Shown piece after piece: positions 1 to 64,000 of a stretch of DNA of 64,000 bases; position 1 is the stretch's first letter; every line of letters starts with the position of its first letter. The position numbers and the translations under genes are program-made. The notes under the pieces are model-generated. The model was not told the origin of the DNA. It made no database searches and saw only the letters and a program-made list of their open reading frames with translations. The DNA is from Dictyobacter formicarum (GTDB lineage Bacteria; Chloroflexota; Ktedonobacteria; Ktedonobacterales; Ktedonobacteraceae): contig NZ_BNJJ01000008.1 of the NCBI RefSeq assembly GCF_016587435.1, positions 1 to 64,000 on the forward strand, read 5' to 3'.

Positions 1-310
1 CTGATCCGCTTGATTGAGCCGCAGGCTAGACGCGAAAGAGTCATTGTCAAGCGGAATATCAATGGAGGTGGACCAGGAGAGGTGTGAAAATCACACTCAC
101 GAGCTTTCCAGTCCAACATGTTCGCCGCTCTTTCGCACCCTCTACTCTAGCGGTCTGCGTGGCTCGCGTCATCGTGGAACTTCCCTTGTAGAAATGTCTG
201 TGGAGGCTGCACATTTTACGGTAGTAATTTCCGGGAGGGCAGAGAGCGCAATTGATGGTATACTATGGAATCTGAAGAGGTTCCATCAACAAGGAAGGAG
301 ATGTTGTCTC
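1..310. other. Leader region before the first sensor kinase gene
   Basis: An open frame runs through most of this stretch in phase with the kinase, but its translation is low-complexity and has no ribosome site. I treat it as untranslated leader. The sequence TATACTATGGAAT near 259-271 resembles a -10 region, and the same string recurs before the beta-helix gene near 38504. No convincing -35 is seen 17 bases upstream. Confidence 0.4.
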
Positions 311-1765
311 ATGAAGAACAAATTTCTGATGAAGGAACCGTTGCGCTGGTTTCTCCTGCTCTGGGTAGCAACGGCAGTGATCGGATCGCTTCTGGGCAGT
401 AATGTGCAGGATAGCCCGACTAACAGCCATTTTATTGGCGATGGTGTGCCGCAGACGATCCGTAGCGGCGTGTACTTTGTGGCGCTTTCTCCCCTTCCCG
501 CAGATTCCCTGAACTCGTCTTCTCTTCCTAAATTGCAAAAATTGCAAAGCGGTGTTGTCGTCGCGTCCACACTGCCCCTCTCATCCGTCCTCCTCTTCCT
601 GCTGCTTGTGGCGCTTTATAGCTTCTTGCTCTGGAGAGGACTTTCTGGTCGGGTGCAGCCCCGGTTCCTCTGGCTGTATTTCTTGTTCCAGGGTCTGTTC
701 GTTGTAGCAATGCAGTGGGTGGTGGAGCAGCCAAATCTGGCGCTGAATTGCTACCTGGTGCTGACGCTGTGTGCAGTAGCTATGTTCAAACGCGCTGTCC
801 CGGCGCTCCTGATTGGCACGAGCTACCTGCTGCTGTTTTTTGTCTCGCTCAGCATCCCCCCCTCTTACGACGTTCCCCTTGGGATGAACCTGGCAGCTCT
901 CTGGCTCAGTTTCTGGAGCTTCTCCGATTTGACGACGATTGTCTTTTTCGTGCTTGGATACCTGATGTTATATCTACAGCAATCAAGCGCTCAAAGAGAA
1001 CTCGAACAGGCTCATCTGGAATTACAAGGAGCGTATAGCAGGCTTGCTGTCTCGTCCAGACAAATCGAAACACTGACCTTGCTGACCGAACGCCAGCGTA
1101 TAGCACGCGAACTGCATGATACCCTGGCCCAGGGAATAGCCGGGATGATTATGCAATTGGAGGTCACCTCTGCTCAGATGCATCGCAAGAACTATCAGCA
1201 GGCACAACAGGTACTCAGCCAAGCGCTCTTCTACGCGCGTACAACCCTGCAGGATGCGCGTCATGCCATTACGGATCTGCGTTCCAAAACCCCTCGTGTG
1301 GATCAGTTTGTCGAGTCCGTTCAGGGAGAGATCGCACATTTTTTCCAGATGACTGGCATCGTGTGTCATGCCCACCTGGATGATTTGATCCATACACCTA
1401 CTCACGCTTGCGAACATATCCTGCGCGTCATCGGCGAAGGGTTAAGCAATGTGGCACGCCATGCTCAGGCCCGGCAGGTGAGCGTAGAAGTAAGGGTCGT
1501 GGAAAGATGGCTCTCGATCCTGGTGCACGACGATGGTCAGGGCTTTGATCCTGCCAACCAGGCTCTCTACACCGGTCATTATGGATTGCTGGGACTGCAA
1601 GAGCGAGCCAACCTGGTAGAGGGGACCTTGTCGGTGAGCAGTTCAGATGGAAAAGGAACGACACTTGAGTTCCGTAACCCTCTTGCCGCATCAGGTGATC
1701 CAGTCCCATCTCGCACAGAGGCGAGTCAAACCTCTCCGAGTACCCAGGAGCATACGTATGCCTGA
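311..1765 (+). CDS. NarL/DesK-type sensor histidine kinase
   Basis: Membrane sensor kinase that should autophosphorylate on histidine and pass the phosphate to the response regulator encoded just downstream. From the ATG at 311 the protein has 484 residues. About six hydrophobic segments lie in residues 11-222, followed by a HisKA_3 dimerisation helix (ERQRIARELHDTLAQG) with phospho-acceptor His269. A HATPase_c domain follows, with an N-box (GEGLSNVARHA), a G1 box (DDGQGFD) and a GLLGLQERA segment. The start was chosen because AAGGAAGGAG ends 10 bases before it and a membrane segment begins directly after; a longer in-frame start at 14 has no ribosome site. The stop overlaps the regulator start by 8 bases, so the two are translationally coupled. 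The sensed signal is unknown; there is no recognisable extracellular ligand domain. Confidence 0.88.
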   Translation: MKNKFLMKEPLRWFLLLWVATAVIGSLLGSNVQDSPTNSHFIGDGVPQTIRSGVYFVALSPLPADSLNSSSLPKLQKLQSGVVVASTLPLSSVLLFLLLVALYSFLLWRGLSGRVQPRFLWLYFLFQGLFVVAMQWVVEQPNLALNCYLVLTLCAVAMFKRAVPALLIGTSYLLLFFVSLSIPPSYDVPLGMNLAALWLSFWSFSDLTTIVFFVLGYLMLYLQQSSAQRELEQAHLELQGAYSRLAVSSRQIETLTLLTERQRIARELHDTLAQGIAGMIMQLEVTSAQMHRKNYQQAQQVLSQALFYARTTLQDARHAITDLRSKTPRVDQFVESVQGEIAHFFQMTGIVCHAHLDDLIHTPTHACEHILRVIGEGLSNVARHAQARQVSVEVRVVERWLSILVHDDGQGFDPANQALYTGHYGLLGLQERANLVEGTLSVSSSDGKGTTLEFRNPLAASGDPVPSRTEASQTSPSTQEHTYA

Positions 1766-2435
1766 GAAGATCCGCGTGGTCATCGCCGACGATCATCCGA
1801 TTGTTCGCACTGGCCTGCGCTTGATGCTTGGCATGGAAGAAGGGATTGAGTTGGTAGGCGAAGCCGCTGATGGAAGCGCTGCGATTCAGTTGATCAGCTC
1901 GCTGCAACCCGATGTGGTCTTGATGGATTTGCGCATGCCTGTTATGGATGGGTTAGAAGCCATTGAGCGGATACGTGCTCAATGGCCACAGATCGCCATC
2001 ATCGTGCTGACCACCTACGATGAAGACGATCTGATGTTGCGTAGCCTTCGGGCGGGCGCACGTGGCTACTTGCTTAAAGAAAGCAGTCTTGAGACGGTCT
2101 TGCAAGCGATTGAGAGCGCAGCTCATGGGAATATGCTGCTGCAGCCGGAACTGATGAAACGCCTCCTGGACCATGCAACGCAGAAGAGATCAGCTCCATC
2201 AGCTGCACACGAGAACAGCGACTTCCAACTGACGGCACGGGAGCGGGAGGTATTGGCCGGGATCGCTTCTGGCGAGCGGAGTAAAGAGGTTGGTGCTCGC
2301 CTGGGGATTACACGTCGCACGGTCGAGTCCTATTTGAATAGCATCTACACCAAACTGAATGTCGATTCGCGGGCAGCGGCGGTCGCCATTGCTATCGAGC
2401 ACGGTCTGCTTCCCAGGCGAAGGGAAGAGACCTGA
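1758..2435 (+). CDS. NarL/FixJ-family response regulator
   Basis: DNA-binding output of the two-component pair. The 225-residue protein has an N-terminal receiver domain (acidic pair D11-D12, phospho-acceptor D57 in VVLMDLRMP, conserved T and K in VLTTYD and LLKES) and a C-terminal LuxR-type helix-turn-helix (LTAREREVLAGIASG through TVESYLNSIYTKL). The start ATG lies inside the kinase gene's last codons, with AGGAG 7 bases upstream, so it is read from the same message. One deviation is the third helix, which reads RRTVESYLNSI rather than the usual TVKxHVxxI. Targets are unknown; the nearest downstream gene is an aldo/keto reductase 266 bases away. Confidence 0.92.
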   Translation: MPEKIRVVIADDHPIVRTGLRLMLGMEEGIELVGEAADGSAAIQLISSLQPDVVLMDLRMPVMDGLEAIERIRAQWPQIAIIVLTTYDEDDLMLRSLRAGARGYLLKESSLETVLQAIESAAHGNMLLQPELMKRLLDHATQKRSAPSAAHENSDFQLTAREREVLAGIASGERSKEVGARLGITRRTVESYLNSIYTKLNVDSRAAAVAIAIEHGLLPRRREET

Positions 2436-2701
2436 TCTATGATTGGCGATGTATGCATCAGGCTACTGCACGGCTTTATCATTACAAACGCCACCTTGCT
2501 TCCCACCCTCACTTACAACTGTAGTACTAGCAGATGGTCGAATTATTTTATTCATGGTCACGCAGTCGCCTGTTGCCGCTCCTCAGAGCAAACAAGCGCT
2601 GACGAGTTTGACAGCGTTGTACATCGAGTGCTAGCATGACCGCGGTGTTTGAAGTTCCTTGTAAGTTTATAAGCACATCCTGGCAAGAAAGGATTTAATA
2701 G
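2436..2701. other. Gene-free stretch
   Basis: No supported gene or strong hairpin seen here. Short open frames in several phases have no ribosome site and no recognisable protein. The reductase ribosome site (AGAAAGGA) lies at its end. Confidence 0.5.
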
Positions 2702-3655
2702 ATGCAAACGCATCAATTTGGCAAGACAGGCATGCAGATCACGCGAATTGGCCTGGGAACCTGGGCTATTGGTGGCGGTCAATGGGAATTTGCTTGGGGA
2801 CCACAGGATGACCGGGAGTCCATAGATACGATCCACCGTGCGCTGGATCTGGGCATCAACTGGATCGATACCGCCGCTGTGTATGGACTGGGCCACTCCG
2901 AACAGATCGTTGGTCAGGCTATTAAAGGTCGTGAGAGGCCATATATCTTTACTAAGTGCTCCATGATCTGGGATGAGAACAGAAAAATAAGCCATAGTCT
3001 CAAAGCTGACTCGATTCGCCGAGAAGCCGAAAACAGCTTGAAACGTCTCGACATCGACGTTATCGATCTCTATCAAATCCACTGGCCCGACCCTGAGACT
3101 GATATTGAGGAGGGCTGGAGCACACTCGCCGCGCTGAAGAAGGAGGGCAAAGTACGCCACATTGGCGTCTCGAACTTCAATGTTGAGCAGATGCGTCGTG
3201 CTGAGAAGATCGCGCCCGTTGAGACACTTCAGCCACCCTACTCGCTGATTGATCGAGGTATTGAGGAGGGAATCCTGCCCTATTGTCAGCAGAATAACAT
3301 CGGCGTCATTGTCTACTCACCAATGGCCTCTGGCCTGCTAACTGGTCGTATGACGCCTGAACGCATTGCGCATCTGCCTGATGATGACTGGCGGAAAAGG
3401 AATCCGGAATATCAAGAACCGCGTCTGTCACGCAACCTGATGCTGGTAGAGCTGCTCGCAGACATTGGTAAGCAGCACAACATCACGACGGGCGTCGTCG
3501 CTATTGCCTGGACACTGCATAATCCAGCCGTCACGGCTGCTATTGTTGGTGCGCGCCGCCCCAGCCAGATTGAAGAACTGGCCCCAGCAGCGGATTTCCG
3601 CCTGAGTGATAGCGAGTTCGCACGGATCGAGAAGTTTCTGGCAGAGCATCCGTAA
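2702..3655 (+). CDS. Aldo/keto reductase
   Basis: Cytosolic NAD(P)H-dependent oxidoreductase of the aldo/keto reductase superfamily, YajO/YghZ-like type. The 317-residue protein has the full catalytic tetrad: Asp56 and Tyr61 (NWIDTAAVYGLGHSE), Lys85 (YIFTKC) and His127 (LYQIHWPDP). The signature HIGVSNFN, the nucleotide-binding IVYSPMASGLLTG strand and the C-terminal AAIVGARRPSQIEE segment typical of cofactor binding are all present. Length and start (ATG after AGAAAGGA) fit the family. The substrate cannot be read from sequence. It stands alone; the following 700 bases hold only a P450 relic. Confidence 0.93.
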   Translation: MQTHQFGKTGMQITRIGLGTWAIGGGQWEFAWGPQDDRESIDTIHRALDLGINWIDTAAVYGLGHSEQIVGQAIKGRERPYIFTKCSMIWDENRKISHSLKADSIRREAENSLKRLDIDVIDLYQIHWPDPETDIEEGWSTLAALKKEGKVRHIGVSNFNVEQMRRAEKIAPVETLQPPYSLIDRGIEEGILPYCQQNNIGVIVYSPMASGLLTGRMTPERIAHLPDDDWRKRNPEYQEPRLSRNLMLVELLADIGKQHNITTGVVAIAWTLHNPAVTAAIVGARRPSQIEELAPAADFRLSDSEFARIEKFLAEHP

Positions 3656-3790
3656 TGTGTCAATTTTTAGATTCGATTCGGATGCTGGTTTCGAGGCAGT
3701 GGAAACCGAGGAGATGCGGCAGGAGCGTCTCTCTGCTTTCCCGGGAGCAGGTATCGTGTGTGCGAAGCTCAGCTCAAAGGAGAACAGGGC

Positions 3791-3990
3791 ATGTCTCAAT
3801 CGACATTGACATCGAAACCTGTGGAGCCTCTACCGGAGCGAACGCGGCGGCCCTTGTCTCCCGGACCATCGTGGCATAAGGCACTGCGGAATTCCGTCTG
3901 ATCTGTTCCAGCAGATGAGTGGTCTGACCTTGAGCATTGTAGGCAAGGCGCTCTTTGGCGCTGACATGCTCGCGTACAAGAAGCGTACCT
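3791..3990 (+). pseudogene. Cytochrome P450 relic
   Basis: The ribosome site AAAGGAG and ATG at 3791 open a frame that reads as a P450 N-terminus (proline-rich, PLPERTRRPLSPGP) and stops at 3899. Right after, from 3900 in another phase, comes QQMSGLTLSIVGKALFGADM, which resembles the P450 segment usually written MxxLTLxIVxKxLFGADV. The rest of the ~450-residue enzyme, including the haem-binding Cys loop, is absent. I read this as a deleted, frameshifted P450 gene that kept its start region. The assignment rests on motif memory, not a search. Confidence 0.5.
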
Positions 3991-4252
3991 TCCGGGTTCT
4001 AAAGCAGCTTTTATCAATACACGAGAGAAAGAGAGCGCTTAAAAGCGAGCCTCTATGGGATGCTTTCATTGTTACTGCTGTTCACCGCTGCTATTGTCAG
4101 TAACATTGAAAGCGCCCAGCAGACGCTCAACCTTGTTTTAATGAGAAGGATTACGTGTGCGCATTACTTCACCAAAAACCTTCCTTTTTCCTCTCTGTCG
4201 TTGACTCTCCTCACGTGGATACGTCTGAGTGGAAAGCAAAGGAGACACAAAT

Positions 4253-4276
4253 GGTGGCGCTGAGAGAAGCGCCACC
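4253..4276. terminator. Perfect 9-bp hairpin
   Basis: GGTGGCGCT, a 6-base loop, then AGCGCCACC, followed by GTCTTTG on the plus strand. It lies between the P450 relic and the end of the minus-strand cluster (stop at 4375), so it may end transcription from either side. The U-tract is poor. Confidence 0.35.
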
Positions 4277-4374
4277 GTCTTTGATAGTGCACTCGATACC
4301 GCCGACGACATGCTGAAAACTCACTTCTGTTATCGCCTGATCCCCTGTGACGCATCATCGTGCTGCTCAAGGCA

Positions 4375-4875
4375 CTAGCGGGCCTGTTGACTCAGTTCCG
4401 ACCAGGCTTTTGCCAGTTCGTCTCTCCTGGGTTTATATACCTCTTCATAAAAACGGCGCTGTGATGCTAACGTCGCTTTGTCCGTCTGCTCGATGATCTG
4501 TACAGCCTGTTGCCATGCCTCTGGAAACGCTTGGCCGAAGCGTTGTTCGACTTGCCAGCCAAAGTCATCTGGCTCCAGGATCTCTTCTCCCATCACATAC
4601 CGTTTCTTTCCGTCAATCTCTACATAATAGGCGACTTCATTACCAAGGGTATCTTGCTGGATGGTTTTGTTGGTCTTCTTTACCGGGGTTTCCTTTAACC
4701 TCCGCGGTTCTCCCGGATGATTCTTGTCTTTTCCACCAGTAAACCCTCTTTTCGCGGCAGCGTAAAAGATCGCCCGGTTGAGGCCGAAGCTTTCCGCCTC
4801 GTCAAGTGGATACCCCAGGACTCTTGCCCGGGCCGCTTGTAAGAGTGCCATCACCTGAAATCTGCCGACCGTCAT
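4375..4875 (-). CDS. Hypothetical protein
   Basis: Unrecognised soluble protein of 166 residues if it starts at the ATG at 4875, which has GGGAGG 4 bases upstream. It is helical and charged. A central stretch (PVKKTNKTIQQDTLGNEVAYYVEIDGK, read in parts) looks like a small beta unit, followed by a long C-terminal helix rich in E, Q and R. There is no signal peptide or membrane segment. The same frame stays open up to 5043 and would add 59 residues carrying CxxC and CxxxC pairs, so the true start is uncertain. It is the last gene of a minus-strand cluster of unknown genes (5713 down to 4375). Confidence 0.5.
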   Translation of the reverse strand: MTVGRFQVMALLQAARARVLGYPLDEAESFGLNRAIFYAAAKRGFTGGKDKNHPGEPRRLKETPVKKTNKTIQQDTLGNEVAYYVEIDGKKRYVMGEEILEPDDFGWQVEQRFGQAFPEAWQQAVQIIEQTDKATLASQRRFYEEVYKPRRDELAKAWSELSQQAR

Positions 4876-4934
4876 AACGCCTCCCAAGGAAATGTATCGC
4901 CGCTTCCCGCAATGGAACAGACAATCAAGCGTCA

Positions 4935-5054
4935 CCGGGGCGAGGGGCAGCGCAGCCCGCTCCGTGCATACCTGGCAGTGATCCTCTCGCCAAGACGCAT
5001 GCTGTACCTGGCTGGTTCTGTCAATTTCTCGATGGCAGCCCATATGCTTGGCAT
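4935..5054 (-). CDS. Possible small coupled ORF of 40 residues
   Basis: The upstream gene ends in TGATG: its stop TGA overlaps an ATG at 5054, placed 8 bases after GGGGAGGAG. This is the best-placed start in the region. Its frame reads MPSIWAAIEKLTEPARYSM and continues to a stop near 4935. The overlapping frame of the next gene carries the Cys-rich stretch DHCQVCTERAALPLAP, which looks more protein-like downstream. A frameshift joining the two is possible. Either this is a real small protein, or the cluster carries a disrupted zinc-binding gene. Confidence 0.35.
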
Positions 5055-5410
5055 CAGCTAGTCTCCTCCCCTTTTTTCATGCTCATGTGCCTCGCCAGTT
5101 GACGCGCCTCTTGTAAGAACGAAAGGTGTTGCGATGTATCAGTCGACAAGCGTAAGGTGGCTTCAGCGCTTCCTCCGACGGGCTTTGCCGCGCCGTCAAG
5201 AATTTGGGCGACAAAACGCATTGGGCGCGATGCCTGAGGCACATTGAGCATTTTAAAAAAAGGTACATCGGCGATAAAAAGGGCAAGCGGCGGTTCAATG
5301 AGTTCAAAGGCCATGGCCAGACCGATTCCCCCATAATACCCAATGGTGTGAGGCCAATCGATCTCGACAGGGCCAATCCGGCTTGTCAATCCCCGATCTT
5401 CTTCGGACAT
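5054..5410 (-). CDS. Hypothetical protein
   Basis: Unrecognised 118-residue protein with a convincing start: AGGAG sits 8 bases before the ATG at 5410. It opens with a hydrophilic segment, has a moderately hydrophobic middle (YYGGIGLAMAFELIEPPLALFIADVPFF) and ends in a basic helix (EARQLARHMSMKKGEE). The hydrophobic part contains prolines and acids, so it is more likely a folded core than a membrane helix. It is followed at once by a TGATG-coupled start, so the downstream frame is co-translated. Function unknown. Confidence 0.55.
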   Translation of the reverse strand: MSEEDRGLTSRIGPVEIDWPHTIGYYGGIGLAMAFELIEPPLALFIADVPFFKMLNVPQASRPMRFVAQILDGAAKPVGGSAEATLRLSTDTSQHLSFLQEARQLARHMSMKKGEETS

Positions 5411-5596
5411 AAACCATGCTCCTGAATGCAGGACCTTTCAACGGGTTTCGATCATCGCACTTCTTCTCTTTCCACTGCGTCCCGCTCTGGATTCCATGTG
5501 TACCCGCTGGCAGGCCATACCACTGGGTGGCACCCTCAATGTCGTGTGGCTTGATCGGGTATCTCGTTCTGACCAAGGCGCACCTCGTCGCTCCTT

Positions 5597-5713
5597 CTAC
5601 CACACTACATCTGGCAAACAACGATAACGGAGTGCTTCGGCCCTGATCCAGCGCAAGAAGCGTTCGCTGAGCGGGTTTATTGGTGTGCGTGTTGGAACGT
5701 CGTGTTCGTCCAT
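5597..5713 (-). CDS. Possible small protein of 38 residues
   Basis: A near-ideal ribosome site (AGGAGGA, about 6 bases before ATG at 5713) opens a short frame that begins MDEHDVPTRTPINPLSERF and ends in a basic Trp/Arg-rich helix. It lies upstream of the other minus-strand unknown genes and in the same direction, so it may be the first gene of that cluster. The 180 bases between its stop and the start at 5410 hold no well-supported gene. No family recognised; it could also be the head of a decayed gene. Confidence 0.35.
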   Translation of the reverse strand: MDEHDVPTRTPINPLSERFLRWIRAEALRYRCLPDVVW

Positions 5714-6007
5714 GAGTTCCTCCTATAGTGATTACGTAAGAGAACGCAGGGAAGTGTCTGCACTATACCCTCTTTTCCATCGCTCGACCGAGTATGTGGA
5801 AAGCGTGGGAGCATCAGATTGCCCACACTCGCCTTCAGTTGGAGTTGCTGAATATCATCAAAGATCAGATGGAGTCGGCACTGATCATCACTTCTTCCAG
5901 TACTGAGCCAAAGTTCTAACGACAACACATATTTATTGCTGGAGGTATCAATCCATCTCTCCTGTTGTCGGAGATCAAATCGATCAAGCCGATCAAAAGA
6001 TGTTGGA
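5714..6007. other. Gene-free stretch
   Basis: I see no supported gene. Minus-strand open frames here lack ribosome sites and recognisable sequence. The stretch probably carries the promoter of the minus-strand cluster that starts near 5713. Confidence 0.4.
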
Positions 6008-6475
6008 TTAAGAGAAATGAAGCTTCTTCTCGAAGAGAAGGACCGTAAGCCCATTGATGGTCTCTGTTTTCTCAAGTTGTGTGAAGCCATTTTTTCGGTA
6101 GAGACGTTGAGCAGCTATCTGGAGGGTCGTGGTATCTAGCTGAAGCGTTTGATAGCCTAACGCAACGGCGCGGGCCTCTAAATGCGATAGAATCATCTGC
6201 CCGAGTCCACGTTTTTGAAAGCCAGGATGTACCCTCATGCGCTTAATTTCGCTTCGTGTCTCCGATATTCTTCTGATTGCTCCCATGGCAACAATACGAT
6301 CCTCGATCTCACCAACGAGAAATTCACCCTGGTTATCGAGATATACCTGCTCAATCTGAAAAAGATCAGCATCCCAATGGCCGTCTTCCAAATCGGCTCC
6401 AGTACCGTGTAGTGCTGCCTTGTGAAGGGCCCAGACTGCATCCTGGTCAATCTGCTGATATTGTCGAATGTTCAC
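6008..6475 (-). CDS. GNAT-family N-acetyltransferase
   Basis: Cytosolic acetyl-CoA-dependent acetyltransferase, 155 residues, standard length for the fold. Motif A, which binds the acetyl-CoA pyrophosphate, reads MRVHPGFQKRGLGQMIL near residues 80-97. The motif-B helix and the AQRLYRKNGF loop follow, with the conserved late Tyr. The start is GTG, with GGAGGAG about 6 bases upstream. The acceptor (amine, antibiotic or protein) cannot be deduced. It is monocistronic; a strong hairpin at 6639-6667 upstream isolates it from the next minus-strand gene. Confidence 0.88.
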   Translation of the reverse strand: MNIRQYQQIDQDAVWALHKAALHGTGADLEDGHWDADLFQIEQVYLDNQGEFLVGEIEDRIVAMGAIRRISETRSEIKRMRVHPGFQKRGLGQMILSHLEARAVALGYQTLQLDTTTLQIAAQRLYRKNGFTQLEKTETINGLTVLLFEKKLHFS

Positions 6476-6638
6476 GAACGCTCCTCCCTACGCTATGAAA
6501 AAAGACGGCTAGTCCCTTTAGCTTATATGGATCTGTTTGTTTTGGCAAGTCTGTGCTCATCGATGATACCTGCGTTATTTTGTTGCTCATCGGGAGATTA
6601 GCCCTTGCGCTTGTTATGGTGCTTACTGTCATCAAAAC

Positions 6639-6667
6639 GCAAGGCTGCTCATTTCGAGCAGCCTTGC
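6639..6667 (-). terminator. Rho-independent terminator of the 6.7-10.3 kb gene
   Basis: A perfect 12-bp stem, GCAAGGCTGCTC with GAGCAGCCTTGC around a 5-base loop. On the minus strand it is followed by GTTTTGATG. It lies 37 bases past the stop of the large minus-strand gene, as expected for its terminator. Confidence 0.7.
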
Positions 6668-6703
6668 ACTGGTAAGCGATAGTTTGTTCTGTGTTGTTTT
6701 AGA

Positions 6704-9700
6704 TTACGGTGTAACGGTCAGCGTTGTTGACCCGCTGATCATGTCCGACGTACAGGTGATAGTGACGGTTCCTGCCTGGTGAGCCGTTACTTTACCACTA
6801 TTGCTGTCAATGCTGGCAATGTGTGGATCCGAGCTGGTCCAGTAGTGTGAGGCTGGATCGCTAATCGGCAACTGGAGCGGTGCCAGGTCGTCGCCATTTG
6901 GTTCGGTACCTAGCGCGGTCAGCTGCAGTGTTGTTCCCTTTGCGAGCGTTGACGATGGGGCCGTCACGTCGATCTTGTTGAGCAGAGGCATGACAGAAAA
7001 CTGCACATGACCATCAGGCAAGACGTGGAAGAGTACATAGTTGTAGAAGCCACCCTGGTCCGCTGGCGCATAGGCTGGTACGCCAACGTCGGCAATAACG
7101 AAATTGGGTAGACCATGAACGTCATCGTTTCCATACTGGTCGAGCAAGTTCTCAGAGAAGCCACGAGCATGGCCGAGGAGCATGATGACGTGGACGTTCG
7201 GATGAGAATTCTGATAGCGTTCAGCTAACAATTCGTACATCTGAGCCTCGTAGCTGTCCGAAAACTGGCTGGTCTTGACCGGGTGTGGATCGTATGCCGG
7301 AACGTGTGTTGTGATGAAAACTACCGACGATGTATTGGCGTTCAACTGGTTGATCAGCCACTGATATTGTTCCTCATTTGGTACCTGGAAGTTATTTGAG
7401 GCCAGAATTCCAATGTGTGCACTATCCAGGACCATAAAGTTAGCTTGTCCGGCGGTATAAGCGTAGTGTGTTGGTCCAAATACCGACGTGTAGTTTTTCG
7501 TTTCGGGATCGGCTCCCTGCGTGATTTCGTGGTTTCCGACCGCCTCGTGGTACGGAACCCCAAAGCCGTCCAGCATGGATTTGAGGTATTGGAGATTCGG
7601 TGTCGTTCCTGCATCAACCATGTCACCCTGAGTTTGTATTGCCGAAGGCTGTGCTTGCGTTGGAAGGAGTTTGAACTGTTGTCCGACCTGTTTCAGTGCC
7701 ACACTTCCCGTCGAATTAGGATCGTTGGCGTGGACGTGCGCATCGTCCAGGCTGGCAATAGTTGTCCCACCATTCTTAAAATCAGCCGGATTTTCGGTGT
7801 ACTGTAGCCAGGATGGATTCGCAGGGATCGGCTGGTACACATATGGCTTGGGCGGACGTGGTGAGTAAAGCGCCTGGAAGTCGCTGACATAGATATCGCC
7901 AGTCATCGTTGTCGCCGGATTGATAATTACCAGTCCCAGGTAATTGAAGCGGAGTGGATATGATTGACCAGCCGGGAGCTGAGCGGTAACGAACTGCCAG
8001 CCATCGAAAGTCATCGCCGCCGGGTAGAATTTGATGGTCTGGTTATCGGATCCGAAGAGACCCAGCGTAAAGGTCAACGTTCCAGGATTCAGTGGTTTGC
8101 CGGAACCTTTGGCAAGGTCCGCATTTCCTTTGACCCACATACCAATCGAGGTTGGTGCTTGATTATTACTCAATGTGGGAACCTGAATTTCGTTGAGATC
8201 ATTGGGATAGGCGTTAAAATCCAGAACGTGTTGTCCGCCAGCGAAGGTGTAATGGAGATCGAGCGAACCACTATCATCTGGCACATGTTTCTCTGTTGTG
8301 CTTAATGAGATGCTGCCCGTCGCGGTCGTTTGAGGTCCTGGGCTTGGTACGGTTCTGGGATAATTGCTCATGTACTTGTCGGTAACGCTCCAGTTGTTTA
8401 CGTCGGTCAGAGGCGCAATATTTTTGGCTATCTGACCAACTGCGATGCTGGAAGAAGCGCTGACTCCACCAATAGTGGCTGTCACTTTACCCAGAGCAGT
8501 CGTTGTATCAGAAGCAGTGAAGAGGCCGGCCTGATCGATGCTGCCCATGGAAGATGGATCAACGCTCCACTGTACGGCATTGGTTGGAATGGGAACGTTT
8601 GCGCCGTTGGCGGCTGTGCCTGTGACCTGTAGCTGCTGGGTTTGCTTGTTGGCAAGATCGGCGCTATTCGGCGAAACGGTGAGCGACGCCAGGTGATCTA
8701 CGATATCCAATGGTTCTGTAGAGTGGGCCTCGCCCGATTGGATCGTTAGAATGCCATGTCCTGTACCCTCTGCCGTGATGGTGCCATTGCTAACGCTGGC
8801 CAGTTTGGCGGGGGAAACGCTTACTTCGACGGGTGTGGAGGCCGGATTCCCCTGAGCATCGAGAGCGTAGCTTGATAATGGAATGGTCGTGTTGGTAAGC
8901 ATCGTCAAGGGTTGGCCGTTATTCACGACCGCTTTTGTCGCAGGAGCAGGGGCACTTTCGGTGCTATAAACGAAAAGGCCATTAGCGACCGGGCGCTCGT
9001 GTCCATCGGATGGAGTATTCATGACCGAGACTTGCTGCTGGCCTGGAAGACGAGCGACCATGTCAGAAGAGCCACCGCTATCGAACATGATGGCCTGGTA
9101 CGCGCCATGAGCGATCAGATAACCGGCCATTTCGGGCTGGGTGACGCCACGGCTTTTATAAGGTCCGGACTGATGACCATCGATAACAACCATGAAGGCA
9201 TGATTACCATCTTTTGTAATACCAAGAGCAGTAACTGGGTTTTGAGCGTTCTTTTCGCCGGGCGCTATATTCTGAGGATCGTCGAAATATGCTCCATCTT
9301 TTACGAGGATTGTGCCTCCTCCGACAGCATTTACCAGATTATTATCGGGTGAGATCTGCTCAGAAAGGGTGATTTTATCACCAGTGTGAACGCTAGAAGA
9401 GAGCCAGCTGGCAGAGCTACCGCTAGCGACCAGGGCATCTTCGCCGCTAAGCGCAGGCAATGAATTGCTGTTCGTTTGTATTGATTGGACCGTATAGGTG
9501 TCATTGGTGCCATTAACTGCCTTAAGGAGAGCGACAGTATTTCCACTCAAGGTAAGCGAGCTCCCTAAGTCTGGTGTAAAGAAGGCCAGATGATCACCTT
9601 TGGTATCGCTATAGCGGTTGATTGAGCTCAGCGCATGACTGGAGCTACCGTCTGTGACTGCGCCGGAAAAGTTTTCATCAGCGATGTTAAGTTTACCAGA

Positions 9701-10258
9701 AGGTGTGATGCCCAGTACTGCGTATGAGGCGGGACTCTGGATGATACGATGATTGATCTCTACCATACCAACTGGATCACCTGTCCCATAGATCTCAAAG
9801 AAATCGGCATTGATGCCCGCTACTGCGTGGGTACGATTTGCCATCGAGCTTATCGGCTCGTCCTGGCTGAAAAGAGTATCGTGTGCCTGGACAACTCCAA
9901 GGCGCACATTGGGATTTGAGAGGTCGATATTGAGCTGGCTGGTCTGCTCCGGGCCACCGACCGTCTGCAACACATCGCCGGAAACGGTCACTCCGCTGGT
10001 TACCTGCTGTTGTTGGAGCGTGCTATGTTCATCTACAACAACAGGCCAGTTGGGAGGAGTTGAAGGCAGCCAGGATGTATCAGTGCTGTGTTGTGTTTGA
10101 GCCTGGTGCGAACTATGTACTGTGTGTGTTTGAGCATAAACAGAATTATTACTCAGAAGTGTGAAAAGAAGTAAAGTCAGAGCCACATTGATAATAATGT
10201 GTTTTTTCCAACCAGTTTGCCTTGATGCATTTTCAAGACGATGTCTTCCCTGAAACAT
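6704..10258 (-). CDS. Secreted phosphodiester glycosidase / metallophosphoesterase fusion
   Basis: Large exported protein, 1184 residues from the ATG at 10258 (AAGGA 8 bases upstream; a longer in-frame start at 10357 has no site). The N-terminus is basic, then a hydrophobic helix ends in VYAQ, a probable signal peptide. Next comes a NAGPA-type phosphodiester glycosidase domain (roughly residues 60-440: AGINADFFEIYG, MVVIDGHQSG, IMFDSGGSSDMVARL), then Ig-like (BIG_2) modules and a beta-sandwich. A calcineurin-like phosphoesterase domain follows with DAHVH, GDMVD, GNHE and THVPAYDPH; its last motif reads GHAR where GHxH is usual. A final BIG_2 domain closes the protein. NAGPA domains split sugar-1-phosphodiesters, so a role in cleaving wall teichoic-type or exopolysaccharide phosphodiesters outside the cell is plausible but inferred. 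Confidence 0.85.
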   Translation of the reverse strand: MFQGRHRLENASRQTGWKKHIIINVALTLLLFTLLSNNSVYAQTHTVHSSHQAQTQHSTDTSWLPSTPPNWPVVVDEHSTLQQQQVTSGVTVSGDVLQTVGGPEQTSQLNIDLSNPNVRLGVVQAHDTLFSQDEPISSMANRTHAVAGINADFFEIYGTGDPVGMVEINHRIIQSPASYAVLGITPSGKLNIADENFSGAVTDGSSSHALSSINRYSDTKGDHLAFFTPDLGSSLTLSGNTVALLKAVNGTNDTYTVQSIQTNSNSLPALSGEDALVASGSSASWLSSSVHTGDKITLSEQISPDNNLVNAVGGGTILVKDGAYFDDPQNIAPGEKNAQNPVTALGITKDGNHAFMVVIDGHQSGPYKSRGVTQPEMAGYLIAHGAYQAIMFDSGGSSDMVARLPGQQQVSVMNTPSDGHERPVANGLFVYSTESAPAPATKAVVNNGQPLTMLTNTTIPLSSYALDAQGNPASTPVEVSVSPAKLASVSNGTITAEGTGHGILTIQSGEAHSTEPLDIVDHLASLTVSPNSADLANKQTQQLQVTGTAANGANVPIPTNAVQWSVDPSSMGSIDQAGLFTASDTTTALGKVTATIGGVSASSSIAVGQIAKNIAPLTDVNNWSVTDKYMSNYPRTVPSPGPQTTATGSISLSTTEKHVPDDSGSLDLHYTFAGGQHVLDFNAYPNDLNEIQVPTLSNNQAPTSIGMWVKGNADLAKGSGKPLNPGTLTFTLGLFGSDNQTIKFYPAAMTFDGWQFVTAQLPAGQSYPLRFNYLGLVIINPATTMTGDIYVSDFQALYSPRPPKPYVYQPIPANPSWLQYTENPADFKNGGTTIASLDDAHVHANDPNSTGSVALKQVGQQFKLLPTQAQPSAIQTQGDMVDAGTTPNLQYLKSMLDGFGVPYHEAVGNHEITQGADPETKNYTSVFGPTHYAYTAGQANFMVLDSAHIGILASNNFQVPNEEQYQWLINQLNANTSSVVFITTHVPAYDPHPVKTSQFSDSYEAQMYELLAERYQNSHPNVHVIMLLGHARGFSENLLDQYGNDDVHGLPNFVIADVGVPAYAPADQGGFYNYVLFHVLPDGHVQFSVMPLLNKIDVTAPSSTLAKGTTLQLTALGTEPNGDDLAPLQLPISDPASHYWTSSDPHIASIDSNSGKVTAHQAGTVTITCTSDMISGSTTLTVTP

Positions 10259-10752
10259 ACAAGATTTCCTTATTAGAAAAATACTACGAAATAAACGGTA
10301 AAAATAGATGCTCTTACCAGTGCATGCCTGATTGATAGGTGCGTGTCGATTGACCACTATTGTCTAGTATACATCTTTTTTATTAAGCAGAGGTTATCTA
10401 TCCTTGAATCAAGTTAATAACAAATTATTGTTTTTGGCATAATCGACCATACCTGTTCAAGATCTGGAATATGTATTGTTGCATTCGGTCTTTGCGGAAA
10501 AATAAAGGATTTTGAACAGCTTCCAAAAATCTCGTCTGTAAACACCAAGGATTTCCGGGTTTGGGGTGTATAATAGATGCCTCGCCACCCATATTCCAAC
10601 CCTCAAACGATATTTTCCGCTCATACGCTCAATGAAGCATCATTGTATACCTTTTACCTTTCTAATAGATGTTTTAGAAGCTTTTTGTGCCAAAATGGGT
10701 TTGGCTGGCGTGGCGCGCTCTTGTTTGTCTATTCGCTTCAAGGAGGAAAACC
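10259..10752. other. Divergent intergenic region with a possible -10 site
   Basis: Separates the large minus-strand gene from the ABC exporter. GGTGTATAATAG occurs at 10566-10577; its TATAAT is a fair -10 element for the exporter and gives a leader of about 175 bases. The same 12-mer occurs before the EF-P-like gene (23224-23235). No clear -35 was found. No gene seen. Confidence 0.4.
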
Positions 10753-12522
10753 GTGCTGCCTACCATCCAACCAGTCACACTTGCTGCAACTGGAAACTTC
10801 AAGCGCCTTATCCAGACCTTTCGTCCCTACTGGGGGCGTGTGTTTCTGATCACTGTCATGATCCTGATAAACGCTATTCTTGGTACTGCAGTCGTTCCCG
10901 AAGTCACGAAGATGATCATTGATCAGGCGTTCCCACACAAAGATCTTGTTCTGCTGGCCTGGTTGGTGCTTGCGCTGATCGCTCTGCCGATAGTGACTGG
11001 CTTGGTCAGCATTGCTCTGGATTACGTGAGGGTCACCCTGGCTCAGTATGTCATGCACGACATGCGCACTGGCCTGTATACTCATCTTCAAGTCGTTGCT
11101 CTGCGTTTTTATACCATGGAGCGCACCGGTGAGATCATCTCGCGTCTGGCCAACGATGTTAATGGCGTGAGTGATGTGCTCAGCAATGCTCTGAGCGGGA
11201 CGCTTTCCAACTCCATCGTTATGCTTACAACGCTAGTCGTGATGTTGAGCTTAAATGTGCCACTGACCCTTCTTTCCCTCGGTCTGACGCCGATCTTTGT
11301 CTTTCTTGCTCTGCGAGTTAGTAGGGTTGTGCGAGACGCGAGCAAAGAGACGCAGCAGATGTTGGCCGATGTCGTGTCTGTACTTGAGGAGACGCTCAAT
11401 GTCAGTGGCGCACTCCTTGTGAAGAGCTTCGGCAGGCAACGAGCTGAAACGACCCGTTTTAGCGCGACAAGTGAACGGCTGGTGGCCGTACAGGTCCGCC
11501 AGACGATGATCGGGCGCTGGTTTCTCTTGAGCTTCCACATCTTTTTCAACATTGCCCCAGCCCTGGTCTACTATGTGGGAGGATTTCAGGTCATTGGTGG
11601 TCGCCTCAGCCTTGGTTCACTGGTTGCCTTTATCGCGCTGCAAAGCCAGTTCTTTCCAACGCTGCGCCATGTGCTCAGTATTCCTCTCGACATTCAATCA
11701 GCGCTCGCCCTCTTCGAGCGCCTTTTTGCATACCTTGATCTTCCCATCGAGATCGCCGACCGCGCTGATGCCAGGACGCTTGAGCATGTCAGCGGACATC
11801 TTCGCTTTCGTCATGTGCGCTTCCGTTATCAACCGGAGCGACCGACGCTGATGGATATAGATTTCGCGGTTCGACCAGGACAACTCGTTGCTCTGGTTGG
11901 TCCGAGTGGCGCAGGCAAAACCACGACGGCTTACCTGGTGCCCAGGTTCTACGATGTGGAGCAAGGAGCGGTAGAGATCGATGGTCATGATGTGCGCTCC
12001 GTGATGCAGGAGAGCCTGCTCCAGCATATCGGTATCGTGACACAGGAAACGTATTTGCTCAATGCTACGATGCGCGCGAATATTGCTTATGGACGGCCTG
12101 AGGCTTCTGACGAGGAGGTGATCGCTGCCGCGCAGGCCGCTCAGATCCATGAGCGCATTCTACAACTGCCCAATGGCTACGAGACAGTGGTTGGCCCACG
12201 CGGTTATCTGCTTTCAGGCGGCGAGAAGCAGCGCGTTGCCATCGCCCGTGTCTTGCTCAAAAATCCGCGCATCTTGATTTTGGACGAGGCGACCAGCGCC
12301 CTTGATACACGCTCCGAGCGTCTGATTCAAACAGCTCTGATGGAGCTTCAGAAAGGGCGCACGACGCTGGCGATTGCTCACCGCCTCTCGACGATCCTCG
12401 CCGCCGACCTGATTCTAGTAATGAACGCGGGACGCATCGTCGAGCGCGGAACACACGCTGAACTGCTCCAGCAAGGCGGTCTTTATTCCCAATTCTACGA
12501 GGAGCAGTTGAAATCGTGCTAA
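10753..12522 (+). CDS. ABC exporter, membrane and ATPase fused (MsbA/LmrA type)
   Basis: Half-transporter that dimerises and exports lipids, peptides or drugs using ATP. The GTG at 10753 follows AAGGAGG by about 6 bases; 589 residues result, standard for the family. Six membrane segments fill residues ~20-300, with the coupling-helix region typical of type I exporters. The ATPase domain has Walker A at 383-390 (GPSGAGKT), a Q-loop (VTQETYL), the signature LSGGE from 487, Walker B with D511 and E512 (ILILDE) and switch His543. All catalytic residues are present, so it should be active as a homodimer. The substrate is unknown. It is followed with overlap by an acetyltransferase tail. Confidence 0.92.
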   Translation: MLPTIQPVTLAATGNFKRLIQTFRPYWGRVFLITVMILINAILGTAVVPEVTKMIIDQAFPHKDLVLLAWLVLALIALPIVTGLVSIALDYVRVTLAQYVMHDMRTGLYTHLQVVALRFYTMERTGEIISRLANDVNGVSDVLSNALSGTLSNSIVMLTTLVVMLSLNVPLTLLSLGLTPIFVFLALRVSRVVRDASKETQQMLADVVSVLEETLNVSGALLVKSFGRQRAETTRFSATSERLVAVQVRQTMIGRWFLLSFHIFFNIAPALVYYVGGFQVIGGRLSLGSLVAFIALQSQFFPTLRHVLSIPLDIQSALALFERLFAYLDLPIEIADRADARTLEHVSGHLRFRHVRFRYQPERPTLMDIDFAVRPGQLVALVGPSGAGKTTTAYLVPRFYDVEQGAVEIDGHDVRSVMQESLLQHIGIVTQETYLLNATMRANIAYGRPEASDEEVIAAAQAAQIHERILQLPNGYETVVGPRGYLLSGGEKQRVAIARVLLKNPRILILDEATSALDTRSERLIQTALMELQKGRTTLAIAHRLSTILAADLILVMNAGRIVERGTHAELLQQGGLYSQFYEEQLKSC

Positions 12523-12926
12523 GATATACAGTCGGAGATTTTCCAGTAGTACGATCACTGCTCTTCTGGTCTCAATATGCTCATTTTGGTTTTACCCGTT
12601 TCTTACTCGGTGCTCAGGAGAGCTCTTACGATTTTTATACCAGTAATGGTTACGTTCCAGAACTCTATTTTACGGTAGAAATCAGCGTAGAGCCAGAGCG
12701 CTTTGAGGCATATTTGATCCAGGAATTACACCACTATCCACTGATCTGGAAGCAACATGATCAGTACGGTAGCCATGCCATTATCAAAACGCCGTTCCCT
12801 GATCTGGAACTTCTTCATCGCGTTGAGCGGACTCTGCCTACGTGTAAGGCACAATATCTCTTTTTCAAAGATGTATCGGTAAAAGGGGAGACGATGGAGG
12901 CGTCTCAGTCGTCGATCGCCTGGTAG
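12516..12926 (+). pseudogene. Probable C-terminal remnant of a GNAT acetyltransferase
   Basis: A 136-codon frame overlaps the exporter stop by 7 bases. From about residue 36 it reads ESSYDFYTSNGYVPELYFTV, which resembles the late GNAT strand-helix where an aromatic pair and NGY follow the acetyl-CoA site. A further ~70-residue acidic/aromatic C-terminal extension follows. Motif A is missing and the first 35 residues look random, so I read it as the tail of a lost enzyme. It might still be translated by coupling to the exporter. Its end overlaps the convergent hydrolase gene by 22 bases. Confidence 0.4.
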
Positions 12927-14110
12927 GCTAACGTCCAGAAATAGACGTTCGGTGGGCTGGGGGACGTCCAGGCACACTGAGTCATGAGGATGATAACCAT
13001 CTCCTCTCTAGGGTCGGAATACCAGGAGGTGCCCATGCCACCATCCCAACCGTACCGGCCAGGCACCGATGCGATGTCATCGCGTCTGGTGACCACAGAG
13101 ACACCGAATCCCCAGCCGTGGCTATCAAAGAAGCCTGGAACCAGGCTGGATACCGCTTTCTGCTTGGGCGTTAACTGGTCGGTCGTCATGGTCTCGACCG
13201 AAAGCCTCGACAGGATGCGCTTGTTGCCGTATTTGCCCTGTGATAACATCATCTGACCGAAGGCCAGGTAGTCGTCGATGGTCGAAACCAGTCCTCCAGC
13301 CCCCGACGGGAAAGCAGGCGCGTGGCTCCATTGGCTATCGGCGGCCTCGTCATACACGACGAGCTTTCCACTTGCGGGATCAGGCCAGTAACTAGTCGCC
13401 AGCCGGTCGAGCGAGGCTGCCGACACGCTGAATCCGGTGTCCTTCATGCCCAACGGCTCGAAGATGCGTTCGCGCAAGAATGTTTCAAGCGGCTGACCCG
13501 AGGCACGCGCAATCAGCACGCCCAGCACGTCAGACCCTGTGTTGTACATCCACTGCTCACCTGGTTGATGCATAAGCGGGAGCCGCCCCAGGCGGCGCAT
13601 CCACTCATCGGGAGCAGGCACCATCGATGGACTCGGCGGTCCCATGCCAATCTGCTGCTCGTTCGCAGCCTGCATAATCGGATAGGCGTCTGGCGATGCC
13701 ATGATCTGTCCGAAGCCCATGCAGAAGGTGAGCAGGTCACGCACCGTGATCGATCGGTTCGCCGGGACCGTCTCGTCGAGCGGCCCATTGAGCCGCTTCA
13801 GCACCTTGCGCTCAGCCAGTTCGGGCAGCCACCGATCCACAGGCTCGTCCAGACGCACCTTGCATTCCTCCACCAGGATCATCGTTGCCGCAGCCGTGAT
13901 GGGCTTGGTCATGGAGGAAACACGAAAGATGGTGTCGCGCCTCATCGGGGCGCTTGCGCCAAACGCCATCGTGCCGATCGCATCAACATGCACCTCTCCT
14001 CTCCGACTGACAAGCGTAATGAGACCAGATACTTCGCCGCGCTCGACATAGCCAGACATGAAATCGTGCATGCGAGCGAGCCGCGTCTTGGACAATCCTG
14101 CTGTGTTCAT
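12905..14110 (-). CDS. Serine hydrolase, class C beta-lactamase fold
   Basis: Member of the beta-lactamase/esterase EstB-like family, 401 residues, no signal peptide, so probably an intracellular esterase or amidase and not a true beta-lactamase. The nucleophile motif SxxK is S66-M-T-K69 (FRVSSMTKPITAA). The second motif has Tyr in WMYNTGSDVLG. A late GWGFGVSV/GYGWDGGMGTSW segment corresponds to the K/HxG region, here glycine-rich with GWDGG. ATG at 14110 (preceded by GTG at 14113) follows GGAGGG by 8 bases. A close paralog lies at 25732-26967; both share the opening YVERGE-x-xGI/L pattern. It is convergent with the exporter unit. Confidence 0.88.
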   Translation of the reverse strand: MNTAGLSKTRLARMHDFMSGYVERGEVSGLITLVSRRGEVHVDAIGTMAFGASAPMRRDTIFRVSSMTKPITAAATMILVEECKVRLDEPVDRWLPELAERKVLKRLNGPLDETVPANRSITVRDLLTFCMGFGQIMASPDAYPIMQAANEQQIGMGPPSPSMVPAPDEWMRRLGRLPLMHQPGEQWMYNTGSDVLGVLIARASGQPLETFLRERIFEPLGMKDTGFSVSAASLDRLATSYWPDPASGKLVVYDEAADSQWSHAPAFPSGAGGLVSTIDDYLAFGQMMLSQGKYGNKRILSRLSVETMTTDQLTPKQKAVSSLVPGFFDSHGWGFGVSVVTRRDDIASVPGRYGWDGGMGTSWYSDPREEMVIILMTQCAWTSPSPPNVYFWTLAYQAIDD

Positions 14111-14458
14111 CACCTGTTCCCTCCGTGTGTCTGATTTGTATAGAAAATTCTGCCGAGGGCTCGATCTACCTCAAAAGAAAGTGTAGCACACCAATGGCTC
14201 ATGGTCTTCTTCAATCTTGCTCTTTATAACTCTCCAATAACTTCCGTTTTTATGCACATGTTGTCATTCCCTTTCTCGTCCCCCTATTATTAGTAGGAGC
14301 CGCCCCTGTTTAACAAAAATGGCTATATAACCGCTTTCCTCTCTCGCCAGCAGAATGGTACTTTGTGGATGAAAGCTAGTCAGCAGATGCAAAGCACTAT
14401 GTGCTGCTATCAATGCTACTGGATTTTCTCCCTATTGAGATGATATAGAGGAATACTT
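14111..14458. other. Divergent intergenic region
   Basis: Lies between the minus-strand hydrolase and the plus-strand DUF4132 unit, so it must hold both promoters. It is AT-rich in the middle (14225-14330). I see no strong -35/-10 pair, no gene and no clear hairpin. Confidence 0.4.
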
Positions 14459-14923
14459 ATGGATGAGGCAAATATGACTCTGCGCGTTGAAGCCAGGATG
14501 GTCGGGAAGCGCAAACCGCTGGGCGCTCCCTGGCAGGTGACGCTCCCTTCCAACTTGCTGCACCCCGACGAGGATGGCGGACAGGTTTTTCGGTTGCGCG
14601 ACCTGATCGCTGAGTTGGTGCGTGTGGAAGTGCAGGCTTTTCGGCTTCGCCAGGAAGAACGCCGCGTGCTTAACATTTTAAGTGCTCAGGAGATTGACGA
14701 CGCTGCCAGAACAGGCAAGGTTAGTATGGGAGGCGAAAAAGAGCTCGTGCCTGTTGAGGTTGATGAGTATGAGGCAGTTCAGGTTGCGCTACAAGGTTTT
14801 GTCGATGGCATCTACCTGGTCTTTCTTGATGGTCAGCCACAACGTGAGCTGGATGGCCCGGTCCAGTTGCATCAAGAAAGCTCCCTGCTCTTTATTCGTC
14901 TTGTGGCCCTGGTAGGAGGTTAA
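14459..14923 (+). CDS. Unknown 154-aa partner of the DUF4132 giant
   Basis: Soluble protein of 154 residues; AGAGGA about 6 bases before ATG. The first ~50 residues look like a beta unit (MTLRVEARMVGKRKPLGAPW, then a DEDGG turn). A helix follows with an Arg/Glu-rich stretch (LIAELVRVEVQAFRLRQEER). The C-terminal part alternates hydrophobic and polar residues (VFLDGQPQRELDGPVQL, then SSLLFIRLVALVGG). I do not recognise the family. The next gene starts 7 bases after its stop, so the two are one translation unit and probably one complex; the small size and extended strands would suit an adaptor or regulatory subunit. Confidence 0.7.
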   Translation: MDEANMTLRVEARMVGKRKPLGAPWQVTLPSNLLHPDEDGGQVFRLRDLIAELVRVEVQAFRLRQEERRVLNILSAQEIDDAARTGKVSMGGEKELVPVEVDEYEAVQVALQGFVDGIYLVFLDGQPQRELDGPVQLHQESSLLFIRLVALVGG

Positions 14924-14930
14924 AAATAGG

Positions 14931-17900
14931 ATGGTTTTTGCACGCGAAGATATTCAGGAGAAACTGAAATCAGAAGAGACAACGAATTGGCTGGAGCTCT
15001 CTTTAGCTGCCATTGAGAACGAGTTACCGGCTCCCTTGCGTCCCCCCGCCTATGCGTTGATCAACTGCGATGAACATGGGAAAGATCTGAACCAGATTGA
15101 TGATTATACAGAGAGGCTGAGCCAGCTCAAAGAGTTGGAAAAGCAGATCGCTCGTCTGGCTGATCTGAGTTCCCGTGAGCGGCATGCGATTTTCACTGCG
15201 CTAGTGCCACGCCTGGCCACGCATCTGGAAGCGGCGTGGCAACTGATCGGACAACTACCATACCAGTTTGACTTCTACCGACGTGCCTTTCGCGCGCCTG
15301 CTCAGATCCAGGCGTACCGCGAGAAACGCCTGATCTGGCTCAAAAACATCATGCTGCACCTGGCGCGCTATCGTGAGAAAGATCTGGCCTGGTTTGCGGC
15401 CTGGGCGGCGTACCTTGTTCCGTATGATACACAGCCCTTTGGCATCCTCTTCGCAGCTGCCATTGACGCGGGCGGTCCTGAGGGTGAGGATGTTTTTCAG
15501 ATACTGCTGACCTGTGCGCGCGGCGAACATGAGACCGGTAGGATGGGTCGGCATGTGACTACCGGCCTGCTCGTTGCTGGACGTCAGGAGGGCTGGGAGT
15601 GTATTGAACGCCTGCTGCTGGCGGCTCAACGTGAGGAAGGCCTGCGCCAGGTGATTCTGGAGACGGTGGACGAGGCTCATCCTCAGGCATTTCGACGCAT
15701 GATTACACTGATCCTTGAGCATGACCTGCTGCGTTTTAGCGCGACGGTGCGCGCCGCTAACGTCTGGCTGGGTTTTGACAGGGATGTTTCGGATGTTGAG
15801 GACCTGCGCTGTGCTCTCAGCGCGCTTGTATCATTGCTTGATGAGCCAGACGTGCGCCAAAAAGCGCTCGATCAGGGCAATCCACAGGAGGTGTATCTGG
15901 CTCTGTGGGCGACCGCATTTATTGATACTGATAAGGCCATTGTGGCGGCCCTGCCTATTCTTACCGATGACATGCCCGAGCGTCGCCTGGCCGCCGTTCA
16001 CCTGCTGGGCCTGCTGAAGTTGCCCGAGGCGTGGGAGAAGCTCTTCTACTGTCTCGCTGATCCCGATCTACGCGTCGCGCTCCATGCCTATGCCCATATG
16101 GACACATATACAATGGGGCAGCAGATCCGGAGCGAATGCTTTGAGCGCGTCCAGGCCTTACTGAAACGCATGGAGGGCAAAGACCAGTGCATCCAGAGCG
16201 GCATCTGGCCGTGGCTGATAATCCAGGTCAATGTTGCCAGCATGCTGAGCACCCTGCTTGACTGTCTGAGTGAGCGCGACCCCAGGTGCCTCATCCCCTA
16301 CATGCCCGCAATGGACTCTCGTGATCGCATAAACCTGGCGAAGAGATTAGCGGCTTTACCCACCTGGGATGAGAAGGTGCGCGACGCGCTGTACCAGCTG
16401 CTCGGGGACCGCACACGTTGGGTGAGCTCTGAGATGCTAAAACTGATTGCAGGCCATCCACTAGATGAGGCTGATACACGGGTGATAGAGCAGTTGCTAA
16501 CCCGCAAAAGCGTCGACCTGCGGCGTGGCCTGATTGAATTGCTGCTTAAAGGTGACGACGAAGCTGTAATAGCCAGTGCCAGCCGGCTGCTGGCGCAAAC
16601 GCATGCCCTGCAGCGCCAGGCAGGGCTGGATCTGCTCAATGGTCTGGTGGCAGACAAACGCCAGATTGAGCGAGCAACAGCTATGGCCCGCGCTTACGCT
16701 GCGGAGCGCGCGAGCCTTACTCCTGTGGAGAGCGTACTTCTGGAAACCATCTTCGCGGCCAGTCGCACGGAAGAAACATACACGCGTGAGAATGTGCTGG
16801 GCCTGATCAAACCCGAGCAGCGTACGCCGATCATTCCACCACGCAAACTGAGCGTGACCATCGACACGCCAGCCGCGCGCGCCTGCCTGCGCGCCCTTGA
16901 CGCGCTAATTGAGGAGCACAGCAAAACTCCTATCCAGGTGAAAACCTGGCGCGGCCACGAGGAAATGCTCTTAGGCAATATAAATCAATATTATTATCTG
17001 CCTCGACCTGATCTGAACCTGAATGCAGCTGATGACGAGAGTGAGCACCTCCCGCTGGCTGAGATCTGGCTCACATGGGAAAGAGAGCGGCCCGCCTCTA
17101 TGCGCGATGAAGATGGCCTGGAGCTTGTTCGGGCCGCTCTTTTCCTACGTAGAACCCGGGCTGCTCCGACTCCGCGAATCATTGATGATAACGACAATCG
17201 CCGATCGCCGTATATGGGCCTTTTCTTGCGCCAGGAGTCCGCTTCTCTATTGGAGAAGAAGAGCGAGGCCGCTGAACTAGAACCTATCTTCCTGCGCTAT
17301 CATCTGTTGATAAGCTGGCTATTCGGCTGGCTGCGCCGCCACTCGGGAATATCAAATCTGACCCTGAGCTTCTTGCTTGATACCGCAGAAACCGCGCTGG
17401 CCCACGTTGATGTTGCCAAATTGCAGAAGCAGGAAAAAGACCCCGAGTGGCAGAGACTTTATATCAGGCGTCAAGAATCTTTCGATGGAGGACTGACGCT
17501 TCTTCAGGAGTATTACACCTGGTATGGGCAAACATGGGAAGAGGAATATGTCAAGCGCTACTGGCAGCTCTTGCATTGGCTGGACGAGCCCGCGCCTGGT
17601 CTGGAGCGGAGCAGGCCTTCACTCGATACGTTGATGCATGCCTACGCCATCGGTGCGGCGAGCAAGGTCGATATTCTGGATCAGTTGGGGGGACCAAATA
17701 AGGATACGCATCATACCGATCTGCGCACCCTTTCGACGCGCACACCACCTGTACAGATAGAAAGATATCCGATTCTAAGCACCGCCGTCGCTGAGCTGCG
17801 TGCGCGGATTCTGGATGTCGAGTTGGGGCGCGGAGAGATGCCTACTCTGGCGACTGAACTGGCCCTCGCGCTGTGTTACAGTGGCGGGACGGCTCTCTTC

Positions 17901-19958
17901 GTGCGCCTGATAGCTCTGCTTGAGCCCACCGAGCTCGCGCGTGGCTATGGCAGTAGAAACGAGAGCAAAGGAGGTACATGGAGTCATCTGCTGCGGATTA
18001 GTGCGCCTGATCCCGAAGAAACCCTGGAGGAGTTTGCGCGCCAGGTGCGCGAGGCGAATCTAACAACCGAGCGCCTGATCGCGGTCTCACTCTATGCACC
18101 TCAATGGGCGTCACACGTTGAATATGTGTTCGGTTGGCCGAACTTTGCCGATGCTATCTGGTGGATCTATGCGCATACCAAAGGGAGCAACTGGAGTGTC
18201 GGTGACGACATTCGCAAGATGTGGCAAACCCAGGTTGCCGAACGCACAATGGTCAGTGCCGACGAACTGATCAACGGAGCGGTCGATGTCACCTGGTTCC
18301 AGACCAGCTATCATGGTCTCGGCGCGCAGCGCTGGGAACAAATCTACGCCGCCGCGAAATATGCTTCCGATGGCACTGGCCATGGGCGGGCGCGCCTCTA
18401 CGCGGACACGATGGCTGGTAAAATAGATGCATCAACCCTGCGCCAGCGTGTGTTTGAGAAACGCTCGCAAGACGTGGTACGCGCGCTGGGGCTGGTGCCT
18501 CTGCCAGAGGACCGCGCGGAACGCGAGGCGGAAATCGCCGAGCGCTACCAGACTTTCCAGGAATTCAAACGCACGGGTCGGAAATTTGGCGCGCAGCGCA
18601 GGGCCAGTGAGGGAACCGCCATCCGTATCGGCATGGAAAATCTAGCGCGCACAGCTGGTTTTGCTGATCCCTTGCGCCTGCAATGGGCGATGGAGGCGCA
18701 GAGTATGACCGACCTGCGCAACGGAGCATTGAGCGTCACGGTTGAGGATGTCACGGTGACGTTGGAGCTTGATCCCATCTCGGCAGAACCAGCTTTAAGC
18801 GTGTTCGGGAAGAAAGGCAAGACGCTCAAGAGCCTGCCCGCGCGCTTGAAGAAGCACGAGGAGGTCGCGCATTTGCTTGATCGCAAACGCGAAATCGAAC
18901 GGCAGATCTCACGTATGCGCGCCACGCTGGAAGCTTCGATGTGTCGCGGCGAGCACTTCAACGCATACGAAATCCTCGATCTGCTGGCTCATCCCGTGCT
19001 CTCACGCCTGCTGCAACAGCTCATCATTGTGCGCGACACGGACAGCACAGTCATGGGTTATCCGCTTCGTTCCGAAGGCGATCGCGGGCCGCAACTCAGC
19101 CTGCGCGATTATGCTGGCAGCGTCAGCGTGATCGAATCCGCCGCCACGGATCTGCGCCTGGCACATCCACACGACCTGTGGCTGGTAAAAACATGGCATG
19201 CATGGCAGCACGAGTGCTTCACTGTAGGGCGCACCCAGCCATTCAAGCAGGTTTTCCGCGAACTCTATGTCTGTACCAGCAACGAAACGCGACACGGCGA
19301 TGATGCGCTTTCCCAGCGCTACCACGGCCACCAGGTTCAGCCGCGCCAGGCGCACGCTTTATTGGGACAGCGCGGCTGGATTGTTGACTATGAAGAGGGG
19401 GTCAGGCGCACCTTCCACGCTGAGAAGCTGACCGCCATTGTCTCTTTCATCCATGGTGTTTACACGCCCAGTGAAGTTGAAGGACTGACCGTCGGGGATG
19501 TCTTCTTTCACCAGCGCGACAGCTACAAACCCATCGCGCTGGCCAGTGTCCCGCCGCACGTTTTCAGTGAAACCATGCGCGACCTGGATCTGATGGTCAG
19601 CGTTGCCCACAGTGGGGGAGTGGATCCAGAGGCCAGCGCCTCAACCGTTGAAATGCGCAGTGCCCTGGCCAGCGAAACCTGCACGCTGCTTGGTATCGAG
19701 AACGTCACGTTCAAGGGTTCCCACGCCCTGATCGCTGGCGCGCTTGGCCATTACAGCGTCCACCTCGGCAGCGCTGTCGTCCATCGTCAGCCAGGCGGAG
19801 CGCTCTGCATCATCCCCGTGCATGCCCAACATCGCGGGCGCATCTTTCTCCCATTTGCCGACAACGATCCCAAAACAGCGGAAGTGATCACCAAAATCAT
19901 CACCCTGGCCCGCGACCACGAAATCAAAGACCCCAGCATCCTGGAACAGATTTTGTGA
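14931..19958 (+). CDS. Giant DUF4132-family protein (YehI/MolR-like)
   Basis: 1675-residue cytosolic protein, one of the largest here. The N-terminal ~600 residues are alpha-helical and repeat-like, with HEAT-type pairs (for example RKSVDLRRGLIELLLKGDD). The middle is helical with many Trp. Around residues 1290-1480 the LKSLPARLKKHEEVAHLLDR, HPVLSRLLQQL and WLVKTWHAW segments match what I know as DUF4132. The last ~120 residues (VPPHVFSETMRDLDLMVSVA) match the C-terminal domain usually fused to it. E. coli YehI and MolR are relatives of unknown function; in enterobacteria yehI lies near genes for a MoxR-type ATPase and a VWA protein. Here only the 154-aa partner is adjacent. AGGAGG lies 11 bases before the ATG. 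A perfect hairpin follows the stop. Confidence 0.75.
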   Translation: MVFAREDIQEKLKSEETTNWLELSLAAIENELPAPLRPPAYALINCDEHGKDLNQIDDYTERLSQLKELEKQIARLADLSSRERHAIFTALVPRLATHLEAAWQLIGQLPYQFDFYRRAFRAPAQIQAYREKRLIWLKNIMLHLARYREKDLAWFAAWAAYLVPYDTQPFGILFAAAIDAGGPEGEDVFQILLTCARGEHETGRMGRHVTTGLLVAGRQEGWECIERLLLAAQREEGLRQVILETVDEAHPQAFRRMITLILEHDLLRFSATVRAANVWLGFDRDVSDVEDLRCALSALVSLLDEPDVRQKALDQGNPQEVYLALWATAFIDTDKAIVAALPILTDDMPERRLAAVHLLGLLKLPEAWEKLFYCLADPDLRVALHAYAHMDTYTMGQQIRSECFERVQALLKRMEGKDQCIQSGIWPWLIIQVNVASMLSTLLDCLSERDPRCLIPYMPAMDSRDRINLAKRLAALPTWDEKVRDALYQLLGDRTRWVSSEMLKLIAGHPLDEADTRVIEQLLTRKSVDLRRGLIELLLKGDDEAVIASASRLLAQTHALQRQAGLDLLNGLVADKRQIERATAMARAYAAERASLTPVESVLLETIFAASRTEETYTRENVLGLIKPEQRTPIIPPRKLSVTIDTPAARACLRALDALIEEHSKTPIQVKTWRGHEEMLLGNINQYYYLPRPDLNLNAADDESEHLPLAEIWLTWERERPASMRDEDGLELVRAALFLRRTRAAPTPRIIDDNDNRRSPYMGLFLRQESASLLEKKSEAAELEPIFLRYHLLISWLFGWLRRHSGISNLTLSFLLDTAETALAHVDVAKLQKQEKDPEWQRLYIRRQESFDGGLTLLQEYYTWYGQTWEEEYVKRYWQLLHWLDEPAPGLERSRPSLDTLMHAYAIGAASKVDILDQLGGPNKDTHHTDLRTLSTRTPPVQIERYPILSTAVAELRARILDVELGRGEMPTLATELALALCYSGGTALFVRLIALLEPTELARGYGSRNESKGGTWSHLLRISAPDPEETLEEFARQVREANLTTERLIAVSLYAPQWASHVEYVFGWPNFADAIWWIYAHTKGSNWSVGDDIRKMWQTQVAERTMVSADELINGAVDVTWFQTSYHGLGAQRWEQIYAAAKYASDGTGHGRARLYADTMAGKIDASTLRQRVFEKRSQDVVRALGLVPLPEDRAEREAEIAERYQTFQEFKRTGRKFGAQRRASEGTAIRIGMENLARTAGFADPLRLQWAMEAQSMTDLRNGALSVTVEDVTVTLELDPISAEPALSVFGKKGKTLKSLPARLKKHEEVAHLLDRKREIERQISRMRATLEASMCRGEHFNAYEILDLLAHPVLSRLLQQLIIVRDTDSTVMGYPLRSEGDRGPQLSLRDYAGSVSVIESAATDLRLAHPHDLWLVKTWHAWQHECFTVGRTQPFKQVFRELYVCTSNETRHGDDALSQRYHGHQVQPRQAHALLGQRGWIVDYEEGVRRTFHAEKLTAIVSFIHGVYTPSEVEGLTVGDVFFHQRDSYKPIALASVPPHVFSETMRDLDLMVSVAHSGGVDPEASASTVEMRSALASETCTLLGIENVTFKGSHALIAGALGHYSVHLGSAVVHRQPGGALCIIPVHAQHRGRIFLPFADNDPKTAEVITKIITLARDHEIKDPSILEQIL

Positions 19959-19976
19959 GCGTAACATTCCTTATGG

Positions 19977-20009
19977 ATGTAGCAACGGAGTCGAGCTCCG
20001 TTGCTACAT
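19977..20009 (+). terminator. Perfect 14-bp hairpin after the DUF4132 gene
   Basis: ATGTAGCAACGGAG pairs fully with CTCCGTTGCTACAT around a 5-base loop, 18 bases after the stop. There is no U-tract on the plus strand, so it may be a factor-assisted terminator or an mRNA 3'-end stabiliser. Confidence 0.5.
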
Positions 20010-20057
20010 GGCGAGTGAAGCGCTACTGGTTTAGCCACTTTTTTCATTTGTGAATGT

Positions 20058-20200
20058 CTTGCATTGATAGTGCAAGAATATTTATACTACTTTATTAGTG
20101 GATGTCTTGCCAGGCAAGACACTAAAGCGGCCCAGTCGATATAAAAGTGGATTACAAAGGCGTCAATCCACCGGTTGTGATTTCCGGTTGTGGGCCGCTT
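20058..20200 (+). repeat. Structured intergenic repeat, copy 1
   Basis: First of two ~143-bp direct repeats (second at 21945-22086). Elements in order: a small hairpin (CTTGCA/TGCAAG); a conserved AT stretch; a hairpin TAGTG..GTCTTGCC-A-GGCAAGA-CACTA; then a 72-nt closed unit whose ends AGCGGCCC and GGGCCGCT pair, enclosing GTGGATT/AATCCAC and a CCGG/CCGG pair. A short frame (MDVLPGKTL...) runs through both copies but has no ribosome site, and changes between copies do not favour third positions. It is more likely structural RNA or a small mobile repeat than a gene. Confidence 0.65.
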
Positions 20201-20297
20201 CTGTTATAAATGTTCCATGGGCAGTGTTACGGAGCCACTATACATCTATGCATCTTGTACGATATTCGCTCCACATGGAAGGAAGACCACATTACTT

Positions 20298-21077
20298 ATG
20301 ACTATTATTTCCGATTTTCACAACCATATCTCTTATACCTCTGCCCAGGCAATGGTGGAGTCCGCTCGACAAAGAGGGCTAAGAATATTTGGAATCTCTG
20401 AGCATATTTCTCAAACGCTGGAAGGTCGTCCTGTGCTGGCGCATATGCCTCAGGAAGGAGTCATCCTGCCGATGGAGGAGTATCGTCAGCAGGTACTGTA
20501 TGCGGGCCAGGCCGAACATTTTGACGTTCGATTGGGACTTGAAGTTGACTTCTACCCGGGCAAGAATGAGGAGATACAGGCGGCATTGCGTGACTATGCA
20601 TGGGATTTTCTCATTGGTTCCATCCATGATGTTGATGCATTGCATTTTGATCGGATGGAAGGGGATATCGGCCGTGAGCAGGGTGAAGCGCTCTGGCTGC
20701 GCTACTTCGAATTATTACGCGAAGCGGTGAACAGCGGATTCTTCCAGGTAGTGAGCCATCCAGTGCGGATGCGGACGACCAATCCTTATCTGCCACCTAC
20801 TTTTGATGAAGAACTTGAGCGTCTGGCTGCTGAGGCAGCACATTGTAATGTTGCATTAGAACTCAACGGCTTTGATGTACTGACCTATCCCGATGCTGTC
20901 CAGCGTTTGATCCGGGCCTGTGCCCTTCAAGGCACTGCCATCAGCTGTGGCTCCGACGCTCATTATCCAGCAGAAGTAGCCCAGGCACACGCGAAGTTTG
21001 AGAGTATCCTACGTGAGGCGAATATACGGGGGATTCGTATCTGGAAGCGACAGCAACCAGAAGAATATGCTATCTAA
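20298..21077 (+). CDS. PHP-domain phosphoesterase (histidinol-phosphatase-like)
   Basis: Metal-dependent phosphatase/phosphoesterase of the PHP superfamily, about 259 residues from the ATG at 20298. Metal-binding motifs are all present: SDFHNH near residue 5, GISEH, a conserved Glu (LEVDFYPG), GSIHD, SHPVRM and a final CGSDAHYP. The overall plan matches HisK-type histidinol phosphatases and related nucleases, but no histidine biosynthesis genes are near, so the substrate is open. A longer in-frame start at 20190 begins inside the repeat and was rejected. The nearest purine-rich site (AGGAAG) is 12 bases upstream, rather far. The unit with the next gene is bracketed by the two repeat copies. 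Confidence 0.82.
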   Translation: MTIISDFHNHISYTSAQAMVESARQRGLRIFGISEHISQTLEGRPVLAHMPQEGVILPMEEYRQQVLYAGQAEHFDVRLGLEVDFYPGKNEEIQAALRDYAWDFLIGSIHDVDALHFDRMEGDIGREQGEALWLRYFELLREAVNSGFFQVVSHPVRMRTTNPYLPPTFDEELERLAAEAAHCNVALELNGFDVLTYPDAVQRLIRACALQGTAISCGSDAHYPAEVAQAHAKFESILREANIRGIRIWKRQQPEEYAI

Positions 21078-21183
21078 AGCCTGCGCGCATAGTCCTTACT
21101 CTATCGTGATGGGATGCTGGTCCGTGAAGGTGCGGCAGTCTCTTCATGATCCTTTATCAATCAGTGAAAGAAGAGTTATGCCC

Positions 21184-21921
21184 ATGAGAGACGTTGTATC
21201 GTATTTACAGGAACATTATGATATCAAGGTTTTGGGAGATATTACCTGGAGTCATGCAGTGAATAGCCAGCAGCGACTGCAAGATGTATTGAATGACCCG
21301 CAAGTAATGATGCTCGAAGTTGATGTAATTCTTTCTTCCAGCGGTGAGGTTGTTCTGGCTCATCCACCAGCTCAGGATAGTGATCTTCGTTTTGACACAT
21401 TTATCAACATTATGATTGGCTCCAGGCAAGGTATTAAACTGGATATGAAAGATCCGGAAGTTCTCATTCCTTGCCTGACATTGCTGAGGGACAGCGGCTT
21501 ACAGCAGCCGGTTTTGCTCAATGCAGGTGTTGTGCCAGGAAATGACGGATATCCTCCTAAATTTAGCACCAGGGGCTTTTTCGCAGCCTGTAAAAAGTTC
21601 TATCCTCGGGGTATTCTGTCCCCTGATTGGACCAATGAGTATACCCCACTGAGTGGAGAGAACATCGACGCGATGCTCGGTGCCTGTGAAGATTTTGAAC
21701 AGGTGACGTTTCCTGTCAATGCAAGAATGCTGCCATTTTCCTGGCCCCATCTGACAAGGCTTTTGCAGCATGATGGATACTCATTAACTATTTGGGATGG
21801 CAAACCGGTGGATAAGTATTTACGTCTCTGGCTTCAGGAGAATACAGATCCGGCAAAGGTCTGTTACGATTGTGTGGATGAAAACGGTAAACCCCTAAGC
21901 TGGTGGAATAATGCGATCTAG
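21184..21921 (+). CDS. FAM151/menorin-like (DUF2181) protein
   Basis: About 245-residue soluble protein that resembles the FAM151/menorin family, which shares a phosphodiesterase-type TIM barrel with GDPD enzymes. Supporting segments: ITWSHAVNSQQRLQDVL near the N-terminus, the strand MMLEVDVILSSSGEVVLAHPP (typical LExDV and AHPP), GIKLDMKDPEVL, LLNAGVVPGND and LTIWDGKP. ATG at 21184 sits 8 bases after AAAGAAGAG; an ATG at 21178 is an alternative. It follows the PHP gene by about 105 bases in the same direction, so both may be phosphodiester enzymes in one operon. The substrate is unknown in bacteria. Confidence 0.7.
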   Translation: MRDVVSYLQEHYDIKVLGDITWSHAVNSQQRLQDVLNDPQVMMLEVDVILSSSGEVVLAHPPAQDSDLRFDTFINIMIGSRQGIKLDMKDPEVLIPCLTLLRDSGLQQPVLLNAGVVPGNDGYPPKFSTRGFFAACKKFYPRGILSPDWTNEYTPLSGENIDAMLGACEDFEQVTFPVNARMLPFSWPHLTRLLQHDGYSLTIWDGKPVDKYLRLWLQENTDPAKVCYDCVDENGKPLSWWNNAI

Positions 21922-21944
21922 CGACTAAATCCCTTTGTGGGTAG

Positions 21945-22086
21945 TTTGCATTAAAAGCGCAAGAACATTTATACTACTCTATTAGTGGATGTCTTGCCGG
22001 GCAAGACACTAGAGCGGCCCGGTCGAGTTGAAAGTGGATTACAAAGGCGTCTTCCGCCGGTAGAAAATTCCAGTCCAGGGCCGCTT
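21945..22086 (+). repeat. Structured intergenic repeat, copy 2
   Basis: Second copy of the element at 20058-20200, same orientation, 24 bases after the FAM151-like stop. GTCTTGCCGGGCAAGAC and AGCGGCCC/GGGCCGCT stems are kept. The inner stem changes from GTGGATT/AATCCAC to GTGGA/TCCGC, which still pairs through a G-U. This is weak covariation in favour of an RNA structure. It also lies just past the end of the convergent minus-strand gene at 22109. Confidence 0.65.
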
Positions 22087-22108
22087 CCTTATTCATACGC
22101 CATTTCAA

Positions 22109-22684
22109 TCATAGAAGTGTTGGAGATTTCTCAAGAAGAGAAACCTCATCCCAGATCTGGGCTTCAATATAACGTTCTGGCCCTTTTTTTCCGTCTGCGT
22201 TCCAGTTCTGAGGAAAGTCGTACTGTTTGATTATCTCAAGGATTTCACTTAGTGTATATACCTGTCCACGATATGGCCTTCCATCCTGGTAGCGCATAGC
22301 AGGAAAAGAATCGCCATATGTGAAGCTGATAGAAAGAGGATGAAATGCATCAATTGCTATTTTGACTGCTCTGCCATCCCTGTACCATCCTTGTAGCCAT
22401 GGGCATTCTCCAACAATCATGTATTGGGGCACTAAACGCTGCGGCATTCCTCCTTTTTCAAGAAAGAGCCTTCGTAGCTGCTGCTCAAGCTCACGGCGCG
22501 TCGTTAGATAATCAGCCTTTCGTTGGGCCGCAAATGTTTTGTTCTCCTGGCGAAGACGCGCCGATATTTTCTCAGCATCCTCTTGACTGAGATCTGAAAG
22601 GGTGCGAAACGGGCCTACAGAGGCTTCATAATAGTGGTAGAGGAAGAGCGATGATAGAGTTGTCTGCGCCAAATTCTTCTGCAA
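22109..22684 (-). CDS. Conserved hypothetical protein
   Basis: About 191 residues from a TTG at 22684 that sits 7 bases after GGAAG. The frame is open further up to 22825, but that part is antiparallel to the tail of the hydrolase relic. The body has LYHYYEASVGPFRTLSDLS, a long charged helix (AEKISARLRQENKTFAAQRK), then EKGGMPQRLVPQYMIVGECPW and a C-terminal FTYGDSFPA, PYRGQVYTLSEILEIIKQY and GPERYIEAQIW. I recall very similar unknown proteins in Bacillus-type genomes, with this WL..WY and FTYGD pattern. There are no membrane segments. Function unknown. Confidence 0.65.
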   Translation of the reverse strand: MQKNLAQTTLSSLFLYHYYEASVGPFRTLSDLSQEDAEKISARLRQENKTFAAQRKADYLTTRRELEQQLRRLFLEKGGMPQRLVPQYMIVGECPWLQGWYRDGRAVKIAIDAFHPLSISFTYGDSFPAMRYQDGRPYRGQVYTLSEILEIIKQYDFPQNWNADGKKGPERYIEAQIWDEVSLLEKSPTLL

Positions 22685-22736
22685 GATAAAGCTTCCTTCT
22701 GTTATGCGTCGCGTATTACTTAATATACGTAAAGAG

Positions 22737-23093
22737 CTATTGCTCCAGGTGTTCAGAGAGAAAGGCAAGCGTAGCCTTGATAATTTCTCGCGTGCGCGCA
22801 TCATCATTGAAAATATCGAAGCCATGCTCGCCCTGGGGATGATTTATGAAGGTGATGGGAATATTTCGCTATTCTTTGACATGCTCGACAGACTTTGCTT
22901 GTGAACCCCCATGCACAAGGAGAACCGCTGGGCGAGAAGTATGAGATGGCATATCGAGCGGATAGTACACATCCATTTTCAAGCTTTCTTCGTTGACCGT
23001 CTTGTAGAGAATATCTTTGCGAACTGAAACCTGCTCCATGTGAGGATGCTGATAGACGACTCGCATCCGATTGATTTCGTTGAGGTCTCGCAT
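22737..23093 (-). pseudogene. Alpha/beta hydrolase with its centre deleted
   Basis: The frame from 23093 reads a hydrolase N-terminus (MDVYYPLD, then PAVLLVHGGS, the oxyanion HGG strand), reaches an in-frame TAG, and continues in the same frame with PITFINHPQGEHGFDIFNDD and a final helix ending at 22737. That second part is the family's C-terminus with the catalytic His in GEHGFD. The ~120-residue middle, with the GxSxG nucleophile and catalytic acid, is gone. So a deletion fused head and tail and the gene cannot be active. Confidence 0.75.
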
Positions 23094-23226
23094 ATGTTTG
23101 CTGGCCCTTCCTTAATAAATAAATACTCTGGATGAAGAACAATGTCTTTCCTAACGCCGAGTATACTGGATTATACATTGAAAAACATCAGTCTTTGGGG
23201 CGATGCGTATTGCTTGACAGAAGGTG

Positions 23227-23232
23227 TATAAT
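23227..23232 (+). promoter_or_regulatory. Possible -10 element for the EF-P-like gene
   Basis: TATAAT inside GGTGTATAATAG, the same 12-mer found before the ABC exporter (10566). A TTGACA lies only 7 bases upstream (23214-23219), too close to be its -35. The leader would be about 160 bases. Confidence 0.35.
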
Positions 23233-23397
23233 AGGCGCAATCTTCATAACCTCCCTTTGCAAACCAATATCAGCGAACTTTTCAACCCACTGTCTGTCAT
23301 ACCTTTCCCCATCACCATACGTGTTGATGGCAGGGGGTATGTCTCTTACACAACAGACCGTATAAAGGTTTTATGCAGCACAGAAGTGGGGTGCTTT

Positions 23398-23967
23398 ATG
23401 ATTACAGGACGTGACATAACAAAAGGAATCACTATTGAGGTTGAGGGAGAGCCTTATACAGTTGTCGATTGGCGGAACGTCACCAGGGCACAAGTTGATC
23501 CAACCGTCAGGGCAAAGTTGCGCCACATACGTACCCATGATCTGGTTGAACGAACCCTGGAAGCCCATTTCAAATATAAAGTCATTCCGATCGAGCGCCT
23601 TGCGGTCGTCTTCACCTATTGGGATGGTGAATTGTATCACTTCGTGGATATCGGCTCCGATAATCCCGACGATCCCGATGAATTTATGCTCCCCCTGGAA
23701 ATGCTGGGTAAAGCTGGCAAATTTATTGTCGATGACTTGAATCTCGACATGCTTGTGCTTAACAGCGAACCGGTTGGTGTTGATTTACCGCCATCAATCA
23801 TCATGCGCGTAAAGAGCATTGAGATGGTTGGGCACTACTGGCGCGCCATAATGGAGGGACCCGCGAGACTTGAAACTGGCCTGGTCGTAATGGTCCCCAC
23901 CATTGTCTCCCCGAGTGACCTCATCCGCGTCAACACTGATGGCGGAGAATATATAGAACGCGTCTAA
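23398..23967 (+). CDS. Divergent elongation factor P-like protein
   Basis: EF-P fold protein, 189 residues from the ATG at 23398, the family's usual length. The KOW-like domain I (ITIEVEGEPYTVVDW) is followed by two OB domains (IPIERLAVVFTYWDGELYHFVD; VGVDLPPSIIMRVKSIE; VVMVPTIVSPSDLIRVNTDGGEYIERV). EF-P enters the ribosomal E site to relieve polyproline stalls using the domain-I PGKG loop. Here that loop reads VTRAQVDP with no gap, so the position of the modified Lys/Arg (32 in Bacillus numbering) is Gln. It is probably a paralog with an altered function. An in-frame upstream extension to 23224 has no ribosome site; the one at 23398 is also weak (AGTGGGGTG). Confidence 0.85.
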   Translation: MITGRDITKGITIEVEGEPYTVVDWRNVTRAQVDPTVRAKLRHIRTHDLVERTLEAHFKYKVIPIERLAVVFTYWDGELYHFVDIGSDNPDDPDEFMLPLEMLGKAGKFIVDDLNLDMLVLNSEPVGVDLPPSIIMRVKSIEMVGHYWRAIMEGPARLETGLVVMVPTIVSPSDLIRVNTDGGEYIERV

Positions 23968-23992
23968 GCAGGCTTACTTTTACTTCACTCCA

Positions 23993-24032
23993 GGGTTCAG
24001 GCGACCTGACCAGGTTGCTCGAACCCTTTTTT
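23993..24032 (+). terminator. Rho-independent terminator of the EF-P-like gene
   Basis: GGGTTC pairs with GAACCC; inner AGGCGACCT and AGGTTGCTC extend the stem with a few mismatches; six T follow directly. It lies 25 bases after the stop. Confidence 0.85.
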
Positions 24033-24178
24033 GCAGACATGAATCCCTGTATAACGCAATGTGCAAATTCTTTAGAGAGTTGTTTAGGTTTTTTTCTGAG
24101 AACACCTCATGAACTTTTTCTTTGGCAAGGAAACTTGCACATGACGTTAGCTGGCCAGTATCTCCCCTGTCAAAATGA

Positions 24179-24208
24179 TTGTTCTTCTGTTACAGAATAT
24201 GGTATGAT
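24179..24208 (+). promoter_or_regulatory. Possible promoter of the MFS gene
   Basis: TTGTTC, an 18-base spacer, then TATGAT preceded by TGG (extended -10). It lies about 90 bases before the GTG start. The rest of the gap 24033-24295 holds no supported gene. Confidence 0.4.
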
Positions 24209-24295
24209 CTTAGGGATTTTCTGAAAAGAAGCTTCTAAAAGTGCAGCAGGAAGTGCTCTCTCTGGCTTGTTTATATTCGTAGGAGAGAAGGAACA

Positions 24296-25501
24296 GTGCA
24301 GCCTGATTTCTGGAAATTTTGGATCGGCCAGACTATTTCTAACTTTGGGAGTTCCTTTACTGCTTTTGCCTGGCCGTTACTGGTCTATAAGCTTACTGGT
24401 TCAGCGCTCAATCTTGCGTTTTCTAGCGTCTCAACGACTCTTCCCTGGCTCCTCTTTGGCTTTTTCCTTGGTGCTTATGTCGATCGTAGCAACCGCAAGC
24501 AACTTATGACCCTGACAGATTTTGCTAATGCCCTGGTTATTGCTTCTATTCCACTATTGGCATGGCTCCATCAGTTGGTAATCTGGCAGATCTATCTTGT
24601 TGGCTTCCTTGGTTCAACCCTGTCTATCTGTTTTCTGCTGGCACAATCTGCTGCCCTTCCCAGTTTGGTGACGCGTGAGCAGCTTGCAACCGCAAATGGA
24701 CGCATACAGGCTGCGACCTCCGCGGCTCGGGTGTTAGGGCCACTTATTGCAGGAGCCATTGTGGCAATCATGCCTCTTTCTGCGCTTCTGTTCTTCGATG
24801 CTCTTTCCTTTCTCCTTTCCGCTGGATTGTTGCTGCTGATTAGAACAAGTTTCAATAGCACCACGCAACGAAAAGCCACGAGTTTTCGTTCAGATATGCG
24901 TGAAGGTCTTAGCTACGTGCTTCAACAACCAGTCATTCGCTCGATTGCAATCATTGCTGCACTATTTAATCTAGTCGGGATCACTCTCGGAGCTCAGTTA
25001 GTTGTCTTTGCCAGGCAACATCTTCTAGCGAGCGATACACAGATTGGATTCCTTTTCTCGGCAGGAAGCCTCGGCGTGATTGTCTGCTCGTTGCTCGCGG
25101 GTACTATGCGCAAATATTGGTCATTCGGAGCTATCGCGTTGGGGACAACCATGATCAATGGCTTGCTCATTCTGGTACTAGCCATGATTCCCTGGTATTG
25201 GCTAGCTTTACCACTCTGGGCACTCAGTTCGGGAATGATCATCCTTTTCAATATTACCGTTGTAAGCTTGAGACAAGCACTTGTCCCCAACCATCTTCTT
25301 GGTCGAGTTGCTGGCGTCATCAATGTGATAGGGCAGGCAATCAGCCCACTGGGAACGGTACTGGGTGGATGGCTTATTGTGCTCACTAATCAAGTAGCCT
25401 GGGTTTATGGCGCTATCGGTGTTATTATCTGTGGTATTGCTGTGGGCTTTTCATTTACCGCACTTGCTCATGCTGAGCGGTATCTTCCTTCCGAAGAATG
25501 A
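24296..25501 (+). CDS. MFS efflux transporter
   Basis: Twelve-helix major facilitator of the drug/macrolide:H+ antiporter-3 type, 401 residues, inner membrane. The protein opens with WKFWIGQTISNFGSSFTAFAWPLL, read in parts typical of MefA/EntS-like exporters. The loop 2-3 motif is present as GAYVDRSNRKQLM. TREQLATANGRIQAATSAARVLGP carries the DHA3-type helix-4/5 pattern, and the second half has the weaker repeat. The start is GTG at 24296, with AGGAG 10 bases and AAGGA 3 bases upstream. The substrate is unknown; macrolide- or siderophore-type compounds are common for the family. Monocistronic. Confidence 0.88.
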   Translation: MQPDFWKFWIGQTISNFGSSFTAFAWPLLVYKLTGSALNLAFSSVSTTLPWLLFGFFLGAYVDRSNRKQLMTLTDFANALVIASIPLLAWLHQLVIWQIYLVGFLGSTLSICFLLAQSAALPSLVTREQLATANGRIQAATSAARVLGPLIAGAIVAIMPLSALLFFDALSFLLSAGLLLLIRTSFNSTTQRKATSFRSDMREGLSYVLQQPVIRSIAIIAALFNLVGITLGAQLVVFARQHLLASDTQIGFLFSAGSLGVIVCSLLAGTMRKYWSFGAIALGTTMINGLLILVLAMIPWYWLALPLWALSSGMIILFNITVVSLRQALVPNHLLGRVAGVINVIGQAISPLGTVLGGWLIVLTNQVAWVYGAIGVIICGIAVGFSFTALAHAERYLPSEE

Positions 25502-25731
25502 GCGAGTATATGTTGAATCTTGAGGTTGACCCAAAGGTGCCAGCATTAGATGAATTGCGCATACGCGTTTGATTCACCATCCAGAAAATTGCCTGCCACT
25601 ATATCCAATTATGACATAAGGATGTCGCCATTCTCTTGCTATACTCTTCTGGTGTATAGCCCTCATGTGAGAGCAGCAAGGGTGGCAACTTTGCTACCTC
25701 AATCAAAAGGAAAGAATATAAAGAGGTTTGT
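25502..25731. other. Gene-free stretch
   Basis: No gene seen. TATACT at 25640 could be a -10 for the next hydrolase, but no -35 is at the right distance. Confidence 0.35.
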
Positions 25732-26967
25732 ATGCATAAGAGTGGGTTTTCACAGGAACGTTTGGGTCGTCTGAGCAGGGTCTTGCATGGTTATGTTGAG
25801 CGCGGAGAGATGGCGGGGATCGTCGCCATTATTCACCGGCACGGGGAGGAGGCCCACGTCGAGACCATTGGCTGGCAGGATAAAGAGGCGCAGATTCCCA
25901 TCAAGCGTGATACGATCTTTCGTATCGCTTCGATGACCAAACCGATTGTCGCTGCTGCCGTCTTAACGCTGGTTGAAGAGGGCAAGATTCGTCTCTACGA
26001 TCCTGTGGATGCCTGGCTTCCGGAACTGGCGAATCGGATGGTGATGCGCGATCCACAAGGCTCACCCGACGACGTCTATCCCTCGCCGCGTGCAATTACC
26101 CTGCACGATCTGCTGACGTATCGTCTCGGCATCGGGTGGGGAGCATCCAGCCTGAGACCGCGCATCTTTGCCCTGACTGCTGCACCCATAGCGGATGTGC
26201 TTCAGATACCGAATAGAGAGCGCCTGGCCCCTGATGCATGGATGGCTCGTCTTGGCGAATTTCCTTTGCTCTATGAGCCAGGAACGCGCTGGCTGTACCA
26301 GGTGGCCTCTGATATCCTGGGGGTGCTGATTACCAGGATCACGGGCAAGCCGTTGGAAACATTTTTGCGCGAGTATCTCTTCGAGCCGCTGGGGATGGTG
26401 GATACGAGCTTTGTGGTGCCAGCAGAAAAGCGCAGCAGGCTGGCGACGTTCTATGTATCAGCACCTGGAAGAGAACTCGAGATGCGAGATCATCCGCGCA
26501 ACACTGGCTGGGCTGAGCCTCCGCTTTTCCAGGCGGGAGCAGGCGGTCTCGTTTCCACCGTTGACGATTTTCAACGTTTCGGGCGCATGTTGCTGAACAA
26601 AGGGGAACTGGATGGCGTCCGTATTCTCTCGCGTAAGACGGTAGAGGCGATGACGACCGACTATCTCACACCTGAGCAGCACACCCATCCCTTTTCGAAT
26701 TTTGATCGCTATGATATGGATCCATCGGCTGGGATGTGGGACAACTGGGGTTTTGGCTATGGCGTCGCAGTCAGGACCAGGCGTATCGGACTAGGGCCGG
26801 GTGTTGGCTCCTTTTTCTGGCCGGGAGCGTTTGGAACGACATGGATCGCAGATCCGCAAGAGCAGTTGATGGCAACCCTCATGCCTCAAGTCCTGGGTAC
26901 AAACCCGTTCTACACCCAGCTCAGCGAAGATTTTCTGGCAATGACCTATCAAGCGATCTCTGATTGA
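25732..26967 (+). CDS. Serine hydrolase, class C beta-lactamase fold (second copy)
   Basis: 411-residue paralog of the protein at 12905-14110, same fold and probably similar esterase/amidase chemistry, with no signal peptide. SxxK is S67-M-T-K70 in FRIASMTKPIVAAAV. The Tyr motif is YQVASDILG, so the usual third-position Asn is absent, as in its paralog. The AGAGGLVSTVDDFQRFGRML and VEAMTTDYLTPEQ blocks are shared. The late PGAFGTTWIADP segment replaces the beta-lactamase KTG. The identity pattern shows an old duplication, since substitutions are spread throughout. ATG at 25732 follows AAAGAGG. Convergent with the ClbS-like gene. Confidence 0.88.
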   Translation: MHKSGFSQERLGRLSRVLHGYVERGEMAGIVAIIHRHGEEAHVETIGWQDKEAQIPIKRDTIFRIASMTKPIVAAAVLTLVEEGKIRLYDPVDAWLPELANRMVMRDPQGSPDDVYPSPRAITLHDLLTYRLGIGWGASSLRPRIFALTAAPIADVLQIPNRERLAPDAWMARLGEFPLLYEPGTRWLYQVASDILGVLITRITGKPLETFLREYLFEPLGMVDTSFVVPAEKRSRLATFYVSAPGRELEMRDHPRNTGWAEPPLFQAGAGGLVSTVDDFQRFGRMLLNKGELDGVRILSRKTVEAMTTDYLTPEQHTHPFSNFDRYDMDPSAGMWDNWGFGYGVAVRTRRIGLGPGVGSFFWPGAFGTTWIADPQEQLMATLMPQVLGTNPFYTQLSEDFLAMTYQAISD

Positions 26968-27074
26968 TGCACGTTCATTATTATAAATTACCTGAAAGAA
27001 AAGAATGCTGTAGCAGAGAAGCAAGCGATCACAGCGTTGGTTGCTGGCCGTTTTGCTTCCCTATTTCGCCTTTC

Positions 27075-27114
27075 CTTCAAGATCTTGTCACAACGTTGCG
27101 ACGAGATCTTGAAG
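27075..27114. terminator. Hairpin between convergent genes
   Basis: CTTCAAGATCTTGTC and GACGAGATCTTGAAG pair over 15 bp (one G-U) around a 10-base loop. It lies between the hydrolase stop (26967) and the minus-strand stop (27131). Neither side has a strong U-tract, but the position suits a bidirectional terminator. Confidence 0.5.
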
Positions 27115-27130
27115 GGACATGAATGAGCGT

Positions 27131-27595
27131 TTAAACCCCTGGCAATTTAGGGGCGTTGGGCAAGCGGTGATCTTCATAATGGTCAATGACGTCGATACGC
27201 AGCCAGAGCTGAATGCGCTCGTTCTCAAACGCTGTGTCTGGTAGCTCTTTGAGGAAGCGTTCAAAGGTAGTTAGAGTGTCCGCAAATTTCGCCTCAATGG
27301 CTTCACCGGTCCATTGTTGGTATTGTTCTACCACCTCTGCATTAAATGCATCCATGTCATCGGTACGCGGAACAGCATGACCGCTGATGATCTGGAACGA
27401 CCTCTGCATAGACCGCTCCCACCATGCCACGACATGCGCTAACACATCTTGAACACGAGTAAATCCTTGTTTCTGTGCATAGAGAACCTGTTCATCTTCT
27501 GATAGCTCATGTAAGTGTGTAAGGTAATGCTTCCATCCCTGCTCAAGTGCTGCCAGGAGATCTTGACGACTGAATTGCTGATTTTCTGATGTCAT
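27131..27595 (-). CDS. ClbS/DfsB-like four-helix bundle protein
   Basis: 154-residue soluble helical protein related to the ClbS/DfsB and DinB-like families. Features: the opening helix RQDLLAALEQGWKHYLTHLHELS, then RVQDVLAHVVAWWERSM, where a buried His and WWE are typical, DAFNAEVVEQYQQWTGEA, and a C-terminal DVIDHYEDHRLPN with the closing His. ClbS hydrolyses colibactin and DfsB-type relatives are poorly known, so only the fold is claimed. The start ATG at 27595 has AAAGGA 8 bases upstream. It is the second gene downstream of a P-loop kinase, with a 67-base gap. Confidence 0.75.
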   Translation of the reverse strand: MTSENQQFSRQDLLAALEQGWKHYLTHLHELSEDEQVLYAQKQGFTRVQDVLAHVVAWWERSMQRSFQIISGHAVPRTDDMDAFNAEVVEQYQQWTGEAIEAKFADTLTTFERFLKELPDTAFENERIQLWLRIDVIDHYEDHRLPNAPKLPGV

Positions 27596-27662
27596 TGTGT
27601 TATTCCTTTCATACATAAAATGCGGTACTTGTTATGAATACCCGTTTGGAGGAAAGTCTATG

Positions 27663-28271
27663 TCACTTTTTCATGAAGAGTTCAAACAGACGTTCCCTGT
27701 CAGCGCGGTTGTTGATGAAGATGACTTTCTCTTTATATCTTTCAAGGTATTCAGCGACAAACTGAGCGCTTGGCGGTATAATGAGCTCCCCGTATGTGGA
27801 GACATATGTGCTTACAAACTCTTTCGAAGGTGGATCTGCGATCTCCGTGTGAAGCTCAATGTATTCATGAAGGCTCTTTGCTGAAGGTATCTCCTTATCA
27901 CATTGATTAAGGCAGTAGCTGCGCGTATCCTTTATAAGTTTGATGAGCGCCTTGATGCCATTGAGGCCTGGATAGTCCTGGGTGCCGCGAAGACTATTCA
28001 AGACATGGCGGCGTATCATGCGTTGCGCAAGCACGGGCCAGGGGGCTGTAAGAACAACAATGTAATCGGCATGATAAAGCATGGCTTCCGTAAATATGAG
28101 ATAGATACCTTCTGTAACCCAGGCTGGTTGCTCCGCAATGTCCACCTCATTCACCTGCTTAAAGTTCACTTTATCCAGATTATAATGAGGGACATGAAAT
28201 CTGGAAGATATGCACTGTGCGAGCGTTGTCTTTCCACTGCCTGGTCCCCCTAAAATGTGGACTTTTACCAC
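27663..28271 (-). CDS. P-loop kinase-like ATPase (topology-modulation/adenylate-kinase type)
   Basis: 202-residue soluble protein starting at GTG 28271, with GAGGAAAG 7 bases upstream. Walker A GGPGSGKTT sits at the very N-terminus. FHVPHYNLDKV follows, where a substrate-side Asp is usual for FlaR/adenylate-kinase-like proteins. WVTEGIY is the Walker B-like strand, then DYIVVLTAPWPVLAQRMIRRHV is the LID-like helix with paired Arg. The C-terminal ~90 residues are longer than in FlaR-like proteins and contain EFVSTYVSTYGELIIPPSAQF and a final VIFINNRADRERLFELF. The phosphoryl acceptor is unknown. Confidence 0.75.
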   Translation of the reverse strand: MVKVHILGGPGSGKTTLAQCISSRFHVPHYNLDKVNFKQVNEVDIAEQPAWVTEGIYLIFTEAMLYHADYIVVLTAPWPVLAQRMIRRHVLNSLRGTQDYPGLNGIKALIKLIKDTRSYCLNQCDKEIPSAKSLHEYIELHTEIADPPSKEFVSTYVSTYGELIIPPSAQFVAEYLERYKEKVIFINNRADRERLFELFMKK

Positions 28272-28963
28272 GTTTTTTCTTTCCTCTTCAAATCGTCTAT
28301 GTTGGTGTCTCGATTGTGATTGTCTGATCATCGCTTTCCGGACCCTTCTTGGTGCGTTTCCTCTGGTGGAGAGGGCACGCAAAGAAGCCCATATAACTTG
28401 TAATGGCATTTAAAAGGAACAAATGGTGCAAAAAGAGATCATGAAGAGGTCTTGCTATCACCTTCATAGTAATTGAATGCGCATGTGAGGCGACGCCAAA
28501 TGGCAGTATAAGCCTGCCAAAGGATGTGGCTAACGAGGGAATATCAGCGACGGGTTCGCTGGAGATTCCATATCAAACACCTCTGTTGCCACGCTTCTCC
28601 ATACCTCTGGGCACCATTTGCTGCTTGCTTGACAACACAATACGCTGTATCTCTTTTGTGTAGCATTGTGCAAGATAAATCTGGACAACACAACAACGAA
28701 GAGGGGAATAATTGAATGATCCCTTCATTGAAGATACATTGTATGTGATCAGGAAGAATAGTGCCTGTTTCATCTACATAAAGTGAAACAGAATGGAGTT
28801 AGCGCTGTGCTGGCATAGATGTTAGATCCTCCATAGAAGAAAATAGTTGTTACGCTTTGTAGTATAGCAGGCGAGAAAGAAACCTGTCAATCGAATTTGC
28901 TTTTCAAAAGCGCAAATTGCAGTTAAAAGGCTGCCCAAGTAAAATAATCCAAAACGTAATTGC
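28272..28963. other. Long gene-free stretch
   Basis: Nearly 700 bases with only short frames that lack ribosome sites and resemble nothing. It must carry the promoter of the minus-strand kinase gene. No repeat or strong hairpin noticed. Confidence 0.45.
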
Positions 28964-28992
28964 TTGATGAAAATGCACCAAAATGCTATATT
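28964..28992 (+). promoter_or_regulatory. Probable promoter of the lipoprotein gene
   Basis: TTGATG, exactly 17 bases, then TATATT, about 85 bases before the ATG at 29079. Confidence 0.5.
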
Positions 28993-29078
28993 AGATTCAA
29001 TGATTTCTCAGCAGTTTTGCCTCTTAAAAGCGTCCTCTTACTGTTAATGCTCCTGCTTCTGATGAAAGAAAAAAGAAG

Positions 29079-29546
29079 ATGTTTACCATTGATAGAAAGC
29101 CAGCACTGCTGAAATGTTTGCAACATGCAATCCTCTATTGGACGATCTTAAGCCTTGCTTTGCTCTTTCTGGTGAGTTGTGGAAACGCAATCAATACATC
29201 GGGTTCGCCAGCACCACAGCGCACCCAGGTGAGTGCAACACAAACGGCTCCATCGTTGGCGACCTTTGGTGCTCAACAGTATCAAAAAACAATGCAGGAG
29301 AGCGGAAAAACCCTCACCGTAGCAGTCACTTCGCGTTTGTGGTTGGCGTTCAATCAGCAGGAGTATCCCAGACAACAGATACAGATTTCCTGCCAGCCCT
29401 CGCAGGCTATTAATAATCACAGCCTCCAGAATGCCGGGCTGCAGCCACCATTCTATCTTGTTGGATACCAGGCGGTTGAACCGGGTACGTGTACCATCAA
29501 GAATGGAAAATTTCACCTCACAGTAAAGGTTGTTGCGTCCCAATAA
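29079..29546 (+). CDS. Small lipoprotein of unknown function
   Basis: 155-residue exported protein. After a basic head (MFTIDRKPALLKCL) a hydrophobic helix ends in the lipobox LFLVSCGN, so Cys34 would be lipidated and the protein anchored outside the membrane. A Ser/Thr/Pro/Gln linker follows, then a small domain with TVAVTSRLWLAFNQQEYP, a Cys in QISCQPSQAI and another in GTCTIKNGKFHL. The two Cys could form a disulphide. No family recognised. The ribosome site is weak (AAAGAAAAAAGAAG directly before ATG). Confidence 0.7.
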   Translation: MFTIDRKPALLKCLQHAILYWTILSLALLFLVSCGNAINTSGSPAPQRTQVSATQTAPSLATFGAQQYQKTMQESGKTLTVAVTSRLWLAFNQQEYPRQQIQISCQPSQAINNHSLQNAGLQPPFYLVGYQAVEPGTCTIKNGKFHLTVKVVASQ

Positions 29547-29593
29547 GGGAGTTCAGCAATGGAGAGAGAATACATTGATCTCCGATCTGAGTT

Positions 29594-29640
29594 GAAAAAA
29601 TATGCTCTTACAGCACTGGCCGGGCTTGTGCTGTAAGAGC
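29594..29640 (-). terminator. Terminator of the AhpD-like gene
   Basis: Perfect 13-bp stem GCTCTTACAGCAC/GTGCTGTAAGAGC with an 11-base loop. On the minus strand it is followed by ATATTTTTTC, a good U-tract. It may also end the plus-strand lipoprotein message. Confidence 0.75.
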
Positions 29641-29743
29641 GCCAGGGAGAAAGCACGGCCACTTCCCCCGATCAGTGATTGTTGAACTCGGCCAGGGTTT
29701 TCCTGCTAATTTTCGATCTGCACATCCTGATCTTTCAGGTTTA

Positions 29744-30199
29744 TTACCACTGCTGGCCCGCCGGTTGCCTGGTGGTGGCGTTGAGGCGGTTGAACAGGTT
29801 GGTGGTGGCGATCATGAGGACGATGGCAGCCAGGCCCTTCTCGTCGAAGTGGCGGGTGGCCTCTTCCCAGATTTCGTCTGGGACCGGGTCCGGACGATCG
29901 GCCAGGCGGGTGGCAGCCTCGGTGAGCGCGAGGGCGGCACGTTCGGCGTCGGTGAAGTAGGGGGCCTCGCGCCAGGCCGCCACAGCGAAGAGGCGCTCAT
30001 CCGTTTCGCCAGCCTTTTTGGCGTTGCGCGCCCCTGAGTCAACGCAGGCGCTGCAGCCATTGATCTGGCTCGCACGCAGGTGGACAAGTTCAAGCGTCTT
30101 CGACGGCACGCCACCCTTTCGCGTGGCCTTGAGCAGGGTGAGTATAGAATCCATAGCGTCAGGGAGGATCATTGCCGGGTTGCTCATTCGTGCTTGCAT
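29744..30199 (-). CDS. Carboxymuconolactone decarboxylase/AhpD-family protein
   Basis: 151-residue cytosolic protein of the AhpD-like alkylhydroperoxidase group. The hallmark is in LVHLRASQINGCSACVDSGARNAKKAGE: the E/H-xx-CxxC-xxxH region, here with the CSAC redox pair and an aromatic-free following segment where His is often found. The helices LFAVAAWREAPYFTDAERAALALTEA complete the fold. Such enzymes reduce peroxides through the CxxC pair, or act as decarboxylases when the Cys are lost; here they are kept. Strong start: GAAGGAG 6 bases before ATG. Confidence 0.88.
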   Translation of the reverse strand: MQARMSNPAMILPDAMDSILTLLKATRKGGVPSKTLELVHLRASQINGCSACVDSGARNAKKAGETDERLFAVAAWREAPYFTDAERAALALTEAATRLADRPDPVPDEIWEEATRHFDEKGLAAIVLMIATTNLFNRLNATTRQPAGQQW

Positions 30200-30548
30200 G
30201 ATAAATCTCCTTCAGGTATCGAGGCTCCGCCAGGATGTTGGGCATCCAGGAAAAGACATCACAAATTTCTTAATGATCGGTTTGATCTTGACGGGATTGC
30301 CCATCTGGTGCTTCAACTGGATTCGGGCTTCCTGTCCTATCGGTTGAGTATCGCCCGTCACAACAATGACGGAACCCAGCAAGAGAATGTGACGGATAGA
30401 TAAAGTTTTTTTCGCGCCTCAACAAAAGAGATTACCTGATAATCTGCTCACCCTTAAGTGCATTTGCCAATAGCTATCTACTTCGAATACAGAGAGGATA
30501 CTCTCCGAGAGGCGCAATGGCCTTTGGGAGAGTATGCTGTGGTACTGA

Positions 30549-31322
30549 TCACGAGAGCGGTGGGCACCATCGTGCGGTGCGCAGCCGGTGGGCAATCGTG
30601 TCCGCCCGGGGTTGCCCAGAGTGGGCCACAGCGGCAATCACGCTTTCGTAGTCATAGGAAACACGGCGATGGATGACTTCCCAGCGGCTACCATTCCATG
30701 TTACGAGAGCATAGGCTGCCTGGGGATTCGCATCGAAAGGAAATCCGACAGCACCAATAGAGACCACTTGCTGGTTACCTACGTATCCAGATGAGGCGTA
30801 ATGCACATGACCATGGAGAATCAGACGAGGATGTGTCTCACCTAGCAAGTCGCTCGCCTCTGCCTCCGAGGTGGGCGTCGCACACCGGGTGTCCAGCGAA
30901 TTGGGCTCGAGAACTAGAAAAGCAGCGACGTTGGTTGGCGTTGCATGAACAATGAGCAATTCATTTTCGGGTGAAGCATCCTGGGGCGGCATGATCGATT
31001 GAGAAAAAGAGAGAGTTTCCAGATAAGCAATTCCTGTTGTCCCAATCTGTTCAGCGGTCCAGTAAGCCAAAGCATTTTCTCTATTTGCCTCCACAACTGC
31101 ACGATCCGTTTCGCCAAAGAGTGTCGGAACCTGCAAGGTGCGTATGCAGTCCAACGTTTCCTTCGGATGAGGACCATTCATCACGAGATCTCCCGCGATG
31201 ACAAGCTGATCATAAGATTGGGTTGCCAGATCAGCGAGGACGGCGCGTAGAGCAGCGAGATTACCGTGGATATCGGCGAGGACAGCAACTGTAAATTTTT
31301 GGCTCTGTGCATGTTGCAGCAT
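30549..31322 (-). CDS. YfcE-type metallophosphatase
   Basis: 257-residue cytosolic calcineurin-like phosphodiesterase. Metal motifs: DIHGN (VAVLADIHGN, residues ~16-20), GDLVMNGP, a FGETDRAV segment where GNHD is usual, VHATP, and LHGHVH. So one position (Asn-His) is changed to Glu-Thr, as in some family members that act on small phosphodiesters. The ATG at 31322 has AAGGAGG 8 bases upstream; the frame continues to 31592 but without a site. It is divergent from an XRE-cupin regulator 86 bases away, which may control it. Confidence 0.88.
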   Translation of the reverse strand: MLQHAQSQKFTVAVLADIHGNLAALRAVLADLATQSYDQLVIAGDLVMNGPHPKETLDCIRTLQVPTLFGETDRAVVEANRENALAYWTAEQIGTTGIAYLETLSFSQSIMPPQDASPENELLIVHATPTNVAAFLVLEPNSLDTRCATPTSEAEASDLLGETHPRLILHGHVHYASSGYVGNQQVVSIGAVGFPFDANPQAAYALVTWNGSRWEVIHRRVSYDYESVIAAVAHSGQPRADTIAHRLRTARWCPPLS

Positions 31323-31341
31323 TAAAGATGCTCCTCCTTGA

Positions 31342-31357
31342 GAACAAAAGCATGTTC
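31342..31357. promoter_or_regulatory. Possible operator in the divergent promoter region
   Basis: The inverted repeat GAACA-6-TGTTC lies between the metallophosphatase and regulator starts, in an AT-rich gap. Its position suits the XRE regulator or its own autoregulation. Only one copy is seen. Confidence 0.3.
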
Positions 31358-31408
31358 GTGTTATTATGTAGGCAATTGTTCTAATATATTGGATTTTTAG
31401 GATAACAT

Positions 31409-32002
31409 ATGAGAGATGAAAAATCAAGAAAAAATTCTCACATAGTGGAAATGGCGTCAGCCGACCACCTTGGGCTACGCATTCGTCAGCTGCGTAGCAC
31501 GCGCGGATGGACACTTGAGGAGCTGGCAGAACATTCTGAGGTGAGCCGGGCAATGCTCTCCAAAATTGAGCGAGGAGAAACAAACCCCACATTGGTCGTT
31601 GCCGTCAAAATCGCCCTGGCGTTTGACATGACCGCTTCCCAGCTCATTGGTATCGAAGAACGAAGGGAAGCGGTCAAAATGCCAAAGGATCGCCGTCTCT
31701 CGTTCCGTGATCCCGAAACGGGATTTGAGCGGCAGGTCTTTCCAGCCCTCGAGGGAAGAGCACTTGAATTTGTGAGGCATGTGATTCCAGAAGGCAGCAA
31801 CTCAGGGGAATTACCAGCTTTGAAACAAGGGACAGAAAAATATCTACTCATGGAGCAGGGAAAAGTACGAGTGAGAATTGACTCCCAGGAATATCTGCTT
31901 GAGGAAGGGGATCTGTTTTATTTTGTCGCCGATGTGCCTCATTATTTTGAGAACGTTGGTGAGGGAGTATGCAGCTATTTTGTGATTAAAATATTGAGTT
32001 AA
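31409..32002 (+). CDS. XRE-family regulator with cupin sensor domain
   Basis: 197-residue transcription factor. The N-terminal helix-turn-helix (LGLRIRQLRSTRGWTLEELAEHSEVSRAMLSKIERGETNP, residues ~22-60) is classic XRE/HipB-like. A C-terminal cupin barrel (residues ~115-195: LLMEQGKVRVRIDSQEYLLEEGDLFYF and DVPHYFENV) has the His/Glu-type metal region reduced to single residues. Regulators of this architecture (PuuR/SutR-like) bind small metabolites. It is divergent from the metallophosphatase gene. The ATG has AGGA about 7 bases upstream. Confidence 0.9.
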   Translation: MRDEKSRKNSHIVEMASADHLGLRIRQLRSTRGWTLEELAEHSEVSRAMLSKIERGETNPTLVVAVKIALAFDMTASQLIGIEERREAVKMPKDRRLSFRDPETGFERQVFPALEGRALEFVRHVIPEGSNSGELPALKQGTEKYLLMEQGKVRVRIDSQEYLLEEGDLFYFVADVPHYFENVGEGVCSYFVIKILS

Positions 32003-32081
32003 TACCAATACTTTGCTGCCCATTTATATCTATTAACAGGCGAATTATGCTCCAAATGGTTATGGAATATTATATAGACGC

Positions 32082-32855
32082 TTATAAATAGCGCTCAACT
32101 GCCTCAAGCTTGTAGAGGCCGGAGTCGTGAATGTACTGGCTGAGGAGTGGTAAATGGCCGGAGCCATAAATTACCAGGACACGGTCCTGGGGAGAAGTGA
32201 CGATGCGCGTGAGATTGACGAAGATCCTCAGGTTGCGCGCATACCAGCCCTGTACCCAGCCGATCCCTACATACTGTTTTCCCGCGCCGATACGCGCCAT
32301 CATCAAATAGGCCTGGTGATCACGAGATAAATTGGTTGGGGCGTTGATTTCTAGCAACTGCTCGCGCACAGTCGTTTGGCTCAGACATTCCTGTGCCTGC
32401 TCCAGGTGCCGCTGTCCACTTCCCATTAGCTGCTCATAAATCTCTGGTTGATGCTTTTGTGCAAATTCGAAGATGACGTCCATGCCATAGTCATAGCCGA
32501 TCGCCTCATTCCAGTTAATCGCATAGATCTCTTCATGCTGGCAGGCGGTGGCGATGCGGAAACCGAGCTGATGGTATTCCTCGGCTGAAAGCTGAAAGGT
32601 TCCAGCGCGATAGCGGCGATACTGCTCATTGATATCATGAGATTGTTCGGTCGGAATCTCGATGGCTACTTTTGTGGGTTGAAAGCGTTTGAGATTGTCT
32701 ATGCATATCTGGATCTCACTCTGCCTTTTAGGGGCGAGCATATCATCATGCTGCACATTAAAAACGTCGCGATTGTGATTGGCCCAATGGCTACATCCCA
32801 GTAGCAGGATGGTCGGCCGCCCATTATTCAATTCAAGCGGATTCTGGTGAGCCAT
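32082..32855 (-). CDS. DUF5694 (TraB/Tiki-like) protein
   Basis: 257-residue soluble protein of the DUF5694 group, distant relatives of the TraB/PrgY-Tiki protease-like fold. The opening TILLLGCSHWANHNRD corresponds to the family's VLLLGTFHFxNPxxD; then QSEIQICIDNLKRFQPTKVAIEI; a C-terminal VLVIYGSGHLPLLSQYI, where the GxGH motif recurs. The conserved His in each half would bind metal if the family is catalytic. No signal peptide. AAAGAG lies 6 bases before the ATG. It is 23 bases downstream of the DHFR-like gene, so probably one operon. Confidence 0.8.
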   Translation of the reverse strand: MAHQNPLELNNGRPTILLLGCSHWANHNRDVFNVQHDDMLAPKRQSEIQICIDNLKRFQPTKVAIEIPTEQSHDINEQYRRYRAGTFQLSAEEYHQLGFRIATACQHEEIYAINWNEAIGYDYGMDVIFEFAQKHQPEIYEQLMGSGQRHLEQAQECLSQTTVREQLLEINAPTNLSRDHQAYLMMARIGAGKQYVGIGWVQGWYARNLRIFVNLTRIVTSPQDRVLVIYGSGHLPLLSQYIHDSGLYKLEAVERYL

Positions 32856-32877
32856 GTGTACTCTTTCTAGCTCTCGA

Positions 32878-33450
32878 CTAGCGAGGCAGGTAGGTCGCGA
32901 TCACGACACCGTTGTCCGTCGTCTTTGTGCCGACGAGCCGGAGAGCAGCGAATGCGCCGCCATCGGGGAAGAGGCGGCGTCCTGATCCTAGAACCAGTGG
33001 GTGAATCAGGAGCACGTACTCATCGATGAGGTTGCGCCGCATCAGCGATTGGATCAACACACCACTGCCCATGATCAAGAAGTTTTTGTCGGATTCCTGT
33101 TTGAGGGTGGACATGGCCTCTGCCGCGTCGCCCTTCAGCAGCGTGGAATTGATCCATGGAAGCGGCTCCTTTAACGTCGTTGAGGCGACGTACTTCTGGG
33201 TGTTGTTTAGCATCTCCGTGTAGGGATTATTGGTCTGGTGGGGCCAGAAGGAGTAGAATTGCTCATATGTCCGTCGGCCCAGTAGCAGGGTGTTGGTATA
33301 GGACTTACTGTCTCCGGCCTGCGCCATCGCGGCATAGGCCGCCGCCCAGCCACCGTGCTCGAAGCCGCCACGGCGGTCCTCGTCCGGCTTTCCCGGCGCC
33401 TGCATAACCCCATCGAGTGTCAGATTTGTGAAGACAACGACTTTACCCAT
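32878..33450 (-). CDS. Dihydrofolate-reductase-fold protein (RibD C-terminal type)
   Basis: 190-residue NADPH-binding reductase-like protein, YwjB/YyaP type. Features: VVFTNLTLDGVMQAPG, LLLGRRTYEQFYSFWP, KYVASTTL, the nucleotide loop NFLIMGSGVLIQSLM and the closing DEYVLLIHPLVLGSGRRLF. This combination is a hallmark of the pfam01872 single-domain family, usually of unknown substrate. AGGAAA sits 7 bases before ATG. An IS607 element ends only ~20-30 bases upstream, so its original promoter may have been displaced and its transcription may depend on the element. Confidence 0.9.
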   Translation of the reverse strand: MGKVVVFTNLTLDGVMQAPGKPDEDRRGGFEHGGWAAAYAAMAQAGDSKSYTNTLLLGRRTYEQFYSFWPHQTNNPYTEMLNNTQKYVASTTLKEPLPWINSTLLKGDAAEAMSTLKQESDKNFLIMGSGVLIQSLMRRNLIDEYVLLIHPLVLGSGRRLFPDGGAFAALRLVGTKTTDNGVVIATYLPR

Positions 33451-33477
33451 GAATAGTTTCCTGCTTTCTAAAATGTG

Positions 33478-34722
33478 TTAAAACATACTTAGTTGCTGCA
33501 TTTGGGCCGGACAGGAAGCCTGCTTGACTTCTACGCTGTTTTGGTCCTCTTGCAGTACACCGCACTCTGGTTGAGTGTGTGGCCCTAGCCGGGCAAGGAA
33601 CCTTGTCAAGATGTTTACCGCGCTGTTATCGTCGCGGTCCATGACAAGTCCACATTCCAGGCAACGATACGTCCGTTTCCATAACGGCATGGCTTGAAGG
33701 TGTCGACACCCGCTGCACATTTTCGACGTATCGCGTTCGTCTACGATTTGAAGATCTTTCCCGTACAACTGACATTTATAGGTGAGCATCGCAATAAACG
33801 TGTAGAGTCCCCAATCGTTGAACACCCTACGGTTGAGGCGCTTATTCTTTTCCCGATGCTCTTTCATCACCATTTGTCGTTGAGAAAGATCTCCAACCAC
33901 CACGGTTCTTTCAACCAGACGGTGGGCGATAAGGCGGGATGCTTTATGCAGGCTATCCCGTTGTTTTCGGCGTTTTTTCTCACTCACCCGCTTATAGACC
34001 TTGCTCAGATGCTTATAGCGACGTGACTTCTTCTTACACGTATCTCGCTTGGAGCGTATCTTGTCGAGTTGGCGGTTGTACCACTGCCCTCCCTTGAATC
34101 CGCCAACGTGATAGAACGTTCCCTGCTCATTGACCCCTGTTGCCAATGTCTTTATGCCCATATCGAAGGCCACAACCCCAGCAGGTTTGCACGGCTCTTC
34201 TTCCCGCTCAGCCACAAAGGAGGCATAGTAGTGACCCCGAGCATCGCGGCTAATGGCCACCTCTTTGAAGTGTTCGGGAGGGGGTTCAGTGAGCTTCGCC
34301 TGAATGTTTGGGTGCACCTTTGGACCGTGCTTACCACCACCGCCCGTTGGCAAAATGAGATGGCCGTCCTTCATCTTGATATACATGGCAGGATAGTTCA
34401 GCGTAAAGAAGTTGTGTCGGGGGCGCACCCGTGGGAACCCAGGGGTTTCCCCTGCTTGCACACGCCGAAAGAATGCTTTCATGGCTCCATCCAGACGGAA
34501 GTACACCTCATGGAGAAGCTTGCTATAAACCTGAATAAGCTCAGGATCGTGTTGCTTGCTCTGCTGAAGGCTTTTCTTTGCTTCGTAGAGGTTCCACTTT
34601 TCGCCATTGCGTAACTTCATCACCCACCAGTTGTACAGCCCTCGACACTTGCCTTGCATGAATTCAAGGGTAGTAGCGTCCTGCTCCGAGATGTCAAGCT
34701 TAATCTTTGTGCTCAGCAGCAT
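33478..34722 (-). CDS. tnpB: TnpB RNA-guided nuclease of the IS607 element
   Basis: 414-residue OMEGA nuclease. The RuvC-like core starts with Asp187 (VVAFDMGIKTL). The zinc ribbon is C336-x2-C339...C354-x2-C357, and Asp364 follows in MDRDDNSAVN. The middle catalytic motif, normally IxxEDL, reads VVVGDLS with Gly277 instead of Glu. A Glu329 in IVDERDTSK, 52 residues on, sits where Fanzor-related TnpBs carry a relocated glutamate, so the protein is likely still active. Start ATG 34722 overlaps the intact-frame end of tnpA (34700). A guide RNA would be expected from the 3' end of tnpB and the flank just past 33478. Confidence 0.9.
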   Translation of the reverse strand: MLLSTKIKLDISEQDATTLEFMQGKCRGLYNWWVMKLRNGEKWNLYEAKKSLQQSKQHDPELIQVYSKLLHEVYFRLDGAMKAFFRRVQAGETPGFPRVRPRHNFFTLNYPAMYIKMKDGHLILPTGGGGKHGPKVHPNIQAKLTEPPPEHFKEVAISRDARGHYYASFVAEREEEPCKPAGVVAFDMGIKTLATGVNEQGTFYHVGGFKGGQWYNRQLDKIRSKRDTCKKKSRRYKHLSKVYKRVSEKKRRKQRDSLHKASRLIAHRLVERTVVVGDLSQRQMVMKEHREKNKRLNRRVFNDWGLYTFIAMLTYKCQLYGKDLQIVDERDTSKMCSGCRHLQAMPLWKRTYRCLECGLVMDRDDNSAVNILTRFLARLGPHTQPECGVLQEDQNSVEVKQASCPAQMQQLSMF

Positions 34723-35313
34723 CTTTCAACCCCCGCTTATATGACCGCAACCCGTGGAGCCTTGCCGAGAAAACTGTGGTGATAGCAATCAGATCCTGCA
34801 CAATTCTTGCTCTGGAGAAAGGGTTTCTCCATTCACAATGACAATTTCGCAGTTGTGCTGCTGGCAAAAAGCTTCAAAGTAGCTGAACCCAAACCGGACC
34901 AACCTATCACGATGGGCGATAATCAGACGTTTTACCTGTCCGAGTTCCACCATCTCCATGATCCGGTTGAAGTTTTTTCGCTTGTAATTGAGTCCACTGC
35001 CAATATCTTGCATCCACTCATCAACAGCAATTTGGTGGTCTTGACAGTACGTTTCAAGAGCCTTCAGCTGATTGGCAAGATCTGGCTTTTGCGTCACTCC
35101 AGACACCCTTGCATACACGATGGTTTGTCCTTTGGCAGCCGCTTTCAGTCCTCGGTATTCAAGGTATTGATCGTGTGTGTAGTAGCGTCGGTTTGATTGA
35201 GGGGACCGATAGGCAACAAGCTTCCCCTCTCGATCCCACTTTTGCAACGTCTTTGTTGACTTGCCAATCAATTGCCCAAACTCCTGAATGTTGTATGTGT
35301 TCTTCATGCACAA
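34700..35313 (-). pseudogene. tnpA: IS607 serine recombinase, frameshifted near its end
   Basis: The first 174 codons are a normal IS607 TnpA: a MerR-like HTH (YNIQEFGQLIGKSTKTLQKW) and a small-serine-recombinase domain with catalytic Ser in YARVSG and the LIIAHRDRLVRFG motif. The frame then ends in LSPEQELCRI near 34789. One base further in phase, the sequence reads VQDLIAITTVFSARLHGLRS and ends at 34700, inside tnpB, exactly the usual TnpA tail. A one-base loss at about 34801 explains this. The catalytic core is intact but the C-terminal helix is lost, so mobility is doubtful. Confidence 0.85.
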
Positions 35314-35345
35314 TTAAACACAATCGTCAACACTGTTTAATGTCT

Positions 35346-35553
35346 CCTTGTTTCTATCTCTATCTTGTTCGAGGCGTTATGATGAGTAATTTGATGAATG
35401 GCAACCTGCGCCAGGGGGACGTCCTGGCCGTTAACTCCTAGCTACTTAATCATCATAGCATGAAGAACGCGAAAAAACTTCTCGCATCTTGCTCTTCCAA
35501 AATCATGAAGATAGGACCTGTTAACAACGTTGTTCGTGGCTCGAGACAGGAAC
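35346..35553. other. Gene-free stretch
   Basis: Short frames only; no supported gene between the IS607 left end and the kinase promoter. Confidence 0.35.
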
Positions 35554-35583
35554 TTGACACCCCGCGCGGTAAACTTGTATACT
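35554..35583 (+). promoter_or_regulatory. Probable promoter of the phosphotransferase gene
   Basis: TTGACA, 18-base spacer, TATACT preceded by TG. The start codon follows 122 bases later. One of the best promoter matches in the window. Confidence 0.6.
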
Positions 35584-35705
35584 GAGCCTCTTTCGGCTGG
35601 GCCAGTTTGGGGCTTCAGGTCGGCGCCTGGATGCTGACGAAATGGCCGCTTGATAGAAAATCATGATGCAGGACAGGAAGTCTTTGCTAGTTATGGAGAC
35701 AGGTT

Positions 35706-36716
35706 ATGGATGTAACTCGCAGGTTCGTTGAGAAGGATCAGCTGACGAGCATTGTTGGAGCTGTCTTTGGGTCGGCGCGCCGCCTCAACACAGTGGAGCG
35801 GCTGTCGGGTGGTAGTAAAAAGGGGGTGTACCGCCTCACCTTTGACGACGAGTTTACCGCGATTCTCTATGTCTGGAATGAGGAGGAGAACTACTGGCCA
35901 ACCACGCAAGGTCATGCAGGCTCGGGTCAGGCTGATCCGCTCTCGGATGCCTCCGGCAGCGATCTCTTCGAGGCTAGCCACGCATGCCTCAACGCTATCG
36001 GCGTCCGTACGCCACAGGTGTATTTCTTTGACCGGAGCAGAAGTCACTTCCCTGCCGATGTGGCGGTGGTTGAGGACGTGCGTGGGGGCACGTTGGAGGC
36101 CCGGCTCGATCACGATCCGCGGAGCGCGGAACCTACCCTGGTTCGTCTCAGTGCTGCCCTGCAGGCTATGCGGCAGCAGCGAGGGCGGCGTCCGGGCAAG
36201 GTTGCCCTGGTAGAGGGTCTCGCTGATGTCCAACAGGAGCGGTCGTGTGAGCAGATCGTACTGGATCGTGCGGTTCGGGATCTCGCTGAGGCCGCCACAC
36301 GGGTTGAGCGCCTGGCACAGGTGCGCGAGCAGCTGGAAGAGAAGATCCATGAGCTGGCTAGCGCTGTGTGCCCGCGTCACGAATACAGCCTCATCCACGG
36401 TGAGCTTGGACCGGACCACGTGCTCGTGGACGAGCAAGGCAATCCGGTCATCATTGATATCGAAGGAACTATGTTCTTCGACGTCGAGTGGGAGCATGTC
36501 TTCCTACAGCTGCGTTTCGGTGAGCATTACCGATGGTTGCAGGCGAACGACCTTGATGAGCAGCGGCTACAGTTCTACGCACTCGCCATGTACCTGTCGC
36601 TGGTAGCCGGTCCCCTGCGGCTGCTGGACGGCGATTTCCCCAATCGCGAAGGCATGATGGGGATTGCGCAGGCCAACATCCAGCATACCCTCACCTTTCT
36701 GCAGAGAAACGCTTAG
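35706..36716 (+). CDS. Aminoglycoside-phosphotransferase-fold kinase
   Basis: 336-residue small-molecule kinase-like protein of the APH/choline kinase superfamily. ATP-side features: RRLNTVERLSGGSKKGVYRL, the P-loop-like strand, and VAVVEDVRGGTLEARL, the hinge. The catalytic loop reads IHGELGPDHVLV: His231, then Glu233 in place of the usual Asp and His238 instead of Asn. The metal Asp is D251 in IIDIEGTMFFDVEWEHV. The Asp-to-Glu change is unusual, but HGELGPDH is, as I recall, a subfamily feature. The substrate is unknown. GGAGA sits 8 bases before ATG; the stop overlaps the convergent VWA gene by 4 bases. Confidence 0.82.
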   Translation: MDVTRRFVEKDQLTSIVGAVFGSARRLNTVERLSGGSKKGVYRLTFDDEFTAILYVWNEEENYWPTTQGHAGSGQADPLSDASGSDLFEASHACLNAIGVRTPQVYFFDRSRSHFPADVAVVEDVRGGTLEARLDHDPRSAEPTLVRLSAALQAMRQQRGRRPGKVALVEGLADVQQERSCEQIVLDRAVRDLAEAATRVERLAQVREQLEEKIHELASAVCPRHEYSLIHGELGPDHVLVDEQGNPVIIDIEGTMFFDVEWEHVFLQLRFGEHYRWLQANDLDEQRLQFYALAMYLSLVAGPLRLLDGDFPNREGMMGIAQANIQHTLTFLQRNA

Positions 36717-38089
36717 TTGTCATCTGGTTTGGGAGGCTCAGGCGGTGTAGGAGGCTGCGACGGTTGTCGATAATCTCTGCTGTTACGAGAGCGCCGCTGC
36801 TGATTATAATATATTTCCTTGGACATTTCCGAAGGCATGGGCGCCCGAAACATCTGCCCGGCAAGGTCTTCTAACGATGATTGTTCCGCCGCAACCTCCG
36901 AACTGCTGCTGGCATACATGCTCATGGAATGAATAGCCACGTTCAGAGCGTTCTGAGCTCCGAGGTAATCTCCGCGATGGCTGCTGGCCACGGCTTCGCG
37001 GCGGGCTCGATCGGCTTCGTGTTGGGCAACCAGCTTCATGACCTGCGGGTCGCGTGCCTCACCTGCACAGGCGTCCTGGCTGGCATAAGAGAAACGGATT
37101 TCCTGCCAATCGCTTGCGTGTTCGGCGTTGTCTGCGCGCCAGAGCACGCGCGCACGGATGATCTGCGGCTCTGCATCTTCGTGCTGGGCGGGAAATGTAC
37201 AGCGCACTACGATGGGGCGCTCCTCGCTACTTTGCAGATCGCCGATGGAAATGATACGGCGCAACGGATTGTCCCTGGCAGATTTGAGCCAGTAGGGGCT
37301 GATCAGGTCAAGCTCCGTTCCCTGCGACGTTTCGACCTCCATGCGCACCTGCAGAGCTGCAACCGAGAGCAGTTCACCGAGTTCTCCCACAAAGGTATTG
37401 ATGATCTCCTCCGGCGAGCGCAGATGATGGAACTGTCCACCACCAGCGACCGCCATGGGTCCGAGGAGGAGTTCGTTGTAATCGGTGCCGATACCAAAGG
37501 TGCTGGTAGAGATAGCGCTCTGCTCGCGCATCGAGGCGGAAGCGCTGGCGATCTGTTCGGGATCGGTCATGCCAACGTTGGCCAGGCCATCAGTGAGTAG
37601 GAAGCAGCGCTTCAAAGCCTGTGTTCCAGCCTCAGAGGCTGTGTTGGCCAGACTATTGCAGCCGGTCAGCCAGCCTTGATGCAGGGCGGTAGAGGCGCGC
37701 GCTTCCAGCGTAAAGAGCTTCTCTCGGAGTTGGCTTTTAAGCTGCGGGGTTACCTGTGCCGGGGATTGGATAGTCTCGATCTGATTATCAAAGGCGACCA
37801 GGGATACCGTATCGCGTGGCGTTAAACGATCCAATACCGAAAACACTGCCTGCTTGGCCGTTTGTAGCTTTGTGCCATGCATTGAACCACTACGATCTAA
37901 TACCAGGGCCAGTTCCAGCGGAAGACGCTCTGGTTGTACTGCGGCGGCGGCAGTGTGTTGGACGCGTGTGAAGAAGACAATGTAACGACTACTATCGGTA
38001 GCATGGATAAGTGATCGTTCCGGGCTCGACGTAAGCTCAACATTCACCGTGGAACGATCCTGTTGATCCTTCCTCTTTTCATAACCCAT
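36713..38089 (-). CDS. VWA-domain protein
   Basis: 458-residue protein with a VWA domain. An N-terminal vault-like beta region (ELTSSPERSLIHATDSSRYIVFF) leads to the metal-ion-dependent adhesion site DRSGSM near residue 66, then LTPRDTVSLVAFD, the T of STALHQGW and CFLLTDGLANVG. A C-terminal beta region and helix follow, with a Pro-rich tail (QPPTPPEPPKP). There is no signal peptide or membrane helix, so it may be cytosolic, unlike many BatA-like proteins. No partner MoxR ATPase is adjacent. Strong ribosome site (AAGGAG, 8 bases). A loose functional tie to the DUF4132 giant of this window would be speculative. Confidence 0.88.
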   Translation of the reverse strand: MGYEKRKDQQDRSTVNVELTSSPERSLIHATDSSRYIVFFTRVQHTAAAAVQPERLPLELALVLDRSGSMHGTKLQTAKQAVFSVLDRLTPRDTVSLVAFDNQIETIQSPAQVTPQLKSQLREKLFTLEARASTALHQGWLTGCNSLANTASEAGTQALKRCFLLTDGLANVGMTDPEQIASASASMREQSAISTSTFGIGTDYNELLLGPMAVAGGGQFHHLRSPEEIINTFVGELGELLSVAALQVRMEVETSQGTELDLISPYWLKSARDNPLRRIISIGDLQSSEERPIVVRCTFPAQHEDAEPQIIRARVLWRADNAEHASDWQEIRFSYASQDACAGEARDPQVMKLVAQHEADRARREAVASSHRGDYLGAQNALNVAIHSMSMYASSSSEVAAEQSSLEDLAGQMFRAPMPSEMSKEIYYNQQRRSRNSRDYRQPSQPPTPPEPPKPDDN

Positions 38090-38192
38090 GAGAAGCTCTC
38101 CTTGCTTAAATAATTATTCATTCGTCTCTTTTTTATAGACGTAGGCGGGAAAGGTTTTTCCCTTTTAGATTTCTTCTGAAATTTTCTCAAAG

Positions 38193-38378
38193 GGCATGAG
38201 GCCGCCTGCGCTCTACCTCTGGCATGGTGAACTCGATAAAGATGTACCAGTGGCCGCGGGGCGAGCAATCGCACGTCAGCTTGAGCAATGCAACGCTACT
38301 TATTATCCGCATGATGGTCACCTCTCGCTGCTGGTAAATCACGGGGAAGAGATAGTAACAGCGCTCATGCCATATTAA
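38193..38378 (+). pseudogene. C-terminal remnant of an alpha/beta hydrolase
   Basis: About 61 codons reading PPALYLWHGELDKDVPVAAGRAIARQLE and ending YYPHDGHLSLLVNHGEEI. This is the end of an alpha/beta hydrolase: WHGELDKDVPV holds the catalytic Asp region and DGHLSL the catalytic His. The first ~200 residues with the Ser nucleophile are gone and there is no ribosome site. It lies just after the VWA gene's promoter, in the opposite direction. Confidence 0.75.
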
Positions 38379-38480
38379 ATGCAGCAGGAAAAAGGGAAGT
38401 TCTTTGTGCTTCTGGAAGCAGCACAATAATAAAGGCATACTACAATCCAGCTCATTTTTCCGGCTCTATTGATGTGCGCG

Positions 38481-38509
38481 TTGTAGAAACCGGTTTCTCA
38501 TGTTATACT
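38481..38509 (+). promoter_or_regulatory. Probable promoter with an operator in its spacer
   Basis: TTGTAG, exactly 17 bases, then TATACT. The spacer contains the perfect palindrome GAAACCGGTTTC (38486-38497), a shape typical of LacI-family repressor sites. It drives the beta-helix gene at 38794, giving a ~280-base leader. A repressor here would block RNA polymerase directly. Confidence 0.55.
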
Positions 38510-38523
38510 ATGGAATGTTGTAT

Positions 38524-38632
38524 GCGAAATAGCCTGGAATATCTATTCTAGATTGAAAAGTATCTATTGTGCTGAGAGAGGAAAAGAGCATGTCCAGGCG
38601 AAATAGTCTAGAAAGCCTGTTCTGAACTGAAA
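38524..38632 (+). repeat. Degenerate repeat in the beta-helix leader
   Basis: A ~35-base unit starting GCGAAATAG and ending TTGAAA or CTGAAA occurs at 38524-38558 and again, ~70 percent alike by eye, at 38598-38632; a shorter third trace (GCGAAGTAGTC) lies at 38723. Unit 1 can fold (CTGGAATA/TATTCTAG). Possibly leader RNA structure. Confidence 0.35.
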
Positions 38633-38793
38633 TCCATGGCTGACTTGCTGGTTGACTATCGTGGACTCTCAAGGTGAATATCCAGGTGTTGCTGCAACGA
38701 GATAGAGTTGAGTGTCCGGTATGGCGAAGTAGTCGAATGAACAGGCGCGAGAGCCGCATGGTCGCGGCAAATCACAGACGAGGAGATAAGGAG

Positions 38794-40737
38794 ATGAGCA
38801 GTTTACGCACTTTCCTGTCCCAATGGCATTGGCAGCCAGAAACATGGAAGACTCGGCGCGTCCACCCTGGCGATGGACGGCTGTGTCGTTCGATCTTTAG
38901 CGCCGGGGCCCTGCTGGCCTTCATGTGCGTGATGGCCACCAGCGGCATCGCTGGTGCGCTGGCGACCACCAGTGGTGTCGCATTGGCCGCATCGGAAGTT
39001 CCACCCAGCCAATCTAACTTCGGCCCAAATGTCTATATTTTCAATCCAGGCATGCCGCAAAGCGAGATCCAGGCGACGGTCGATGCGGTGGCGAACCAAC
39101 AGATCTCTAACCAATTTGGAACCCAGCGCTATGCGCTACTGTTCGAGCCCGGCACATATGGGTCCAGTACCAATCCCCTTAACTTTCAGGTCGGCTACTA
39201 CACGACCGTGGCGGGCCTCGGCCTCTCCCCGAACGACGTCGTTATCAACGGGTCCATTGATGTGCGCAACCAGTGTTTCGGCGCCAACAACTGCATCGCA
39301 CTCGATAACTTCTGGCGCTCGTTATCGAATTTGAGCATCAACGTGACCACCCCGCACGCCGGTTGCTACAGCGGCGAATTCTGGGCCGTATCGCAGGCCG
39401 CGCCGATGCGGCGTGTCCACGTCAACGGGCCCACCACCCTGATGGACTATTGCAGCGGTCCCTCGTACGCGAGTGGCGGCTTCATCGCCGATTCACAGTT
39501 CGATGGCAACGTGGTTAACGGCTCGCAGCAGCAGTGGCTGGTCAGAAACAGCAAGCTGAGCGGTTGGAGCAACGGCGTCTGGAACCAGGTGTTTTCTGGC
39601 GCCGTGGGAGCGCCCGCCCAGTGTTTCCCCGCGCAGTCGTCATGTGGTGGTGGCCCGTATACCACGCTCGCGACCAGTCCAGTGACGCGAGAGGCGCCAT
39701 ACCTGTACATGGACTCTAATAAGAGCTACAACGTCTTCGTGCCCTCGGTACAGTACAACTCCGTGGGTACAACGTGGGCCAGCGGCGCGACTCCCGGCTT
39801 GTCCATCCCAATCGACAAATTCTTTATTGCCCAGCCGACAGACTCCGCCGCGACGATCAACGACGCATTAGATTCCGGCAGAAATCTCATCCTGACTCCG
39901 GGCGTCTATCACCTGGAACAGAGCATCAATGTCACGCGTCCCGATACCGTGGTGCTTGGCCTTGGCTTCCCGACTCTGATCCCTGAAAATGGTATCGTAC
40001 CAATGACAGTTGCCAGCGCGAAAGGGATCTCTCTCTCAGGAATGATCTTCGACGCCGGCACAACGAACTCGCCGGAGTTGCTGCAGGTTGGCAGTGGTCA
40101 TGCTCGCAGCGACCATGAGGCCTCCGATCCGACCACTCTGCAGGATGTGTTCTTCCGTATCGGCGGCGCGGAACCGGGCAAAGCAACGAGCAGCCTGGTT
40201 GTCAATAGCGACAACGTTATCCTCGATGACATCTGGGCCTGGCGTGCCGATCACGGCAACGGCGTTGGTTGGAACGACAACACCGCCGACACTGGCGTCA
40301 TCGTCAACGGTAACAATGTGACCGCGTACGGCCTTTTTGTCGAGCATTACCAGAAGTACGAGGTGATCTGGAACGGGAATGGTGGCACTGATATCTTCTT
40401 CCAGAACGAGATGCCCTACGATCCACCCAGCCAGGCTGTGTGGATGGAAGCCCCCGGGGTTGATGGCTGGGCTGCCTTCAAGGTTGCCAATAGCGTGACC
40501 AGCTTCAGCGGATACGGCATGGGCAGCTATAGCTTCTTCAATCAGGGGGTGGACATCTACGCCGCACGCGCATTTGAGGTTCCCACCACCCTTCCAGCGT
40601 CAAGCCTCCACGACCTGCTCACGATCTTCCTCTCCACGAGTGGGTCCGGTGGCATCCTGCACGTAATCAACGACGCCGGCGGGTCATCGACCAGAGCCAA
40701 TCCGGATGTCCCGGTCACTGTCGTGAGCTATCCGTAA
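38794..40737 (+). CDS. Secreted beta-helix protein (coagulation factor 5/8-type annotation group)
   Basis: 647-residue exported protein. ATG at 38794 has GAGGAG 8 bases upstream; a longer frame from 38674 lacks a site. Residues ~32-64 are a hydrophobic helix ending near VALA-ASE, a probable signal peptide. The rest is a right-handed beta-helix of the type seen in many actinobacterial proteins annotated as factor 5/8-type: YTTVAGLGLSPNDVVINGSI, then repeated short strands with N/G turns (GVIVNGNNVTAYGLFVEHYQ) and a C-terminal GYGMGSYSFFNQGVDIYAAR. Several Cys pairs (QCFGANNC, QCFPAQSSC) suggest disulphides. A role in cell-surface polysaccharide binding or cleavage is likely but unproved. Its 3' end was copied into the downstream duplication. 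Confidence 0.75.
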   Translation: MSSLRTFLSQWHWQPETWKTRRVHPGDGRLCRSIFSAGALLAFMCVMATSGIAGALATTSGVALAASEVPPSQSNFGPNVYIFNPGMPQSEIQATVDAVANQQISNQFGTQRYALLFEPGTYGSSTNPLNFQVGYYTTVAGLGLSPNDVVINGSIDVRNQCFGANNCIALDNFWRSLSNLSINVTTPHAGCYSGEFWAVSQAAPMRRVHVNGPTTLMDYCSGPSYASGGFIADSQFDGNVVNGSQQQWLVRNSKLSGWSNGVWNQVFSGAVGAPAQCFPAQSSCGGGPYTTLATSPVTREAPYLYMDSNKSYNVFVPSVQYNSVGTTWASGATPGLSIPIDKFFIAQPTDSAATINDALDSGRNLILTPGVYHLEQSINVTRPDTVVLGLGFPTLIPENGIVPMTVASAKGISLSGMIFDAGTTNSPELLQVGSGHARSDHEASDPTTLQDVFFRIGGAEPGKATSSLVVNSDNVILDDIWAWRADHGNGVGWNDNTADTGVIVNGNNVTAYGLFVEHYQKYEVIWNGNGGTDIFFQNEMPYDPPSQAVWMEAPGVDGWAAFKVANSVTSFSGYGMGSYSFFNQGVDIYAARAFEVPTTLPASSLHDLLTIFLSTSGSGGILHVINDAGGSSTRANPDVPVTVVSYP

Positions 40738-41299
40738 TGGCCTGACACCTCTTTTGAGTGTTTCTCATCACGTCTTATCAAGCTCCATCTCCATGGATGG
40801 AGCTTGATAAGCTACCAACACAGCTTGTTTTACCCTGGTGTCTCAACATTAATAGCGACGACTATGATACTGAATGTGGCCAGGGCACATCCTTCCTTTC
40901 CCTCTTCTTTGCACTGCTGGTCTACATGCCTATAACGCTTACCTATTCCTGGTTAGATTTTTTAACATATATTTTTTCCCAAAATGCCAAATAGGTATAT
41001 TTGAGTTAAAACCAGTTACTATTAATCTAGCAATACGTATTCAACAATAGCAACGTATGTGAGGTCGCATATATTGCGGATTTAGAGAGACACATGCACA
41101 ATTTATTTAACCATATTCCCAATTTTAACCAGAAGATGTATTTTTTGCATGTATATGTCTCATAAGCATTGGAATAATATTACTATTACAACGTAATGGG
41201 AGAATCTTTTCGCTTCTGCAACGTCTAATAAGAGAACATAAACAAAATATGTTTTTTTATAGTCACTCAGTATTTTTGAAGAGAAAAAGGCGCCTTTAT
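40738..41299. other. Long AT-rich leader of the first GT2 gene
   Basis: No gene. Contains the terminator-like hairpin at 40775-40810 and then ~450 bases of leader. The leader is alignable along its length with the leader of the second copy (44996-45717), for example GTCTCAACATTAAT and TGTATATGTCTCATA, though much more diverged than the coding parts. Confidence 0.5.
40775..40810. terminator. Hairpin after the beta-helix gene
   Basis: TTATCAAGCTCCATC pairs perfectly with GATGGAGCTTGATAA around a 6-base loop, 37 bases after the stop. The homologous hairpin at 45135-45170 keeps the pairing through compensating changes. No U-tract follows. Confidence 0.6.
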
Positions 41300-43456
41300 A
41301 TGCAAATTTTTTCTAACAGCGATCACCAATCGCAGTTTAAATTTACACGTAAATCTCAACTATTAAAGCGAGCACAGGAGCAAATTGAACAGCTTGAGTT
41401 CCCTGCAAATATTGAAGAACATCTATCAAGGGAATCCCCTAATCCTCCAACAGTTGAGATGCTGGAAACTCCGAACCTTGCCACCCCTCTGATTTATGAC
41501 GCGGAGACCGCACATTCTCCTGCTCTTCAAGTTCATGACGCGGAGACCGCACATTCTCCTGCTCTTCAAGTTCATGACGTGGAGATCGCATATTCTCCTG
41601 ATCCTATAAGTGATTCCACGGAGACCACGCGTATGCCAGCCCATCCGATTGAAATCATCAATACGCGGCGCATGCCGAGGGTTGAGGCCCTCTCGCAAAG
41701 AAAATTGCATAAGCAACTATCTATAGATGATGAAAAAGTTACCCAGCGTCACCGCAAAGGTACCCACCTCCCTTATCTGAAGAGTGTGATGAGCCGACGA
41801 CAGAAGGTCGTGTTTTTGATGTTATTAGCCCTTTGGATCGCCTCCCTCGTTTTTTTCTGGACCTGGTGGCTCCAGCCAGCACACGTGGTGACGCAAACGG
41901 GGATGCTTATCAACAGCCTGGTCTTACTCTGGTCAACCGTTCTGCCTGGATACTACTTCTTTTTTGTCGCCCGCATGCATGAGCCTGATCCCTCGCTGCC
42001 GTTGCCGGATGGACGTGTCGCCATGGTCGTCACCAAAGCGCCATCTGAGCCGTGGGCCATTGTCGAAAAGACGCTCCTGGCCATGAAGGCACAGAACTTT
42101 CCCCGTCCATTCGATGTCTGGCTTGCCGATGAAGATCCGTCCGAAGAAGTTCTGCAGTGGTGCATTAAGAACGGTATCTGGGTCTCCTGTCGCAAGAACA
42201 TGCCGGATTATCAAAATGTGTCATGGCCGCGCAGACAGAAAAGCAAGGAAGGCAATCTGGCGTATTTTTATGATACCTGTGCTTATCGCCACTATGATTT
42301 CGTGGCCCAATTGGATGCCGATCATGTGCCAGAGCCAGACTACCTTACCCACATGATGGCGCCGTTCTATGATCCCGCGGTGGGCTATGTGGCTGCACCC
42401 AGTATTTGCGACGCCAACGCCTCCTCCTCCTGGGTCTCACGTGCCCGCCTGTATACGGAAGCCGGACTCCACGGGGCCATGCAAGCAGGGCATAGCTATG
42501 GCTTTGCTCCTCTGTGCATCGGCAGCCATTATGCCGTACGTACCAGTGCCTTACAAGAGATCGGTGGGCTGGGACCAGAGTTGGCTGAGGATCACTCGAC
42601 CACGCTGCTCTTTAACGCCTATGGCTGGCGTGGGGCCTTTGCTTTCAAGGCTCTCGCCCATGGAGACGGCGCGGAATGTCTCGCCGATAGCGTCACGCAA
42701 GAATTTCAATGGAGCCGCAGTCTCACCAAGCTGCTGTTGACCCTGACCCCGATCTATTGGAAACATTTACGCTTGCGGCTCAAGCTCCAATTCTTTTTCG
42801 CGCAGTTATGGTATCCATTATCTTCGGGCAACATGATTGCCATCAGTCTCCTGCCTCTGATCGCGCTGATCACACAAACTGCCTTCGCGAATGTAACGTA
42901 CCTAGATTTTCTGCTGCATTACGCCGCGACAACCTTCACCTGTCTCTTGATCGTAGGGTGGATTCAGCGTCAGGGATGGTTACGACCGAGCAACGCAAAA
43001 ATCTTGAGCTGGGAAACCGTTGTTTTCCCCATGGTGACCTGGCCCTGGATGTTCATGGGGGTCGTCATGGCAACGATTAGCGCCATTTTCAAGAAAGAGC
43101 TCCCATTTCGCGTCACGCCAAAGGGGCAGGCAAGCATCAAACCCATGCCCAACCGTGTCCTGTTACCATACACGCTCATCACGATGTTCACCTTCGCCTA
43201 CTCACTCCTGTTTGTGGGTGGGGGAGCGGCCATCTATCACTGGTTTGCCACAGCCAACATCGTATTCTATACGTTTATACTCTGGGTCTGCATCCTGGGT
43301 CATCTGTATGACAATCGTGCGTATGGTCTGTGGAAGGTGCTGCTCTGTATCAAAGGATCTTTATGGCAAGTCGCTTGCGCTACTATATTGACAATCATCG
43401 ATCTGCAGCTCCATTCGATATACATATTTAATCTATTCTTTATCCCTGGCAGATAA
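41300..43456 (+). CDS. GT2-family membrane glycosyltransferase, copy 1
   Basis: 718-residue inner-membrane processive glycosyltransferase of the cellulose-synthase-like type. Residues 1-150 are a variable cytosolic head with a 13-residue direct repeat. Two membrane segments precede the catalytic domain (VAMVVTKAPSEPW...). The substrate Asp pair is D339/D341 in QLDADHVPEP, the ED pair is E430-D431 (AEDHSTT), and the product-binding motif is QEFQW at 467-471. Several membrane segments follow. It should polymerise sugar at the membrane and extrude the chain. The ATG at 41300 follows AAAGG; an upstream start at 41249 has no ribosome site. The paired glycosidase starts 57 bases downstream. Confidence 0.85.
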   Translation: MQIFSNSDHQSQFKFTRKSQLLKRAQEQIEQLEFPANIEEHLSRESPNPPTVEMLETPNLATPLIYDAETAHSPALQVHDAETAHSPALQVHDVEIAYSPDPISDSTETTRMPAHPIEIINTRRMPRVEALSQRKLHKQLSIDDEKVTQRHRKGTHLPYLKSVMSRRQKVVFLMLLALWIASLVFFWTWWLQPAHVVTQTGMLINSLVLLWSTVLPGYYFFFVARMHEPDPSLPLPDGRVAMVVTKAPSEPWAIVEKTLLAMKAQNFPRPFDVWLADEDPSEEVLQWCIKNGIWVSCRKNMPDYQNVSWPRRQKSKEGNLAYFYDTCAYRHYDFVAQLDADHVPEPDYLTHMMAPFYDPAVGYVAAPSICDANASSSWVSRARLYTEAGLHGAMQAGHSYGFAPLCIGSHYAVRTSALQEIGGLGPELAEDHSTTLLFNAYGWRGAFAFKALAHGDGAECLADSVTQEFQWSRSLTKLLLTLTPIYWKHLRLRLKLQFFFAQLWYPLSSGNMIAISLLPLIALITQTAFANVTYLDFLLHYAATTFTCLLIVGWIQRQGWLRPSNAKILSWETVVFPMVTWPWMFMGVVMATISAIFKKELPFRVTPKGQASIKPMPNRVLLPYTLITMFTFAYSLLFVGGGAAIYHWFATANIVFYTFILWVCILGHLYDNRAYGLWKVLLCIKGSLWQVACATILTIIDLQLHSIYIFNLFFIPGR
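41498..41614 (+). repeat. 39-bp in-frame tandem repeat in the GT2 head
   Basis: Two identical 39-base units (41498-41536, 41537-41575) encode DAETAHSPALQVH twice; a third, degenerate unit (41576-41614) reads DVEIAYSPDPISD. The second GT2 copy lacks the repeat. Probably slippage in a flexible linker. Confidence 0.9.
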
Positions 43457-43513
43457 AGCGGGTCAACCCTTTCGAGACAATGAACAGCATATAGACAAGG
43501 CAAAAAAAACGCT

Positions 43514-44995
43514 ATGAAAGTACTTCGCTTCTCTCGTCTCTGGTATTTCAGTTTGCTGGCACTCCTACTGAGCGCCTGTTCTCCAACAACATCCTGGATG
43601 CCATCCAGTTCTCATCCGACCAGTACTGTTCCGGCGGTAACAGAGAAAGGAACAGTGATTAGCGTAAAGGGGACCCAATGGGGCGTCAGCACGTGCTACA
43701 TCGGCGCGACCGAGGGTAGCAGTGACTTTAATAGTGCCGACTTCACAGATCTTGGCATCAATTCTTATCATGTCTATGGGGGCATGTCGCGCTGGGAGTA
43801 TCAAGATGACAGTTCGACGTATGGTTGGCCAACCATAGATCAGATCAAGGCCAATCCCGATGTGATCAATTGGTCCTGGTGGGACAATGCCATGACGAAT
43901 CCGCCCAATGGCAGCGATTACTGGTGGTCATATCAAAACCCTGGTTGGCACGGAAATGCTCGTACATTCTTCAGCACTCTGAAGGCTGATCATATTCGCA
44001 CGCTGTTAACACTGCGCAACGTCGATAATCTCAACAACCCATCCTGGATCGCCAACCCACCAACCACACAGGCTGATTGGAATGAGTGGTGGGAACATGT
44101 CTTTGCCACTGTCTACTGGCTTAATGTGCGCAATGATTATAATGTCAACGACTTTGAAGTACTGAATGAGCCCAACCTGGCCGAACAGGGATGGAAGGGC
44201 AACGAGGCCCAATATATCACCTTATTCCACTATACGGCTGATGCCATCAAATATGTCTATCACACGTATTTGCCGGGACGCTCGTATCATATCTATGGAG
44301 CAGCGGGCACAACTGGCAATGCCTGGGCTAGAGATCTTCTCCAACAGATTCCTGACGACATCGATACGGTTGACCTTCACGACTATGATTCAAATATTCT
44401 CCCTCCCGTGCAAATAGCACACTTGTGGCTCAATGAGACAGGCCACGCAACCGATCCAGTCTGGCTGAGCGAGTGGGGAAGCTACTTGCGAAACAATAAG
44501 TACGATACCGCACCGGTGGGTGTCTCAATTATCAACAATCTCATAAGAGGCTCTGAACCTGGCAATAACCATGTCTATGGCAGTAATATTTTCTCTCTCT
44601 ATGATTATGGCGCTGTTCCCTTTGGGTTGATTAGCAGTGCTGGAACGCGCCGTCTTGATTATTATGCACTCCGCATGGCGATTCGTGCGTTACAGGGATG
44701 CCGTCCCACCTATCAGAGTATCGTCAATCACCCTGGTTCTCCCATCCAGGCCATCACAACCAGGAGCACCAATGGGCATCTCTCCTTACTGATTACCAAC
44801 TCGAATAGCAAGGCCAACCAGCAACTTACGGCGGACCTGTCAGCACTCCTGCGCCAGGGTAGCGGCACAATTCGGCAATTTGATGCACAACACCAGGACC
44901 AGGTTGTGGGGCACACACTCGTCCAAAATGGGCGCATGAAGCTGACTGTGCCTGCGCAAGGTGCCCTTCTCGTGGACATCATACCTTCCCGCTAA
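43514..44995 (+). CDS. Lipoprotein glycoside hydrolase (clan GH-A-like), copy 1
   Basis: 493-residue exported lipoprotein: basic head, hydrophobic helix and lipobox LLSAC with Cys22. A TIM-barrel catalytic domain follows, rich in Trp (DYWWSYQNPGWHGNARTFF). The acid/base candidate is E219 in VLNEPN and the nucleophile candidate E320 in WLSEWGS; the NEP and xEWG pattern is typical of GH39/GH5-like enzymes. The last ~100 residues are a beta-sandwich (HLSLLITNSNSKANQQL). It is 57 bases after the GT2 gene, and the pair probably makes and trims the same polymer, as in other synthase-glycosidase pairs. Confidence 0.8.
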   Translation: MKVLRFSRLWYFSLLALLLSACSPTTSWMPSSSHPTSTVPAVTEKGTVISVKGTQWGVSTCYIGATEGSSDFNSADFTDLGINSYHVYGGMSRWEYQDDSSTYGWPTIDQIKANPDVINWSWWDNAMTNPPNGSDYWWSYQNPGWHGNARTFFSTLKADHIRTLLTLRNVDNLNNPSWIANPPTTQADWNEWWEHVFATVYWLNVRNDYNVNDFEVLNEPNLAEQGWKGNEAQYITLFHYTADAIKYVYHTYLPGRSYHIYGAAGTTGNAWARDLLQQIPDDIDTVDLHDYDSNILPPVQIAHLWLNETGHATDPVWLSEWGSYLRNNKYDTAPVGVSIINNLIRGSEPGNNHVYGSNIFSLYDYGAVPFGLISSAGTRRLDYYALRMAIRALQGCRPTYQSIVNHPGSPIQAITTRSTNGHLSLLITNSNSKANQQLTADLSALLRQGSGTIRQFDAQHQDQVVGHTLVQNGRMKLTVPAQGALLVDIIPSR

Positions 44996-45717
44996 ATCAT
45001 TGTTAGAAAGACTTTGTATCATCCCAAATTTTAAAGAGAGTCAGGGAAGAGATTGCCAAAACTCGGACGTCCCAGTCACCGTAGTGAGCTATCCGTAACA
45101 CCTGACACCTCTTTTGAGAATCCCTCATCACGTTTTATCAAGCTTCGTCTCCACGGCCGAAGCTTGATAAGCCCAACAACAGCTGGCTTTGCTTCAGTGT
45201 CTCAACATTAATGGCGACGACTATGATGTTGAATGCAGACAGGATATGTCTTTTCTTTTCTTCTTTGTACTGCTGGTCTACAGATCTATAACGCTCTTAT
45301 ATCTCTGGTTAGACTTCTTAGTATATATTTCCCCCAAAATGATGTAGTGACTCCCAATAGGCATATTCAAGCTAAACTTGTTACTATCAATCCCGTAATA
45401 CGTATTGAATGATAGCAAAATATGTATAACAGCATATATTGCTTAATCCAAGGAGACACATACAAAATTTATCCTTAACTATATAATGCACAAAAACAGG
45501 AAGATTTATTTTCTGTAATCTATGACTCTCTGATTTTTGATTAGAGGATGTGATTTTTGTGTCATTTTTTGTCTGTATATGTCTCATATACATTGGATTA
45601 ATATCAATATTACAAATTAATTGAAGAATCTTTCGCTTCTGCACTCCTGGTAAGAGAAAAACGGAGGTGTTTTTTACAGTCGCGCAAGATTTTTTGAAGA
45701 GGAAAAGGTATCTCCAT
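44996..45717. other. Duplication junction and leader of the second GT2 gene
   Basis: No gene. At 45063-45098 lies a scar reading SDVPVTVVSYP-stop, the last codons of the beta-helix gene, followed by its downstream hairpin and leader. So the duplicated block begins inside the beta-helix gene's 3' end. AAAAGG lies 9 bases before the ATG at 45718. Confidence 0.7.
45135..45170. terminator. Covarying copy of the beta-helix hairpin
   Basis: TTATCAAGCTTCG pairs with CGAAGCTTGATAA. Relative to the copy at 40775, both arms changed together (CTCCATC/GATGGAG to CTTCG/CGAAG), which argues the stem is selected. Confidence 0.55.
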
Positions 45718-47790
45718 ATGCAGATTTTTTCTAGCAGCGCTCGCCAATTGTGGCTCCAATTTATACGAAAACAACAATTATTAAAACAAGTACAGGCACA
45801 AACTGAACAGCCTGAGCTTCCTGTAAGTGTTGAAGAGAATCTGACAAAGTCAACCCCTGTTCTTCCAGCTGTTGAACTGGTAGAAACTCTGCATCTCACT
45901 GGCCCTCTGATTTATGAAACGGATACCACCCACTCCCTGGTTTCTGTGGTTGATTCCTCCCCAACCACACTCATGCCAGTCTATCCGATTGAAATCATCA
46001 ATACGCGGCGCATGCCGAGGGTTGAGGCCCTCTCACAAAGAAAATTTCACAAGCGACCGTCTATAGATAGTGGTGAGCAAGTCAACCACAAAGGTACCCA
46101 CCTCCCTTATCTGAAGAGCGTGATGAGCCGACGACAGAAGGTCGTGTTTTTGATGTTATTAGCCCTTTGGATCGCCTCCCTCGTTTTTTTCTGGACCTGG
46201 TGGCTCCAGCCAGCACACGTGGTGACGCAAACGGGTATGCTTATCAACAGCCTGGTCTTACTCTGGTCAACCGTTCTGCCTGGATACTACTTCTTTTTTG
46301 TCGCCCGCATGCATGAGCCTGATCCCTCGCTGCCGTTGCCGGACGGACGTGTCGCCATGGTCGTCACCAAAGCGCCATCCGAGCCGTGGGCCATTGTCGA
46401 AAAGACGCTCCTGGCCATGAAGGCACAGAACTTTCCCCGTCCATTCGATGTCTGGCTCGCCGATGAAGATCCGTCCGAAGAAGTTCTGCAGTGGTGCATT
46501 AAGAATCGCATCTGGGTCTCCTGTCGCAAGAACATGCCGGATTATCAAAATGTGTCATGGCCGCGCAGACAGAAAAGCAAGGAAGGCAATCTGGCGTATT
46601 TTTATGATACCTGTGCTTATCGCCACTATGATTTCGTGGCCCAATTGGATGCCGATCATGTGCCAGAGCCAGACTACCTTACCCACATGATGGCGCCGTT
46701 CTATGATCCTGCGGTGGGCTACGTGGCTGCACCCAGTATTTGCGACGCCAACGCCGCCTCCTCCTGGGTCTCACGTGCCCGCCTGTATACGGAAGCCGGA
46801 CTCCACGGGGCCATGCAAGCAGGGCATAGCTATGGCTTTGCTCCTCTGTGCATCGGCAGCCATTATGCCGTACGTACCAGTGCCTTACAAGAGATCGGTG
46901 GGCTGGGACCAGAGTTGGCTGAGGATCACTCGACCACGCTGCTCTTTAACGCCTATGGCTGGCGTGGGGCCTTTGCTTTCAAGGCTCTCGCTCATGGAGA
47001 CGGCGCGGAATGTCTCGCCGATAGCGTCACGCAAGAATTTCAATGGAGCCGCAGTCTCACCAAGCTGCTGTTGACCCTCACACCGATCTATTGGAAACAT
47101 TTACGCTTGCGGCTCAAGCTCCAATTCTTTTTCGCGCAGTTATGGTATCCATTATCTTCGGGCAACATGATTGCCATCAGTCTCCTGCCTCTGATCGCGC
47201 TGATCACACAAACCGCCTTCGCGAATGTAACGTACCCAGATTTTCTGCTGCACTACGCCGCGACAACCTTCACTTGTCTCTTGATCGTAGGGTGGATTCA
47301 GCGTCAGGGATGGTTACGACCGAGCAATGCAAAAATCTTGAGCTGGGAAACCGTTGTTTTCCCCATGGTGACCTGGCCCTGGATGTTCATGGGGGTCGTC
47401 ATGGCAACGATTAGCGCCATTTTCAAGAAAGAGCTCCCATTTCGTGTCACGCCAAAGGGGCAGGCAAGCATCAAACCCATGCCCAACCGTGTCCTGTTAC
47501 CATACACGCTCATCACGATGTTCACCTTCGCCTACTCACTCCTGTTTGTGGGTGGAGGAGCGGCCATCTATCACTGGTTTGCCACAGCCAACATCGTATT
47601 CTATACGTTTATACTCTGGGTCTGCATCCTGGGTCATCTGTATGACAATCGCGCGTATGGTCTGTGGAAGGTGCTGCTCTGTATCAAAGGATCTTTATGG
47701 CAAGTCGCTTGCGCTACCCTATTAGCAATACTTGATTTACATCTCCATTCTGTGTACCTCTTTAAGCTATTCTTTATTTCTGGTAGATAA
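45718..47790 (+). CDS. GT2-family membrane glycosyltransferase, copy 2
   Basis: 690-residue paralog of the protein at 41300-43456, from tandem duplication. The core from the PIEIINTRRMPRVEAL segment to QVACAT is nearly identical, with the same catalytic motifs (D311/D313, QEFQW), while the cytosolic head is quite different (no 13-aa repeat) and the last ~25 residues also differ (LLAILDLHLHSVYLF). This mosaic suggests exchange between copies. The GTG at 45667 is possible, but the ATG at 45718 has the better ribosome site. It may make a related polymer or give dosage. Confidence 0.85.
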   Translation: MQIFSSSARQLWLQFIRKQQLLKQVQAQTEQPELPVSVEENLTKSTPVLPAVELVETLHLTGPLIYETDTTHSLVSVVDSSPTTLMPVYPIEIINTRRMPRVEALSQRKFHKRPSIDSGEQVNHKGTHLPYLKSVMSRRQKVVFLMLLALWIASLVFFWTWWLQPAHVVTQTGMLINSLVLLWSTVLPGYYFFFVARMHEPDPSLPLPDGRVAMVVTKAPSEPWAIVEKTLLAMKAQNFPRPFDVWLADEDPSEEVLQWCIKNRIWVSCRKNMPDYQNVSWPRRQKSKEGNLAYFYDTCAYRHYDFVAQLDADHVPEPDYLTHMMAPFYDPAVGYVAAPSICDANAASSWVSRARLYTEAGLHGAMQAGHSYGFAPLCIGSHYAVRTSALQEIGGLGPELAEDHSTTLLFNAYGWRGAFAFKALAHGDGAECLADSVTQEFQWSRSLTKLLLTLTPIYWKHLRLRLKLQFFFAQLWYPLSSGNMIAISLLPLIALITQTAFANVTYPDFLLHYAATTFTCLLIVGWIQRQGWLRPSNAKILSWETVVFPMVTWPWMFMGVVMATISAIFKKELPFRVTPKGQASIKPMPNRVLLPYTLITMFTFAYSLLFVGGGAAIYHWFATANIVFYTFILWVCILGHLYDNRAYGLWKVLLCIKGSLWQVACATLLAILDLHLHSVYLFKLFFISGR

Positions 47791-47846
47791 AGCGGGTCAA
47801 CCCTTACGAGACAATGAACAGCATATAGACAAAGGCAAAAAACGCT

Positions 47847-49328
47847 ATGAAAGTACTTCGCTTCTCTCGTCTCTGGTATTTCAGTTTGCTGGCACTCCTC
47901 CTGAGCGCCTGTTCTCCAACAACATCCTGGATGCCATCCAGTTCTCATCCGACCAGTACTGTTCCGGCGGTAACAGAGAAAGGAACAGTGATTAGCGTAA
48001 AGGGGACCCAATGGGGCGTCAGCACGTGCTACATCGGCGCGACCGAGGGTAGCAGTGACTTTAATAGTGCCGACTTCATAGATCTTGGCATCAATTCTTA
48101 TCATGTCTATGGGGGCATGTCGCGCTGGGAGTATCAGGATGACAGTTCGATCTATGGTTGGCCAACTATAGATCAGATCAAGGCCAATCCCGATGTGATC
48201 AATTGGTCCTGGTGGGACAATGCCATGACGAATCCGCCCAATGGCAGCGATTACTGGTGGTCATATCAAAACTCTGGTTGGCACGGAAATGCTCGTACAT
48301 TCTTCAGCACTCTGAAGGCTGATCATATTCGCACGCTGTTAACGCTGCGCAACGTCGATAATAACCACAACCCATCCTGGATCGCCAACCCACCAACCAC
48401 ACAGGCTGATTGGAATGAGTGGTGGGAACATGTCTTTGCCACTGTCTACTGGCTTAATGTGCGCAATGATTATAATGTCAACGACTTTGAAGTACTGAAT
48501 GAGCCCAACGCAGCCGAACAGGGATGGAAGGGCAACGAGGCCCAATATATCACCTTATTCCACTATACGGCTGATGCCATCAAATATGTCTATCACACGT
48601 ATTTGCTGGGACGCTCGTATCATATCTATGGAGCAGCAGGCTCAACCGGCAATGCCTGGACTAAAGATCTTCTCCAACAGATCCCTGACGACATCGATAC
48701 GGTGGATATTCACGACTATGATCCAAATATTCTCCCGGCCGTGCAAAGGGCACACTTGTGGCTCAATGAGACACACCACACAAACTCTTCAGTCTGGCTG
48801 AGCGAGTGGGGCAGCTACGCACAAAACAATAAGTACGATACCGCACCGGTGGGTGTCTCAATTATCAACAATCTCATAAGAGGTTCTGAACCTGGCAATA
48901 ACTATGTCTATGGCAGTAATATTTTCTCACTCTACGATTACGATGCTATTCCGTTTGGGTTGATTAGCAGTGCTGGAACGCGCCGTCTTGATTATTATGC
49001 GCTCCGTATGGCGATTCGTGCGTTGCAAGGATGTTGTCCAACTTATCAAAGCACCGTCAATACACCTGGTTCCTCCATCCAGGCTATCACAACCAGGAGC
49101 ACCGATGGGCATCTCTCTTTGCTGATTACCAACTCGAATAGCAAGGCCAATCAGCAGCTTACGGCGGACCTGTCAGCGCTCCTGCACCAGGGCAGTGGCA
49201 CAATTCGGCAATTTGATGCACAACACCAGGACCAGGTTGTGGGGTACACACTCGTCCAAAATGGGCGCATGAAGCTGACTGTGCCTGCGCAAGGCGCTCT
49301 CCTCGTGGACATCATACCTTCCTACTAA
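47847..49328 (+). CDS. Lipoprotein glycoside hydrolase (clan GH-A-like), copy 2
   Basis: 493-residue twin of the protein at 43514-44995, same lipobox, NEPN and SEWGS catalytic candidates. Differences cluster in patches around the active-site loops (NLAEQ to NAAEQ; HDYDSNILPPVQIA to HDYDPNILPAVQRA; GHATDPV to HHTNSSV), so substrate fit may have changed slightly. It lies 56 bases after its GT2 gene. A 116-base gap then separates it from the end of the convergent two-component operon. Confidence 0.8.
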   Translation: MKVLRFSRLWYFSLLALLLSACSPTTSWMPSSSHPTSTVPAVTEKGTVISVKGTQWGVSTCYIGATEGSSDFNSADFIDLGINSYHVYGGMSRWEYQDDSSIYGWPTIDQIKANPDVINWSWWDNAMTNPPNGSDYWWSYQNSGWHGNARTFFSTLKADHIRTLLTLRNVDNNHNPSWIANPPTTQADWNEWWEHVFATVYWLNVRNDYNVNDFEVLNEPNAAEQGWKGNEAQYITLFHYTADAIKYVYHTYLLGRSYHIYGAAGSTGNAWTKDLLQQIPDDIDTVDIHDYDPNILPAVQRAHLWLNETHHTNSSVWLSEWGSYAQNNKYDTAPVGVSIINNLIRGSEPGNNYVYGSNIFSLYDYDAIPFGLISSAGTRRLDYYALRMAIRALQGCCPTYQSTVNTPGSSIQAITTRSTDGHLSLLITNSNSKANQQLTADLSALLHQGSGTIRQFDAQHQDQVVGYTLVQNGRMKLTVPAQGALLVDIIPSY

Positions 49329-49444
49329 ATCTTTTTCCTGAAGAACCTTACTCATTCCGAATTTTGAGGAAGAGCCGGGCAGGTATGGCTTGCGCGGTAA
49401 ATATATTATAGGTGATGAAAAATATTGTAAGGAAAGAGGCATGT

Positions 49445-50095
49445 TTATTTCCGGACAATTCCTTCTCGCCAGGCAAAGATTGCAGCCTGTGTGCGGTCGG
49501 CTAAATGTAGCTTGCTTAAAATGTTATTGACATGGCTTTTGACGGTTCCTTCACTGATCACCAGGTGTTCCGCGATCATGGCATTGTTGAGCCCGTTGGC
49601 AATTAAGCGCAGCACCTCCATCTCGCGTTCACTGAGTTCGTGAAATGGATTGATTTCCGCCCGGCGTTTTCCCTGCAATTCCTGGACCACGCGCGATGCG
49701 ATACGTGGATGAAGTATCGCCTCCCCTCGGGCGGCTCTATGGATTGCGTTGACGATCTCTTCTCCTGGAGATTCTTTAAGTAAATAGGAAAGCGCGCCGG
49801 CGCGGATGGCAGGGAAAATGTATTCATCCTGCACATAAGAGGTCAGGACTACAATGTGTATCTGGGGGCTTATCTGTTTAACGCGTTGCGTCGTCTCAAC
49901 CCCGTCTAAGCCCGGCATCGCGAGATCAAGGAGGAGCACATCCGGCATCAAATTTTTGACCAATTGAATGGCCTCTTCACCTGAACTGGCCTCACCAACT
50001 ACGCGTATATCAGATTGTGTGGCTAGAAAAGCCTGTATACCCTGCCGGACTACCACATGATCATCGACAATACCTACCCGAATTATCTCGGTCAT
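49445..50095 (-). CDS. NarL/FixJ-family response regulator
   Basis: 216-residue regulator. The receiver has D11-D12 and phospho-acceptor D57 in VLLLDLAMP, plus VVLTSYV and LLKES switch residues. The LuxR-type DNA-binding domain reads LSEREMEVLRLIANGLNN through GTVKSHVNNILSKL. Start ATG at 50095 overlaps the kinase stop as ATGA and has AAGGAGG 5 bases upstream, so it is translationally coupled and last in the four-gene minus-strand operon. It probably controls that operon's own ABC transporter, as in BceRS/LiaRS-like systems; this is inferred from context. Confidence 0.93.
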   Translation of the reverse strand: MTEIIRVGIVDDHVVVRQGIQAFLATQSDIRVVGEASSGEEAIQLVKNLMPDVLLLDLAMPGLDGVETTQRVKQISPQIHIVVLTSYVQDEYIFPAIRAGALSYLLKESPGEEIVNAIHRAARGEAILHPRIASRVVQELQGKRRAEINPFHELSEREMEVLRLIANGLNNAMIAEHLVISEGTVKSHVNNILSKLHLADRTQAAIFAWREGIVRK

Positions 50096-51618
50096 TGTTC
50101 CTCCTTCTGAACTGCTACTGGAATGTGTACTTTGATTGACGTTCCACACGCTGTACTTTCAATGGCGAACAGACCATAAATAGCCTCAATGCGCTCACGC
50201 ATACTTTGTAGTCCTATACTATGCTTCTTCGCATGGACAGTAGAAGAGTTAAAACCATGTCCATCATCTGTTATGTTGAGTGTAATTGCGCCAGGAGTGG
50301 CTAACAGTTCGAGGGATACATTATGAGCCTCACTATGTCGGGCGATATTTGAGAGAGCTTCCTGGGTGACGCGAAAGATAGCCTGTTCAATTGCGGAAGT
50401 GAGGGGAGGAATCTGCTCTGTATGCACTGATAGCATAATAGCTGTACGCTGTGACCAGGCATGACAGAACTCTTCCAGCGCCACGATCAGGTTTTTATCA
50501 GTTAGCGCAACCGGACGAAGAGCTTCGATGAGTGTAGCCAATTCTTGCTGCGCAAGCACCGCTAACTTTTCCGCCTCAATAAGATGGTGATACGAGGAGG
50601 TCGCATCTTTCTGAAAAAGGACGCGTCCCGCTGACAATTGCATCTGTACGGCAAACAAATGTTGCTTTACTGCATCGTGCAAATCCCGTTTCAAGCGCGT
50701 GCGTTCCTCAATGATAGCGAGTTTCCCCCGCGTTAGTAGCAACATTTGTAGCTGCTCTGCCATGTTATTGAGATCTTTACTTAATTGTCCCAATTCGTCA
50801 TGAGCATCGTCATGAATCGCACTCTGGAATTCTCCCTGACTCCATTTCTGGGTTGCCTGAGCAATACGATGCAAGCGGCGCGTAAGATTATGAGAGATAA
50901 GCATGCCAGCACCTGTGCCTAACGCGCTGGCTAAGAAAATAAAGTAAAATCCTGCAGGTTGCCAGTAGCTCCACAGTGTAGCGATCAGTTGTTCTGGTGA
51001 CATGGTATATGTGTTTTGCGGAGCCAGAGAACCATTTACAGCCACAAGAAGACTGACCCTTGTTTGTTTATTACTGCCTTGTACAGGTATGCTAACAAGG
51101 GACTCACCTGTTGGAAGGTGATGAATAACCGGGGTGGAAGAACGATTGGGGTTGTTTATCTGACGTAAAGTTTGTTGTGTTGCTCGATAGGTCTGAAGCT
51201 TGCTCAGCTTTTGTTGTGTTTGTTGTGTGCATCTTCTGCTACCCAGAGAAATTAATTGTGAGCGCGTACAGGAGATTGATGTCAACAGTCGGCCGTTATG
51301 ATCAAAGAGAGCCACAAATGTAAGTCGGGGTTCATCCCGGTATATATCATCAAAGAGCGGTAGCGCAAGCGCGTAACGCAGGGATTCTTCATCCGAGTTT
51401 ACCGATATGTTGTCTATAGAGGTAGATATGCGCGCAGCCCCCTGTTTCTCTAATGCTTGCAGAGGCGATACATTGTCCTGTTGAAAATTCCTCAATAATG
51501 GCATCAACGTGATCGCGCACTCAATGGCCAGCGCCGCCACGAGCGTTGCTATCAGATATGTTAGTGTGAGGCGCCAGAAGAGACTGCCAAAGCGCCAATG
51601 TATCGCGCGCATGTACAT
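50092..51618 (-). CDS. NarL-type sensor histidine kinase with HAMP domain
   Basis: 508-residue membrane kinase. TM1 (residues ~14-38) and TM2 (~222-242) flank a ~180-residue extracytoplasmic sensor with two Cys (SISCTRS, SRRCTQQ). A HAMP linker (residues ~245-295: RRLHRIAQATQKW) follows, then HisKA_3 with His314 (RLKRDLHDAVKQH) and a HATPase_c domain (QEALSNIARHSEAHNV, DDGHGF, GLQSMRERI). The extracytoplasmic domain is not recognised. Start ATG at 51618 follows AAGGAG by 4 bases; TTG (51621) and ATG (51612) are alternatives. Coupled to the regulator by ATGA. Confidence 0.9.
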   Translation of the reverse strand: MYMRAIHWRFGSLFWRLTLTYLIATLVAALAIECAITLMPLLRNFQQDNVSPLQALEKQGAARISTSIDNISVNSDEESLRYALALPLFDDIYRDEPRLTFVALFDHNGRLLTSISCTRSQLISLGSRRCTQQTQQKLSKLQTYRATQQTLRQINNPNRSSTPVIHHLPTGESLVSIPVQGSNKQTRVSLLVAVNGSLAPQNTYTMSPEQLIATLWSYWQPAGFYFIFLASALGTGAGMLISHNLTRRLHRIAQATQKWSQGEFQSAIHDDAHDELGQLSKDLNNMAEQLQMLLLTRGKLAIIEERTRLKRDLHDAVKQHLFAVQMQLSAGRVLFQKDATSSYHHLIEAEKLAVLAQQELATLIEALRPVALTDKNLIVALEEFCHAWSQRTAIMLSVHTEQIPPLTSAIEQAIFRVTQEALSNIARHSEAHNVSLELLATPGAITLNITDDGHGFNSSTVHAKKHSIGLQSMRERIEAIYGLFAIESTACGTSIKVHIPVAVQKEEQ

Positions 51619-51746
51619 CAAGCTCCTTGCATAATTGTAGCTAAACTGATATGTTGTACTATCATTTTATTATATGGCTCCTTCACTCATGCTACGAGCG
51701 AAAGCCGGAGCCATTTATTGCCAGGTATTAGACATGCTATTGATCA

Positions 51747-54170
51747 TTATTCGTAACGCAAAAGTTCTGCAATGCGTAAGCGAGCTGCATGTTGCGCTGG
51801 CGTGATACTGGCAAAGGTCGCGATAGCTAGCAGCGCCAACAGCATCAACAGAAAGGCGAAAGGATCGCAGACAAAGTCAATGGGCATAACAAACTGACTA
51901 AAGACGCGCAAGAAAGCGTAAGCCAATGGTAATCCTACCATAGCACCAGTTATCCAGGCGATGAGGCTAAGCGAGAGGCCTTGCATCCAGAAGACCTGAG
52001 CCACCTGCCAGGAACTAGCACCCATTGCGCGTAACATGCCGATTTCGCGGCGACGCTCCAGAACCGAGGCGGTTAATTCATTAGCCAGTCCGATAATAGC
52101 AGTACTACCAACAATAACTGCGACGCCGTAGAGCAAAATGTACGAGACAAACCAGCTGCGCTGGTGACGAGTAATTTCATCCTGTACGAGATAGACATTT
52201 ACAATACCACCGCCACGTTCTACCGAGCCGCTGGTGGCCATGGTAACGGCGATATTTCCTATCTGCTGCGTGATTTTTTGTGTAGCCACTGCCGAAGGAT
52301 CGTTTGCTTGTATCAAGACACGTGACGCGGCATCTTTGGCAGCATTTGCAGGGATACCTTGAAACTGATAGAGTGTATTCACTGGAACGATTGCGGCTCC
52401 CATTTGTCCTAAACCATTAACGTTCTCATCAATGATACCAATGATGCGCCAGGTTGCAGGCTGGTTATTTGCATTACTTACTACGATATCGTTGCCGACT
52501 GCCAGACCCGTCAGCGCCGAAAAATGGCTACTAATGAGAACGACATTGCTATCATCTGGCCGTAACCAGCGCCCTCTAACCACGTGGTAGTGATAGATTT
52601 TCGTCTGTGGCTCGATCCCCCATAGAGCCAGGTGTCCCCATGGGGTATTTGCACCTCCCTGTCCATAACGTTCAATGGTATTAATATTCTGAACTTTACT
52701 TAGATCTTTGGTAATTTGGCCAAGCGTCATTTGTGGCCCAAGATCGACTTCAACCTCAGCATGAAAGTTTGTAAAGACCGAGCTTACAGTGTGATCAACA
52801 GAAGTGGTCAGAGTCTGAACCACTAAGAAACTTGTGCCAGCAATACTGAGCATGAAGATAGTGAACACGACCCGCCAGCGCCTCCGGAAGAAGCCGCGCA
52901 GCCCGAGCCACATTGTTTGTGAGATCCAACTGAGCCGCCAGGCAAAACGGGCCAGCACTACACTTCCTCTGCCTGTACTGACGCCATAAGCGGAAAGAGC
53001 CTCGCGAATAGTGATGCGAGTTCCATTCCACAGCGGGAGCAGGGCTGCGAGCAATGGTACTCCAAAGCCGACAAGTAAACCGAGAAGTATCAGATTGACC
53101 GGCAGCATAAATGGTCCTAAAGCCAGTGGAATAGACGGCGCTAGCATAGAGGCCAGCGTATATCCACCCGCGATACCAAGGATCAAACCCGCAATAGTTG
53201 CAAGCGAGCTACAAATAGCCACAAAGCTCAGATAGCTGTGCATGATCTGCCACTGCGTACCCCCCAGCGTTTTCATCGCACCAATGATCGCGGTCTGCTC
53301 AGTAATCAAGGTCGTGACTGTATTGAAAATGAGGATAGCACTGATAAATACAGCCAGAATAATCAGAATTGTAAGCAGGGTAAAGATGCCATTAATTTGC
53401 TGCAGCGGTACAATAGCTGGCCCTGGAAAAGCAGTAGCGAGAACGCGCACATGTTTGCTAAGTAGTACATCCTGCAGAACTTTAGCGGTCGTGTTAACCT
53501 GACTGATATGGTCGACTTTATAGTGAAACATATATTGGCGTGAAGGACGATCTGGCTCATTGCTATTTGTAAGCACATCTAATTGACGCACGCCTGCATC
53601 ACTCATATAGGCCTGCGCTTTTCCAGAGGTAGCGGGATTGACACCCGCGGTGCGCGCCAGTCCCACCACGCGTAGCCGGGCTTGTCCATGGATAGTATCG
53701 ATGCTGATTGTATCGCCAATATTGACGGTCGCCAGAGCGATATCGCCATATTCCATCACAATTTCGCCTGCCTGTGGATAACGGCCGCTCACAAGCTCAA
53801 ATGGAGTTAGAGAGGGGGACTGCCGTGTATTTAAATTGGGATAACTCACAATTTTGATGGGTGTATAACCAGGTGCTTTATTGATGCGCCATAGGGTTGA
53901 GATACGCGTCTCGAATTGTACCGCTTTTACGTTGGGCACAGCCTTTAGAATAGGCGTGAGGCTTGTATCTGGCTTATCGACAAGCATCGTAATATCTGGC
54001 TGCGTTGCCTGGCTCTCAATGGTATAAGAGTAGGCAGACAAGAGCACATCTTTCGTAAGATTAATGCTGGTCAAGCCAAAGACGCCGACGAGAATGCCGA
54101 TAATCACCAGCAGTGTGCGACCTTTTCTCATTTTCAGATCAGCCAGAATTTTGTTCATGCTTGCACTCAT
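51747..54170 (-). CDS. FtsX/MacB-like ABC permease
   Basis: 807-residue membrane permease. TM1 near residues 16-35 (TLLVIIGILVGVFGL) precedes a large extracytoplasmic MacB_PCD-like domain. Three TM around residues 265-400 form the first FtsX unit. A second half repeats the plan: a soluble domain, then three TM to the C-terminus (MLRAMGASSWQVAQVFWMQG, the typical FtsX box). Such permeases do not move substrate through a pore but act by mechanotransmission, exporting or removing lipoproteins, peptides or antibiotics. ATG 54170 overlaps the ATPase stop as ATGA. Confidence 0.88.
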   Translation of the reverse strand: MSASMNKILADLKMRKGRTLLVIIGILVGVFGLTSINLTKDVLLSAYSYTIESQATQPDITMLVDKPDTSLTPILKAVPNVKAVQFETRISTLWRINKAPGYTPIKIVSYPNLNTRQSPSLTPFELVSGRYPQAGEIVMEYGDIALATVNIGDTISIDTIHGQARLRVVGLARTAGVNPATSGKAQAYMSDAGVRQLDVLTNSNEPDRPSRQYMFHYKVDHISQVNTTAKVLQDVLLSKHVRVLATAFPGPAIVPLQQINGIFTLLTILIILAVFISAILIFNTVTTLITEQTAIIGAMKTLGGTQWQIMHSYLSFVAICSSLATIAGLILGIAGGYTLASMLAPSIPLALGPFMLPVNLILLGLLVGFGVPLLAALLPLWNGTRITIREALSAYGVSTGRGSVVLARFAWRLSWISQTMWLGLRGFFRRRWRVVFTIFMLSIAGTSFLVVQTLTTSVDHTVSSVFTNFHAEVEVDLGPQMTLGQITKDLSKVQNINTIERYGQGGANTPWGHLALWGIEPQTKIYHYHVVRGRWLRPDDSNVVLISSHFSALTGLAVGNDIVVSNANNQPATWRIIGIIDENVNGLGQMGAAIVPVNTLYQFQGIPANAAKDAASRVLIQANDPSAVATQKITQQIGNIAVTMATSGSVERGGGIVNVYLVQDEITRHQRSWFVSYILLYGVAVIVGSTAIIGLANELTASVLERRREIGMLRAMGASSWQVAQVFWMQGLSLSLIAWITGAMVGLPLAYAFLRVFSQFVMPIDFVCDPFAFLLMLLALLAIATFASITPAQHAARLRIAELLRYE

Positions 54171-54934
54171 GAATGCACCTCTCGTCGGGAAGTAATAATA
54201 GCATTAGCACCATGTTCGTTGACAATCTGTCCATCTAGTAGATCAATACGCGCAGAAGCCAGCGAGGCAAGTTGAGGATCGTGCGTAACGTAGATGACCG
54301 TTTTTCCCTGGTGAGTAAGGTTTGCCAGAGTCGTGAAGACAGAGTTTGCAGTTGCAGAGTCAAGATTGCCGGTGGGTTCATCTGCAATCAATGCTGGCGG
54401 ATCATTGGCTAAAGCGCGTGCGATGGCTACACGCTGTTGCTGGCCGCCAGATAGTTCAGCAGGTAAGCGATGAGCGAAAGAGCTTAAAGCCACCATATCC
54501 AGACACGTCAGGGCGCGCTCACGCCAGTCCTTGCGCCGAAGGCCACCACCCCCACCCAATTCTAGAGCCAGCAAGACATTTTCAAAGGCAGTAAGAGTAG
54601 GGATCAATTGAAAAAACTGGAAGATAATGCCCACGTTGCGTCCACGCCAGCGAGCCAGCACATTTTCGCCTTGCGCTTTCAATTCCTGATCAGCAAAAAT
54701 GACTCGCCCTTCTGTTGGCCGATCAATGCCAGTAAGCATATTTAATAGCGTAGACTTACCACTCCCAGATGGCCCATTAATAGCAAAGAGACTCTGAGTG
54801 GGCACAGTAAAAGTGATGTCATTAAGCAACATTGTTTTTTGCATACGCGTTGTGATGATGCGCGTGAGGTGCTCAACCTGTATTAATGGAGAAGCCGGTA
54901 CCTGATAATGATCATATGTATGTGCATGAAACAT
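54167..54934 (-). CDS. ABC transporter ATPase, MacB/LolD type
   Basis: 255-residue ATPase partner of the downstream permease. Walker A at residues 54-61 (GPSGSGKS), Q-loop [17 protein letters not shown], signature LSGGQQQRV, Walker [13 protein letters not shown] and switch His in VTHDPQLA are all intact. A glycine-rich insertion ([14 protein letters not shown]) and a short extra N-terminus are small oddities. ATG 54934 was preferred over TTG 54943 because AGAGGA lies 10 bases upstream. First gene of the ABC-two-component operon, ~290 bases from the DeoR gene end. Confidence 0.9.
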
Positions 54935-55219
54935 GTAAATCAAATCCTCTCTTAATATATCTAAGCCTGAATAATGGATGGCATAGCATGCGTTTGGCTG
55001 GACCGCTATTTTGTATTGCTCAAGTGAGTATAGTTCAATGCAGCAGTAAACTGATCCATCGCAAGTTAGACTCTGCCTCTATCTATGGTTAGATTCTGTT
55101 GATAAGGGTGCACATCAAAACCTGGAGGAGGGAAAAATGCTAGAGTTTTTTGGCAAGCGAGGCAACCAGACATGAGTTGCCTCGCTTGTTGCGAAATCAG
55201 TGGAAGTAATTGAATTATT

Positions 55220-55996
55220 TTAGGCCTGATGGACCTCAATGCCTAATTCACGCAGGTGCTGGATCGTCAACGGTGGGGTTTGCTCGTCAGTTACAATAGT
55301 GTGTACAGATGTAATGGGGGCGACCACGCCGGTGGCGACCTTATCGAATTTGTTGTGGTCGGCGACCAGAATGACCTGGCGCGCGCATTGAATGATGACG
55401 CGATCGGTATTGGTTTCCAGGGGATCGACATTGGTCAGGCCATCTTGAAGGCTGACCGCACGCATGGAGATGATGGCTTTATCGGCGCGCAATTCTTTGA
55501 GGGTCTGTTCGACGATATGACCGATCATAGAGAGTTCGGAATGGCGGATGACTCCTCCGGTTATGATTAAGGTAATGTTTTCATTGCCAGCGAGTTGGTG
55601 GGCGACGTTGAGCGCATTCGTGATCACCGTCAGGTTCTTTTTATCGTGAAGATGGCGTGCCACCTCAAGGGTTGTGGTGCCCGATCCAAGAAAGATGGTC
55701 TCGCCATCCTGGACCAATGAGGCGGCCATCTGCCCGATGCGGCGTTTTTCCTCGATGTTTTCCGTCACACGCTGCAAGATCGGTGGCTCCGTAGTCGTAG
55801 AGGTGGCCACGCTCACTCCGCCATGCTCGCGGCGCACCCGGCCGATCGACTCCAGTTTTTTAAGGTCGCGGCGAATCGTAGGCTCGCTTACCCCCAACTG
55901 TTCGCTTAATTCTGTCACCCGAATATGCTGACGCTGCTTGAGAATATGCTCAATTTGTTGGAGTCGTTCAGTTGTTAGTGGCATCTCTGTACCCAT
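55220..55996 (-). CDS. DeoR-family repressor
   Basis: 258-residue regulator of sugar catabolism. HTH: LQQIEHILKQRQHIRVTELSEQLGVSEPTIRRDLKKLE, then the REHGG hinge. The DeoR sensor domain (GSGTTTLEVARHL, NALNVAHQL, LVADHNKFDKVA) binds phosphorylated sugars in the family. It is divergent from the amino-sugar operon starting at 56536, and the gap carries three clusters of the same operator-like repeat, so it is the likely repressor, relieved by a sugar phosphate such as GlcNAc-6-P. Start 55996 or the ATG at 55984. Confidence 0.9.
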   Translation of the reverse strand: MGTEMPLTTERLQQIEHILKQRQHIRVTELSEQLGVSEPTIRRDLKKLESIGRVRREHGGVSVATSTTTEPPILQRVTENIEEKRRIGQMAASLVQDGETIFLGSGTTTLEVARHLHDKKNLTVITNALNVAHQLAGNENITLIITGGVIRHSELSMIGHIVEQTLKELRADKAIISMRAVSLQDGLTNVDPLETNTDRVIIQCARQVILVADHNKFDKVATGVVAPITSVHTIVTDEQTPPLTIQHLRELGIEVHQA

Positions 55997-56137
55997 TTCA
56001 ATACGCTTCTTTCCACCTGTTATAGTTCTGCTCTCGGAGACTCCACCACTGATTTGAAAACAATTATTATCATGTCTCTATGTGAAGAGCATACAAAGAA
56101 ATGTTATGTGTCGCCACTTCAATAGCGATCATTGTGT

Positions 56138-56158
56138 TGATCGTATTTGATTGTGATT
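56138..56158 (+). promoter_or_regulatory. Operator-like repeat cluster 1
   Basis: TTGATCG-TAT-TTGATTG: two half-sites with 10-base period, in the DeoR/operon gap, nearer the repressor gene. Confidence 0.45.
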
Positions 56159-56194
56159 ATAGGGTAAAGGCCGCGTTATGTCAAGGATGTAATC

Positions 56195-56215
56195 ATGATT
56201 TGATCGAATTTGCGC
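56195..56215 (+). promoter_or_regulatory. Operator-like repeat cluster 2
   Basis: TTTGATCGAATTTGCGC: one full and one partial half-site, again 10 bases apart, just upstream of the TTGACA promoter. Confidence 0.4.
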
Positions 56216-56223
56216 AAAAAGAC

Positions 56224-56252
56224 TTGACAACCAGGAATTTAAATGGTATTTT
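56224..56252 (+). promoter_or_regulatory. Promoter of the amino-sugar operon
   Basis: TTGACA, 17-base spacer, TATTTT. It lies between operator clusters 2 and 3, giving a leader of about 280 bases. Confidence 0.6.
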
Positions 56253-56260
56253 CGAAAATA

Positions 56261-56304
56261 AGTGATCAAATGATCGTCCGTATTTGATCGAATTTGATCG
56301 ATAT
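56261..56304 (+). promoter_or_regulatory. Operator-like repeat cluster 3
   Basis: GTGATCAAATGATCG, then TTTGATCGAATTTGATCG, two perfect TTTGATCG half-sites 10 bases apart, directly after the -10. The best match to a DeoR-type tandem operator; binding here would block initiation or elongation. Confidence 0.6.
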
Positions 56305-56535
56305 CTATTTTTGGTTATTGCAATGGAGCAATACTATCCAATTGAGCTACAGGCATACCCAACGGAAAAATTTTTGATGCTGGTATTTGATAGGCCTGCG
56401 CTCCATGGTTAAACAGAGACTGTTTGCACTTCACCTTGCGATGACCCCTGATTGATGTGGACCGACTTAACGACAACGATTTAAGCGGCTCCGTTACGAC
56501 CGAACCTGTGGAAGGTTTGAAGGAGAGAGTATATC

Positions 56536-57801
56536 ATGAAGAAGCTCTTTTCTCTGTGCTGCATTTTTATGCTGTTTGCCGTCGTCCTGACCGCCTGTGA
56601 TGGAGGTGGCAGTTCGTCATCCTCAACTGCTGACCAGAACGTTACCCTCAAGTATAGTATCTGGGATAAGAACCAGGTACCGGCTCTGCAAACCATCGTC
56701 AACAACTTCGAGAAGACCCATCCGAAGATTAAAGTGAGCATTCAAGTTACCCCATTCGCTCAATACTGGACGAAGCTAGAAACAGCCGCCACTGGTGAAA
56801 GCCTCGCCGACGTTTTCTGGATGAATGGTCCTAATTTCCAGAAGTATGCCTCGAATAACATCATTGCCCCGATTGATAATCAGATTAATACCGACAAGGT
56901 GAACCTGAACAACTACCCACCCGCTCTGGTCAATCTGTATACTTACCAGGACAAGCACTATGCGCTGCCAAAGGACTTTGACACGATTGGTCTGTGGTAC
57001 AACAAGACCCTTTTTGACGCGGCTGGCGTCAAATATCCCGATAACACGTGGACCTGGCAAACATTGCAGGACGCGGCAAAGAAACTCACGAATCCTACCA
57101 AGGGAGTCTGGGGTATTGCTGCCCCCGTGAGCGACCAGGAGGGTTTCTACAATACCATTCCACAGAACGGTGGTTTTGTAATCTCTCCCGACAAGAAAAC
57201 ATCAGGCTTTGACGACCCTGCCACCATGGGTGGTTTAAAGTTCTGGACCGATTTCATTCAGTCGAAGTCATCACCGACGCAGGCACAGATGACCGATACT
57301 ACTCCCCTCACCATGTTTGAATCGGGCAAAATCGCGATGATGTATGGTGGCTCCTGGGATGCGATCGAGTTTCATTCAAATAGCTACACCAAAGATAAAG
57401 TTGCCGTGAGTGTACTACCACAGGGCAAGAAACGCGCAACAGTTATTCACGGACTTGGTAATGTAATCTCTGCAAATACGCAATATCCTCAGCAGGCCTG
57501 GGAGTTTGTGAACTATCTGGGCTCTAAAGATGCGGCAGACGTTCAGGCTAAAACAGGAACGGTTATTCCTGCCTATAACGGTACACAGACACAGTGGGTG
57601 AACGCATATCCTGAATTCCATCTGCAGTCGTTCATCGATGAATTACCTTACGCGGTGCCCTATCCTATCTCCAAAAATACATCGGCGTGGGTGGATACGC
57701 AGAACAAGGTACTGACCCAGGTGTGGGCGGGACAACTCAGTCTGGATACTGGTGCAAAAAAGCTGGCATCGCAAATGAACCAGGAACTCGCCAAAGAGTA
57801 G
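56536..57801 (+). CDS. Sugar ABC transporter substrate-binding lipoprotein
   Basis: 421-residue family-1 extracellular binding protein. A short basic head and hydrophobic helix end in the lipobox VVLTACDGG, so the mature protein is tethered to the membrane by Cys. The mature part has the two-lobe plan: VTLKYSIWDKNQVPAL, MFESGKIAMMYGGSWDAIEF (classic for the family), and SAWVDTQNKVLTQVW at the end. It captures a sugar for the two permeases that follow. With the downstream nagA and ROK genes the ligand is probably an amino sugar or its oligomer. No ATPase gene is in the operon, so a shared MsmK-type ATPase must be supplied elsewhere. GGAG lies ~9 bases before ATG. Confidence 0.9.
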   Translation: MKKLFSLCCIFMLFAVVLTACDGGGSSSSSTADQNVTLKYSIWDKNQVPALQTIVNNFEKTHPKIKVSIQVTPFAQYWTKLETAATGESLADVFWMNGPNFQKYASNNIIAPIDNQINTDKVNLNNYPPALVNLYTYQDKHYALPKDFDTIGLWYNKTLFDAAGVKYPDNTWTWQTLQDAAKKLTNPTKGVWGIAAPVSDQEGFYNTIPQNGGFVISPDKKTSGFDDPATMGGLKFWTDFIQSKSSPTQAQMTDTTPLTMFESGKIAMMYGGSWDAIEFHSNSYTKDKVAVSVLPQGKKRATVIHGLGNVISANTQYPQQAWEFVNYLGSKDAADVQAKTGTVIPAYNGTQTQWVNAYPEFHLQSFIDELPYAVPYPISKNTSAWVDTQNKVLTQVWAGQLSLDTGAKKLASQMNQELAKE

Positions 57802-57823
57802 TAAGTTGATAGTGTATAGCTCT

Positions 57824-57849
57824 GCTCACTGGTACCGTTGCCAGTGAGC
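57824..57849 (+). terminator. Intercistronic hairpin
   Basis: GCTCACTGG pairs perfectly with CCAGTGAGC around 8 bases, between the binding-protein and first permease genes. No U-tract. It probably protects the binding-protein message or damps downstream expression, a common pattern in sugar ABC operons. Confidence 0.5.
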
Positions 57850-57876
57850 GAGCTTATCAATTTATGGAGGTAGCAT

Positions 57877-58833
57877 TTGGAGATGACAAAAATTGGACTG
57901 GCAGAGGAGAGGCCAGCGGCCATTGTACCAGAGAAAAGGAAGAGGTTCTCACACAGGATGCAGTGGCGAGATGTGCTCTGGGCCTATGCGATGATCGCCC
58001 CGATGATGATCGGTTTGCTGATCTTTTATATCTGGCCAGTTTTTCAGACCATCTTTTTTAGCTTTACTCGATGGGGTGCCTTCGGTAAATATACCGTGAC
58101 GGGCCTGTCCAATTACCAGGGTATGCTGAGTGATCCAGAGCTAGGTGGTGCATTGCGCAATACACTGATCTATACAGTGTTATCAGTGACCGGAGGCATC
58201 ATTGTCTCGCTATTTTTTGCAACCCTGCTAAACCAGAAAATCCGTGGCGTCGGCGTCTACCGAACACTCTACTTCCTGCCCGTTGTGACAATTCCGGCCG
58301 CGATCGCTATCATCTGGCAATGGCTCTACAACGGCGACTATGGTCTGGTCAACTATCTATTGAGTTTTGCTCATATTCATGGCCTGAGCTGGCTGACAAA
58401 TCCAGCCACCGCTCTGTACGCCATCATTATTGTAGCCATCTGGGGCGCGGTCGGTAACAATATGGTGCTCTTTCTCGCAGGACTGCAAGGTATTTCCAGT
58501 ACCTATATAGAAGCCGCAGCTATAGATGGTGCTGGCCCCATCAAAAAGTTCTTCCATATTACCCTGCCACTGCTGTCTCCAACCATTTTCTTTGTGACCG
58601 TTACGTCATTGATCAATGCATTTCAGGTCTTTGACTTGATCTTTCTGATGCTGGGACCCAATAGCCCCGCTCTACAGTCTGGTGAGACGGTTGTGTACCT
58701 CTATTACCAGCATGCTTTTATCGACAATGACAAGGGGTATGCATCAGCGATCGCGGTATTCTTGTTCGTCATCATTCTGGTGGTGACCCTGATACAGTTC
58801 AGATTGCAGAAACGCTGGGTGCATTACGGTTAG
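57877..58833 (+). CDS. Sugar ABC transporter permease 1 (MalF/UgpA type)
   Basis: 318-residue inner-membrane permease with six membrane segments (YAMIAPMMIGLLIFYIWPVF opens the core). The cytoplasmic EAA loop, which docks the ATPase, reads EAAAIDGAGPIKKFFHITLP near residue 212. Start: TTG at 57877 has GGAGG 6 bases upstream, while the ATG at 57883 is 12 away, so TTG is preferred. Forms a heterodimer with permease 2. Confidence 0.92.
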   Translation: MEMTKIGLAEERPAAIVPEKRKRFSHRMQWRDVLWAYAMIAPMMIGLLIFYIWPVFQTIFFSFTRWGAFGKYTVTGLSNYQGMLSDPELGGALRNTLIYTVLSVTGGIIVSLFFATLLNQKIRGVGVYRTLYFLPVVTIPAAIAIIWQWLYNGDYGLVNYLLSFAHIHGLSWLTNPATALYAIIIVAIWGAVGNNMVLFLAGLQGISSTYIEAAAIDGAGPIKKFFHITLPLLSPTIFFVTVTSLINAFQVFDLIFLMLGPNSPALQSGETVVYLYYQHAFIDNDKGYASAIAVFLFVIILVVTLIQFRLQKRWVHYG

Positions 58834-58872
58834 TTTCTTCTCCGGAAGGGAGCTCATACGAGGAGTAGTGCA

Positions 58873-59724
58873 ATGATTGGACGTATAAAGCTAGAAAAGA
58901 GTGGCAGGAGAGGAAAACCTTTCTGGATTATTCACGTCATTCTGATTGCTGGTGTTTTATTTTTTGTGGTGCCATTTCTCTGGATGGCGTTGACCTCATT
59001 AAAGACGCTGGCAGAAGCAACGCACGTGCCATTGATCTTTTTTCCTGCGCAAGCACAATGGAGCAATTATTCTGATGTACTCTCCACGCTGCCCTTTGTG
59101 ACATTTTACAAAAACACATTTCTGATGGCGCTTGGGCGTACGCTGGGTCAGTTACTCTTCTGTTCCCTGGCGGCCTATGCGTTTGCACGCATTAAGTTCC
59201 CCGGTCGCACAGTACTATTTGTATTCATGCTCTCAGTCCTGATGGTGCCCAGCTATGTCTTTCTGGTCCCACAATATCTGATCATGAAAGATTTACACTG
59301 GCTGAACTCATTGCAGGCACTGATCGTACCTGGTCTGTTCAGCTCTTTTGGCACATTCTTGTTGCGCCAATTTTTTATGAGCCTGCCCACAGAGCTTGAT
59401 GAATCCGCCCGTTTAGATGGAGCTAATCATTTGCAGATTTACTGGCATATTATCCTTCCACTAGCGAAGTCGGCTCTCATCGCGCTGGCGATCCTGACCG
59501 TTTTATGGTCCTGGAACGACCTGATCTGGCCACTGGTCGTAAATGATTCAACGGATAAGATGACGTTGACCGTTGGTCTGGCCTCGCTGCAAGGAGAACA
59601 TGGCACGAACTTCCCGGTGATGATGGCCGGAGCGGTGCTGGCATCCTGGCCTATGCTGGTCATGTTTATTATCTTCCAAAAGAGCTTTATTGAGGGAATC
59701 GCTATTACTGGTACAAAAGGATAA
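58873..59724 (+). CDS. Sugar ABC transporter permease 2 (MalG/UgpE type)
   Basis: 283-residue inner-membrane permease, second half of the channel. Six membrane segments; the EAA-type loop is ESARLDGANHLQIYWHIILP. The N-terminal FFVVPFLWMALTSLKT and the C-terminal IIFQKSFIEGIAITGTKG are standard for the family. AGGAG 8 bases before ATG. The gap to permease 1 is 39 bases, and to the dehydrogenase 45 bases. Confidence 0.92.
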   Translation: MIGRIKLEKSGRRGKPFWIIHVILIAGVLFFVVPFLWMALTSLKTLAEATHVPLIFFPAQAQWSNYSDVLSTLPFVTFYKNTFLMALGRTLGQLLFCSLAAYAFARIKFPGRTVLFVFMLSVLMVPSYVFLVPQYLIMKDLHWLNSLQALIVPGLFSSFGTFLLRQFFMSLPTELDESARLDGANHLQIYWHIILPLAKSALIALAILTVLWSWNDLIWPLVVNDSTDKMTLTVGLASLQGEHGTNFPVMMAGAVLASWPMLVMFIIFQKSFIEGIAITGTKG

Positions 59725-59769
59725 AATTATAGCATTGGGATATTGCTATTTATAGGAAAGGAAATCTTA

Positions 59770-61014
59770 ATGAAACCGGTCACCTTGCTGATTATTGGCG
59801 CTGGTAGTAGAGGAAAGACGTACGCTGGCTATGCCAAAAAACATCCTGACCAGGCGCAGGTTGTGGGTGTGGCGGACCCACGCGATTATTTCCGCACGCA
59901 CCTGGCCGCCGAGCATCATATCGCGGAGGAAAATGTGGTCGCCGACTGGCAGCAACTGGCTGAACGGCCTAAATTTGCTGACGCGGTCGTGATTGCTACA
60001 CCGGATGTGCTGCATAAAGATCCTGCCGTTGCCTTCGCCAATAAGGGCTATGACATCCTGCTGGAGAAGCCGCTGGCACCGGACGCAGAGAGTTGTCGCC
60101 GCATCGTCGAGGCGGTACAGGTAAACAAGAATATCTTTGCCGTCGGTCACGTGATGCGCTACACAGCCTACACGCAACGTCTGAAAGCCCTGCTATCGTC
60201 GGATTTGATTGGCGATATCGTAAGCGTGCAGCACCTGGAACCGGTTGGCTACTGGCACCATGCGCATTCATTTGTGCGTGGTAACTGGGGCAATGAGGCC
60301 AGGTCTTCATTCATGCTGCTAGCGAAATCCTGCCACGACATCGATTGGCTGCGCTATATCATCGGCCAGCGCTGTGTGCATGTTTCCTCGTTTGGCTCAT
60401 TGCTGCACTTTAGGAAAGAGCAGAAGCCAGCCGCCGCAGGCGACGCGAAACGCTGCCTCGACTGCGCCTACGAGAATCAGTGTTCCTATTCCGCGAAGCG
60501 CTTTTATCTCAAGCGGTTGCACAAAGGAAGTACGGGCTGGCCATTGGATGTGATCACAACCGATTTTTCTGAAGAGGGTGTGCTAGAAGTGCTACGCAAC
60601 GGTCCTTATGGGCGCTGCGTCTACGAGTGCGATAACGATGTGGTCGATCACCAGGTGGTCAATTTAGAGTATGAGAATGGCGCGACCGCATCATTTACCA
60701 TGATTGCCACCAGTGAGACCCGCGATCGTGAGACGATCATCTTCGGCACGCGGGGTGAAATACGCGGTAATGGGCACAAGATCGTGCACTATGATTTCTT
60801 GACAGAAGAGACCCGTGAATACGACATCGAACGTGTAGAGGAGGCGAGCGGGCATGGTGGTGGAGACTACATGCTGATGCAGAGCTTTGTGGCGGCCGTT
60901 GCCCAGCGTGATCCCAGCAAGATCCTTTCTGGATCAGAAGAATCGTTAGAGACGCACCTGACCGTTTTCGCCGCCGAACAGGCGCGCCGCGCAAAGCGTG
61001 GCATCGAGGTCTAG
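59770..61014 (+). CDS. Gfo/Idh/MocA-family oxidoreductase
   Basis: 414-residue NAD(P)-dependent sugar dehydrogenase-like enzyme. The Rossmann domain opens LLIIGAGSRGKTYAGYAKKH; the EKPLAPDAE motif carries the catalytic Lys, and GHVMRYT and KSCHDIDWLRY provide the substrate-side His/Asp. An insertion with four Cys (KRCLDCAYENQCSYSA) resembles a metal-binding knuckle found in some glycosidase- or dehydrogenase-type relatives. AGGAAA lies ~7 bases before the ATG at 59770; the longer frame from 59743 is not needed. Within an amino-sugar operon it may oxidise, epimerise or, like NAD-dependent glycosidases, cleave the imported sugar. Confidence 0.88.
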   Translation: MKPVTLLIIGAGSRGKTYAGYAKKHPDQAQVVGVADPRDYFRTHLAAEHHIAEENVVADWQQLAERPKFADAVVIATPDVLHKDPAVAFANKGYDILLEKPLAPDAESCRRIVEAVQVNKNIFAVGHVMRYTAYTQRLKALLSSDLIGDIVSVQHLEPVGYWHHAHSFVRGNWGNEARSSFMLLAKSCHDIDWLRYIIGQRCVHVSSFGSLLHFRKEQKPAAAGDAKRCLDCAYENQCSYSAKRFYLKRLHKGSTGWPLDVITTDFSEEGVLEVLRNGPYGRCVYECDNDVVDHQVVNLEYENGATASFTMIATSETRDRETIIFGTRGEIRGNGHKIVHYDFLTEETREYDIERVEEASGHGGGDYMLMQSFVAAVAQRDPSKILSGSEESLETHLTVFAAEQARRAKRGIEV

Positions 61015-61032
61015 TCGTATCGAGGAAGATAT

Positions 61033-62061
61033 ATGCAGCAAGTACAATCTGGCAATGAGCCGCGCGATCCTGAAACAGTGATCGTTGGCGTTGATGTGGG
61101 GGGAACCAAGATCGCGGCTGGCATCGTTGATGCGCATGGCCAGGTCGCGGGACGTATCCAGATGCCGACCGATATCCGTGATCCCGAGCATACCTTGCAA
61201 TCAATTGCCAGCGCGATCAAGACCAGCATCGAGGCGTCCGGGATTACGCCATCGCGCGTCAAAGCTGTCGGCCTGGGCATTCCGGGTATGGTTGATCCAG
61301 AGCAGGGGATATGCCTGCTCGCGGTCAACCTGAACTGGCAAAACGTGGCGGTGCAGCGCTGGCTCGAACAGGAGCTTGGCCTGCCGTGTGCGATCGATAA
61401 CGATGTGAGCGCCGCAACATTGGGAGAGAGCATTTATGGTGCCGGGCAAGGCATGCAGGACATGGTGTATCTCAGTCTGGGCACAGGCGTTGCCGCCAGA
61501 GCAATCATTCATGGTCAGCTCTATCGTGGCGCGCACGGTATGGCTGGCGAGATTGGACATCTTGTCGTTATGCCAGATGGTCCGCTGTGCCGTTGCGGTG
61601 CTCGTGGTTGCCTGGAAGCGCTAGCCGCCGGACCCGCCCTGGCGCTGGCCGCTCAAACCGCGATCGCGGCAGGGAAAGAGACACAGTTACAAGTCTATCA
61701 GCAGCGACATGGGACCATTCGCTCCGAGCATATCTTCGCGGCCGCCGCCGATAATGATGCGTTGGCACTACACATTTTGCGCCAGGCAGGCGAGCACATC
61801 GCGTATGGCATCTACCTGCTTACGATGACCTTTGATCCACAACTTGTCGTCATTGGTGGTGGATTAGCCAGTGACCAGAGCCCATTGCTGATCGCAATAC
61901 GTACCAGGGCTGCGCACCTGCTCGCGCAATCTTCAGCCAGTCGGGCAATGCTCAGTACCGAGGCGATTCAAGTTACCAGCATGCAGCGTGACGCCGCCAT
62001 TATCGGTGCAGCAGCGCTGGTCGCACGCGCAAATTCGCAACACAAAAGGGAGAAACAATGA
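61033..62061 (+). CDS. ROK-family sugar kinase
   Basis: 342-residue cytosolic kinase of the ROK family (glucokinase/N-acetylglucosamine kinase). ATP site VGVDVGGTKIAAGIVD; substrate/catalytic segment AIDNDVSAATLGE with the catalytic Asp in NDV; GTGVAARAI; zinc motif GHLVV...CRCGARGCLE. It probably makes GlcNAc-6-P from imported GlcNAc for NagA. GAGGAAG precedes the ATG. Its stop overlaps the nagA start as ATGA. Confidence 0.9.
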   Translation: MQQVQSGNEPRDPETVIVGVDVGGTKIAAGIVDAHGQVAGRIQMPTDIRDPEHTLQSIASAIKTSIEASGITPSRVKAVGLGIPGMVDPEQGICLLAVNLNWQNVAVQRWLEQELGLPCAIDNDVSAATLGESIYGAGQGMQDMVYLSLGTGVAARAIIHGQLYRGAHGMAGEIGHLVVMPDGPLCRCGARGCLEALAAGPALALAAQTAIAAGKETQLQVYQQRHGTIRSEHIFAAAADNDALALHILRQAGEHIAYGIYLLTMTFDPQLVVIGGGLASDQSPLLIAIRTRAAHLLAQSSASRAMLSTEAIQVTSMQRDAAIIGAAALVARANSQHKREKQ

Positions 62062-63233
62062 GCCTACTTGCACTTATCAATGGTCGCATCGTCTCTGGCG
62101 AGCGCCTGATTGATGAGCACATGATGCTAATAGAGAACGACCGGATTGTCGAAATTCGATCCGACCAGACGCCACCCACGGGGGCAACCGTTCTGGACGT
62201 ACAGGGCCATATCATCGCTCCTGGCTTTATTGATATTCATGTCCATGGCGGTGGAGGCTATGACACGATGGACGCAACGCCAGAGGCATTGCAGGGCATC
62301 GCTACCTTTGTCGCCAGTCATGGAGTTACCAGCTTTCTACCGACCACGATAGCCTCCAGTCAGCAGCAGGTGCAAGCTGCCGTAGAGAATGTTGCCAGCT
62401 ATCAGCAGCGACATCGCGATGTTGATGGCGCGCATATTCTTGGGATGCATCTGGAAGGGCCATATCTCAATACCGCCTATCCAGGTGCGCAGCCGCCCCA
62501 CCATATTCGTCCTGCTGATCCAGGCGAATATGAAAGACTCTTTGTGCAGGGAAATATTTCCCTGATTAGCCTGGCGCCCGAAATATCCGTCAACCTGGAA
62601 CTGGTCAAGTATGCCGTCGCGCATGGCGCCCGTGTCGCGGTTGGCCACTCGGCTGCGCAATATGAAGAGGTCATGGAGGCAGTGGCATGTGGCGTGACGC
62701 AGGCCTGTCATATCTTCAACGGCATGCGTGGCTTACACCACCGCGAGCCAGGAACAGTCGGTGCCGTCCTCAGTTGCGATGAGATCTATGCGCAAGTCAT
62801 CGCAGATCTCATTCATGTGCATCCGGCGGTACTCAAGATCCTGATTCGCGCCAAAGGCGTTGCGCGAACCATTTTGATCACCGATGCCATGCGGGCCGCA
62901 GGCCTTCCCGACGGTCATTATGACTTAGGGGGCCAGGAGGTTACAGTGTGTGATGGAGCGGTACACCTGGTGCATGGCGATAGCCTGGCCGGAAGCGTCC
63001 TGACGATGGACCAGGCGGTGCTTAATGTCATGCAAACAACGCAACTATCCCTGCCACAGGCAGTGTCGATGGCAACCAGCGTGCCAGCGGAATCGCTAGG
63101 CTTAGGTCACGAGATCGGCACACTGGCTCCCGGCTATCTTGCGGACCTGGTGGTATTTGATGCGCAGGTCCATGTACTCGCCACGATCGTACACGGTACG
63201 CTCACGTACCGCAGTCAAGATTTCCGTGCTTGA
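62058..63233 (+). CDS. nagA: N-acetylglucosamine-6-phosphate deacetylase
   Basis: 391-residue amidohydrolase that removes acetate from GlcNAc-6-P, giving GlcN-6-P. Motifs in order: FIDIHVHGGGGYDTMDATPEAL, HLEGPYLN (metal Glu), VGHSAAQYEE (metal His), HIFNGMRGLHHREPG (metal His and substrate loop) and LITDAMRAAG (catalytic Asp). All are as expected for an active enzyme. Start overlaps the kinase stop (ATGA), so the two are coupled. Confidence 0.95.
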   Translation: MSLLALINGRIVSGERLIDEHMMLIENDRIVEIRSDQTPPTGATVLDVQGHIIAPGFIDIHVHGGGGYDTMDATPEALQGIATFVASHGVTSFLPTTIASSQQQVQAAVENVASYQQRHRDVDGAHILGMHLEGPYLNTAYPGAQPPHHIRPADPGEYERLFVQGNISLISLAPEISVNLELVKYAVAHGARVAVGHSAAQYEEVMEAVACGVTQACHIFNGMRGLHHREPGTVGAVLSCDEIYAQVIADLIHVHPAVLKILIRAKGVARTILITDAMRAAGLPDGHYDLGGQEVTVCDGAVHLVHGDSLAGSVLTMDQAVLNVMQTTQLSLPQAVSMATSVPAESLGLGHEIGTLAPGYLADLVVFDAQVHVLATIVHGTLTYRSQDFRA

Positions 63234-63259
63234 TATTTATCTTTTTCAAGGAGCTTATT

Positions 63260-64000
63260 ATGAGCAATGAAACGCAATTAACAAATAGTATTTCTGCCGA
63301 ATATGAATCACATACCCTGCGCGAAATTTTGACACAATCTACTGCATGGAGTGCGGCATTAGAGGTCGTGGCAGCAAAAAAAGAGGCCATACGGGCGCTC
63401 TGGAAGGCAAAGCCGTTCTCTGAAGTTCTGGTGACTGGCTGTGGCTCAACCTACTATCTCTCGCAAGCTGTTGCGCCCCTCTTGCAACAACAGCTGGGCG
63501 TGCGCGCCCGCGCAGTGCCAGCCTCTGAATTATTATTTTTTCCTGCCACTGTGGTTGCACCTGACAGCAAGCCGTTGTTGTTAGCTATCTCTCGTTCAGG
63601 GCATACTACCGAGACGATTCGCGCTACTCAGGCCTTCAAAAAACACCACAACGGGCCGGTGGTCACGATTGGCTGCTATCCCGAGGCAGAGCTGGTGGGA
63701 TTGAGCGACCTGGCGCTAATTATAGATGACGGACAGGAACAGAGTGTCGTGCAGACGCGCTCTTTCAGCGCCATGCTGGTTGCCGCTCAGGCCGCCACCG
63801 CCCTGGCTCACGAGCCACAATTCGAGCGTATGCAAACGCTGCCGACACTGGGTGAGCAACTGATGACGGCACATCACGATCTGGCGCAACGCCTGGGTGA
63901 AGACAAGCACATCGAGCGCTTCTATTTCCTGGGGTCTGGCTTGCAATATGGACTGGCCTCTGAAGCGAACTTGAAGATGAAGGAGATGTCGCTCTCAGTT
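63260..64000 (+). CDS. SIS-domain sugar-phosphate isomerase/deaminase, partial
   Basis: Runs off the window end, 247 codons visible. Starts at ATG 63260, with AAGGAG 7 bases upstream. The N-terminal helix HTLREILTQSTAWSAALE is followed by the SIS nucleotide-like fold: VTGCGSTYYLSQAV, LLLAISRSGHTTETI (SIS Ser/Thr loop), and FYFLGSGLQYGLASEANLKMKEM (second SIS repeat with the conserved Lys/Glu). This is the isomerase half of GlmS without the glutaminase, as in AgaS/NagB-II proteins, so it likely converts GlcN-6-P to fructose-6-P plus ammonia, finishing the pathway. Confidence 0.88.
   Translation, partial: MSNETQLTNSISAEYESHTLREILTQSTAWSAALEVVAAKKEAIRALWKAKPFSEVLVTGCGSTYYLSQAVAPLLQQQLGVRARAVPASELLFFPATVVAPDSKPLLLAISRSGHTTETIRATQAFKKHHNGPVVTIGCYPEAELVGLSDLALIIDDGQEQSVVQTRSFSAMLVAAQAATALAHEPQFERMQTLPTLGEQLMTAHHDLAQRLGEDKHIERFYFLGSGLQYGLASEANLKMKEMSLSV

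What the first reader, a model, noticed from the sequence alone, without database searches (positions are those of the whole stretch)
40700..49328. Tandem duplication of a synthase-glycosidase module with a scar of the upstream gene
The block GT2 gene plus lipoprotein glycosidase occurs twice in tandem. At 45063-45098 lies SDVPVTVVSYP-stop, the final codons of the beta-helix gene (at 40702-40737), with no rest of that gene. So the duplicated segment began inside the beta-helix 3' end, giving the duplication boundary directly. Spacing suggests a unit of about 4.35 kb.
Basis: seen in the sequence. Interest (0 to 1): 0.7.

Follow-up and report, generated by a model that had tools for sequence, protein, structure and literature searches.

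The report
Recently joined, gene-converted polysaccharide module pair
Two side-by-side copies of a sugar-polymer synthase and its partner enzyme sit in a soil bacterium's genome, and the short leftover of a neighbouring gene between them suggests that the copies grew apart first and were put together only later, rather than being a simple local duplication.

Summary
A GT2 synthase + lipoprotein glycosidase module occurs twice in tandem (40703-45063; 45064 to about 49390). Unit 2 begins abruptly with the last 35 bp of the upstream beta-helix gene, 31/35 identical. A simple duplication starting in the beta-helix 3' end fits poorly. (1) Identity is mosaic: dS 0.48 in the synthase tail, 0.052 in its core, 0.68 at its C-terminus, 0.036 in the glycosidase's first half; tail and core reject each other's tree. 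This is gene conversion over an old split. (2) All four differences in the 11-codon scar are synonymous (neutral P 0.0045), and the hairpin after it covaries. The scar mostly diverged inside a working gene, so the junction is younger than the split. (3) Relative G026 has beta-helix and response regulator adjacent, without the module. Best reading: two diverged versions of the locus were joined late, probably by one-sided illegitimate recombination displacing the resident module (as proposed for Vibrio T6SS immunity arrays), then partly homogenised. Whole-locus duplication with late loss of the second beta-helix gene is not excluded. Known processes, unusually readable.

The parts
38794..40737 (+). 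Secreted beta-helix (pectate-lyase/epimerase-like) gene, intact copy; same gene family as the tail at the start of unit 2
   Evidence: ORF; Pfam PF12708 below cut-off, 24.6 of 27 bits; homologues at E 1e-20 in 20 of 47 genomes of the order
40703..45063 (+). Unit 1: beta-helix tail, stem-loop, spacer, GT2 synthase 1, glycosidase 1
   Evidence: Repeat families and alignment
45064..49390 (+). Unit 2; right end approximate (glycosidase 3' flanks stay alignable to about 49389)
45064..45098 (+). Scar: last 35 bp (11 codons plus 2 bp) of a beta-helix gene; 4 differences to 40703-40737, all synonymous
40775..40810 (+). Stem-loop after the beta-helix stop, unit 1 (no T run follows)
   Evidence: covariation with 4 relatives, 8 of 15 pairs
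45135..45170 (+). Stem-loop, unit 2; two pairs changed on both sides and one pair broken against unit 1
41249..43456 (+). GT2 synthase 1 (probable start 41300, MQIF, by comparison with P0001): variable tail, catalytic core, membrane helices
   Evidence: Pfam PF13506/PF13641; alignment A2
45667..47790 (+). GT2 synthase 2 (probable start 45718)
41786..43383 (+). Converted tract 1 (synthase core), partner about 46120-47717; dS 0.052
   Evidence: Mismatch map and dS; tree conflict
43504..44270 (+). Converted tract 2 (glycosidase first half), partner about 47837-48603; dS 0.036
43514..44995 (+). Lipoprotein glycosidase 1, clan GH-A-like, lipobox LSAC, Glu219/Glu320
47847..49328 (+). Lipoprotein glycosidase 2, same motifs
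49445..50149 (-). NarL-type response regulator marking the right flank; lies next to the beta-helix gene in relative G026

Best explanation
The tandem pair was assembled late from two already diverged versions of one locus (beta-helix gene, stem-loop, GT2 synthase, glycosidase). Most likely incoming DNA carrying beta-helix/GT/GH paired by homology on its left and joined illegitimately on its right into the 3' end of the resident beta-helix gene. That replaced the resident beta-helix body and pushed the resident module downstream, leaving 35 bp of its beta-helix gene as the scar. Gene conversion then made the synthase cores and the first half of the glycosidases nearly identical, perhaps copy 1 onto copy 2. 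The synthase tails, C-termini and upstream regions stayed different. Each unit would make and trim one extracellular polysaccharide. Shown: the mosaic, the tree conflict, the synonymous-only scar, the covarying stem, a relative without the module. Inferred: transfer, order of events, direction of conversion, function.
For: Synonymous divergence is uneven: tail 0.48, C-terminus 0.68, core 0.052, GH residues 1-250 0.036, 251-420 0.26, 421-493 0.21; constraint on protein sequence alone would not do this. Quartet tests: the tail supports copy1+P0001 against copy2+P0002 and rejects copy1+copy2 (AU p 0.008); the core supports copy1+copy2 and rejects the other two trees (p 7e-6 and 0.003). Scar: 4 of 4 differences synonymous; its GAC codon is absent from the 9 relatives' tails printed (all GAT), so that change is the scar's own. 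The stem-loop covaries in 8 of 15 pairs over 6 sequences. GH1 and GH2 3' flanks align to 45056, 7 bp from the junction, 0 of 1000 shuffles as good. G026 keeps beta-helix and response regulator adjacent without the module. Of the 120 GT homologues listed, one row names Dictyobacter sp. S3.2.2.5: P0001, of copy-1 type (names are given for only about a quarter of proteins). Mechanism: homology at one end, illegitimate joining at the other, mostly with 3-10 bp microhomology (PMC3240628, passages); displacement arrays (PMC5361080, passages).
Against: The scar test rests on 33 nt. No donor locus is held, and no DNA of P0001's or P0002's locus. The intact beta-helix protein groups with G026's (99/99), the species that also shares the right flank, so nothing marks it as foreign; the donor would have to be closer than any genome held. 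Microhomology at the junction is at most CGG and uses a stand-in parent. One stem pair of unit 2 is broken, and one covariation measure (further pair types) is not above shuffles (196 of 500). The C-terminus alone does not decide between the quartet trees. Late loss of a second beta-helix gene predicts the same scar.
Confidence: 0.45

Rival explanations
1. In-place tandem duplication: a 4.36 kb segment starting in the beta-helix 3' end was copied once next to itself, the copies diverged, and conversion later re-homogenised parts.
For: Simplest geometry; GH 3' flank homology runs to within 7 bp of the junction; abrupt left edge.
Against: Scar differences all synonymous, neutral P 0.0045; P 0.001-0.010 that the protein survives unchanged at 18-25% divergence; stem pairs changed on both sides between units.
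Confidence: 0.2
2. Whole-locus duplication (beta-helix, GT, GH) followed by late deletion of the second beta-helix body, leaving its tail.
For: Explains the scar's coding-type divergence equally well without foreign DNA.
Against: Needs the deletion's left end to fall about where alignable GH flank ends; no relative with the intermediate was seen (13 of 30 listed beta-helix places examined); only one named row of 120 GT homologues is from Dictyobacter sp. S3.2.2.5, so a loss there may also be needed.
Confidence: 0.22
3. Chimeric assembly: the contig joins two strains, one giving the left module and one the right.
For: The units differ like related species (dS 0.48-0.68 in the synthase tail and C-terminus, against 0.60-1.40 for the beta-helix gene to five relatives); reads are not available; the origin of the contig is unknown.
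Against: The junction falls where the two parents show no shared stretch beyond CGG, so overlap assembly has little reason to join there; in the synthase-core listing no mismatch-free run exceeds about 240 bp.
Confidence: 0.07
4. The beta-helix 3' end is an attachment site and the units are integrated elements flanked by att repeats.
For: Direct repeat of a gene's 3' end at a 4.36 kb interval.
Against: No third tail after unit 2; repeat only 89% identical; the two large ORFs of each unit are a GT2 and a glycosidase; smaller ORFs were not searched for an integrase.
Confidence: 0.03

Closest known systems
Vibrio cholerae T6SS orphan-immunity arrays by module displacement (PMC5361080, passages read)
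   Same: A new module is thought to enter by one-sided homology plus illegitimate joining, pushing older genes and, in one case, a gene 3' end downstream.
   Different: Here the displaced unit is a polysaccharide synthase/glycosidase pair, still complete, and converted to the other copy in its core.
Operon duplications in synthase-dependent exopolysaccharide systems (PMC7112194, passages read)
   Same: A whole synthase module present twice.
   Different: That survey reports all duplicated operons at least 10 kb apart and favours transfer; here they are directly adjacent.
BcsA-type cellulose synthases (GT2)
   Same: Aligns with BcsA structures (E 7.6e-15); DxD and ED motifs (motif names recalled); membrane GT2.
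   Different: Far below the BcsA model cut-off; QxxQW in place of QxxRW; no PilZ hit.
Clan GH-A glycosidases (GH30, GH39, GH51, GH79; clan assignment recalled)
   Different: About 9-20% identity to the 50 listed chains; below the Pfam GH39 cut-off; no NCBIfam family at E 0.001.

Membership tests
Displacement by homology-facilitated illegitimate recombination | Remnant of the displaced gene at the illegitimate junction | tested here: met
   35 bp beta-helix tail, diverged as coding sequence; late deletion would leave the same remnant
Displacement by homology-facilitated illegitimate recombination | 3-10 bp microhomology at the junction | tested here: inconclusive
   At most CGG, with the GH2 flank as stand-in parent
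Displacement by homology-facilitated illegitimate recombination | Foreign origin of the incoming segment | tested here: inconclusive
   Beta-helix groups with G026; no donor locus held
In-place tandem duplication | Colinear head-to-tail units | tested here: met
In-place tandem duplication | Truncated gene piece free of coding constraint since the split | tested here: not met
   4 of 4 differences synonymous, P 0.0045; 33 nt only
Gene conversion between paralogues | Low-dS tracts with tree conflict against neighbouring segments | tested here: met
BcsA cellulose synthase | Score above the curated CelA model cut-off | tested here: not met
   TIGR03030 68.9 bits, cut-off 699.1
BcsA cellulose synthase | QxxRW motif (definition recalled) | tested here: not met
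   QxxQW in 120 of 120 listed homologues; aligned to QRGRW
BcsA cellulose synthase | PilZ domain (recalled) | tested here: not met
   No PilZ hit at E 0.1 in Pfam
GH39 | Pfam PF01229 above gathering score | tested here: not met
   19.1 of 26 bits for copy 1, no hit for copy 2
Clan GH-A | Two catalytic glutamates on a barrel fold (definition recalled) | tested here: met
   Glu219 and Glu320 invariant in 16 of 16; fold; activity not tested
Bacterial lipoprotein | Lipobox after a signal helix | tested here: met
   LSAC at residues 19-22 in both copies

The most novel reading that the evidence does not exclude
Polysaccharide synthase modules in Ktedonobacteria behave like polymorphic-toxin cassettes: an incoming allelic module lands behind a shared beta-helix gene, pushes the old one downstream with a stub of that gene, and gene conversion then gives both synthases the same catalytic core while their cytoplasmic tails stay different. 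The result is two differently controlled machines for one polymer.
Probability: 0.25. Interest if true: 0.6.

Novelty: new variant of a known kind. Interest (0 to 1): 0.42.

Why it matters
The 33 coding bases left behind let one date the junction against the divergence of the two units, which is seldom possible. If displacement is right, a route proposed for toxin-immunity arrays also builds polysaccharide gene clusters. It also warns that high identity between tandem genes (98-99% DNA in the core) can hide a much older split.

Tried and rejected
Att-site integration: rejected, no third tail. Scar as a chance match: rejected, the homology continues through stem-loop, spacer and genes. Hairpin as a known RNA family: no Rfam match at gathering score for 40600-49600. 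Hairpin as a classic terminator: it is not among the 11 terminator-like sites, and no T run follows. Constraint alone as the cause of the mosaic: rejected by dS. Age test using right-flank genes in G028: G028 gave no histidine-kinase or 59743-gene match at E 1e-100 and only distant ABC-gene matches (42-48% identity), so there was no clean comparison. Foreign origin of the beta-helix gene: not supported. GT2 single-protein search of 47 genomes at 1e-100 found nothing; the alignment search at 1e-60 found 3 of 47. Paper searches for remnants in polysaccharide clusters or for Ktedonobacter synthases listed nothing on point (listings only); I make no wider claim of absence from print.
Full report
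Observation. The two units are real, in phase and colinear. The homology starts at 40703/45064, inside the last 12 codons of the beta-helix gene, and the sequence to the left does not match. The window has just these two tails (both strands to 9 mismatches, + strand to 12).

Identity is a mosaic. Scar 31/35; from the beta-helix stop through the stem-loop 61/74; upstream spacer 322/428 plus 77 gap columns; then 98-99% from about 41786 to 43383, a diverged synthase C-terminus, 98-99% again over most of 43504 to 44270, and a less similar glycosidase second half. Synonymous divergence follows the same blocks: 0.48 (tail), 0.052 (core), 0.68 (C-terminus), 0.036, 0.26 and 0.21 (glycosidase residues 1-250, 251-420, 421-493). 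For scale, the intact beta-helix gene differs from five relatives with dS 0.60 (G028) to 1.40 (G029). The two units therefore split at roughly the depth of related species.

Tree conflict. The tail of copy 1 (residues 18-180) is closer to P0001 of Dictyobacter sp. S3.2.2.5 (109/150 residues) than to copy 2 (80/135), while the core of copy 1 matches copy 2 at 520/523 and P0001 at 490/523. In the eight-row sets, forcing copies 1 and 2 together on tail plus C-terminus is rejected (AU p 0.004), and forcing copy 1 with P0001 on the core is rejected (p 0.0002). The four-row test gives the same answer for the tail and for the core; the 33-residue C-terminus alone decides nothing. In the core tree P0002 falls with the outgroups, away from copies 1, 2 and P0001, with support 87, which hints that copy 1 overwrote copy 2; this is weak.

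The scar. Tail and scar both read DVPVTVVSYP-stop. Four of 33 bases differ, all synonymous. If the scar were a free fragment, four random changes would all be silent with P 0.0045, and the protein would survive 18, 22 or 25% divergence with P 0.010, 0.003 or 0.001. The codon GAC is not found in any of the nine relatives printed, so at least that change belongs to the scar's own line. With no amino-acid change, neutral change since release of constraint is bounded at about 0.12 per site at P 0.05, against 0.24-0.34 per line expected since the split (half of dS 0.48-0.68; inference). The stretch after it forms a stem found also in G027, G028, G024 and G029; 8 of 15 pairs changed on both sides over six sequences. 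Of 500 shuffles, 0 reach the covariation score, 1 the number of such pairs, and 196 the number of further pair types; the tool warns that relatedness can inflate such counts. These six rows are the two units and four of the ten relatives' places printed, chosen because they show the stem. G026, G034, G035, G036, G001 and the second G028 copy have other sequences there, some with other hairpins, so the stem is conserved only in part of the group. Between the two units two pairs changed on both sides and one is broken.

Surroundings. In G026 the beta-helix gene is followed after about 680 bp by the response regulator that follows unit 2 in the window. The synteny runs on to 61363, where the fetched stretch ends, except that 56.3-59.6 kb of the window is missing there; on the left only 300 bp (33157-33455) match before the beta-helix gene. 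The glycosidase is present in 2 of 47 genomes of the order/class at E 1e-30, and the synthase in 3 of 47 at 1e-60, one of them a 372-base relic in G029. Synthase and glycosidase homologues share longest-contig lengths in four pairs among the 120 + 120 listed (P0003/P0123, P0007/P0136, P0010/P0157, P0016/P0209), which suggests a conserved pairing; equality of lengths is my only evidence for it. In the 35 collection loci, several cut short by contig ends, a GT like copy 1 (tblastn E 1e-10) lies near the glycosidase only in L001 and L033, so elsewhere, notably in cyanobacteria, the glycosidase seems to have other neighbours.

Origin. An in-place duplication explains the geometry but not the silent scar. 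A late joining explains both. The best fit is displacement: one-sided homology and an illegitimate join (described in PMC3240628, passages, with 3-10 bp microhomology in most cases), as proposed for Vibrio immunity arrays, where a 3' end of an effector gene is also shifted back (PMC5361080, passages). Whole-locus duplication with late beta-helix loss fits the scar as well. The intact beta-helix protein groups with G026, so no foreign origin is visible.

Novelty. PMC7112194 (passages) reports that all duplicated exopolysaccharide operons in its survey lie at least 10 kb apart; it also mentions repeated tandem duplication of single pgaC genes. A directly adjacent pair with a datable junction is therefore a new variant of known processes, not a new kind of system. 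PMC12453558 (passages) describes strain S3.2.2.5 as Dictyobacter halimunensis with a 3.42 Mbp contig, which fits the contig length given for P0001.

Noticed in passing
41493-41609: 39-base (13-residue) tandem repeat, three copies, in the tail of synthase 1; copy 2 has a single distant match.
   Followed up: no
41657 and 45997: Short motif INT[RL]xxP[RK] in the otherwise variable tail, kept in 8 of 120 listed synthase homologues, possibly a docking peptide.
   Followed up: partly
42698-42712 and 47032-47046: QxxQW in place of the usual QxxRW (recalled) in the synthase family, 120 of 120 listed.
   Followed up: partly
33478-35313: IS607-type element with serine transposase and TnpB RNA-guided nuclease.
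   Followed up: no
L068:8228-8586: Relic of the synthase (about 81% identical DNA) in G029, starting where the conserved core starts.
   Followed up: partly
L001:10001-14980: Tengunoibacter has two glycosidase genes about 3.6 kb apart with a GT2 gene on the opposite strand between them: another double arrangement.
   Followed up: partly
L002-L035: Glycosidase relatives occur in many Microcoleus/Leptolyngbya-type cyanobacteria, without a similar synthase found alongside in the stretches held.
   Followed up: no
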